Positions 1 through 33,105 of a stretch of DNA of 33,105 nucleotides are shown piece by piece. The position numbers and the translations under genes are program-made. The notes beneath the pieces were generated by a model that saw nothing but the letters and a program-made list of their open reading frames with translations, had not been told where the DNA came from and did not search any database. The stretch comes from Clostridiales bacterium (GTDB taxonomy: Bacteria > Bacillota_A > Clostridia > Christensenellales > Christensenellaceae): assembly GCA_003149735.1 (NCBI GenBank), contig QANA01000042.1, positions 1 to 33,105 on the forward strand, in the 5' to 3' direction. Every line of letters starts with the position of its first letter. Positions within the stretch are counted from its first letter, which is position 1.

Positions 1-574
1 CGTAGAAGTAGGCGGATTGGATGTGCGTCAATATGACATCGAAACACTTCGTAATGAAGTGGCTATGGTATTACAAAAAAATGAACTTTTCTCCGGCACT
101 ATTAAAGATAACCTGCGTTGGGGAAATCCCGAAGCCACTGACGAGGAGCTTATCCACGCCTGTCAATTAGCACAAGCCGATGACTTTATTCGTGCATTCC
201 CAGATGGTTATGACACTCATATTGAGCAGGGTGGCACCAATGTTTCCGGCGGTCAAAAGCAACGTCTGTGCATCGCTCGAGCATTGCTCAAGAAACCGAA
301 GATTCTCATTTTAGATGACTCGACTAGCGCAGTAGATACGCACACTGATGCACTTATCCGCAAGGCCTTCCGAGAAGAAATTCCTGAGACCACTAAATTC
401 ATTATTGCTCAACGTATTTCATCAGTGGAAGATGCCGATTTAATTCTGGTTATGGACGGCGGACGGATCGTCGGGCGGGGAACCCATTCACATTTGATGC
501 AAGAAAGCGCCATTTACCGCGAAGTATATACTTCTCAGATGAAAGGAGGTACAGAAAATGAGCAAGCCCTCTAA
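1..574 (+). CDS. ABC exporter half-transporter, C-terminal ATPase part (5' partial)
   Basis: The reading frame is open from base 2 with no start site, so this is the C-terminal part of a nucleotide-binding domain whose gene begins outside the window. It has a Q-loop (VLQKNELFSGTI), a canonical signature (VSGGQKQR) and a Walker B that reads ILILDDSTSAVD, with Asp where the catalytic Glu is normally found. The switch-loop His is replaced by Gln (IIAQRISS). Those two changes are the known marks of the degenerate ATP site in heterodimeric exporters such as BmrCD and TM287/288. The partner gene begins inside its last codons (17-bp overlap), so the two are translationally coupled and form one membrane transporter. 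Substrate is unknown; drug or lipid-like export is the family norm. Confidence 0.93.
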   Translation, partial: VEVGGLDVRQYDIETLRNEVAMVLQKNELFSGTIKDNLRWGNPEATDEELIHACQLAQADDFIRAFPDGYDTHIEQGGTNVSGGQKQRLCIARALLKKPKILILDDSTSAVDTHTDALIRKAFREEIPETTKFIIAQRISSVEDADLILVMDGGRIVGRGTHSHLMQESAIYREVYTSQMKGGTENEQAL

Positions 575-2468
575 TAAGGCAACAACAAACAACGGTAAGC
601 CTAAGCTGCCTAAAGTCAATATGGCAACCGTAAAACGTTTATTTGGATATATCGTCGGTCCGTATAAACTGCAATTGATCGTCGTTCTGATCTGCCTGGT
701 GCTTTCGGCATTGGCCAGTGTTGCCGGCTCTTTATTCTTACAAACCTTAATCGATGACTATATTCTGCCATTGCTGCAGGAAAGCAATCCTGTCTTCAGC
801 GGATTATTGCGCTCCATCCTGGTCATGACCGGCATCTATCTGATTGGTATAATTGCCAATTACTTATATAACCGAATTATGCTCGGTGTTTCTCAGGGTA
901 CTTTGAAAACAATCCGAGATGATATGTTTGCGCATATGCAGACTCTGCCCATTCGTTATTTTGACACACATACCCATGGCGATATCATGAGTTATTACAC
1001 CAACGATGCAGATACATTGCGGCAAATGATTTCCAATAGTATTCCTAATGTCATTTCTTCCGTTATTACTGTTATTACAGTATTTATCTCTATGCTGCTC
1101 GCCAGCCCATGGATGACGCTCTTTACTTTGGTTACATTAGCATGCATATTTATTGTAATTAGTAAGGTAGCAGGGAAAAGTGGTTCTTACTTTATCCAGA
1201 GACAAAAATCCATTGCTAACACCAATGGCTATATCGAAGAAATGATCAATGGACAAAAAGTTATTAAAGTATTTTGTCACGAGGAGGAAACAAAACAAGA
1301 ATTTGATGCTCTGAATGAGACACTGCGCGAACATACTTATCAAGCTAACAAATATTCCAATATTCTAATGCCGATTATGTTTAACTTAGGTAATATGCAA
1401 TATGTCATGTTAGCTATAGTTGGCGGATTGCTCGCTATTAATGGTGTAGGTAATATTACTTTAGGTGCCGTTGTTTCTTTCTTACAACTTTCGCGCAGCT
1501 TTACGCAGCCGATAGCGCAGGTTTCCAACCAGATGAACTCTATCATTATGGCTTTGGCTGGTGCAGAACGTATTTTTGCATTGATGGATGAACCATCCGA
1601 AGTAGACGATGGTTATGTTACGCTGGTCAATGCCCGTCGTACTCCGGAAGGCGAAATTGAAGAATGCCGCGAACATACCGGTTTTTGGGCTTGGAAACAT
1701 CCGCATGGAGATGGAACGTTAACTTATACACCTCTTGCCGGAGATGTGCGAATGTATGATGTAGATTTCGGCTATACTGATGAAAAAATAGTTTTGCATA
1801 ATATTACTCTGTATGCCGAGCCTGGGCAAAAGGTGGCTTTTGTAGGGGCTACCGGAGCAGGGAAGACCACTATCACCAATCTGATTAATCGTTTTTATGA
1901 CATTGCCGATGGAAAAATCCGTTATGATGGCATTAATATTAACAAAATCAAAAAAGCAGATCTTCGCCGTTCTCTGGGCATCGTTCTGCAGGAGACCAAT
2001 CTGTTTACCGGTACTGTAATGGATAATATCCGGTACGGCAATCTGGATGCTACTGACGAAGAATGCATTGCTGCCGCAAAACTGGCAAATGCTCATGATT
2101 TTATTACCCGATTGCCCAACGGTTATGATACTATGCTGACCGGTAACGGAGCAAATCTTTCCCAAGGGCAGCGTCAGTTGATTTCTATTGCCCGAGCCGC
2201 TGTAGCAGATCCACCTGTAATGATTCTGGATGAGGCTACCTCTTCTATCGATACTCGCACAGAGGCACTAGTACAAAAAGGTATGGATTCTTTGATGCAT
2301 GGGCGAACCGTATTCGTTATTGCACATCGACTTTCTACAGTTAAAAATTCCGATGTCATTATGGTCTTGGAACAGGGCCGTATTATTGAACGCGGTAGTC
2401 ATGAAAAATTGATTGAAGAAAAAGGAAAGTATTATCAACTATATACCGGAGCTTTTGAATTGGAATAA
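558..2468 (+). CDS. ABC exporter half-transporter, permease plus ATPase (636 aa)
   Basis: This is a full half-transporter: six membrane segments across roughly residues 35-345, then an ATPase domain. Walker A GATGAGKTT is at 430-438, Walker B with the catalytic Glu (VMILDEA) at 554-560, and the switch His at 590. The signature is LSQGQ (534-538) rather than LSGGQ. In heterodimeric exporters the non-canonical signature of one subunit faces the degenerate Walker B of the other, which fits the upstream partner. A linker of about 35-40 residues (about 353-393) sits between the membrane and ATPase domains. The AAAGGAGG ribosome site at 542-549 lies inside the end of the upstream gene and supports the ATG at 558. 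Substrate cannot be told from sequence. Confidence 0.95.
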   Translation: MSKPSNKATTNNGKPKLPKVNMATVKRLFGYIVGPYKLQLIVVLICLVLSALASVAGSLFLQTLIDDYILPLLQESNPVFSGLLRSILVMTGIYLIGIIANYLYNRIMLGVSQGTLKTIRDDMFAHMQTLPIRYFDTHTHGDIMSYYTNDADTLRQMISNSIPNVISSVITVITVFISMLLASPWMTLFTLVTLACIFIVISKVAGKSGSYFIQRQKSIANTNGYIEEMINGQKVIKVFCHEEETKQEFDALNETLREHTYQANKYSNILMPIMFNLGNMQYVMLAIVGGLLAINGVGNITLGAVVSFLQLSRSFTQPIAQVSNQMNSIIMALAGAERIFALMDEPSEVDDGYVTLVNARRTPEGEIEECREHTGFWAWKHPHGDGTLTYTPLAGDVRMYDVDFGYTDEKIVLHNITLYAEPGQKVAFVGATGAGKTTITNLINRFYDIADGKIRYDGININKIKKADLRRSLGIVLQETNLFTGTVMDNIRYGNLDATDEECIAAAKLANAHDFITRLPNGYDTMLTGNGANLSQGQRQLISIARAAVADPPVMILDEATSSIDTRTEALVQKGMDSLMHGRTVFVIAHRLSTVKNSDVIMVLEQGRIIERGSHEKLIEEKGKYYQLYTGAFELE

Positions 2469-2521
2469 TTTATTTAAAATTATTCCATACAAAAACTAAA
2501 AACTGCACAAATCATAAAATT

Positions 2522-2554
2522 AAAAACATCCATTGAAATTCAATGGATGTTTTT
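2522..2554. terminator. Bidirectional intrinsic terminator between convergent genes
   Basis: A perfect 14-bp stem (2522-2535 with 2541-2554) and a 5-nt loop carry A-runs on the left and T-runs on the right. It lies between the ABC exporter gene (+) and the ribU-like gene (-), so it can serve both. Confidence 0.9.
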
Positions 2555-2563
2555 ATTCATCTA

Positions 2564-3220
2564 TTAAAGAACCCCTTTCATAACCAATATGAAGAAAATA
2601 CAGGTTACCAGCAGCACAAATGCTACCAATAGCAAACCAATTTTCTTTCCATTGTCAATCCGCTGGCCGCTATCTTGCGGCACCTCTACCAAATTGGCTT
2701 TTCGCAAAGCCTGTACAATCGGCTTATAAATTAATAATGTCAAAGCAGTATTCAGACCACCTTTCAAAAGGTTGAAGGGAAGAAAAGCCGGAAGCAATAA
2801 CTCCGCCACTGCCTCACGCGGATATCCCATATAAATAGGCGTAATCAAATAATTCCACAGCAACATAATAATTGTCATAGCAAAAGTTCCGCATACTAGC
2901 CCTGTTACAGCACCGGATAGCGTATGTTTCTTTTTATAAATCCATGCTGCTGTACAGGCAAAGCTACAGCTGCCAAGAATATTCATCACACAGCCGATCA
3001 ATCCAGTATCACTGGCGGTCAACATCTCAACAATTGAAACAATCGCAGAGATAATAAAGGAAGTCAGCGGACCAAACAAGAAACCGCCAATTGTGATTAC
3101 CACATCTTTAGGTTCATACTTTAAGAAAAGCACTACCGGAATCCTGACGACTACAACGACTACATAGGCAACAGCGCATAGCATTGCCACCATCGTTAGT
3201 TTTTTAGTTTTGGCATTCAT
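2564..3220 (-). CDS. ribU: ECF transporter S component, riboflavin type (RibU-like)
   Basis: This 218-residue very hydrophobic protein has about six membrane segments. Its N-terminal helix (KKLTMVAMLCAVAYVVV) has the Ala-rich face that S components use to contact the ECF energizing module. It would bind riboflavin and hand it to the shared EcfA/A'/T module, which is not encoded here. The open frame runs further upstream, but the ATG at 3220 is chosen because AGGAGGTG lies at 3228-3235 and the upstream part lies in the riboswitch terminator. The FMN riboswitch in the leader is the best evidence for riboflavin as substrate. A soluble-looking linker (about 170-190) precedes the last membrane segment. 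Confidence 0.9.
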   Translation of the reverse strand: MNAKTKKLTMVAMLCAVAYVVVVVVRIPVVLFLKYEPKDVVITIGGFLFGPLTSFIISAIVSIVEMLTASDTGLIGCVMNILGSCSFACTAAWIYKKKHTLSGAVTGLVCGTFAMTIIMLLWNYLITPIYMGYPREAVAELLLPAFLPFNLLKGGLNTALTLLIYKPIVQALRKANLVEVPQDSGQRIDNGKKIGLLLVAFVLLVTCIFFILVMKGVL

Positions 3221-3250
3221 TCCAAAACACCTCCTGAAAACAGTAAAATA

Positions 3251-3290
3251 AAAGAAAAAACACCCGAAACACAGAAGTGCCTTTCGGGTG
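3251..3290 (-). terminator. FMN riboswitch attenuator terminator
   Basis: On the minus strand a perfect 9-bp stem (3282-3290 with 3261-3269), possibly extended by an inner CAC/GTG pairing, is followed by TTTTTTCTTTT. It lies between the aptamer and the ribU-like start, so it is the expression platform: FMN-bound aptamer would favour termination. Confidence 0.9.
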
Positions 3291-3345
3291 TCAAAAACGA
3301 TGTTTACCAAAGGAAATACCGATCATTTCCGATTCATTTTTTTAC

Positions 3346-3480
3346 ACATCTTCTTTCATCCAGACTATAACTGTTGGTCTTGGAATTTCACCAAATCTGC
3401 TCGTTATACCTATCATCAAGTACAAACAAGCGCGCGGACTCTTACCGCCAATCGGGAATTTCACCCTGCCCTGAAGACAT
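3346..3480 (-). promoter_or_regulatory. FMN riboswitch aptamer (RFN element)
   Basis: Read on the minus strand, the conserved RFN blocks appear in order: GGGCAGGGTGAAATTCCCGA, GGCGGTAAGAGTCCGCG, GGTGAAATTCCAAGACC, and ACAGTTATAGTCTGGATG. The ends can pair as P1 (ATGTCTTC with GAAGATGT). It sits about 55 nt upstream of its terminator and 125 nt upstream of the ribU-like start. The family senses FMN and turns off riboflavin uptake or synthesis when FMN is plentiful. Confidence 0.96.
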
Positions 3481-3512
3481 TTCATACATGATTCAGTTGT
3501 ATTACGGTGTTA

Positions 3513-3541
3513 ATTATAATTCTGTGTTTAAAAAAAGTCAA
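3513..3541 (-). promoter_or_regulatory. Sigma-A promoter for the riboswitch-ribU transcript
   Basis: TTGACT (3541-3536) and a perfect TATAAT (3518-3513) are separated by exactly 17 bp. The predicted start, about 3506, lies about 25 nt before the aptamer. Confidence 0.85.
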
Positions 3542-3651
3542 TAATCACTAAATAAATGATAGAAAGTACTAACAGCGAGGTGATTTTTCACAAAAAAAGG
3601 GTAAGGGTAATAAAATTATTATCCGTTCGTTTATAAAAATTGTAGAAATAT

Positions 3652-3682
3652 AAAAACAGAGCAAATAAAAAATCTGCTCTGT
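3652..3682 (-). terminator. Intrinsic terminator of tRNA-Trp
   Basis: On the minus strand an 8-bp stem (ACAGAGCA 3682-3675 with TGCTCTGT 3663-3656) is followed by TTTTTATATTT. It lies 14 nt past the tRNA 3' end. Confidence 0.8.
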
Positions 3683-3696
3683 CTTCATAAAAAAAT

Positions 3697-3772
3697 TGGC
3701 AGGGGAGACGCGACTCGAACACGCAACCGGCGGTTTTGGAGACCGCTGCTCTACCAATTGAGCCACTCCCCT
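3697..3772 (-). tRNA. tRNA-Trp (anticodon CCA)
   Basis: The minus strand gives a 76-nt cloverleaf. The acceptor stem pairs AGGGGAG with CTCCCCT, and the discriminator G is followed by a genome-encoded CCA. The D arm is GGCTCAATTGGTAGAGCA, the anticodon stem GCGGT/ACCGC carries the loop CTCCAAA, and the T loop contains GTTCGAGTC. The anticodon CCA reads UGG, so it carries tryptophan. It stands alone with its own promoter and terminator. A short open frame across it is spurious. Confidence 0.97.
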
Positions 3773-3793
3773 TTGCAATCTAATGTAATATAT

Positions 3794-3822
3794 ATTATAA
3801 TCTATTTATATTCATTCGTCAA
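3794..3822 (-). promoter_or_regulatory. Sigma-A promoter for tRNA-Trp
   Basis: TTGACG (3822-3817), a 17-bp spacer and a perfect TATAAT (3799-3794) lie 22 bp upstream of the tRNA 5' end, as expected for a stable RNA promoter. Confidence 0.85.
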
Positions 3823-3897
3823 GAAGTTTTATGCTTAATAAATTACCAAATGTTTTCACCATCATAGTAAATAGCAAAAAGGGGATAACTAAAATTT

Positions 3898-4401
3898 ATG
3901 CAATTCGAACATATACAAAATAAATATACAAAAGCGCGAAATCAGGAAACCTTAAAGAAGGTTACTATCTATACTGATGGTGCCTGTTCCGGTAATCCAG
4001 GCCCAGGAGGTTGGGGGGCTATCCTTATTTATAAAGGTCAGGAAAAAGAACTTTCCGGGTTTTATCAGGAATCCACAAATAACCGCATGGAGTTAACCGC
4101 AGCTTTAAAAGCTTTACAGGCTTTAAAAGAGCGTTGTCAGGTGCAATTATATACCGACAGTGCTTATTTATGTAACGCCTTTAACAACGGCTGGACAATG
4201 GCTTGGGAGCGCAATGGTTGGCTTAACTCTAAGAAAAAACCTGTTGAAAATCAGGATCTATGGATTCCGCTGCTCAACGAAACCAAGTTGCACGACATTG
4301 AATGGATTAAAGTAAAAGGTCATGCTGATAATCCTTATAACAATCGGTGTGATAAATTAGCGACCGACGAAATAAAAAAACATACTAATTCAAAAACATA
4401 A
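3898..4401 (+). CDS. rnhA: Ribonuclease HI
   Basis: This enzyme cleaves the RNA strand of RNA-DNA hybrids, removing primers and R-loops in the cytoplasm. All catalytic residues of the RNase HI fold are visible: Asp27 (YTDGACSGNPG), Glu65 (NNRMEL), Asp87 (YTDSAY) and Asp152 (NNRCDKLA), with the flexible-loop His142 (VKGHAD). The basic handle region (around 104-117, ERNGWLNSKKKP) is present. At 167 residues it is slightly longer than the E. coli enzyme because of about 20 extra N-terminal residues with no recognisable hybrid-binding domain. The start ATG has AAGGGG at 3879-3884 with rather long spacing. It ends before a strong terminator, so it is probably monocistronic. Confidence 0.96.
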   Translation: MQFEHIQNKYTKARNQETLKKVTIYTDGACSGNPGPGGWGAILIYKGQEKELSGFYQESTNNRMELTAALKALQALKERCQVQLYTDSAYLCNAFNNGWTMAWERNGWLNSKKKPVENQDLWIPLLNETKLHDIEWIKVKGHADNPYNNRCDKLATDEIKKHTNSKT

Positions 4402-4442
4402 AGATCTATTTTTTAACTGACTTTGATACAGAGAAGAAGAGT

Positions 4443-4491
4443 TCAATAACTATTCGTAAAACACAAGTTTTACGAATAGTTATTGATTTTT
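4443..4491 (+). terminator. Perfect 20-bp stem terminator after rnhA
   Basis: Bases 4443-4462 and 4467-4486 are a perfect 20-bp inverted repeat with loop ACAA, followed by TTTTT (4487-4491). The right arm also holds the -35 of the next gene's promoter, so termination and initiation signals overlap. Confidence 0.9.
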
Positions 4492-4511
4492 AGCAGCATT
4501 TATGCTATAAT
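4483..4511 (+). promoter_or_regulatory. Sigma-A promoter for the Xer-like recombinase
   Basis: TTGATT (4483-4488), a 17-bp spacer and TATAAT (4506-4511) preceded by TGC (an extended -10). The predicted leader is about 85 nt, with a ribosome site AAAAGGA around 4587-4593. Confidence 0.8.
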
Positions 4512-4604
4512 AAATTTATGGAATTGAAATTCTCGTTTTTTCAAACGTTTTTATTTATTTTTCGATTTCATTATTTTTTTACAAACAAAAGGATTTAATA
4601 TACT

Positions 4605-5702
4605 ATGGCTCGTAGCTATCATGAAGAACGGAATTTAGAATTTTCCCAACGTATTCGTGAAATATGTTCAGAAATGCCGCTTTGGTTCATTGATTTCATT
4701 CGTGCACAAGCAGATGTACTTACTCCGCTTACTCGTTTTAATTATTGTATAGATGCCCGCATCTTTTTTATCTATCTGATCCAAGAACATCGCGATTTCT
4801 ATGGCCTTCGTATGTCGCAAATCACACCATCTATGTTGGGCAACTTAACACATAAGGATTTGGAAGTTTACATAGAATATCTCGGTTATTATATAAAAAC
4901 TTCCCCCTTCCCTGATGACTCTTCTCCACTATCGGAAGAAAATTCTGTTAATAATGAATTGGAATATGAAAATGGTGAACGCGGAAAAGCCAGAAAAATT
5001 GCCAGTCTGCGCTCTATGTATAAGTATCTTTATAAAAATGAAATGGTTTCATCCAATCCTGCAGAATTGCTTTCTACACCAAAAATTCACGAAAAAAATA
5101 TTATTCGACTGACTCCAGAAGAAATTTCCCGTTTACTACACACAATCGAATCTGGCGAAGGGCTCAGTGCACGGCAAAAAAGTTATCAAAAAAAGACACT
5201 GAAACGTGATTTCGCGATGATTGTATTGTTTTTAACAACAGGTATTCGCGTTAGTGAGTTAGCCGGTCTTGATATTTCAGATATAGATTTTGAAACAAAC
5301 TCTTTTCGTATTATCCGAAAAGGCGGTAATGAAAGTATACTGTATTTTGGCAATGAAACCGCAGATGCACTGAAAAGCTACTTACAGGAACGTCAGAGTA
5401 CCGGCACTTACGAGCGTAATGCTCCCCTTTTCTTATCGATGCAAAATAAACGTATCAATGTACGCACTATTGAAAATCTTGTAAAAAAATATGCAGGATC
5501 TGCAGTTCCTCTGAAAAAAATCACTCCGCACAAATTGAGAAGCACTTATGGTACCATGTTATATCAAAATACGGGGGATATTTACCTTGTAGCCGATGTA
5601 TTAGGGCATAAAGATGTAAATACCACCCGTAAACATTATGCTGCTATGAGCGAAGAAAATCGAAAAATGGCAGCAAAAGCTGTAACGCTTAGAGAAGAGT
5701 AG
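4605..5702 (+). CDS. Tyrosine recombinase, XerC/XerD-like (365 aa)
   Basis: This is a site-specific recombinase of the lambda-integrase family. It has an N-terminal SAM-like core-binding domain (about 20-160) and a catalytic domain (about 165-355). The catalytic set is complete: Arg215 (TTGIRVSEL), Lys239 (RIIRKGGN), His309 and Arg312 (PHKLRS), His335 (LGHKDV) and the nucleophile Tyr345 (TTRKHYA). It is about 60 residues longer than usual XerC/XerD, partly through an acidic, Ser/Asn-rich insertion (about 103-128) in the DNA-binding half. No att-like repeats, IS ends or phage genes flank it, so a housekeeping role in resolving chromosome dimers is more likely than mobility. Its last 14 bp overlap the convergent ynbB-like gene. 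Confidence 0.9.
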   Translation: MARSYHEERNLEFSQRIREICSEMPLWFIDFIRAQADVLTPLTRFNYCIDARIFFIYLIQEHRDFYGLRMSQITPSMLGNLTHKDLEVYIEYLGYYIKTSPFPDDSSPLSEENSVNNELEYENGERGKARKIASLRSMYKYLYKNEMVSSNPAELLSTPKIHEKNIIRLTPEEISRLLHTIESGEGLSARQKSYQKKTLKRDFAMIVLFLTTGIRVSELAGLDISDIDFETNSFRIIRKGGNESILYFGNETADALKSYLQERQSTGTYERNAPLFLSMQNKRINVRTIENLVKKYAGSAVPLKKITPHKLRSTYGTMLYQNTGDIYLVADVLGHKDVNTTRKHYAAMSEENRKMAAKAVTLREE

Positions 5703-6972
5703 CAAGCCCCATATCCTGCATTGCCAACATTAACGCCAATTCAATACTCTCCAATGTCAACCCACCTTGGAAATATGCAATATATGGCTCTCGCAAAGGT
5801 GCATCCGCAGAAAGCTCAATCGTACTGCCTTGTATGAAGCTGCCTGAAGCCATAATGATTTTAGAATCATACCCCGGTTGGTCATCTGCAAAAGGCACTG
5901 CATTAGCATCAATCGGGCTGGCTTTCTGAATAGCCCGTACAAAAGCAATCAATTCTTTTTCACTTTTACAAGTGATTGATTGCGCTATATCCGAGCGTGC
6001 CTGGCTGGGATTCGGGCAAACGCTATATCCAAGAGAAGCAAATACTTCTGTAAATAAAGTAGCTCCAATCAATGCCGTGCAGACTGTACTGGGTGAAAGG
6101 TAAATTCCCTGGAAGAAAGCTCGATATCCTCCTACATAAGAACCGATTTCTGTACCTGTTGTAGGTGTTGTAAAACGAGCAGCTATACGATCGATTGCTT
6201 TGCGGGTTCCCACTATATAGCCGCCAGTAGGCGCAATGCCTGCTCCTGGATTTTTAATTAAAGAGCCCAGAATTACATCAGCACCAACCTCTGTAGGCTC
6301 CTGCCGTTCAGTAAATTCTCCATAGCAATTATCAACCACAATGTATACATCAGGAAACCGTTCCTTAATTGCCCGAGCTGCCCTGCCGATTTGCGCAACA
6401 GTCAATGCTGGGCGAGCTGTATACCCTTTAGATCGTTGTATATGCACTACTTTAATTGATTTATCCAAATACAGGCGATCTAAAACAGCATCAATATCGA
6501 TATCAAAATCCGGCTTTAGATCTACTTCATCATATTTTATGGCGAACTCTGCCAATCCTCCTACTGTATGCTCGTCATCCAGGCCAAGAGAGCTAATCAG
6601 CGTATCATACGGGCGTCCTGTTATACATAATAATGTATCCAACGGGCGCAGCAACCCAAATAAAGCTGTACAAATTGTATGTGTCCCGGAAGCAAGATGC
6701 GGGCTCACAATGGCAGCCTCTGCTCCAAAAATTTCCGCAAACAACTCAGCCAGTTTTTCACGACCAATATCCGCAAGTCCATACCCTGTGGACGGAGTAA
6801 AATGCCTTTCCTCTACTCCAACCGTTTGAAATGCCCGCAGAACTTTAAGTGAATTATATTCCTTAATTGCTTCAATTTCCGCAATTTTTTCTGCAGAGCG
6901 ACGCTTGATTTTAAAAACATAATCAATAATTTTTTCGTCAATATGATATGCATCACGCAGTATGTTTTTCAT
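5689..6972 (-). CDS. ynbB: PLP-dependent Met-gamma-lyase-like protein (YnbB, 'aluminium resistance' family)
   Basis: This 427-residue protein of the fold-type I PLP family is related to cystathionine/methionine lyases. The cofactor lysine is probably Lys240 (GSLIKNPGAG), with the PLP-ring Asp214 (VVDNCYGE) upstream and a substrate-phosphate Gly/Ser loop (LASGTHTI) near 94-101. The family is often called aluminium resistance protein, but the true substrate is unsettled. It lies 66 bp downstream of miaA on the same strand. In Bacillus subtilis ynbB also sits near miaA and hfq, so the identity rests on both sequence and order; hfq is missing here. Ribosome site AGAGGA precedes the ATG. Its 3' end overlaps the recombinase gene and no terminator is visible. 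Confidence 0.9.
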   Translation of the reverse strand: MKNILRDAYHIDEKIIDYVFKIKRRSAEKIAEIEAIKEYNSLKVLRAFQTVGVEERHFTPSTGYGLADIGREKLAELFAEIFGAEAAIVSPHLASGTHTICTALFGLLRPLDTLLCITGRPYDTLISSLGLDDEHTVGGLAEFAIKYDEVDLKPDFDIDIDAVLDRLYLDKSIKVVHIQRSKGYTARPALTVAQIGRAARAIKERFPDVYIVVDNCYGEFTERQEPTEVGADVILGSLIKNPGAGIAPTGGYIVGTRKAIDRIAARFTTPTTGTEIGSYVGGYRAFFQGIYLSPSTVCTALIGATLFTEVFASLGYSVCPNPSQARSDIAQSITCKSEKELIAFVRAIQKASPIDANAVPFADDQPGYDSKIIMASGSFIQGSTIELSADAPLREPYIAYFQGGLTLESIELALMLAMQDMGLATLL

Positions 6973-7038
6973 TTAGTTTTTCCTCTTTTCATTTTTATCC
7001 AATCACCGGGATTAGCGATATTAACATTTTACAACCAG

Positions 7039-7974
7039 TTATTCTTTTAAAAGAAATTCTTGAATACAGCGCAAAACTTCTTCTGCTTCTTGATGCGAAG
7101 ATTTGTAAGGTTCTGCAAAAAACCAATGGATAGAAGGCTCTCGGCGGAACCATGTCATCTGTCGTTTTGCAAAACGGCGTGTATTGCGCTTTATCAACTC
7201 CACTGTAGCTTCCAAAGAAGCCTCCCCACCAAAATAAGGCAGGAATTCTTTATAACCGATTGCAGAAAAAGCAGTAATATTTGCTCCATATTTTTGATAA
7301 ATAGTCCGCACCTCTTGCTCCAAACCTCTATCCATCATTTGATCAACTCTTATCTCAATATCTCGATACAAGTGGGGTCGTTCTTTATTAATTCCGATTA
7401 CCAGGGTTTCATATTTATCCTGTGGTGCACGAAATGCATAAACTGCCGGCGTTTCTTCCGTAGCCAGAATTTCCAATCGACGTATCAAGCGCTTTTTATC
7501 ATTCGGATGGATACGCTGTGCTGCATCAGGATCCTCCTGTTTCAAACGAGCATATAGTTTTTCCGAACCGCCTGGAACATCATATTCTCTGGATAATTGT
7601 TCCCGTAACAATCTATTTGGCTCCGTTTTTGTAAAATCGATATCATAAAGCAATGCATTTAAGTATAGGCCTGTCCCTCCTACTACAATGGGAAGGGCTT
7701 TTTTTTCTGCAAGTGTTTCCAAAATTGTTTGCGCTTCTGCCTGGTACTGTGCTACACTATAGGCCTGATTTGGTGCTACTGTCCCAAATAAGTGATGAGG
7801 AATTCCCTGTTGCTCCTCTGTAAGGGGCCGTGCGGTTCCAATATGCATTTCACTATAAATCTGCATCGAATCCGCACAAAGTATCTCCCCGCCCAAATAT
7901 TTTGCTACTGCAATAGCAATATCTGTTTTTCCTGCCGCTGTCGGCCCGGTAATAAAAACAACTTTTTGTTTCAT
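7039..7974 (-). CDS. miaA: tRNA dimethylallyltransferase
   Basis: The enzyme transfers a dimethylallyl group from DMAPP to N6 of A37 in tRNAs that read codons starting with U, which would include the tRNA-Trp encoded in this window. The P-loop is GPTAAGKT at 10-17, followed by the substrate block DSMQIYSEMHIGTARP. Other conserved blocks are VVGGTGLYLNAL and the C-terminal KRNTRRFAKRQMTWFRRE that contacts the tRNA anticodon arm. At 311 residues it has the usual length. Its ATG directly abuts the mutL stop codon with no spacer, so translation is probably coupled within the mutS-mutL-miaA-ynbB operon. Confidence 0.97.
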   Translation of the reverse strand: MKQKVVFITGPTAAGKTDIAIAVAKYLGGEILCADSMQIYSEMHIGTARPLTEEQQGIPHHLFGTVAPNQAYSVAQYQAEAQTILETLAEKKALPIVVGGTGLYLNALLYDIDFTKTEPNRLLREQLSREYDVPGGSEKLYARLKQEDPDAAQRIHPNDKKRLIRRLEILATEETPAVYAFRAPQDKYETLVIGINKERPHLYRDIEIRVDQMMDRGLEQEVRTIYQKYGANITAFSAIGYKEFLPYFGGEASLEATVELIKRNTRRFAKRQMTWFRREPSIHWFFAEPYKSSHQEAEEVLRCIQEFLLKE

Positions 7975-9966
7975 TCAGACTCTCCGCTTAAACCCGTCTT
8001 CCAACTGTATTTTAGTTAATGCAATAGCTAAAGGCCGTCCATGCGGGCAATGCGGAATCGTATTCGACTGTAGTATTGTTTCCACCAAATCCCGAATATC
8101 ACTTTCTGACATCTGCATTCCTGCTTTAATTGCTCGTTTACATGCACCCTTTGCAATCTTATCCTTACGTACCTGAATGGAAGTATCTCCCATTTCCAGG
8201 TTTCCTATCATATCCTGTAATGTCTGTCGAATATCTGTATCGCCCAATATCTGAGGATAAGCAATAATTTCACAAAAGGTTTCTTCAATTCTTTCAAAAG
8301 AAAAACCCATTGCAGAAATAATTTCCAGATTTTCCAACAGCAAGATTCGCTCAGCAGCGGTAATTTCAACCCGTATTGGAGATAGTAAATACTGGCTGAT
8401 TGGTCTTTCAGCTATATTATGCATTAAACCGTCATATATTTTCCTTTCATGCGCGGCATGTTGATCAATCAGATACAATGTACTCCCGCATTCTATAATA
8501 ATATATGTATTAAATGCAACACCAATAATTTTAAAATCCACTCGATCAGCAAACATATCGAGTGCTTGTTTTTTCTCCTCTTTTTTTTGAAGTTCTTCTT
8601 CCTTCTTTTTAATACGCGCAAACGTCATGTCAAACTCTTTTAGCGTATCGTCCGATACATAAACTGGTGCTTCATGCAATGAAAGCGGTTGCTTTTTTAA
8701 ATCAACTTCTGAAGCAATACGCAGAATTTCATCAATTTGCTGGTTTTCTTTAGAAGAAATCATTGGTTTTGCAGATGAATTGTGCACCCTTTGCAGTTCC
8801 ATCCCTATATGGCTATTAATATTATTATGCTCATGTTGCGGTCGGGGGATATCACCAAAAGATCTAATGGAGTTATCACCTTGTTCAACTGTAAAAGGAG
8901 ATTCTTCTATATCTTTATCTTTCCTTTCATCCTTCTTTTTGGCTTCTTCCTTTTCCAGAGATAATATCGGCGGCTTTTGCGCCGTACGTAAAGCTTGCTC
9001 CACAGCATTCACCAGCACATATTCCAACTCATTTTCATCTCTGAAATGAACAGCCAATTTGTTAGGATGTACGTTGACATCCACATCTTCTGTTGGCATA
9101 ACCAAGTTCAATACATAAAATGGATAACTGTTTTTCAGCAAACGTTCTCCGTAAGCGCGTTGTATTGCTCGTTGTACAAATATATTTTTTACATAACGAT
9201 TGTTAACCAATAATGTGCCATATTTCTGTGTTTTAAAAGTATTAGAGGGCGCCCCAATAAATCCCTGCAGATAAATCTGATTAAACCGGAAATCCACAGG
9301 AATTAACGCCTGTTTCATTTCAAAACCATAAACACTATAAATCGCATCTATCAGCTTTCCATTCCCAGGGCTGTGGTATATCACTTTATTTGAAACAGTA
9401 TAACGAAATGAAATTTGCGGGTTTGCCAAAATCAATCGCGCAATTATATCTGAAATTAAGGAAGCCTCAGCTCCCGGCTTCTTTAAAAACTTTAACCGCG
9501 CCGGTGTATTATAAAATAAATTTTCTACAATTACTGTTGTTCCATCAGCTAATCCTGCTTTGCGGATATATTCCACTTTACCGCCGCGTGCATATAGTTC
9601 ACTGCCATATGTACTATCTGCCTGGCGTGATTTAATCGTCAACATAGAAACTGCAGCAATACTTGCCAGAGCCTCTCCGCGAAATCCCATAGAATTGATA
9701 TGTTCCAAATCTTCCAGTGTAAAAATTTTGCTGGTCGCATGTTTTACAATTGTCAACGGCATATCTTCTGCAGCAATACCTTCTCCATTATCCGACACTC
9801 GTATTTCCCGAACACCACCTTCAGTAATAGAAACTGAAATAGCTGTGGCATGCGCATCTATGGCATTTTCCAACAATTCTTTTACAATGGAAGCAGGCCT
9901 CTCTACAACTTCACCTGCCGCAATGCGCGAAGCAACCGTCTCATTTAATAACTGTATCTTTCCCAT
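7975..9966 (-). CDS. mutL: DNA mismatch repair protein MutL
   Basis: MutL couples mismatch recognition by MutS to strand incision. The GHKL ATPase domain has the catalytic Glu33 in ELLENAIDAH, then DNGEGI and GFRGEALASI. A variable linker (about 335-470, rich in Lys, Glu and Gln) separates it from the C-terminal endonuclease/dimerisation domain. That domain has the metal-binding motif beginning DQHAAHE at 501, GACKRAIKA around 607-615, and CPHGRP at 640-645, the pattern found in organisms without MutH. The last Glu of the DQHA(X)2E(X)4E motif is Asp512 here. Only 7 bp separate it from mutS. Confidence 0.97.
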   Translation of the reverse strand: MGKIQLLNETVASRIAAGEVVERPASIVKELLENAIDAHATAISVSITEGGVREIRVSDNGEGIAAEDMPLTIVKHATSKIFTLEDLEHINSMGFRGEALASIAAVSMLTIKSRQADSTYGSELYARGGKVEYIRKAGLADGTTVIVENLFYNTPARLKFLKKPGAEASLISDIIARLILANPQISFRYTVSNKVIYHSPGNGKLIDAIYSVYGFEMKQALIPVDFRFNQIYLQGFIGAPSNTFKTQKYGTLLVNNRYVKNIFVQRAIQRAYGERLLKNSYPFYVLNLVMPTEDVDVNVHPNKLAVHFRDENELEYVLVNAVEQALRTAQKPPILSLEKEEAKKKDERKDKDIEESPFTVEQGDNSIRSFGDIPRPQHEHNNINSHIGMELQRVHNSSAKPMISSKENQQIDEILRIASEVDLKKQPLSLHEAPVYVSDDTLKEFDMTFARIKKKEEELQKKEEKKQALDMFADRVDFKIIGVAFNTYIIIECGSTLYLIDQHAAHERKIYDGLMHNIAERPISQYLLSPIRVEITAAERILLLENLEIISAMGFSFERIEETFCEIIAYPQILGDTDIRQTLQDMIGNLEMGDTSIQVRKDKIAKGACKRAIKAGMQMSESDIRDLVETILQSNTIPHCPHGRPLAIALTKIQLEDGFKRRV

Positions 9967-9973
9967 AGTCTTT

Positions 9974-12553
9974 TTAAAGAATCCTTTGTTTAAAATCGTT
10001 CAGTAGGGAAAGAGCTTCAAAAGGAGTAATGCTGTTAATATCCATATTTCTCAGTGTCGAAAGTACCTTCTCCTCCGCTTCATTTTTCATTTGCTCTTCC
10101 GCCACTTCTGCCCTGCTTAAATCGATAGCAGAAATATCTGTGACAGATTGCTCCTCCAACAGATGCAGCAAAGCTTTTGCCCTGCGAATCATAGCTTCTG
10201 GCAATCCAGCCAATTTAGCTACTTCAATACCAAAGCTTTTATCCGTTCCCTCTCTCATAATTTTATGAAGGAAAACAACTTCGCGGTTAAATTCTTTTAC
10301 ACCTACTGAATAATTTCGCACACCCGGCAACATACGCTCTAAAGCAATCAACTCATGATAATGTGTTGCGAAAAGTGTCTTTGCTCCAATCCCATTTTCT
10401 TCCAAAATATATTCAATCGTAGCCCAAGCAATACTCAACCCATCCAAAGTACTGGTTCCCCGTCCAATCTCATCTAAAATTAGCAGGCTTTTAGAGGTAG
10501 CATTATTGAGAATACTCGCTAATTCATTCATTTCTACCATAAAAGTGCTTTGACCTGAAGCTAAATCATCAGATGCTCCCACACGGGTAAAAACACGATC
10601 TACAATAGATATTTTAGCAGAAGCAGCAGGTACAAAACTCCCCATCTGGGCCATCAGAACAATTAATCCGATTTGCCGCATAAAGGTACTTTTTCCAGCC
10701 ATGTTAGGACCTGTAATAATCAAAAGTTTGTCCTCCGACATATCCATATATACATCATTGGGAACAAACTCCTGCCGTGCTGCTCTCTCTACTACAGGAT
10801 GTCTGCCACCCTTAATTTCCAAAACTCCATCTTCACGAATAATGGGCTTCACATAATTATAATCATAGGCCGCCTGCGCAAAAGACTGTAGCACATCAGC
10901 AACTGCAATCAGATTCGCATTTTCCTGCATTGCCTCCATGTGTTTTTCCAATTCTTCGCGCACGTGCTGAAACAACTGATACTCCAGCTTATTGCACTTA
11001 TCTTCTGCCGAAAGAAGCATATCTTCCAATTCTTTCAGTTCCTGCGTAATATACCGTTCGCTTCCGGTCAAAGTCTGCCTGCGTGTATAGCGGTAAGGAA
11101 CTAAATCCAAGTTGGATTTGGTAACTTCAATATAATAACCAAATACTTTATTAAAACCGATTTTCAAATTTTTAATACCGGTCTGTTCCCGCTCTCGTTT
11201 TTCCAATGAGGCCAGCCAATCTTTCCCACTAACTTTTGCTTCACGCAGTTTATCCACCTCTGCATGAAACCCGCTTTTAATAATACCACCTTCCCGAATT
11301 CCCAGAGGCGGATTATCCGCAATACTTTCATTCAAATAGATATACAACTCTTGCAAACAATCTATCTGTTGTGCAATTTGCAACAAAAGTCCGCTTTTAC
11401 AGTTGTTTAATAATTCTTTGATATGCGGTAGTGGATGCAGCGAACTGCGAATTGCCACCACATCTCTGGCATCTAAAGAACCGTAAGATATACGCGAAAG
11501 CAGACGTTCAATATCATATATTTCTTCCAAAGCAGTTCGCAATTCATTTCGCAGATAGAGATCTCCTTTTAACTCATCTACCGCTTCCAAACGAGCTTGT
11601 ATTGCCTTTTTATCCAATAAGGGCTGCTCAATATAATGCTTTAAAAGTCGTCCGCCCATTGCGGTTTTTGTTTTATCCAACAATCCTAATAGGGAACCTT
11701 TTTTCTTTTTTTCCCGCATGGTCTCTGTCAATTCCAGATTGCGATGCGTAAACTGATCAATCACCATATATGCACCACCTGAAGTCGGTGTCAGTTTTTT
11801 AATATGGTTCAATGCATTCTTTTGCGTATCCAACAAATATTGAAGCAATGCGCCGGCAGCCGGAATTTCCGGTGAATTTCTCTCTATGCCAAAGGAATCC
11901 ATGCTCAACACATGAAAATGATCCAACAGCAGTTTGCTTGCATTTGCCTGCTGATACGGCCAAGCGTCATAGGGAGTACAATAAAAACTGGCTGTAGAAC
12001 TTTTTAAAGCAGAATCCAGATTGGTATTTTCCCGATTATACAAGATTTCTTTTGGCGCTATTCGATTAAGCAGATTCTGTAATGCTGATAAATCTCCTTG
12101 TTCTACAAAAAACTTTCCGGTAGAAACGTCTGCATATGCCGCGCCTAACGCCCCATCTTTTTCATAAACAGAGAGGATATAACTATCCTCATTTTCCTTT
12201 AGCATCGCTCCATCTGAAACTGTTCCAGGGGTAATAATACGAACAATACCTCGTTCCACAATTCCCTTTGCCTGCGCAGGATCCTCAAGTTGCTCACAAA
12301 TCGCAACTTTATATCCCTTTTCGATCAGACGCTGTATATATCCTTCGGCAGCATGATAAGGAACTCCACACATAGGTGCCCGTTCTGAAAGACCGCAATC
12401 TTTACCGGTTAAAGTAATCTCCAATTCCTTTGATGCAGTAATTGCATCATCAAAAAACATTTCATAAAAATCACCTAACCTAAAAAATAGCAGACAATCC
12501 TTATTCTGCTCTTTTATATCCAGATACTGACGCATCATCGGAGTCAATGCCAA
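9974..12553 (-). CDS. mutS: DNA mismatch repair protein MutS
   Basis: MutS is the mismatch-recognising clamp. The N-terminal domain carries the Phe-x-Glu wedge (Phe29, Glu31 in GDFYEMFF), and the ATPase domain has Walker A GPNMAGKST at 615-623, Walker B LLILDE at 690-695 and ATHYHE. The C-terminal helices end in a dimerisation tail. At 859 residues it has the normal MutS1 length. The start is TTG at 12553, supported by AGGAGG nine bases upstream (12563-12568); the next in-frame ATG, at codon 6, lacks a well-spaced site. It is the first gene of the mutS-mutL-miaA-ynbB transcription unit. Confidence 0.97.
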   Translation of the reverse strand: MALTPMMRQYLDIKEQNKDCLLFFRLGDFYEMFFDDAITASKELEITLTGKDCGLSERAPMCGVPYHAAEGYIQRLIEKGYKVAICEQLEDPAQAKGIVERGIVRIITPGTVSDGAMLKENEDSYILSVYEKDGALGAAYADVSTGKFFVEQGDLSALQNLLNRIAPKEILYNRENTNLDSALKSSTASFYCTPYDAWPYQQANASKLLLDHFHVLSMDSFGIERNSPEIPAAGALLQYLLDTQKNALNHIKKLTPTSGGAYMVIDQFTHRNLELTETMREKKKKGSLLGLLDKTKTAMGGRLLKHYIEQPLLDKKAIQARLEAVDELKGDLYLRNELRTALEEIYDIERLLSRISYGSLDARDVVAIRSSLHPLPHIKELLNNCKSGLLLQIAQQIDCLQELYIYLNESIADNPPLGIREGGIIKSGFHAEVDKLREAKVSGKDWLASLEKREREQTGIKNLKIGFNKVFGYYIEVTKSNLDLVPYRYTRRQTLTGSERYITQELKELEDMLLSAEDKCNKLEYQLFQHVREELEKHMEAMQENANLIAVADVLQSFAQAAYDYNYVKPIIREDGVLEIKGGRHPVVERAARQEFVPNDVYMDMSEDKLLIITGPNMAGKSTFMRQIGLIVLMAQMGSFVPAASAKISIVDRVFTRVGASDDLASGQSTFMVEMNELASILNNATSKSLLILDEIGRGTSTLDGLSIAWATIEYILEENGIGAKTLFATHYHELIALERMLPGVRNYSVGVKEFNREVVFLHKIMREGTDKSFGIEVAKLAGLPEAMIRRAKALLHLLEEQSVTDISAIDLSRAEVAEEQMKNEAEEKVLSTLRNMDINSITPFEALSLLNDFKQRIL

Positions 12554-12594
12554 GAATCTTTTCCTCCTGTTTCATTCGATTAATTTATTTTCAT

Positions 12595-12603
12595 ATTATA
12601 GCA
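12595..12603 (-). promoter_or_regulatory. Extended -10 promoter for mutS
   Basis: TGCTATAAT reads on the minus strand at 12603-12595, about 40 bp upstream of the TTG start. The -35 is poor (CTGCCA at 18-bp spacing), so the TG extension probably compensates. Confidence 0.6.
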
Positions 12604-12644
12604 TAATTCCCGAAAAATTGGCAGTAAACTTTTTATATACAACA

Positions 12645-12677
12645 AAAGAGTCCCTTCTTACTCAAGCGGGACTCTTT
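12645..12677 (-). terminator. Intrinsic terminator downstream of the amidohydrolase
   Basis: A 10-bp stem (AAAGAGTCCC with GGGACTCTTT) has a 13-nt loop and is followed on the minus strand by TGTTGTATA. It isolates the amidohydrolase from mutS. The roughly 170 bases between it and the amidohydrolase stop hold nothing I recognise. Confidence 0.8.
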
Positions 12678-12846
12678 AAGGTTTAAATGGGTACCTGTGC
12701 ATTTTATATTCTCATTTTGCCGGCCATTCAAATCTATTATTTACTAATATTTTCTTTGAGCTACAAACCAATTGGCAAGTACTCCATGGAAACCTTGCTT
12801 CTATTCTGTCCTTTCAGAATTACTTTATGTATGGAAAATATTGGGG

Positions 12847-13638
12847 TCATATTTTTAATAATTCTGTGGCATTTTTATAAAGAATTTTGCGCCTCTCTTC
12901 TTTACTGAGAGAAAGAGACATAAATCGCGCAAGCTCTTCTTCAGGATCCCACATAGGGTAATCAGTGCCAAACAAAACTTTTTCTACACCATGTTTATGA
13001 ATCATCTCTACTGCCCGTTCTGGTGCAAGCATAAAAAGGGAGCTAGAGGTATCGATATAAACATTTGTTTTCCCAATTAAATAGGTTTCCGCCTCATCCC
13101 AAGCATGATAACCACCAAAATGGGCGCCAATGAATACTTGTTGCGGGAACTGCTTTGCCATAATTGCCAATCGTTTGGGTTGAGAATAAGTTTTTTGAGC
13201 ATCACCCATATGCAACAAAATGGGGAGTCTGTTCGCCACACAACTATAGAGTTTTTGTGCACAGGCTGCATCTATGTCAAACTGTTGAAAATCCGGATGC
13301 AACTTAATCCCGGAAAACCCCATGCGTATTACTCGTTCAATTTCTTCTTCCAGCCCTTCCATTTCCGGATGCAACGTAGCAAATCCGATCAGTTCCGGAT
13401 GCTCCTGCATTTGTTCATAAATAAAATCATTGATATGCAGTACCTGTTTTGGGGTGGTTGCTACCGAATGCACTACAAAATAACGAATTCCTACCTTTTT
13501 ATAACGTAAAAGATCCTGCACAGAACCTTTACGCTGCATAGGAATTGCATAAAAATCACCAATAGCATCCACTGCTTTTTCCCGTATCTTTTCCGGAAAA
13601 ATATGTGCATGTATATCTATAATTTCTAAATCCTGCAT
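12847..13638 (-). CDS. Metal-dependent amidohydrolase family protein
   Basis: This is a 263-residue TIM-barrel hydrolase of the amidohydrolase 2 family, which includes ACMS decarboxylase-like and other hydrolases. Metal ligands can be placed by pattern: His10 and His12 in IDIHAHIF, a His in ILLHMGD, a His in FIGAHFGG and the Asp in LFGTDYPMWDP. GIKLHPDFQ is the family's third-strand motif. No signal peptide is visible, so it is cytoplasmic. The ribosome site AAGGAG is good. It is monocistronic, with its own promoter-like element and terminator. The neighbours (mutS, gdhA) give no hint of substrate, and none should be assumed. Confidence 0.85.
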   Translation of the reverse strand: MQDLEIIDIHAHIFPEKIREKAVDAIGDFYAIPMQRKGSVQDLLRYKKVGIRYFVVHSVATTPKQVLHINDFIYEQMQEHPELIGFATLHPEMEGLEEEIERVIRMGFSGIKLHPDFQQFDIDAACAQKLYSCVANRLPILLHMGDAQKTYSQPKRLAIMAKQFPQQVFIGAHFGGYHAWDEAETYLIGKTNVYIDTSSSLFMLAPERAVEMIHKHGVEKVLFGTDYPMWDPEEELARFMSLSLSKEERRKILYKNATELLKI

Positions 13639-13684
13639 CTATTACTCCTTCAAATCATGTAAATTTAAAACTTTATAATATTAA

Positions 13685-13693
13685 ATTATAGCA
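13685..13693 (-). promoter_or_regulatory. Extended -10 promoter for the amidohydrolase
   Basis: TGCTATAAT at 13693-13685 on the minus strand lies about 47 bp upstream of the start. No recognisable -35 is present at 16-18 bp. Confidence 0.5.
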
Positions 13694-13728
13694 TAAAAAT
13701 GAAAAATTTGTTGCAGTTTTCGGTACAA

Positions 13729-13758
13729 AAAAAGTTGCCTGAAATCAGGCAACTTTTT
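13729..13758 (-). terminator. Intrinsic terminator of gdhA
   Basis: A perfect 14-bp inverted repeat (13729-13742 with 13745-13758) ends in T-runs on both strands. It lies 9 bp past the gdhA stop codon. Confidence 0.92.
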
Positions 13759-13767
13759 CATATCTTT

Positions 13768-15105
<1,338 letters not shown>

Positions 15106-15157
15106 CTACCATGCCATCCTTTCGTGTTATTACACCGTAAAAATTTTTATAAACATT

Positions 15158-15185
15158 ATTATATCAAATGAATTTATAAAAACAA
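15158..15185 (-). promoter_or_regulatory. Candidate gdhA promoter
   Basis: TATAAT (15163-15158) lies 16 bp from a weak -35 TTGTTT (15185-15180) on the minus strand. The -35 lies inside one arm of the inverted repeat at 15173-15211. Confidence 0.5.
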
Positions 15186-15211
15186 TTACTTTTTGCAATT
15201 ATTTTTATAAA
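15173..15211. repeat. Imperfect 15-bp inverted repeat at the gdhA promoter
   Basis: TTTATAAAAACAATT (15173-15187) and AATTATTTTTATAAA (15197-15211) pair with a single mismatch across a 9-bp centre. It overlaps and precedes the gdhA -35, so it may be an operator; in such AT-rich DNA chance is also possible. Confidence 0.5.
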
Positions 15212-15253
15212 TTCCTTCATTTTATGAGACTGTTTATAATTGGCCTCTTATTA

Positions 15254-15880
15254 TTACCATTTACGAATAGAATGGACAACCTTACCCAAAACAGTACCTT
15301 CCGAAGAAAATGATTCTGTATTTTCAAACAGTCGACATGGGTATTTTGCAACATTTATAGGAAGAAGCAAAATTCTATTTCCAAAAGTATTTACCTGACG
15401 CAAAATAACGCTTTCATCCTGACATAAAAATGCATAGGTATGGCCTTCAGTAATTTCTGTTGTACGCTCCAGAATAACCAAATCCCCCTTTTCCAATGCG
15501 GGTGACATGCTGTCATCTTCTGCTTCTATTCCAAAATATTGTACGTCATATCTGCCAAGAATCTCTACCTGACCCGACACATTCTCTTTAGCAAAAAGCT
15601 GTTCCTTCTTTTGCACAACGCTTTTCAATTTAGGCACATACAGACGCTGAAGCGGCCATTCCTGGCCTATCAATTGATTTTCAAGCAGCAATTCATCTGT
15701 CGTGACTCTGAAAATTTGAGCAAGGCTACAGATAATATCCGGCGATGGTGTAGAACGATTTGCCTCCCATGCTGCTACCGTTTGCTGCCGTACACCAATT
15801 TTGTCTGCCACTTCCCTCTGTGTCATCCGTTTTTGCACACGATACTTATATAAGTTTTTACTAAATACACCTGAATTCAA
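15254..15880 (-). CDS. XRE-family repressor with S24/LexA-like C-terminal domain
   Basis: The N-terminal helix-turn-helix (about 8-65) has the XRE core MTQREVADKIGVRQQTVAAWE. The C-terminal half (about 108-208) has the LexA/CI-type peptidase fold with Ser124 in DDSMSPALEKGDLVI. The catalytic Lys expected in the next block is replaced: SVILRQV has Leu160 at that position. No Ala-Gly or Cys-Gly cleavage pair is seen in the hinge (65-107). It is therefore probably a repressor that is not inactivated by self-cleavage. The start chosen is TTG at 15880, with AGAGG seven bases upstream. An upstream TTG at 15919 would give 221 residues but lacks a ribosome site. It is divergent from nnr. Confidence 0.8.
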   Translation of the reverse strand: MNSGVFSKNLYKYRVQKRMTQREVADKIGVRQQTVAAWEANRSTPSPDIICSLAQIFRVTTDELLLENQLIGQEWPLQRLYVPKLKSVVQKKEQLFAKENVSGQVEILGRYDVQYFGIEAEDDSMSPALEKGDLVILERTTEITEGHTYAFLCQDESVILRQVNTFGNRILLLPINVAKYPCRLFENTESFSSEGTVLGKVVHSIRKW

Positions 15881-15941
15881 ATCCCTACCTCTTTTCCCAT
15901 CATTCGAGTTGTTGTACAATAGATCTGACAGAATAAAATTA

Positions 15942-15955
15942 TTACAAAATTGTAA
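15942..15955. promoter_or_regulatory. Candidate operator between the repressor gene and nnr
   Basis: TTACAA and TTGTAA flank a 2-bp centre (15942-15955), and a perfect 8-bp palindrome TTGTACAA lies nearby at 15912-15919. Both are in the divergent intergenic region, where an autoregulating XRE repressor would bind. This is inference from symmetry and position only. Confidence 0.4.
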
Positions 15956-16043
15956 CTATTTTTATAGTATCATAATTTTATAAAAAAAGAAACATTGTTC
16001 TTTTATTAAAATATAAAAATATGCGGAAATCGGAGGTTCTTCC

Positions 16044-17540
16044 ATGCTTCCTATCGTCAATGCTCAGCAAAGTGCGAAAATTGATCAGTATTATATACAG
16101 CAATTGCATATTCCAAGCCTTTTATTAATGGAACAGGCAGCTGTCGCTGTTTGTAAAGAAATTTTTCAGGACTTTCCGCAGCCTTGTAATGTACTATGCA
16201 TCGCAGGAAAAGGTAACAACGGCGGTGACGCACTGGCAGTAGCTCGCATCTTGCAAATACATGGATATACCGTTCAACTTGGTATAGTCTCCGAAGATTT
16301 ACCCACAGATTCCAATGCAAATCTACAGTATTTCTTACGTACAGGTCAAACCGTTTTACTATCTGAAAAAACAGTGGAAACTTTTTTCTCTCAACCCGCC
16401 CAAATCATAATCGATGGCCTATTAGGCACCGGAATTCACAGACATCCTTCTGGGCTTTACGCAGAAATTATTCATCATATCAATAGCCATACTGCTTTTC
16501 GCTATGCTATTGACATACCTTCAGGTGTCTTTGCTGATTCCGGGCAAGCCGTATTTGCAGTACAGGCACATAAAACCATTACTTTCAATTATCCAAAACT
16601 GGGGCATTTCCTATACCCCGGGCGCAATTACACCGGTCAGTTGATTATAGCGCCTATTGCCCCTCAAAACTTTTTATCAGAACAGTTTTCTGAGTATTGG
16701 GTAAATTGTTTTTCACTTCCCGATCGGGCAGCCAACACCAACAAAGGCAGTTATGGTAAGGTTGCTATTCTTGCAGGTTCAAAAGATATGAGTGGTGCTG
16801 CTGTTTTGTGCACCAAAGGCGCTCTTGCAGGTGGTGCCGGCTTGACCTACTTTTTAGGTTGTGATTGTACTTGCCGATTGATCCAACAGCTTCTCCCTTC
16901 AGTCATTGCCAAAGCAATCTCTGAGCACGAAGAATTTCTTGTCTGCCAAAATATTATGGCAGTGCTCAAAGGATATCATTCGATTATCCTTGGACCCGGT
17001 TTAGGGCAAAATACAGCTTCTCTTGCAGCGGTTTTGGCAATTGCTGCTTCGGATTTACCAAAAGTATTGGATGCCGATGCGCTGAATCTCCTTTCCACTA
17101 CGAAATGTCCTATATATGGGAAAAATACAGTTCTCACACCTCATCCCAGAGAGTTTTCCAGAATGATCGGAATCCCAATCGAAGAAATACTCTCCTCTCC
17201 TTTAGAATATGCACGAGCATATGCACAAAAATATCAGGTTTGTCTGCTGTTAAAAGGAGCTACCACCATTGTCACAGATGGCGAATTTTCTTATTTCATT
17301 ACGACCGGAACACCGGGCATGGCCAAGGGAGGCTCTGGTGATGTATTAAGTGGCGTTATCGGAGCTTTCCTTGCTCAGGGCTTTCCCGCTGTCCAAAGCG
17401 CTTATGGAGCTGCGTATCTTTGTGGAAGGGCCGCAGAATTGGCAGCTCTACAATATAGTACTTATGCAATGACTCCCGAACATACGATAGAATTTCTTGG
17501 GAAAGCAATTTTGCAAGAACACCACAAATCTGATATGTGA
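16044..17540 (+). CDS. nnr: Bifunctional NAD(P)H-hydrate repair enzyme (epimerase plus ADP-dependent dehydratase)
   Basis: The protein repairs hydrated NADH and NADPH. The N-terminal YjeF_N epimerase domain (about 1-215) has the dinucleotide loop GKGNNGGD at 55-62 and YAIDIPSGV. The C-terminal ribokinase-like dehydratase domain (about 230-490) has LTPHPREFSRM and GTPGMAKGGSGD at 422-433, whose final Asp is catalytic. The 498-residue fusion is the usual bacterial form. GGAGG stands 9 bp before the ATG. It is read divergently from the repressor and closed by a terminator, so it is probably monocistronic. Confidence 0.96.
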   Translation: MLPIVNAQQSAKIDQYYIQQLHIPSLLLMEQAAVAVCKEIFQDFPQPCNVLCIAGKGNNGGDALAVARILQIHGYTVQLGIVSEDLPTDSNANLQYFLRTGQTVLLSEKTVETFFSQPAQIIIDGLLGTGIHRHPSGLYAEIIHHINSHTAFRYAIDIPSGVFADSGQAVFAVQAHKTITFNYPKLGHFLYPGRNYTGQLIIAPIAPQNFLSEQFSEYWVNCFSLPDRAANTNKGSYGKVAILAGSKDMSGAAVLCTKGALAGGAGLTYFLGCDCTCRLIQQLLPSVIAKAISEHEEFLVCQNIMAVLKGYHSIILGPGLGQNTASLAAVLAIAASDLPKVLDADALNLLSTTKCPIYGKNTVLTPHPREFSRMIGIPIEEILSSPLEYARAYAQKYQVCLLLKGATTIVTDGEFSYFITTGTPGMAKGGSGDVLSGVIGAFLAQGFPAVQSAYGAAYLCGRAAELAALQYSTYAMTPEHTIEFLGKAILQEHHKSDM

Positions 17541-17551
17541 ATAATTATAAA

Positions 17552-17582
17552 AAAACAAAAGGTGATGCTCACCTTTTGTTTT
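17552..17582. terminator. Bidirectional terminator between nnr and the P-type ATPase
   Basis: A perfect 14-bp stem (17552-17565 with 17569-17582) and a 3-nt loop, with A/T runs on both sides, lie between convergent genes. Confidence 0.93.
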
Positions 17583-17589
17583 CTTTTAT

Positions 17590-20250
17590 TTAGCATAGCT
17601 TTGATATGCTGTGTTTTTTCATATATTTGCGCTGAATTGCCTTGGTTAACTCTACTGCCGGAATAATCAATAACGCTAAACCAAGCGCTATAAAATATTC
17701 AGTAATGGAAATATGTTCAAACGAAAACAGACTCGCTAACGTGGGAATATAAATAACCGCCAACGTCAATAGCAATGACACGCCCATAGCACCGTATAGA
17801 TACCAATTGTGCCCATTCATATGGAAAATGGAATCACGTTGCGAACGCATATTGAATGCATGGAATATTTCCGCCATAGACATGGTAATGAATGCCATCG
17901 TCATACCATCTGCACTGTTCGTAATTTCCCATACGCCTGCTTCTATATAATGACCTATAAAATAAGCGGCCATCGTCAAAATAGTTACCAACAGGCCTTG
18001 ATAAGCAATATCAAACCCAACTCCGCCTGCAAAAATTCCTTCTTTAGAAGGCCGCGGAGCTTTTAGCATAATATTCTTTTCACTTGCTTCCATTCCCAAG
18101 GCAAGGGCAGGAAAACAGTCTGTGACCAAATTGATCCATAAAATATGCACCGGCTCTAAAATCGTAAAGCCTAGCAAAGTGGCAAAGAAAATGCTCAGAA
18201 CCTCGCTTAAATTGGAAGCCAAAAGAAATTGAATACATTTTTTGATATTGTCATAGATTTTGCGGCCTTCTTCCACTGCTGAAACAATGGTTGCAAAATT
18301 ATCATCTGCCAACACCATATCAGCAACGTTTTTAGTAACATCTGTACCGGTAATCCCCATACCAATACCAATATCGGCACTTTTAATAGAAGCGGCATCA
18401 TTTACGCCATCTCCAGTCATTGCCGTAACATTCCCCAATGCCTTCCATGCGTTTACAATGCGTACTTTATGCTCAGGCTGTACACGAGCATATACAGAAT
18501 ACTCTTTCACCTGCTCTGCAAAATCTTCATCGCTGATTTCATTCAGTTCTAATCCAGTAATCACCTGCGTTTCGTTCTCAATAATCCCCAGCTCTTTCGC
18601 TATAGCGATTGCAGTGTTCTTATGATCACCGGTAATCATAATAACACGAATCCCCGCATGTTTACATTCCTCTACCGCCGCTTTTACTTCCGGACGGACA
18701 GGGTCTATCATACCACTCAATCCGATAAAGGTCATACCCTGTTCCAGCGTTTCCGCAGCGTAATCCTCGGGCTTTTCTTCATAGTTTTTATAAGCAACTC
18801 CCAATACTCGCAGTGCCTTATCAGCCATATGCATCATATCGGCCAAGAATTCCTTCTTTTTGGCCTCATCCAACGGCAGCACTTCTCCATTTTGCTCATA
18901 ACTATTACAGATACGAAGTATTTCATCAGGAGCCCCTTTAGTGAACTGCACAATCTTACCGTTATGTTCATGTACCGTCGACATCAGTTTACGCATGGAG
19001 TCAAACGGAGCTTCTCCAATACGCGGATATTTTGCTTTCAGTTGTTCTTTATGCATACCAGCCTGATAAGCATAATTCACCAATGCACATTCTGTCGGTT
19101 CTCCTACCGCTTCGCAGTTTTCATCCAATTCCGCATCGTTGCAAAGTGCCATGGCTTTGATCAGCAAAGTTTCATTTCCCGCACAACTGCATTGTACTAC
19201 AGTCATTTTGTTCTGCGTCAGCGTTCCCGTCTTATCCGAACAAATAATTTGCGTACAACCCAATGTTTCCACAGCCGTCAATTTACGGATTACAGCATTG
19301 CGTTTAGACATTTTTGTAACACCAATAGACAGCACAATGGTAACAACAGCTGCTAACCCTTCCGGAATTGCTGCTACAGCCAAACTTACAGCTACCATAA
19401 AGGAATCAATAATCACCGGAACGGTAAATTCGCCGTTTTTAAGCAATCCAAACGCAAAGATAAAAACACAGATTCCCAATACTAAATAAGTCAGCAATTT
19501 ACTTAACTGCCCAAGTTTGACCTGCAATGGCGTTTGTTCCTTCTCAGCCAATGTCAGCGCTGTGGCAATTTTACCCATCTCCGTTTGCATTCCAGTGCTG
19601 GTTACAATTGCTTTACCACGGCCATATACGACTGTGCTGCCCATATAAACCATATTTTTGCGGTCCCCAAGCGGAATATCTTTTTGCCCTTCGGCCAGCC
19701 CAATTGCTTCTGCAATTTTCTCCGAAGGAACAGATTCACCGGTCAACGCAGCCTCTTCGGCTTTTAAGCTCATGCTTTCCAAGAGACGTGCATCAGCCGG
19801 TATCGCATCTCCTGCTTCCAGCAAAATAATATCGCCAATTACAATCTCTTCCGATTTAATATGCTGCAAAGTCCCGTCACGCACCACCTTAGAGGTAGCA
19901 CTGGTCATTTCCTTTAAGGCATCAATGGCTTTTTCGGCCTTACTTTCCTGCACAACCCCCAATACAGCATTCACGATGACCACAAAAAGGATGATGAATA
20001 CATCAGCAAATGATTCGTTGGCATACGCAGCAGTAATTCCCGAAACAACTGCAGCCCCCAACAGAATAATAATCATCGGATCCATTAGTTGGCTCACAAA
20101 TTTTTTAAATATAGAATCTTTTTTAGGCTCGACCAACTTATTTTTCCCATTCTGCTCCAAACGTTTCTGTGCCTGTTCCGCAGAAAGCCCTTCCGGATTG
20201 GAATCCATTTCGCGACACACCGTATCAGCAGGTTCCAAATAATACTTCAT
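17590..20250 (-). CDS. P2A-type cation ATPase (Ca2+ and/or Mn2+ export)
   Basis: This 886-residue membrane pump has ten predicted helices. The actuator motif TGES is at 170-173, the phosphorylated Asp339 lies in DKTGTLT, and the hinge motif TGDGVND is around 612-618. All SERCA-type Ca2+ ligands can be matched: Glu297 in PEGL (M4), Asn680 and Glu683 (M5), Asn707, Thr710 and Asp711 (M6), and Glu794 (M8), so both cation sites look intact. The gene follows a yybP-ykoY type leader, which in Lactococcus controls the related pump YoaB in response to Mn2+. Mn2+ efflux is therefore as likely as Ca2+. AGGAGG lies 6 bp before the ATG. Confidence 0.94.
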   Translation of the reverse strand: MKYYLEPADTVCREMDSNPEGLSAEQAQKRLEQNGKNKLVEPKKDSIFKKFVSQLMDPMIIILLGAAVVSGITAAYANESFADVFIILFVVIVNAVLGVVQESKAEKAIDALKEMTSATSKVVRDGTLQHIKSEEIVIGDIILLEAGDAIPADARLLESMSLKAEEAALTGESVPSEKIAEAIGLAEGQKDIPLGDRKNMVYMGSTVVYGRGKAIVTSTGMQTEMGKIATALTLAEKEQTPLQVKLGQLSKLLTYLVLGICVFIFAFGLLKNGEFTVPVIIDSFMVAVSLAVAAIPEGLAAVVTIVLSIGVTKMSKRNAVIRKLTAVETLGCTQIICSDKTGTLTQNKMTVVQCSCAGNETLLIKAMALCNDAELDENCEAVGEPTECALVNYAYQAGMHKEQLKAKYPRIGEAPFDSMRKLMSTVHEHNGKIVQFTKGAPDEILRICNSYEQNGEVLPLDEAKKKEFLADMMHMADKALRVLGVAYKNYEEKPEDYAAETLEQGMTFIGLSGMIDPVRPEVKAAVEECKHAGIRVIMITGDHKNTAIAIAKELGIIENETQVITGLELNEISDEDFAEQVKEYSVYARVQPEHKVRIVNAWKALGNVTAMTGDGVNDAASIKSADIGIGMGITGTDVTKNVADMVLADDNFATIVSAVEEGRKIYDNIKKCIQFLLASNLSEVLSIFFATLLGFTILEPVHILWINLVTDCFPALALGMEASEKNIMLKAPRPSKEGIFAGGVGFDIAYQGLLVTILTMAAYFIGHYIEAGVWEITNSADGMTMAFITMSMAEIFHAFNMRSQRDSIFHMNGHNWYLYGAMGVSLLLTLAVIYIPTLASLFSFEHISITEYFIALGLALLIIPAVELTKAIQRKYMKKHSISKLC

Positions 20251-20274
20251 TTACATCCTCCTAAAATTTTATAT

Positions 20275-20311
20275 AAAAAAACTCGTACACAATCGTATAT
20301 TGTGCACGAGT
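20275..20311 (-). terminator. Attenuator terminator in the ATPase leader
   Basis: On the minus strand a 13-bp stem with one G-U pair (20311-20299 with 20293-20281) and loop ATACG is followed by TTTTTT. It lies after the promoter and aptamer but before the gene, so it must be conditional. Its 5' arm overlaps the 3' end of the aptamer. Confidence 0.88.
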
Positions 20312-20408
20312 CTCGTTCATTAAGACAAACCATTCTGCCAAGCAGATGTGTTGTTGATTTGACACGCAATATGAATTACTATACTGCGCAAACTACTCCC
20401 TCTTAAGT
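20308..20408 (-). promoter_or_regulatory. yybP-ykoY family (manganese) riboswitch candidate
   Basis: Starting almost at the predicted transcription start, the minus strand reads AAGAGGGAGTAG, the family's L1 hallmark (GGGGAGUAG). A hairpin follows with CGCAGTAT paired to ATATTGCG. Next come GTCAA, a second arm with CATCTGC/GCAGAATG, and finally AACGAGACTC, matching the conserved L3/closing segment. The closing CTC is also part of the terminator's 5' arm, so ligand binding would prevent termination (an ON switch). The pump downstream is a known class of target. The closing stem P1 is short here, which lowers certainty a little. Confidence 0.85.
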
Positions 20409-20418
20409 TGTATAAAGT

Positions 20419-20447
20419 ACTATATCATAAAGAAACTATGCTGTCAA
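20419..20447 (-). promoter_or_regulatory. Sigma-A promoter for the riboswitch-ATPase transcript
   Basis: A consensus TTGACA (20447-20442), a 17-bp spacer and TATAGT (20424-20419). The predicted start (about 20412) places the aptamer at the very 5' end of the RNA. Confidence 0.88.
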
Positions 20448-20464
20448 TTCATTTCCATTGCGAT

Positions 20465-20493
20465 TTGACATTCTTAAAAAAAATCGCTACACT
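20465..20493 (+). promoter_or_regulatory. Sigma-A promoter for sfsA
   Basis: A consensus TTGACA (20465-20470), a 17-bp spacer and TACACT (20488-20493). The predicted start near 20500 falls on the sfsA ATG at 20501. Its -35 lies only 17 bp from that of the divergent ATPase promoter. Confidence 0.75.
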
Positions 20494-20500
20494 TTTAGTC

Positions 20501-21196
20501 ATGAATTATTCTAATATTATGAAAGCAATTTTTTTAACACGCCCTAACCGCTTCCTGGCACATTGCCTGTTGGAAAATGAGGAAATAATTGTACATGTTC
20601 CCAATACCGGTCGCTGTGCCGAATTATTGGTCAACGGCGCAACAGTTTATTTGCAACATCATGATGCTGCCACATCTCGAAAAACAGCTTATACACTGAT
20701 TTCCGTAGAGCACAATGGCAAAGTCATCAACATTGATTCTCAAGCGCCTAATTATCTGTTAGCTGACTACCTGTATGAAGGGAATCTTCTTCCACAAATG
20801 ACAGGGCCAGCAGAGCATTTACAACGGGAAAAGAGATTCCGTCAGTCGCGTTTTGATCTCTATTTTGAATATGGTACAGCACAATGTTTTGCAGAAGTAA
20901 AGGGAGTTACTTTAATGCAAGATGAATATGCTGTTTTTCCGGATGCGCCCACATTACGTGGAATTAAACATATTCAGGAATTAATTGAAGCTGTGCACCA
21001 AGGATACCACGCTTATCTTATATTCATCATCCAGATGCAAGGAGCAAAAGCTCTCAAACCCAATTGGCAGACACATCCAGCTTTTGGTCAAGCAATGCGT
21101 GAAGCGATGTCCCAAGGCGTTCAGATAGCGGCTTACGAATGTATGGTAACACCTGATAGCCTGAATATTCTGCATCCGCTTTCGATCCTTGTATAA
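20501..21196 (+). CDS. sfsA: SfsA family DNA-binding / putative nuclease-fold protein
   Basis: The family was named for 'sugar fermentation stimulation'. It has an N-terminal OB-like part and a C-terminal restriction-nuclease-like core, but no settled cellular role. Diagnostic blocks here are NRFLAHCLLE, HVPNTGRCAELL, PNYLLADYL, FDLYFEYG with CFAEVKGVTLM, and FPDAPTLRGIKHIQELIEA. The open frame extends back to 20408, but a promoter at 20465-20493 lies inside that extension and the protein similarity begins only near MKAIFLTRPNRF. The ATG at 20501 (231 residues, normal length) or at 20519 is the likely start. Neither has a visible ribosome site. It is followed after 17 bp by xseA. Confidence 0.92.
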   Translation: MNYSNIMKAIFLTRPNRFLAHCLLENEEIIVHVPNTGRCAELLVNGATVYLQHHDAATSRKTAYTLISVEHNGKVINIDSQAPNYLLADYLYEGNLLPQMTGPAEHLQREKRFRQSRFDLYFEYGTAQCFAEVKGVTLMQDEYAVFPDAPTLRGIKHIQELIEAVHQGYHAYLIFIIQMQGAKALKPNWQTHPAFGQAMREAMSQGVQIAAYECMVTPDSLNILHPLSILV

Positions 21197-21213
21197 ATCT
21201 AAAGGGAGTTTTT

Positions 21214-22431
21214 ATGCAGTATTATACGGAAACTATGCAGCCAATTACAGTCAGCCAGCTCAATCAATATTTAAAAGAAAAATTAGAATATGATGATGCT
21301 TTAAAAACGATCTGTATCGAAGGTGAGATATCAAATTTGACATTACATACCTCCGGTCATATTTATTTTACACTAAAGGACGCTAATGCGGCCATTCGCG
21401 CTGTCATGTTCCGCGGTTACCGTGCTTCCTTAAAATTTATTCCCGCCAATGGTATGCATGTCCTATTAATTGGAGATGTCGCTTTATACGAAAGAAACGG
21501 CTCTGTGCAACTTTATGTTCAACGCATGATACAGGAGGGCATCGGCGAAGTTTATTTTCAATTTGAACAATTGAAGCAGAAATTGGCAGCTGAAGGGCTG
21601 TTCGACGAGGCGCACAAAAAAAGTATTCCTAAATATCCGGAAAAAATATGCCTTGTGACATCTCCTACCGGAGCAGCTCTGCAGGACATGCGTAATATTC
21701 TTCGGCGCAGATATCCTCTGGCAAAGATCGAACTATGTCCCACCGGTGTCCAAGGCCAAGATGCCGTACAGGAAATTTTACGGGCGTTATTTCTTGCTGA
21801 TCAAAAGAATGCAGATATTATTCTTTTGGCTCGTGGCGGAGGCTCATTGGAAGATCTCTATGTATTCAATAATGAAGAAATTGCCCGTGCAATTTACTCA
21901 GCTAATACTCCAATTATCACAGGGATTGGGCATGAGACCGATTTCACCATCGCTGATTTCGTAGCAGACCTGCGCGCCCCTACTCCTTCCGCCGCCGCAG
22001 AGTTAGCTGTTCCGAATCAACAGGATATTTTATTGGATCTGTTGCATATGGAAAATCGTTTATCAACTGCGGTAGCTTCGCTTATACAAACAGCAGCAGA
22101 AAAAGTCAAACGGGCAGAAAATACATTAAACAACGGTTTTTCTGCAAAACACACCGTTCTTACTCAACATCTACAGCAGCAAAAGGAAGTCTTGCACTCT
22201 GCAATTGCTTCTTGCCTGCAAATGTCTGCACATCGATTACAGTTAAGCGCTGCAAAAATGGAAGCAAATAACCCTCTTTCTATCTGCGCAAAGGGATATG
22301 GCCGTTTACAAAATGCTTGTGGCCAAACTGTAACCTCTATCAAACAAGTACCTCTGCAAAGTCATCTTTCTGTTTATCTCGCAGATGGTTGTCTATCCAC
22401 TATTGTTGTAAACAAGGAGCCAATATTATGA
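21214..22431 (+). CDS. xseA: Exodeoxyribonuclease VII large subunit
   Basis: This is the catalytic subunit of exonuclease VII, which degrades single-stranded DNA from both ends. The N-terminal OB fold (about 9-105) binds DNA and includes EGEISNLTLHTSGHIYFTLK. The nuclease domain has SPTGAALQDMRNILRRRYP, ARGGGSLEDLYVFNNE, and GIGHETDFTIADFVADLRAPTPSAAAE. A long coiled-coil region (about 265-350) follows, rich in Gln, Leu and Ala, where the small subunits bind. Length (405) is a little shorter than that of E. coli. AAAGGGAG precedes the ATG. Its stop overlaps the xseB start in ATGA. Confidence 0.97.
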   Translation: MQYYTETMQPITVSQLNQYLKEKLEYDDALKTICIEGEISNLTLHTSGHIYFTLKDANAAIRAVMFRGYRASLKFIPANGMHVLLIGDVALYERNGSVQLYVQRMIQEGIGEVYFQFEQLKQKLAAEGLFDEAHKKSIPKYPEKICLVTSPTGAALQDMRNILRRRYPLAKIELCPTGVQGQDAVQEILRALFLADQKNADIILLARGGGSLEDLYVFNNEEIARAIYSANTPIITGIGHETDFTIADFVADLRAPTPSAAAELAVPNQQDILLDLLHMENRLSTAVASLIQTAAEKVKRAENTLNNGFSAKHTVLTQHLQQQKEVLHSAIASCLQMSAHRLQLSAAKMEANNPLSICAKGYGRLQNACGQTVTSIKQVPLQSHLSVYLADGCLSTIVVNKEPIL

Positions 22432-22619
22432 AAGAACAAACTTTTGAAGAAAAACTTACCGCACTGGATCAAATTCTTGCTGCTTTTGAAACATCAGAAA
22501 CCCCTCCTTCTCTAGAACAAGCCCTTTTTCTCTATGAACAGGGAATTCATTTGATTCGTGAATGTACTGCAACTTTAGAGGCGGCGCAAAAACGTATTGA
22601 GGATGCTACTAATATTTAA
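22428..22619 (+). CDS. xseB: Exodeoxyribonuclease VII small subunit
   Basis: This 63-residue all-helical subunit caps the coiled coil of XseA. The family pattern is clear: TFEEKLTALDQIL, then SLEQALFLYEQGIHLIREC and a C-terminal helix LEAAQKRIED. The ATG at 22428 overlaps the xseA stop by 4 bp (ATGA) and has AAGGAG at 22414-22419, so a longer frame reaching back into xseA is rejected. Coupled translation would fit the need for several small subunits per large one. Confidence 0.95.
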   Translation: MKEQTFEEKLTALDQILAAFETSETPPSLEQALFLYEQGIHLIRECTATLEAAQKRIEDATNI

Positions 22620-22657
22620 AAAAAGCGATATGAGGAATCCCTCATATCGCTTTTTTT
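22618..22657. terminator. Bidirectional terminator after xseB
   Basis: A perfect 12-bp stem (22624-22635 with 22640-22651) is flanked by an A-run and a T7 run. It lies between xseB (+) and the aldo/keto reductase gene (-). Confidence 0.93.
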
Positions 22658-22665
22658 GAATCATA

Positions 22666-23694
22666 TCAATTTACTTTTACTTTTCCAGCCAACACCAATT
22701 TGTAATCCTCATAATTACGTTTTAATAACTCCGGAGTGTCCAAGCCATACGGACATTTGTTTTTGCATTGACCACAATGTATGCAATCTTCGATTTTTTT
22801 CATCATTTCCTGCGCTTGTGGTGTTAAATGCCCAGCAGAAGGCGATCTGCGCAACAAAAGCGACATTCTTGCACAAGTATTGATTTGAATTCCTGCCGGG
22901 CAGGGCATACAATATCCACATCCGCGACAAAATTCTCCCACCAGTTCCTGCTTTTCCTTTTGAATAAAAGCCTGGCGTTCCTCAGTCATAGCCGCTGGCT
23001 CCTGCATATAACTTAGCCATTCATCCAATTCACTTTCCTTCTGAATTCCCCAAATAGGCAAAACGTTATCAAATTGAGCCATATACGCAAATGCAGAAGC
23101 GGAATCTGTAATTAATCCTCCTGCAAGGCCTTTCATTGCAATAAAGCCCATATTTGCAGCTTTACATTTTTGCACCAACTCCAACTCTTTTTCCGAAGAT
23201 AAATAGCTGAAAGGGAACTGCAATGTTTCATACAAACCAGAATCAATTCCTTCATGTGCCACGCTCAGAATATGATTCGTCATTCCAATATGACGAATCA
23301 TCCCTTTTTCCTTAGCTTCCAGCATGCATTCATACATTCCACTTCCATCGCCCGGTTTATAGCATTGCTTAGGCCAATGAAACTGATAAAGATCAATATA
23401 ATCTGTCTGCAGATTTTTCAGTGATGTATTTAAGTCCTTCCAAAAATCTTCCGGCGTTTTCGCTGCGGTTTTAGTAGCAATAAATACCTTTTCACGCATT
23501 CCAGCAAATGCATTACCTAATTTTTCTTCACTGTCAGAATAAGCTCTGGCTGTATCAAAAAAAGTCATACCGCCCTTATATGCCTTGCGCAGAATATGTA
23601 CCGCGGTCTGCATATCTACTCTTTGTATAGGCAAAGCCCCAAAAGCATTTTGCGGTGTTGTAATACCAGTCTTTCCCAAAGCAATCATCTTCAT
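22666..23694 (-). CDS. Aldo/keto reductase with C-terminal ferredoxin-like domain
   Basis: A 342-residue protein combines an AKR TIM barrel (about 1-245) with a tail holding two Fe-S motifs: CRGCGYCMPCPAG and CIHCGQCKNKCPYG. The AKR catalytic tetrad appears intact: Asp47 and Tyr52 (FFDTARAYSD), Lys75 (FIATK) and His106 (YQFHWP). Such fusions are common in anaerobes, and the clusters suggest ferredoxin-like electron delivery alongside or instead of NADPH. No substrate can be named. It is the second gene of a pair, 21 bp downstream of a paralogous AKR, under a MerR-type promoter. Confidence 0.9.
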   Translation of the reverse strand: MKMIALGKTGITTPQNAFGALPIQRVDMQTAVHILRKAYKGGMTFFDTARAYSDSEEKLGNAFAGMREKVFIATKTAAKTPEDFWKDLNTSLKNLQTDYIDLYQFHWPKQCYKPGDGSGMYECMLEAKEKGMIRHIGMTNHILSVAHEGIDSGLYETLQFPFSYLSSEKELELVQKCKAANMGFIAMKGLAGGLITDSASAFAYMAQFDNVLPIWGIQKESELDEWLSYMQEPAAMTEERQAFIQKEKQELVGEFCRGCGYCMPCPAGIQINTCARMSLLLRRSPSAGHLTPQAQEMMKKIEDCIHCGQCKNKCPYGLDTPELLKRNYEDYKLVLAGKVKVN

Positions 23695-23715
23695 TTTTAT
23701 ACCTCACATAGATGT

Positions 23716-24864
23716 TTATTTTTCAAACAATGTCATAGCAGCCTGCATATTTTCCCGAACCGGCACGCCAAACGGGCAACGTTTTTCGCATAATCCGCAA
23801 CCAATACAATCGCTAGCATAATGTTCTAATATACGGTAATGTTCTCTAACTGTTTCGGGAATTTCTCCTTGAGCTTTTGCAAGATTAAGAAATTTTGTTA
23901 CTGATGCAATATCTATTCCCTTAGGGCAAGGAGCGCAATGTCCACAGTACATGCAATGTCCTTCCCAACTAATTTTAGGAAGCGCAGCAAGAGCAACTGC
24001 ATAATCTTTTTGCTCTGCTTCCGCAGTTTCATAGCCCAGACATTCCTTTAATTCTTCTTCCGTATGTGTACCTACCATTACCGAAGCCACTGCCGGACGT
24101 GTCAATGCATAATGCAAACATTGATAAGGAGTCAAAGCCTTTCCGGCTGGAGAAAGTGATTCATTCAACAAATCCCCTCCGCCAAAAGCCTTCATCACTG
24201 TTATTCCCACCCCTAAGCGCTGACAAGCTTCATAAAGAGCTTCTCTTTCAGGATCCATATTCAGCAATGTTTTATCATAGCTGTGCTCATCAAATAGTAC
24301 TTCAATATCTTCTGTAGCCGGCAATAAATCATAGCAGGGATTAATACTGAACATCAATACATCTATCATACCATTCTTTACCGCCTTCAAAGAAACAGAA
24401 GGATTATGACTGCTCATGCCAATATAGCGTATTTTCCCTGTTACCTTTAATTCTTGTGCATATTGCAGAACCTCTCCCTGGCTGACTTCTTCCCAATCTT
24501 TTTCCGCGTCTACATAATGAATCATGCCAATATCAATATAGTCTGTCTGTAAACGTGATAATAAATCTGCAAAACCTTCTTTTACTTCGCTTAATGCACG
24601 CGTTCTTTTATACTGCCCATTTTTCCAAACCGAACAAATATGTGCCTGTAAAATAAAATTTTCTCGTCTCCCTTTAATTGCAAACCCGATATTGCTGCGC
24701 ATATCTGGATTCGGGGAATACAAATCCATGCAATTCACGCCTGCATTCATAGCTATATCCATAAGCTGCCTGGTTTGCTCCAAATCTTTTCCCATAAATC
24801 CCTCGCAGCCCAATCCGATCTCACCGACCTCCAGTGCCGTCTTTCCCAATTTCCGATAAATCAT
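23716..24864 (-). CDS. Aldo/keto reductase-like Fe-S protein with altered catalytic residues
   Basis: A 382-residue paralogue of the next gene has the same architecture: an AKR barrel and two C-terminal cluster motifs (CMYCGHCAPCPKG and CIGCGLCEKRCPFG). By position the AKR tetrad is Asp47, Asn52 instead of Tyr, His75 instead of Lys (FILQAHIC) and His116 (MIHYVD). It may therefore not do standard carbonyl reduction. The start ATG at 24864 has AGGAGG five bases upstream and fits the usual MxYRKLGKT opening. The longer frame from 24900 is rejected. It is the first gene of the two-gene unit. Confidence 0.88.
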   Translation of the reverse strand: MIYRKLGKTALEVGEIGLGCEGFMGKDLEQTRQLMDIAMNAGVNCMDLYSPNPDMRSNIGFAIKGRRENFILQAHICSVWKNGQYKRTRALSEVKEGFADLLSRLQTDYIDIGMIHYVDAEKDWEEVSQGEVLQYAQELKVTGKIRYIGMSSHNPSVSLKAVKNGMIDVLMFSINPCYDLLPATEDIEVLFDEHSYDKTLLNMDPEREALYEACQRLGVGITVMKAFGGGDLLNESLSPAGKALTPYQCLHYALTRPAVASVMVGTHTEEELKECLGYETAEAEQKDYAVALAALPKISWEGHCMYCGHCAPCPKGIDIASVTKFLNLAKAQGEIPETVREHYRILEHYASDCIGCGLCEKRCPFGVPVRENMQAAMTLFEK

Positions 24865-24898
24865 GACAACCTCCTCAAGAATTATCATTATCATATAC

Positions 24899-24929
24899 AT
24901 ATTACTATTTAAAGTGCACTCGAAGTCAA
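24899..24929 (-). promoter_or_regulatory. MerR-type promoter (19-bp spacer) for the aldo/keto reductase pair
   Basis: TTGACT (24929-24924) and TAATAT (24904-24899) are separated by 19 bp. The spacer is centred on the palindrome AGTGCACT. Over-long spacers with a central dyad are the mark of promoters activated by DNA-untwisting MerR-family regulators such as SoxR or AdhR. No merR-like gene is in this window. Confidence 0.65.
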
Positions 24930-24932
24930 GCC

Positions 24933-24954
24933 CTTTAGAAAAGTATTTCTAAAG
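24933..24954. repeat. Perfect 9-bp inverted repeat upstream of the MerR-type promoter
   Basis: CTTTAGAAA (24933-24941) and TTTCTAAAG (24946-24954) surround AGTA. No T-run follows on either strand, so it looks more like a protein-binding site than a terminator. It lies 4 bp upstream of the -35. Confidence 0.55.
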
Positions 24955-24958
24955 TAAA

Positions 24959-24985
24959 GAACCGCCGATGGTCTGACGGCGGTTC
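24959..24985 (-). terminator. Intrinsic terminator after hom
   Basis: An 8-bp GC-rich stem (GAACCGCC with GGCGGTTC) and an 11-nt loop are followed on the minus strand by TTTACTTT. It lies 16 bp past the hom stop codon. The T-run is imperfect. Confidence 0.75.
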
Positions 24986-25000
24986 AAATCTCAACTATTC

Positions 25001-26275
25001 TCAATTTTCCATACGAATCACAGCACCGACTTTTTTAACGACATCCATTTTTTTAAAGTCGGCAATTGCATTTTGAATATCCTTTTCTTTTGCGGGATAA
25101 GTCTGGAAGACAATCGTTGCTTCATCCTTTTTTGCATCTTTCTGTATGACTGAAAGAATGCTGATCCCATAATCGCCCATGCGTTTGGTAACCTGAGCCA
25201 AAACACCAGGAACGTTTAACAGATTAAGGCGAATATAAAAAGGGCAAGTCCAATTCTCTTCGAAATGTAAAATCGGAGAAATAAAATCTTTCTTATTTTC
25301 AAAAGTTGCATATTTATGCTGCTGCATATGATGCGATGCATAAATCACATCAGAGATAACGGCACTTGCCGTAGGCAATGCACCTGCTCCTCTTCCATAA
25401 AACATAACATCACCTACTGAGCTGCCATTCATCAGAATCGCATTAAATGAATCCAATACATTTGCCAGCGGATGTGTTTGCGGAATCATCGTAGGATGCA
25501 CACGCAACTCCACATTATTTCCCGAACGTTTGGCAATCGCCAATAACTTAATCACATAGCCGAAGTCCTTTGCATATTGAATATCCTGCTTTGCAACATG
25601 GGATATACCTTCCCGATAAATATATTCAATCGGGAGTCGGGAATGAAAAGCTTTAGAAGCCAAAATCGACAACTTATACATCGCATCAAATCCTTCAACA
25701 TCCGCTGTTGGATCTGCTTCAGCATAGCCTAAAGCCTGAGCCTCTTTCAGGACTTCTTCATAGTCCATGCCCTCTGAAGTCATTTTTGTCAAAATATAGT
25801 TTGTCGTGCCATTAATGATTGCAAAAATAGAATGCATATCATTAGCCTGCAAGCTGTCATCAATTGCCCTTAAAATAGGAATTCCGCCTCCGACACTTGC
25901 TTCAAAATAAAATCCTGCACCGGTTTTCTTAGCAGCTTCTTCAATTTCCGGCCAATAGTTAGCAATCATCTGTTTATTCGCCGAAACTACTGTTTTTCCC
26001 GCTTCCAATGCTTGAATTACATATGTCTTGGCAGGCTCTATCCCTCCCAATACTTCAATAACGATATCAATATCCGGATCATTTAGAATTTCTTCAATAT
26101 TTGCAGCCTTCTTTTCTTCCGGAATTTCATAATGATAACTCCTGGACAACACTTTTTTGACTTGATATCGAGTCAGTTCCTTATGCGCAATTTGTTCTTC
26201 ATCTTTTTGCAGTATTTGATAAACGCCGGAACCAACTGTCCCCATACCAAGGATTGCAACACGAATCTCTTTCAT
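25001..26275 (-). CDS. hom: Homoserine dehydrogenase
   Basis: The enzyme reduces aspartate semialdehyde to homoserine, on the way to threonine and methionine. The Rossmann domain begins with ILGMGTVGSGV (8-18). The central catalytic domain has ANKQMIA, ASVGGGIPILRAI, and INGTTNYILTKM followed by ALGYAEADPTADVEGFDA. The C-terminal 75 or so residues (LLNVPGVLAQVTKRMGDYGI onward) form an ACT domain, which usually mediates feedback inhibition by threonine. At 424 residues it has the normal length for the monofunctional Firmicute enzyme. It is the last gene of the panT-like/coaX/hom unit, 29 bp after coaX. Confidence 0.97.
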   Translation of the reverse strand: MKEIRVAILGMGTVGSGVYQILQKDEEQIAHKELTRYQVKKVLSRSYHYEIPEEKKAANIEEILNDPDIDIVIEVLGGIEPAKTYVIQALEAGKTVVSANKQMIANYWPEIEEAAKKTGAGFYFEASVGGGIPILRAIDDSLQANDMHSIFAIINGTTNYILTKMTSEGMDYEEVLKEAQALGYAEADPTADVEGFDAMYKLSILASKAFHSRLPIEYIYREGISHVAKQDIQYAKDFGYVIKLLAIAKRSGNNVELRVHPTMIPQTHPLANVLDSFNAILMNGSSVGDVMFYGRGAGALPTASAVISDVIYASHHMQQHKYATFENKKDFISPILHFEENWTCPFYIRLNLLNVPGVLAQVTKRMGDYGISILSVIQKDAKKDEATIVFQTYPAKEKDIQNAIADFKKMDVVKKVGAVIRMEN

Positions 26276-26304
26276 AACTTATTTACTCCCTTTTCCGATA
26301 CTCC

Positions 26305-27075
26305 TCAACCTTCGTGATTTTTCTGATAAATGATATGCAGGCCATGCAACGTCAGCAAACTATCAATGACGTCAATCATCTGCGTTTCGGAAGCAATTGT
26401 TTCTGCCATCCCTCCCGTGGCAATAACTTTCGCTTCCGCGCCCAATTCTGATTTCATTTTCCGCAATATATAATCAACCTGTCCAACATATCCATACAGA
26501 ATACCAGATTGCATACATGCTATCGTATTCCGATTGATTACCCGCTTAGGCTTAATCAATTCCACCTTGGGAAGTTTTGCCGTATTATTTGTTAGCGCAT
26601 TCGCCGAAACAATCAAACCCGGACAAATTGCGCCACCCAAAAATTCCCCTCTTTTTGAAATTGCTCCAAAGGTCGTTGCCGTACCAAAATCTACGGTAAT
26701 ACAGGGGCCGCCATATAATTCATAAGCGGCCACTGCATTTACGATTCGATCCGAGCCCAATTCCTTAGGGTTATCATATAAGATATTAATACCTGTCTTG
26801 ATGCCGGGTTCTACAAAACATGGGCGCTTTTTAAAATAGGTTTTACACATATGTTCTATCGTATAATTGATAGAGGGAATTACAGAAGAAATCATAATAT
26901 CTTCAACTTCTTCCGGCTTCAGATGCAGATAGTCCAAAAATGAAATCATCTTGATTCCGATTTCATCCGAAGTTACATGCATCTTTGTTGCCATACGCCA
27001 AGAATTGCGCAATTTTCCCTTTTCAAATAATCCACACTTAATATTTGTATTTCCGACATCTATAACAATGAGCAT
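26305..27075 (-). CDS. coaX: Type III pantothenate kinase
   Basis: This enzyme starts coenzyme A synthesis by phosphorylating pantothenate. It belongs to the ASKHA superfamily and is not inhibited by CoA. Motifs seen: phosphate loop IDVGNTNIKCGLF at 5-17, GSDRIVNAVAAYELYGG from 107, Asp129 and the following loop VDFGTATTFGAIS, and a C-terminal ATGGMAE. At 256 residues it has typical length. It follows the ECF S component gene by 20 bp, pairing the kinase with a probable pantothenate importer; phosphorylation would trap the vitamin. Confidence 0.96.
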   Translation of the reverse strand: MLIVIDVGNTNIKCGLFEKGKLRNSWRMATKMHVTSDEIGIKMISFLDYLHLKPEEVEDIMISSVIPSINYTIEHMCKTYFKKRPCFVEPGIKTGINILYDNPKELGSDRIVNAVAAYELYGGPCITVDFGTATTFGAISKRGEFLGGAICPGLIVSANALTNNTAKLPKVELIKPKRVINRNTIACMQSGILYGYVGQVDYILRKMKSELGAEAKVIATGGMAETIASETQMIDVIDSLLTLHGLHIIYQKNHEG

Positions 27076-27095
27076 TCTGTTTTTCCCTTTGAATT

Positions 27096-27683
27096 TTAAT
27101 TTTTTGCCTTTTTCCGAAGCATTTTTTCAACTGCTACAATAATCGGCCCACAAATCAAGGCTGCTGCCAAAGCTTCACAAGACCCGTTTAAAGCTCCCAC
27201 GCCCGCAATAATTGCCAATACTCCTGAAGCATCAATACCTGAAATAACATAAAAAAGAAGCATCAGCCCCAAATAGAAGATAGTATTGGTCAACGAACCG
27301 GCAATCGGTGCTACAATGGCTGCCAAAGTTTGATTCTTTTTACCAATCATCAAATAAATCCATCTGGCAATAATCGGCACCATCAAGCGCGCCCCTACAG
27401 ACATTATAATCACCAAAATTGGACTCACAGCCATCAACGGTGCTAACAACGCAGAAGTAGCTGTAAACGCTTTCCAAACACTGGTTAATCCAAATACAAG
27501 CCCTAACAACAAGCCCACTTTGGAGCCACATAAAATTGCACCAATAATGACAGGAATATGCATCGTTGTCACATTTGCAGGCGGAATTGGAATAATACCA
27601 ATGTTTGTGAGTCCCAACACCAAGGTTACTGCGGCCAACATGCCAGTTACGGCAATCGTTCTGACCTTACTACTGTAATTCAT
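27096..27683 (-). CDS. ECF transporter S component, probably pantothenate (PanT-like)
   Basis: This 195-residue membrane protein has about six hydrophobic segments, including IPPANVTTMHIPVIIGAIL, a block typical of one S-component family. The N-terminal helix (RTIAVTGMLAAVTLVLG) has the small-residue face for docking to EcfT. It would depend on an EcfA/A'/T module encoded elsewhere. The ATG at 27683 has GGAGG just upstream, so the longer frame to 27818 is rejected. Pantothenate is inferred only from coaX lying immediately downstream. Confidence 0.85.
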   Translation of the reverse strand: MNYSSKVRTIAVTGMLAAVTLVLGLTNIGIIPIPPANVTTMHIPVIIGAILCGSKVGLLLGLVFGLTSVWKAFTATSALLAPLMAVSPILVIIMSVGARLMVPIIARWIYLMIGKKNQTLAAIVAPIAGSLTNTIFYLGLMLLFYVISGIDASGVLAIIAGVGALNGSCEALAAALICGPIIVAVEKMLRKKAKN

Positions 27684-27826
27684 TTGTTCCTCCGTTCCGG
27701 TTCCACTGTCCCGCCGCCTTTTTTCAAGAAACTGGCTGGAGCTTCTTTTACAGAATACTCCGCATATCAGATGTTTCTCAGCAATCAAATTCGGCCAACT
27801 GATGTGGATACCCGACATTTTTATTT

Positions 27827-27855
27827 ATTATACTTGATTTACCTGTGAGATGCAA
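27827..27855 (-). promoter_or_regulatory. Promoter for the panT-like/coaX/hom operon
   Basis: TTGCAT (27855-27850), a 17-bp spacer and TATAAT (27832-27827). The predicted leader is about 135 nt, long enough to hold regulation, but I recognise no known riboswitch or clear terminator in it. Confidence 0.65.
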
Positions 27856-27862
27856 CGGGATT

Positions 27863-28297
27863 TTATAAATACAAATAGAACCGATAAACTATATAAAATA
27901 AATAAAGTTGCCATATAAAGGGAAAAATGTAAATCATTCCTTCCCGTTGTAAACTGCGTCCGCTTAATATTAAACAAACCGACACAATGCTCAGTGCGGC
28001 GAAAAAATCTCCACAATATAAAAATATATAAGTAAACAATCCAAACAGAGCCAGCTGTAATGCATACCATATGAGCCTCCCTGCTGTTTTTTTCTCTTTT
28101 TGAATCAACAAATATATATTTCGACCAAACATAACTCCAACAGTACAGAGCCACAACGCAATATAACTCAGTTTCACCTTGTATTGCTTCTGCAACAAAG
28201 GGAAATCTCCTTCAATTGTGAAAATAGCAATAACCATTTGGCAAAACAGCGCCAAACCAAATAAAGTAATACCGTAAAAAAACTGTTTTTTCTTCAT
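27863..28297 (-). CDS. Small integral membrane protein, function unknown
   Basis: This 144-residue protein is not recognised. It has four or five hydrophobic segments (about 6-27, 43-62, 78-95, 97-113, 120-142) separated by short basic loops such as QKEKK. There is no signal peptidase site, motif or Cys pair pattern that suggests chemistry. GGGGGG stands 6 bp before the ATG. It lies between the terminator of the redox operon and the promoter of the panT-like operon, so it is probably transcribed alone. A frame overlapping it (27828-28154) is a shadow. Confidence 0.7.
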   Translation of the reverse strand: MKKKQFFYGITLFGLALFCQMVIAIFTIEGDFPLLQKQYKVKLSYIALWLCTVGVMFGRNIYLLIQKEKKTAGRLIWYALQLALFGLFTYIFLYCGDFFAALSIVSVCLILSGRSLQREGMIYIFPFIWQLYLFYIVYRFYLYL

Positions 28298-28350
28298 TGT
28301 TCCCCCCTTTCTATTCTATTGATATAAAACAAAAAAAGAAGCAACTTATT

Positions 28351-28387
28351 AAATAAAAAAATCGGGCTTCGAAAAACTCGAAGCCCG
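28351..28387 (-). terminator. Intrinsic terminator of the redox operon
   Basis: On the minus strand a 10-bp stem (CGGGCTTCGA 28387-28378 with TCGAAGCCCG 28372-28363) and loop GTTTT are followed by ATTTTTTATTT. It lies 15 bp past the ferredoxin-like gene. Confidence 0.93.
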
Positions 28388-28402
28388 GATTCTAATCCAT
28401 GA

Positions 28403-28651
28403 TTATTTGAGTGTTGGCAAAACCTCTTTAACAAAAAACTCTTCTGTGTTATTTTCATTTAAAGAAAAGGATTTCCCATCAAAAGTAGTGCTGACTCCAC
28501 GCTGGCAGTTTCCAGTGCAGAAAATGCCAGCCAGTTCTACCTTATCTGCCACCTGATAGGTCTTTACCAGCGTTTCCAATTGTTCCACTACTCGCGCTGA
28601 CCCTTTTACGTGGCAAGCGCTGCCAATACATACTGTAATCTTTTTCTTCAT
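28403..28651 (-). CDS. Thioredoxin-like [2Fe-2S] ferredoxin
   Basis: An 82-residue protein with the NuoE/ferredoxin-like thioredoxin fold. The four cluster ligands are Cys8 and Cys13 (CIGSACHVKGS) and Cys45 and Cys49 (FCTGNCQRG). Such domains feed electrons between flavin and Fe-S subunits in NADH-oxidising complexes and bifurcating hydrogenases. It is the last gene of the redox operon, 4 bp after the membrane protein gene, suggesting that it is an electron carrier or small subunit for that complex. Ribosome site AGGGATAAG precedes the ATG. Confidence 0.88.
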   Translation of the reverse strand: MKKKITVCIGSACHVKGSARVVEQLETLVKTYQVADKVELAGIFCTGNCQRGVSTTFDGKSFSLNENNTEEFFVKEVLPTLK

Positions 28652-28655
28652 CTAC

Positions 28656-28952
28656 TTATCCCTGAGCTCCATTCTCTGCCTTACGTTCAATTGCACGATT
28701 GCGGAAATAAAGCGCTATATCTGTACATACCATAATTACATTAGGGAAATAGAACCAAAATGCCAGATTATAAGTATGTGTCAGACATTTAGAAATAATG
28801 CCGCAAATATAACCAAAGCAAATAAAGCAGCTAAACATAAGGCTTTTGCCTTTTGTAGAGCGTGAACGATAAGAGCGCACAATCGAAAGCGGCCATGAAA
28901 TACCGAAACTGACAATCATCAACGTTTCCAGGATATTTGCTAAATTTTCCAT
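28656..28952 (-). CDS. SemiSWEET / PQ-loop-like membrane protein
   Basis: This 98-residue protein has three membrane helices (about 7-27, 38-56, 63-85), the size of a SemiSWEET triple-helix bundle. The first helix ends in SWPLSIVRSYRSRSTKGKS, resembling the PQ-loop pattern with Pro21 and a Ser-x-Lys-Gly, and helix three has Pro70-Asn71, like the SemiSWEET PN motif. Known relatives move sugars or other small solutes as dimers. Here it sits inside a redox operon, so carriage of an organic acid or another role is possible; this is inference. The ATG at 28952 is preferred over a TTG at 28961, which is too close to AAGGAA. Confidence 0.75.
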   Translation of the reverse strand: MENLANILETLMIVSFGISWPLSIVRSYRSRSTKGKSLMFSCFICFGYICGIISKCLTHTYNLAFWFYFPNVIMVCTDIALYFRNRAIERKAENGAQG

Positions 28953-28984
28953 AGGATACAATACTTCCTTTAAATCAAAATTTT

Positions 28985-30589
28985 TTAAAGCGTATTTCTC
29001 TTGCGCGTATAATCAGGCAAAAGTTTCGGAGAAACAATTTCGCTATGAATGCCTGCTTCTTCCATTTCCTTGGCAAACTTGTTCACATGCGAAAGTGTCA
29101 AATTCCCTACTTTTGTGTTCCGGCTCTTAGCCGCAGCATTTTTGCCGGCACTTCTGCCAAAAACGATAATATCCAACAACGAGTTACCCATCAAACGGTT
29201 TCTTCCATGAATTCCGCCAACCGCTTCACCAGCAACAAAGAGATTTTCAACACCGGTCATTCCGTCAGGCGTAATCTGCAAACCGCCATTTTGATAATGC
29301 AACGTCGGATAAACCAGAATCGGCACTTTGCGAATATCAATATCATATTTTGCAAACATACGCATCATTGCCGGAATTCTTTTTTCGATGGTTCCTTCTC
29401 CGCCTTTCATCTCAATCATAGGCGTATCCAGCCATACTCCCACACCATTTCCGGTATTTACACCTTTGCCATTCGTAGAGCATTCGCGAATAATGGAAGC
29501 AGCAGAAACATCTCTGGTCTCCAACGGATGCATGAAAGCTTCACCTTCCGAGTTGATCAGCATAGCGCCAACCGAGCGCACTTTTTCTGTTACCAATGCT
29601 CCGAAAATTTGCTCCGGATAAGCTACTCCGGTAGGATGATACTGCAAAGTATCTGCATACAATAACTTCGCCCCAGCACGATAACCGAGAATCAATCCGT
29701 CAGCCGTAGCACCATAATGATTGGATGTGGGGAAGCCTTGATAATGCAGTCGGCCAGCACCTCCGGTTGCTATAATTACCGTCTTAGCGCGGGCAATTTT
29801 GATTTCTTTGGTTTCCATATTGAGTAATACAGCACCAGCCGCCTTACCCTCATCATCCAAAATCAGCTCAATTGCAGCTGTAAAATCCACTACCGGAATG
29901 CCACGGTTGAGTACTTCGTCCCGCAGAGTGCGCATAATCTCAGCTCCGGAATAGTCTTTCGCTGCGTGCATTCTCTTTCTGGAAGTACCACCACCATGCG
30001 TTGTAATCATGGTGCCATCCGCCGCTTTATCAAATTCAACGCCCAATTCGTTGAGCCACTTAATTGCTTCCGGCGCTTCCATTACCAGTTTGGAAAGAAG
30101 CTCAGGCTTATTGGTAAAATGTCCGCCGCCCATTGCGTCCAAATAGTGAATTGCAGGAGAGTCATTAGGTTTATCCGCAGCCTGGATTCCGCCTTCTGCC
30201 ATCATTGTATTGGCATCACCAATGCGCAGTTTGGTAACAATCATTACCTTAGCACCCGCTTCATCCGCTTCGATTGCAGCAGATGAACCTGCGCCGCCAC
30301 CGCCGATTACCAATACATCAACATCATAATCCACATGGGATAAATCAATCTTTGCGGGATTAATTCGGCTGTTTGCCTGTAAAAGTGCAGCCAATTCTGT
30401 AGGAACTTTTTCCCCTTTGTTAGGGCCTACTTGCAAAACTGCAAATTCATTCTGCTTATAGTCCGGATGATAGGTTGCAAGGAGGGTTTCTTTTTCCTCA
30501 GCAGTCATCCGTCTGGGTTCAAGCGCAATATTCTTCGCTCTCGCCGCTTCCACTTTCTTCATGGATTCCAGTATTTCACCACTGTACAT
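28985..30589 (-). CDS. Fumarate reductase-like flavoprotein (FrdA/TfrA type)
   Basis: This 534-residue FAD-dependent reductase has no signal peptide. A unique N-terminal extension (about 1-88) precedes the Rossmann FAD loop VIGGGGAGS (around 95-102). Active-site residues of the fumarate reductase family match by pattern: His318 (YHPTG), Arg338 (TEKVRS), His431 (LHYQNGG) and Arg465 (GRNRLMGNS). The His that binds FAD covalently in Frd/Sdh is replaced by Asn127 (ANTMMAEGG), so FAD should be non-covalent. RGEGG is changed to RSVGA. Fumarate is the likeliest acceptor, but other enoates are possible. The ATG at 30589 has AAGGAGG upstream; the longer frame to 30613 is rejected. Confidence 0.88.
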   Translation of the reverse strand: MYSGEILESMKKVEAARAKNIALEPRRMTAEEKETLLATYHPDYKQNEFAVLQVGPNKGEKVPTELAALLQANSRINPAKIDLSHVDYDVDVLVIGGGGAGSSAAIEADEAGAKVMIVTKLRIGDANTMMAEGGIQAADKPNDSPAIHYLDAMGGGHFTNKPELLSKLVMEAPEAIKWLNELGVEFDKAADGTMITTHGGGTSRKRMHAAKDYSGAEIMRTLRDEVLNRGIPVVDFTAAIELILDDEGKAAGAVLLNMETKEIKIARAKTVIIATGGAGRLHYQGFPTSNHYGATADGLILGYRAGAKLLYADTLQYHPTGVAYPEQIFGALVTEKVRSVGAMLINSEGEAFMHPLETRDVSAASIIRECSTNGKGVNTGNGVGVWLDTPMIEMKGGEGTIEKRIPAMMRMFAKYDIDIRKVPILVYPTLHYQNGGLQITPDGMTGVENLFVAGEAVGGIHGRNRLMGNSLLDIIVFGRSAGKNAAAKSRNTKVGNLTLSHVNKFAKEMEEAGIHSEIVSPKLLPDYTRKRNTL

Positions 30590-30602
30590 CTGTTTTTCCT
30601 CC

Positions 30603-31277
30603 TTATTTCTCAATCTCGCGGTTATTATAAAGTTCTTTCAATTCCTCAATCGGTTTCTGCATTAAGTTTTCAATCAAAGCGTTGAAATCGCCGTTCTGAA
30701 TCTCTTCTACCCGATGATTCAGATGTTCTGCCTTAGGAGCAATATATTTTCCGTTCAGGCGACGAGCCAATAAGGCAACCTGAGGATGAGAAATTCCTGC
30801 CGGGCATCTGGAAGAACATACTCCGCACATTACGCAGTCAAAAGATTCTTCTGCACATTTCTCATACTCACCACGTTGTGCATAAGCAATATATTGCATT
30901 ACATTAAGTTCCTGCGTACAGCTCTTCGTGCAGGCATTACAACCAATGCAGCTGTAAATTTCCGGATAAAGCTGCATCATAATCTGCTCAGTCGGCTTAA
31001 CTTTATTAATATCGTATACCTGCTTTTCCAAGGGGAAGAAAGGCAACGTAGCAATATACATATCCTCTTGCACTTGTGTCTGGCAAGCCAAGCATGCATG
31101 CAGTTCGCGTTCACCTTTGATACGATAGATTGTCGCGCAAGCGCCACAGAAACCATTTCTGCAACCGCAGCCACGCACCAACTGATAGCCTGCATATTCC
31201 ATGGCGCCCATAATCGTCAGGCTGGCAGGCACTTCATATTTTTTACCCATCAGGAATACATTTACCATTTTTTCCAT
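30603..31277 (-). CDS. Fumarate reductase-like iron-sulfur protein (FrdB/SdhB type)
   Basis: A 224-residue soluble electron-transfer subunit. The N-terminal plant-type [2Fe-2S] domain has GCGCRNGFCGAC (Cys39, Cys44, Cys47, with Cys37 extra) and Cys62 and/or Cys65 (ACLAC). The C-terminal domain has two four-Cys motifs: Cys110, 113, 116, 120 (CIGCNACTKSC) and Cys148, 151, 154, 158 (CVMCGVCSSRCP). SdhB/FrdB normally carries [2Fe-2S], [4Fe-4S] and [3Fe-4S]; here both distal motifs have four Cys, so two [4Fe-4S] clusters are expected. It lies 13 bp upstream of the flavoprotein gene. Ribosome site AAAGGAG is 13 bp from the ATG. Confidence 0.9.
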   Translation of the reverse strand: MEKMVNVFLMGKKYEVPASLTIMGAMEYAGYQLVRGCGCRNGFCGACATIYRIKGERELHACLACQTQVQEDMYIATLPFFPLEKQVYDINKVKPTEQIMMQLYPEIYSCIGCNACTKSCTQELNVMQYIAYAQRGEYEKCAEESFDCVMCGVCSSRCPAGISHPQVALLARRLNGKYIAPKAEHLNHRVEEIQNGDFNALIENLMQKPIEELKELYNNREIEK

Positions 31278-31298
31278 GTCCCTGTTCTCTCCTTTTAA

Positions 31299-32126
31299 TT
31301 AATACTCGTTCGGAAGTTCTCCCAATTGATCGAAACGGAATACCGGGCCATCCTTGCAGACATATTTAGATCCGATATTGCATCTGCCGCATTTGCCAAT
31401 ACCACACTTCATTCGTAACTCCATTGTGGTATAGACCTGTGTATCCTGGAACCCCAGTTCTTTCAATCCGGCCAGCGTAAACTTAATCATAATGGGTGGT
31501 CCGCACATAAGAACCGTCTTGCGAACATCTGGATTCAATTCCTTTACATAGTTAGGAACAAAACCGACATGGCCATCCCAGCCCTCTTGTTCACGGTCAA
31601 TTGTTAAGTTGACTTCAATGCCCTCGTCAGCCATCCATTCATTGATGATCTCCTGATAGTCCACCAAATCATCTTTCGAACGAGAGCCGTAAATAATTTG
31701 TACACTGCCATAATTCTGACGATTATCCCGTACGTAATTGATAACGGAACGCAAAGGGGCTAATCCAATGCCGCCGGCAATAAATAACAAATCCTTACCT
31801 TTTAAATCGCTTTCCACCGGAAATCCATTACCATAAGGGCCGCGAATGGTGATCTGCTGACCAACTTCCATTTGATGCAGCCATTCCGTTACACAACCAC
31901 ATCTCTTAATGCTGAATTCCATATATTCCCGATTAGTAGGTGAAGAAGTAATGGAAAATAACGCTTCTCCCACCCCAGGCATGGAGAGCATCGCACATTG
32001 CCCGGGAATATGTTCAAAAACCTTCTTGCCATCCAGCCCCAGTACACGGAATGTTTTTACATCCGGCGTATCTGTACGAATATCGGTAACTACGCCCAAT
32101 TTTGGAATCAACGCTTCTATATTCAT
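31299..32126 (-). CDS. FAD/NAD(P)H-binding reductase subunit (AsrB / HydG-gamma / PyrK-like)
   Basis: A 275-residue ferredoxin-NADP reductase-fold protein. It has an FAD domain (about 10-105) with FSITSSPT and an NAD(P) domain with FIAGGIGLAPLRS (115-127) and MCGPPIMI (207-214). A C-terminal [2Fe-2S] site follows with Cys241, Cys246, Cys249 and Cys257 (KCGIGKCGRC). This matches the gamma subunit of archaeal sulfhydrogenases, AsrB and PyrK, which pass electrons between NAD(P)H and Fe-S partners. Its ATG overlaps the upstream stop in ATGA, so it is translated coupled to the AsrA-like subunit. It is the likely electron entry point of the complex. Confidence 0.92.
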   Translation of the reverse strand: MNIEALIPKLGVVTDIRTDTPDVKTFRVLGLDGKKVFEHIPGQCAMLSMPGVGEALFSITSSPTNREYMEFSIKRCGCVTEWLHQMEVGQQITIRGPYGNGFPVESDLKGKDLLFIAGGIGLAPLRSVINYVRDNRQNYGSVQIIYGSRSKDDLVDYQEIINEWMADEGIEVNLTIDREQEGWDGHVGFVPNYVKELNPDVRKTVLMCGPPIMIKFTLAGLKELGFQDTQVYTTMELRMKCGIGKCGRCNIGSKYVCKDGPVFRFDQLGELPNEY

Positions 32127-33105
32127 TTGTCTTCTCCTTCAAGAGCCTTCATAACCTTCACAATATTCATGGAAATCGGACATTTCTGCAGGCAACGGCC
32201 ACATCCTACGCAGCCAAACTCTCCATTGTTATTCATGGGGAAATAGATCAGCTTGTGCATAAATCTCTGACGAAAACGTTCCAATTGAGTCAGGCGCGGC
32301 TGACCACCGGCCATCTTGGTAAAATCAGAATACATGCAACTATCCCAGCAACGGAACCGCTTAATGCCTTTTCCTGTATTAAAATCCCGGATATCATAAC
32401 ATTGACAAGTCGGGCATACAAATGTGCATGTACCACAACCCAGACAAGCTTCGGAAAGCTCTGCCCATTTGGAAGAATTAAAGACTTCCAGCTGTTCCCT
32501 GTTTTCAAAATGCTTTGTTGAAAGCTTCGCAAGTGGCAGTTTGTCCAAAACAGCCTGTATCTGCTCTTTCTGAGCGTTCACTGCTGCCTCATCTGCCTCC
32601 TCTAACAAGTTATCCACAGAGGCAAGCAGCGCTTCTCCCTTTTCGCTCTGGGCCTGAAAATAAATGGCATCTTGCGTCTTCCATGCTGCAACGTCTCCCT
32701 CCGGATGTGCTGCATTAATGGCAAAGGTCTGGCAAAAACAGGTTTCTTCCGGCTGTGTGCAAGCCAATGCAACAATTGTTCCGTGTTCGCGTCTGGACTT
32801 ATAATAGGTATCTACCGGATTCGCCAAAAACACTTTATCCAATATGGCAAAGCTACGCACATCGCAAGCTCTCGCACCAAAAATCACAAAATCCTCTGCT
32901 TCTGTACGCGGGTCGATAATTTCAATTTCTTTTCCCTTTACTTTAAAATCTACCAGATTTTCAGTCTGAGGAAAAAAGAAATCTTTAGCACTACGCACAG
33001 TATTATGATCTTCCGAAAGCTGCATGCCCATTTCCCATCTTTGGAACTGTGCCTGTCCACCTTTGTTTTCTGTCGGAATATACAATGCTTCTTTTTTTGC
33101 AATTT
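32123..33105 (-). CDS. AsrA / sulfhydrogenase beta-like [4Fe-4S] protein (5' partial)
   Basis: The frame stays open through the window end (ending residues read IAKKEALYIPTEN), so a short N-terminal piece is missing. The protein has the AsrA/HydB pattern: FGARACDVRSF, CTQPEETCFC, then CLGCGTCTFVCPTCQCYD and CVGCGRCLQKCPISMN, giving two [4Fe-4S] clusters. In sulfhydrogenase and anaerobic sulfite reductase this subunit relays electrons from the FAD/NAD(P) subunit to the catalytic part. Here the catalytic part appears to be the FrdA/B-like pair. A TTG at 33085 could be mistaken for a start but has no ribosome site. Confidence 0.92.
   Translation of the reverse strand, partial: IAKKEALYIPTENKGGQAQFQRWEMGMQLSEDHNTVRSAKDFFFPQTENLVDFKVKGKEIEIIDPRTEAEDFVIFGARACDVRSFAILDKVFLANPVDTYYKSRREHGTIVALACTQPEETCFCQTFAINAAHPEGDVAAWKTQDAIYFQAQSEKGEALLASVDNLLEEADEAAVNAQKEQIQAVLDKLPLAKLSTKHFENREQLEVFNSSKWAELSEACLGCGTCTFVCPTCQCYDIRDFNTGKGIKRFRCWDSCMYSDFTKMAGGQPRLTQLERFRQRFMHKLIYFPMNNNGEFGCVGCGRCLQKCPISMNIVKVMKALEGEDK

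Follow-up and report, generated by a model that had tools for sequence, protein, structure and literature searches.

We found that the window, by which we mean the whole analysed stretch of 33,105 nucleotides from a Clostridiales bacterium, carries what is probably the downstream half of a succinate operon, one that is likely to encode a soluble fumarate reductase that is fed by an electron-bifurcating Flx-Hdr complex and needs neither a quinone nor a membrane anchor. The window itself shows no Hdr genes, and we therefore deduce their presence here from the relatives that carry them. Gene order, cofactor motifs and fumarate-site residues were read from sequence, and from these we infer the electron path.

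Results

Organization of the operon in the window

The ORF reading of the window gave six same-strand (-) reading frames between 33103 and 28403 (Table 1). The AsrA-like and AsrB-like genes share an ATGA overlap, and the subsequent spacings are 21 bases (AsrB-FrdB), 13 bases (FrdB-FrdA), 32 bases (FrdA to the SemiSWEET-like gene) and 4 bases (from there to the [2Fe-2S] protein gene). Both frdA (at 30589) and the SemiSWEET-like gene (at 28952) start with ATG. These coordinates bear out the initial annotation, which had described six same-strand genes with gaps of 4 to 32 bp or ATGA overlap, and the strong terminator that it placed at the operon end was recovered as an 11-pair hairpin followed by a T-run. 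The operon is incomplete in the window, as its first gene (AsrA-like) is open at the 5' side; the earlier statement that there is no anchor, hydrogenase or other subunit thus stands for the visible genes and not for the operon as a whole. The visible four-gene part contains two flavin domains and six cluster motifs (Pfam, motif scan), and the previous count of two flavins and about six clusters is right for this part. Among three genomes searched, the best relative match to the window DNA was 79%.

Table 1. Features of the probable succinate operon segment in the window
Feature	Position	Strand	Basis
FlxB (AsrA / sulfhydrogenase-beta-like) Fe-S subunit, 5' cut by window end	32123..33105	-	frame, models, motifs
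FlxA (AsrB / sulfhydrogenase-gamma / PyrK-like) FAD, NAD(P)H, [2Fe-2S] subunit	31299..32126	-	Pfam, NCBIfam, PDB, motif
FrdB-like subunit	30603..31277	-	cluster motifs, TfrB match
FrdA flavoprotein, fumarate reductase catalytic subunit	28985..30589	-	TfrA model, residue alignment
Small PQ-loop/SemiSWEET-like protein (weak)	28656..28952	-	PQ-loop E = 0.012
Thioredoxin-like [2Fe-2S] protein, NuoE/HoxE C-terminal-domain-like, accessory	28403..28651	-	PF01257
Terminator-like hairpin, operon end	28363..28387	-	11 pairs + T-run

Gene order in the relatives

In relatives, the full operon reads FumC-HdrB-HdrC-HdrA-MvhD(FlxD)-FlxC-FlxB-FlxA-FrdB-FrdA, where the FlxA-D labels are our own assignment from resemblance and recall. 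We examined a close set of 80 loci, with counts restricted to those having enough flank, and observed HdrB in 61/61, HdrC in 62/62, HdrA in 69/69, MvhD in 72/72 and FlxC in 76/76, while FumC headed the operon in 54 of the 58 loci with room. The co-occurrence of AsrA/AsrB with FrdA/FrdB, for which the initial annotation had proposed a search, was seen throughout (FlxB and FlxA, 78/78 each). The records of the close relatives were labelled Ruminococcus, Oscillospiraceae and Lachnospiraceae, among others, and many came from animal gut samples.

FrdB was found in 54 of the 391 genomes drawn from the class. The FrdB sequence of the window is itself recorded on 24 contigs, of which the longest measures 470 kb. 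At 24 distant class-draw loci, MvhD, FlxC and FlxB were each present in 23, HdrA in 22, and HdrB and HdrC in 20 each; every one of these misses was at a locus with too little flank. FumC was found at none of the 24. Another 30 loci (L087-L116) have FlxB, FlxA and FrdA in all cases and, with 1.5 kb or less of upstream sequence, are uninformative on Hdr. The order is altered at L140, where the block is rearranged with its genes still together, and at L156 and L162-L164; at all five the Hdr-MvhD-FlxCBA set is intact and FrdBA shifts as a pair.

The phylum draw gave 38 FrdBA neighbourhoods, of which 17 lack the Hdr module and 16 carry other Hdr sets. It follows from the former that FrdBA can do without Hdr; Flx genes were not matched in those 17 either. 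The partners in other lineages are HdrCBA with a second HdrA-like protein and MvhD, or HdrBC alone, and single FrdBA cases lie beside cytochrome c or FMN-binding/4Fe-4S membrane-type proteins. At L169, KorAB-like genes follow FrdBA; an MvhD/FlxC fusion considered at this locus was not upheld, as that frame has no family match.

FlxB and FlxA as the probable NADH-input end

FlxB has two CxxCxxCxxxC motifs and is about 15 codons shorter in the window than at the relative locus L001. It matched NF040829 (3e-53), NF040833 (9e-47) and TIGR02910 (1e-44), and, in the PDB, 9nez_B (5e-42). FlxA has the Pfam domains PF00175, PF00970 and PF10418 as well as a [2Fe-2S] motif, and matched NF006220 (1e-69), TIGR02911 (1e-59) and 9nez_C (1e-57). 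All NCBIfam matches of FlxB, FlxA and FrdA were under the curated cut-offs, with relatedness still clear.

The pair does not qualify as part of AsrABC: FlxA scored 201.8 bits with TIGR02911 (cut-off 288.6), and TIGR02910 (cut-off 323.2 bits) gave 153.1 for the cut FlxB of the window and 152.8 for the full-length one of L001. A family-model search of the L001 upstream genes did not find AsrC, and [NiFe] subunits were absent from these genes and from the visible ones, which sets the pair apart from the sulfhydrogenases HydBG / ShyBC. Hydrogenase, sulfite reductase and cytochrome b genes, which the initial annotation had named as evidence against its reading if found upstream, did not occur among the L001 upstream genes; at the other loci the search covered just the genes of the operon itself. 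A sulfhydrogenase or sulfite-reductase remnant was rejected on the sub-threshold models and the Hdr context. With HdrA, HdrB, HdrC, MvhD and FlxC encoded immediately upstream in the relatives, we concluded that the AsrA/AsrB-like pair corresponds to FlxB/FlxA, through which NADH would feed a Flx-Hdr complex that has FrdB-FrdA as its outlet.

Properties of FrdB and FrdA

FrdB (224 aa) has one [2Fe-2S] and two [4Fe-4S] motifs, all present in 80/80 close loci, and its second half is HdrC-like. The motif scan found no [3Fe-4S] motif in it, whereas the usual FrdB has [4Fe-4S] plus [3Fe-4S]. Its earlier identification is backed by the cluster motifs and less so by the family models, which are weak (TfrB 2e-9, RnfC 7e-10). 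The match to TfrB covers positions 19-93 of 488; the C-terminal HdrB-like (CCG) domains of TfrB are absent, and FrdB is thus not of the thiol:fumarate reductase type. Column identity averaged 89% across 12 chosen rows. The AlphaFold model (pLDDT 43) was unusable.

The best named model for FrdA was NF004900 TfrA (5e-104), at 348.9 bits (cut-off 718), so that FrdA also falls short of the threshold for the thiol:fumarate reductase family. Its fumarate-site residues are kept in the alignment to 1nek and 7d6v and are invariant in 12 rows. Among near-full-length close loci, the motifs HPTG, TExxR, LHY and NRL occur in 73/73 and the RD Arg motif in 72/73. The position of the covalent-FAD His of 1nek is occupied by Asn127, with Asn in all 73 copies, and the FAD is probably non-covalent. 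An N-terminal extension of ~90 aa is conserved. The FrdA model (pLDDT 66) identified the FRD/SDH/NadB fold only, with middling TM-scores.

FrdBA does not belong to complex II, as it has neither the covalent-FAD His nor a membrane anchor with a quinone site: known anchor families were absent from the visible genes, and the only anchor-type match upstream in L001 was HdrB to SdhE, under the cut-off. The earlier picture of a soluble FrdAB that receives its electrons from an NAD(P)H module is upheld; no anchor gene is visible in the operon, and the residues for binding fumarate are present. None of the 54 FrdB genomes had menA or mqnC over the cut-off (controls 6/14 and 2/14, respectively), and the enzyme is hence probably quinone-free.

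Small genes following frdA

AsrA, AsrB, FrdA and the [2Fe-2S] domain are clear relatives of the families to which they had been assigned; the SemiSWEET assignment is weaker, with a PQ-loop match below the Pfam cut-off. On the same protein CTP_transf_1 gave a better E (0.0013), also below its own cut-off. A SemiSWEET-like match was found near frdA in 14 of the 66 close loci with room, and from its place the gene possibly encodes an organic-acid exporter. The thioredoxin-like protein reached 27.3 bits with PF01257 (cut-off 24.8) and was matched in 7 of these 66 loci.

Discussion

Proposed electron path

In the heterodisulfide reductase of methanogens, HdrA is the flavin subunit that splits electrons, and the HdrA of L001 aligns to methanogen HdrA 5odc_A over 3-660, including a Lys that lines up with residue 409. 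Bifurcation, raised earlier as a possibility, is predicted from the HdrA gene upstream in the relatives. NADH would pass a hydride to the FAD of FlxA, from where electrons would flow through its [2Fe-2S] cluster, the [4Fe-4S] clusters of FlxB/FlxC and the [2Fe-2S] cluster of MvhD to HdrA, whose FAD would bifurcate them. Ferredoxin would receive one electron of each pair, and the second would travel via HdrC, HdrB and FrdB to the FAD of FrdA and on to fumarate. The net reaction would be 2 NADH + fumarate + oxidised ferredoxin → 2 NAD+ + succinate + reduced ferredoxin, with a computed energy of about -48 kJ/mol for ferredoxin at -420 mV and -33 at -500 mV, taking the fumarate potential of +30 mV.

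The single chain of TfrB resembles FrdB (19-93), HdrC (117-220) and HdrB (265-487), and in five relatives HdrC-HdrB alone lies beside FrdB(A). This fusion and these neighbourhoods suggest a contact between HdrB and FrdB.

The disulfide-type clusters of HdrB (both CCG motifs in 61/61 near-full-length copies) would also fit a thiol-linked path. Here Flx-Hdr would reduce a disulfide and make reduced ferredoxin, and FrdAB would use the thiols in the manner of TfrAB, which takes electrons from CoM-SH and CoB-SH; the link would be functional, not physical. We consider this unlikely, despite TfrA being the top-scoring named model for FrdA, since FrdB lacks the HdrB-like half of TfrB, which is its thiol part, and CoM and CoB are, to our knowledge, not expected in Clostridia. 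In its favour, PMC7282089 mentions electrons going to ferredoxin (and thiols).

The initial annotation had read AsrA, AsrB, FrdB and FrdA as a self-contained four-subunit soluble NAD(P)H:fumarate reductase working without Hdr. The four genes are contiguous, their flavin domains and cluster motifs suffice for a simple path from NADH to fumarate, and the 17 Hdr-less phylum-draw loci could be cited in support, though Flx genes are unmatched there too. However, in both the close and the class-draw sets every locus with sufficient flank has HdrA, MvhD and FlxC upstream, and the rearranged loci keep the Hdr-MvhD-FlxCBA set together while FrdBA moves as a pair. We therefore rejected this reading, to which we give a low probability.

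Still less probable is a complex that runs in reverse, oxidising succinate with confurcation, or that acts on another enoate. Some bifurcating complexes are reversible, and the flavoprotein superfamily of FrdA includes enzymes that reduce other enoates, such as urocanate reductase and flavocytochromes. Against this, the tested fumarate-site residues are kept and FumC heads most close operons. Moreover, at four Hdr-less loci (L154, L157, L161 and L183) class I fumarase, malic enzyme, SucCD or pyruvate carboxylase adjoins FrdBA, although no such neighbour was identified at L187, the fifth read in detail. FrdA also has the conserved Asn in place of the FAD-linking His, and, according to PMC9557727, soluble enzymes whose FAD is bound non-covalently act on fumarate as reductases but do not oxidise succinate.

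That HdrB acts like SdhE, with quinol also feeding FrdBA, is highly improbable: SdhE, which anchors 8-methylmenaquinol:fumarate reductase, is the top NCBIfam model for the L001 HdrB and a quinol route so far stays compatible with HdrB itself, but its 142.5 bits are far under the cut-off of 500 and HdrB proper scores almost the same (141.7), FrdB has no [3Fe-4S] motif, and menA and mqnC were lacking over the cut-off in all 54 carriers, for which genome completeness was not given.

Relation to known systems

The NADH dehydrogenase/heterodisulfide reductase FlxABCD-HdrABC of Desulfovibrio, reportedly the subject of work by Ramos in 2015, has the same subunits (FlxA, FlxB, FlxC, MvhD-like FlxD, HdrA, HdrB and HdrC). 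In contrast, FrdBA would stand at the output end here and provide a defined electron acceptor. TfrAB gives the best model for FrdA, and its TfrB subunit is similar to FrdB in the N-terminal part; the systems differ in that FrdB has no HdrB-like half and the operon of the relatives has a separate HdrB. With the membrane quinol:fumarate reductase FrdABCD, the present enzyme shares FrdA sequence, fold and catalytic residues, whereas it has no anchor among the visible or L001-upstream genes, no covalent-FAD His, and two [4Fe-4S] motifs.

The idea is not new. In PMC7282089, which cites preprint 10.20944/preprints201912.0288.v1 for it, the 'succinate operon' of the succinate-making clostridium Pseudoclostridium thermosuccinogenes consists of FH, Flx-Hdr, FR and a hypothetical protein, and is up ~4-fold under CO2 limitation; bifurcation is proposed there as an assumption. 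The operon of our relatives has this composition (fumarase, NADH dehydrogenase/Hdr and fumarate reductase, followed by a small protein, named there a potential succinate transporter), while in the window the small gene is followed by one for a [2Fe-2S] protein and the sequence stops short of FlxC/Hdr. A FrdB recorded as P. thermosuccinogenes shares 85% identity with that of the window and presumably belongs to the published operon. In rTCA clusters of Gammaproteobacteria, tfrAB is interspersed with flxABCD-hdrABC, and the authors of PMC6315080 suggest a complex passing electrons directly to fumarate reductase, which is the same idea as ours; those clusters also have korABCD and belong to autotrophs, in contrast to the fumarase-headed operon here. 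We found no biochemical test of either precedent in the literature covered, which lay mostly outside subscription papers.

Implications

On balance, we lean towards FrdBA being a quinone-free fumarate reductase core, in Clostridia and the wider phylum, whose electron-input modules can be exchanged. FrdBA would then be tied to Flx-Hdr in the class-draw carriers, giving succinate and reduced ferredoxin and conserving energy without a membrane. The fate of the reduced ferredoxin appears to vary, since RnfC was over the cut-off in only 26 of the 54 FrdB genomes. If bifurcation is real, each succinate would also yield reduced ferredoxin, on which Rnf, hydrogenase or biosynthesis could draw. In that event, calculations of succinate and H2 yields in the gut would change, and fumarate would join the acceptors of HdrA-type bifurcation.

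The operon in the window and in close relatives

We observed six minus-strand genes in the window, and their reading frames and the terminator-like hairpin 3' of the last gene confirmed the gene spacings and terminator described in the initial annotation. The AsrA-like gene (FlxB) is cut by the window end and is about 15 codons short of its copy in L001, a close relative's locus. The four visible redox subunits have two flavin domains and six cluster motifs, bearing out the proposed two flavins and about six clusters. The fifth gene, called SemiSWEET-like, does encode a small protein, but its resemblance to PQ-loop proteins is weak.

Features of the window and of relatives' loci
Feature	Location	Strand	Remarks
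Six-gene operon	33103-28403	-
1st gene		-	AsrA/sulfhydrogenase-beta-like protein; extends past window end
2nd gene		-	AsrB/sulfhydrogenase-gamma-like flavoprotein (FlxA)
3rd gene		-	FrdB-like protein
4th gene		-	FrdA flavoprotein
5th gene		-	Small protein, weakly PQ-loop-like
6th gene		-	Thioredoxin-like [2Fe-2S] protein
FrdA residues 1-90	30589-30320		Conserved N-terminal extension preceding the FAD domain
FMN riboswitch RF00050	3344-3482	-	112 bits; upstream of the membrane-type protein
Membrane-type protein	2564-3310		Perhaps a riboflavin transporter
tRNA	3700-3772
Two adjacent aldo/keto-reductase-like proteins	22666-24900	-	C-terminal ferredoxin-like cysteine motifs (translation only)
Pantothenate-kinase-like (CoaX) gene	26305-27818	-	Adjoins probable ECF transporter S component (translation only)
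FMN-binding and 4Fe-4S proteins, L183	6676-8304		Adjoin FrdBA; cytochrome c in this locus
FMN-binding and 4Fe-4S proteins, L157	10661-11590		Adjoin FrdBA
FrdBA, then KorAB-like (2-oxoacid:ferredoxin oxidoreductase) genes, L169	5516-7668 and 11787-15062	-	1092-aa HdrA-like protein precedes FrdBA

Among 6880 candidates, 6819 were FrdB homologues at E ≤ 1e-10; the 120 matches listed include one named Pseudoclostridium thermosuccinogenes, with 85% identity to that of the window. A scan of genome contigs retained the best 80 of 412 relatives, a choice that skews this close set to near kin. In L001 (FrdB 96% identical; block DNA identity 79%), the genes run in the order FumC-HdrB-HdrC-HdrA-MvhD-FlxC-FlxB-FlxA-FrdB-FrdA-small protein-[2Fe-2S] protein. 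Counting only close loci with sufficient flank, we found FumC in 54/58, HdrB in 61/61, HdrC in 62/62, HdrA in 69/69, MvhD in 72/72, FlxC in 76/76, FlxB and FlxA each in 78/78 and FrdA in 80/80, the small protein in 14/66 and the [2Fe-2S] protein in 7/66. The order, which the initial annotation had proposed to check for the AsrA/AsrB and FrdA/FrdB homologues, is conserved in 79 of the 80; in the exception, L002, the locus is truncated inside FlxA and an HdrA-type match downstream scores just 48 bits.

The part of PMC7282089 consulted describes the succinate operon of P. thermosuccinogenes, and the window thus holds a truncated copy of an operon of this type. A similar complex, tfrAB with flxABCD-hdrABC, is proposed for rTCA clusters in the part of PMC6315080 consulted. 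We found no biochemical test of such an operon in the open-licence papers searched; the window's operon adds one example to a type already proposed in print but still hypothetical.

Fumarate site and proposed electron path

Aligned to E. coli SdhA (1nek) and mycobacterial Sdh1 (7d6v), FrdA retains His318, Thr334-Glu335, Arg338, Arg359 (assigned from 1nek), His431 and Arg465, which we take to be the catalytic and fumarate-site positions. They are invariant across a 12-row alignment, and the motifs occur in 73/73 near-full-length close copies (Arg359 motif, 72/73). The soluble, possibly bifurcating NAD(P)H:fumarate reductase first proposed is partly supported: the residues expected for fumarate are kept, but a self-contained four-subunit enzyme is unlikely, as Hdr genes lie upstream in relatives. 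The N-terminal extension of FrdA falls outside the region alignable with complex II flavoproteins and is possibly a docking part.

In all 73 copies, Asn127 replaces the histidine of covalent FAD attachment. According to the part of PMC9557727 consulted, soluble bacterial fumarate reductases with non-covalent FAD, and likewise the E. coli L-aspartate oxidases, reduce fumarate and do not oxidize succinate, so by analogy the FrdA enzyme is probably one-way.

L001 HdrA aligns with methanogen HdrA (5odc_A) over 3-660, including the Lys at residue 409, which presumably acts near the flavin. HdrB has two CCG motifs in 61/61 close copies. In methanogen TfrB, FrdB matches 19-93, HdrC 117-220 and HdrB 265-487; this single-chain layout, together with the HdrC-HdrB-FrdB loci, suggests that HdrB would pass electrons on to FrdB. 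We infer each step of the path. The potential of fumarate is +30 mV. With -320 mV for NADH and -420 mV for ferredoxin (from the part of PMC5861303 consulted), coupled reduction was computed at about -48 kJ/mol; a ferredoxin potential of -500 mV instead gives -33 kJ/mol. RnfC exceeded its cut-off in only 26 of the 54 FrdB carriers of a class-wide genome draw, and the consumer of reduced ferredoxin therefore varies.

The top NCBIfam model for L001 HdrB is SdhE (142.5 bits; cut-off 500), the anchor of 8-methylmenaquinol:fumarate reductase. This resemblance is consistent with HdrB touching FrdAB, and the HdrB sequence by itself is compatible with an SdhE-like role in which quinol feeds FrdBA; however, HdrB proper scores 141.7 bits, and we consider that route very improbable. 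FrdB carries two CxxCxxCxxxC motifs and a [2Fe-2S] motif in 80/80 close loci and no [3Fe-4S] motif, the centre that faces the quinone side in complex II. Among the 54 carriers (completeness unstated), neither menA (controls 6/14) nor mqnC (controls 2/14) exceeded its cut-off in any genome; weak matches occurred in 2/54 and 45/54, the latter expected of a radical-SAM family.

A nine-gene unit in the class

The 54 carriers came from 391 drawn genomes. Thirty loci had at most 1.5 kb of upstream sequence, and FlxB, FlxA and FrdA were found in 30/30. In the remaining 24, lower-scoring loci with wider stretches examined, we found HdrA in 22, HdrB and HdrC in 20 each, MvhD, FlxC and FlxB in 23 each and FlxA in 24; the genes missing were from loci whose sequence ends early. 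FumC was found in 0/24. One locus, L140, is rearranged to FrdB-FrdA-HdrB-HdrC-HdrA-MvhD-FlxC-FlxB-FlxA. From these counts and L140, the nine genes form one unit that outlasts rearrangement.

Probably exchangeable input modules in the phylum

We also drew 398 genomes from across the phylum to which G272, the genome carrying L140, belongs; 39 of them had a FrdB relative. We classified the other 38 neighbourhoods (L153-L190) by same-strand tblastn matches above 40 bits. Five had the full Flx-Hdr set; nine, and two more with upstream cut, had HdrCBA, further HdrA-like matches, MvhD and a weak FlxC-like match upstream of FrdBA; five had HdrC-HdrB only, adjoining FrdB(A) (one, L190, being a 3.8-kb contig). 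Seventeen were without an Hdr module, including three (L153, L185, L189) with under 2.5 kb upstream and over 10 kb downstream, and L157, where one HdrC-type match (41 bits) lies within another protein. As judged from gene content, these classes speak against a fixed nine-subunit enzyme.

We examined five of the 17 in detail. FrdBA adjoins class I fumarase and malic enzyme in L154 and L183 (fumarase alpha part scanned in the latter), fumarase and SucCD in L157, and pyruvate carboxylase in L161, and these neighbours point to fumarate/succinate chemistry for FrdBA. A NapC-type or other cytochrome c lies near FrdBA in L187 and L183. The FMN-binding and 4Fe-4S proteins of L183 and L157, and the cytochrome c of L183, suggest a membrane electron route into a soluble fumarate reductase. 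The L169 arrangement resembles the rTCA clusters in the part of PMC6315080 consulted.

A quick FrdA+FrdB tree (72 rows: 13/80 close, 22/24 class-draw and 37/38 phylum-draw loci; SH-aLRT support only) required four changes of the Flx-Hdr label, 4/4 forced by well-supported branches; L120, with upstream cut, was labelled Flx-Hdr from its MvhD and Flx genes. Given this and the variety of modules, FrdBA therefore looks like a core with exchangeable electron input, and the swapping of input modules on a single FrdBA core may be what is novel here.
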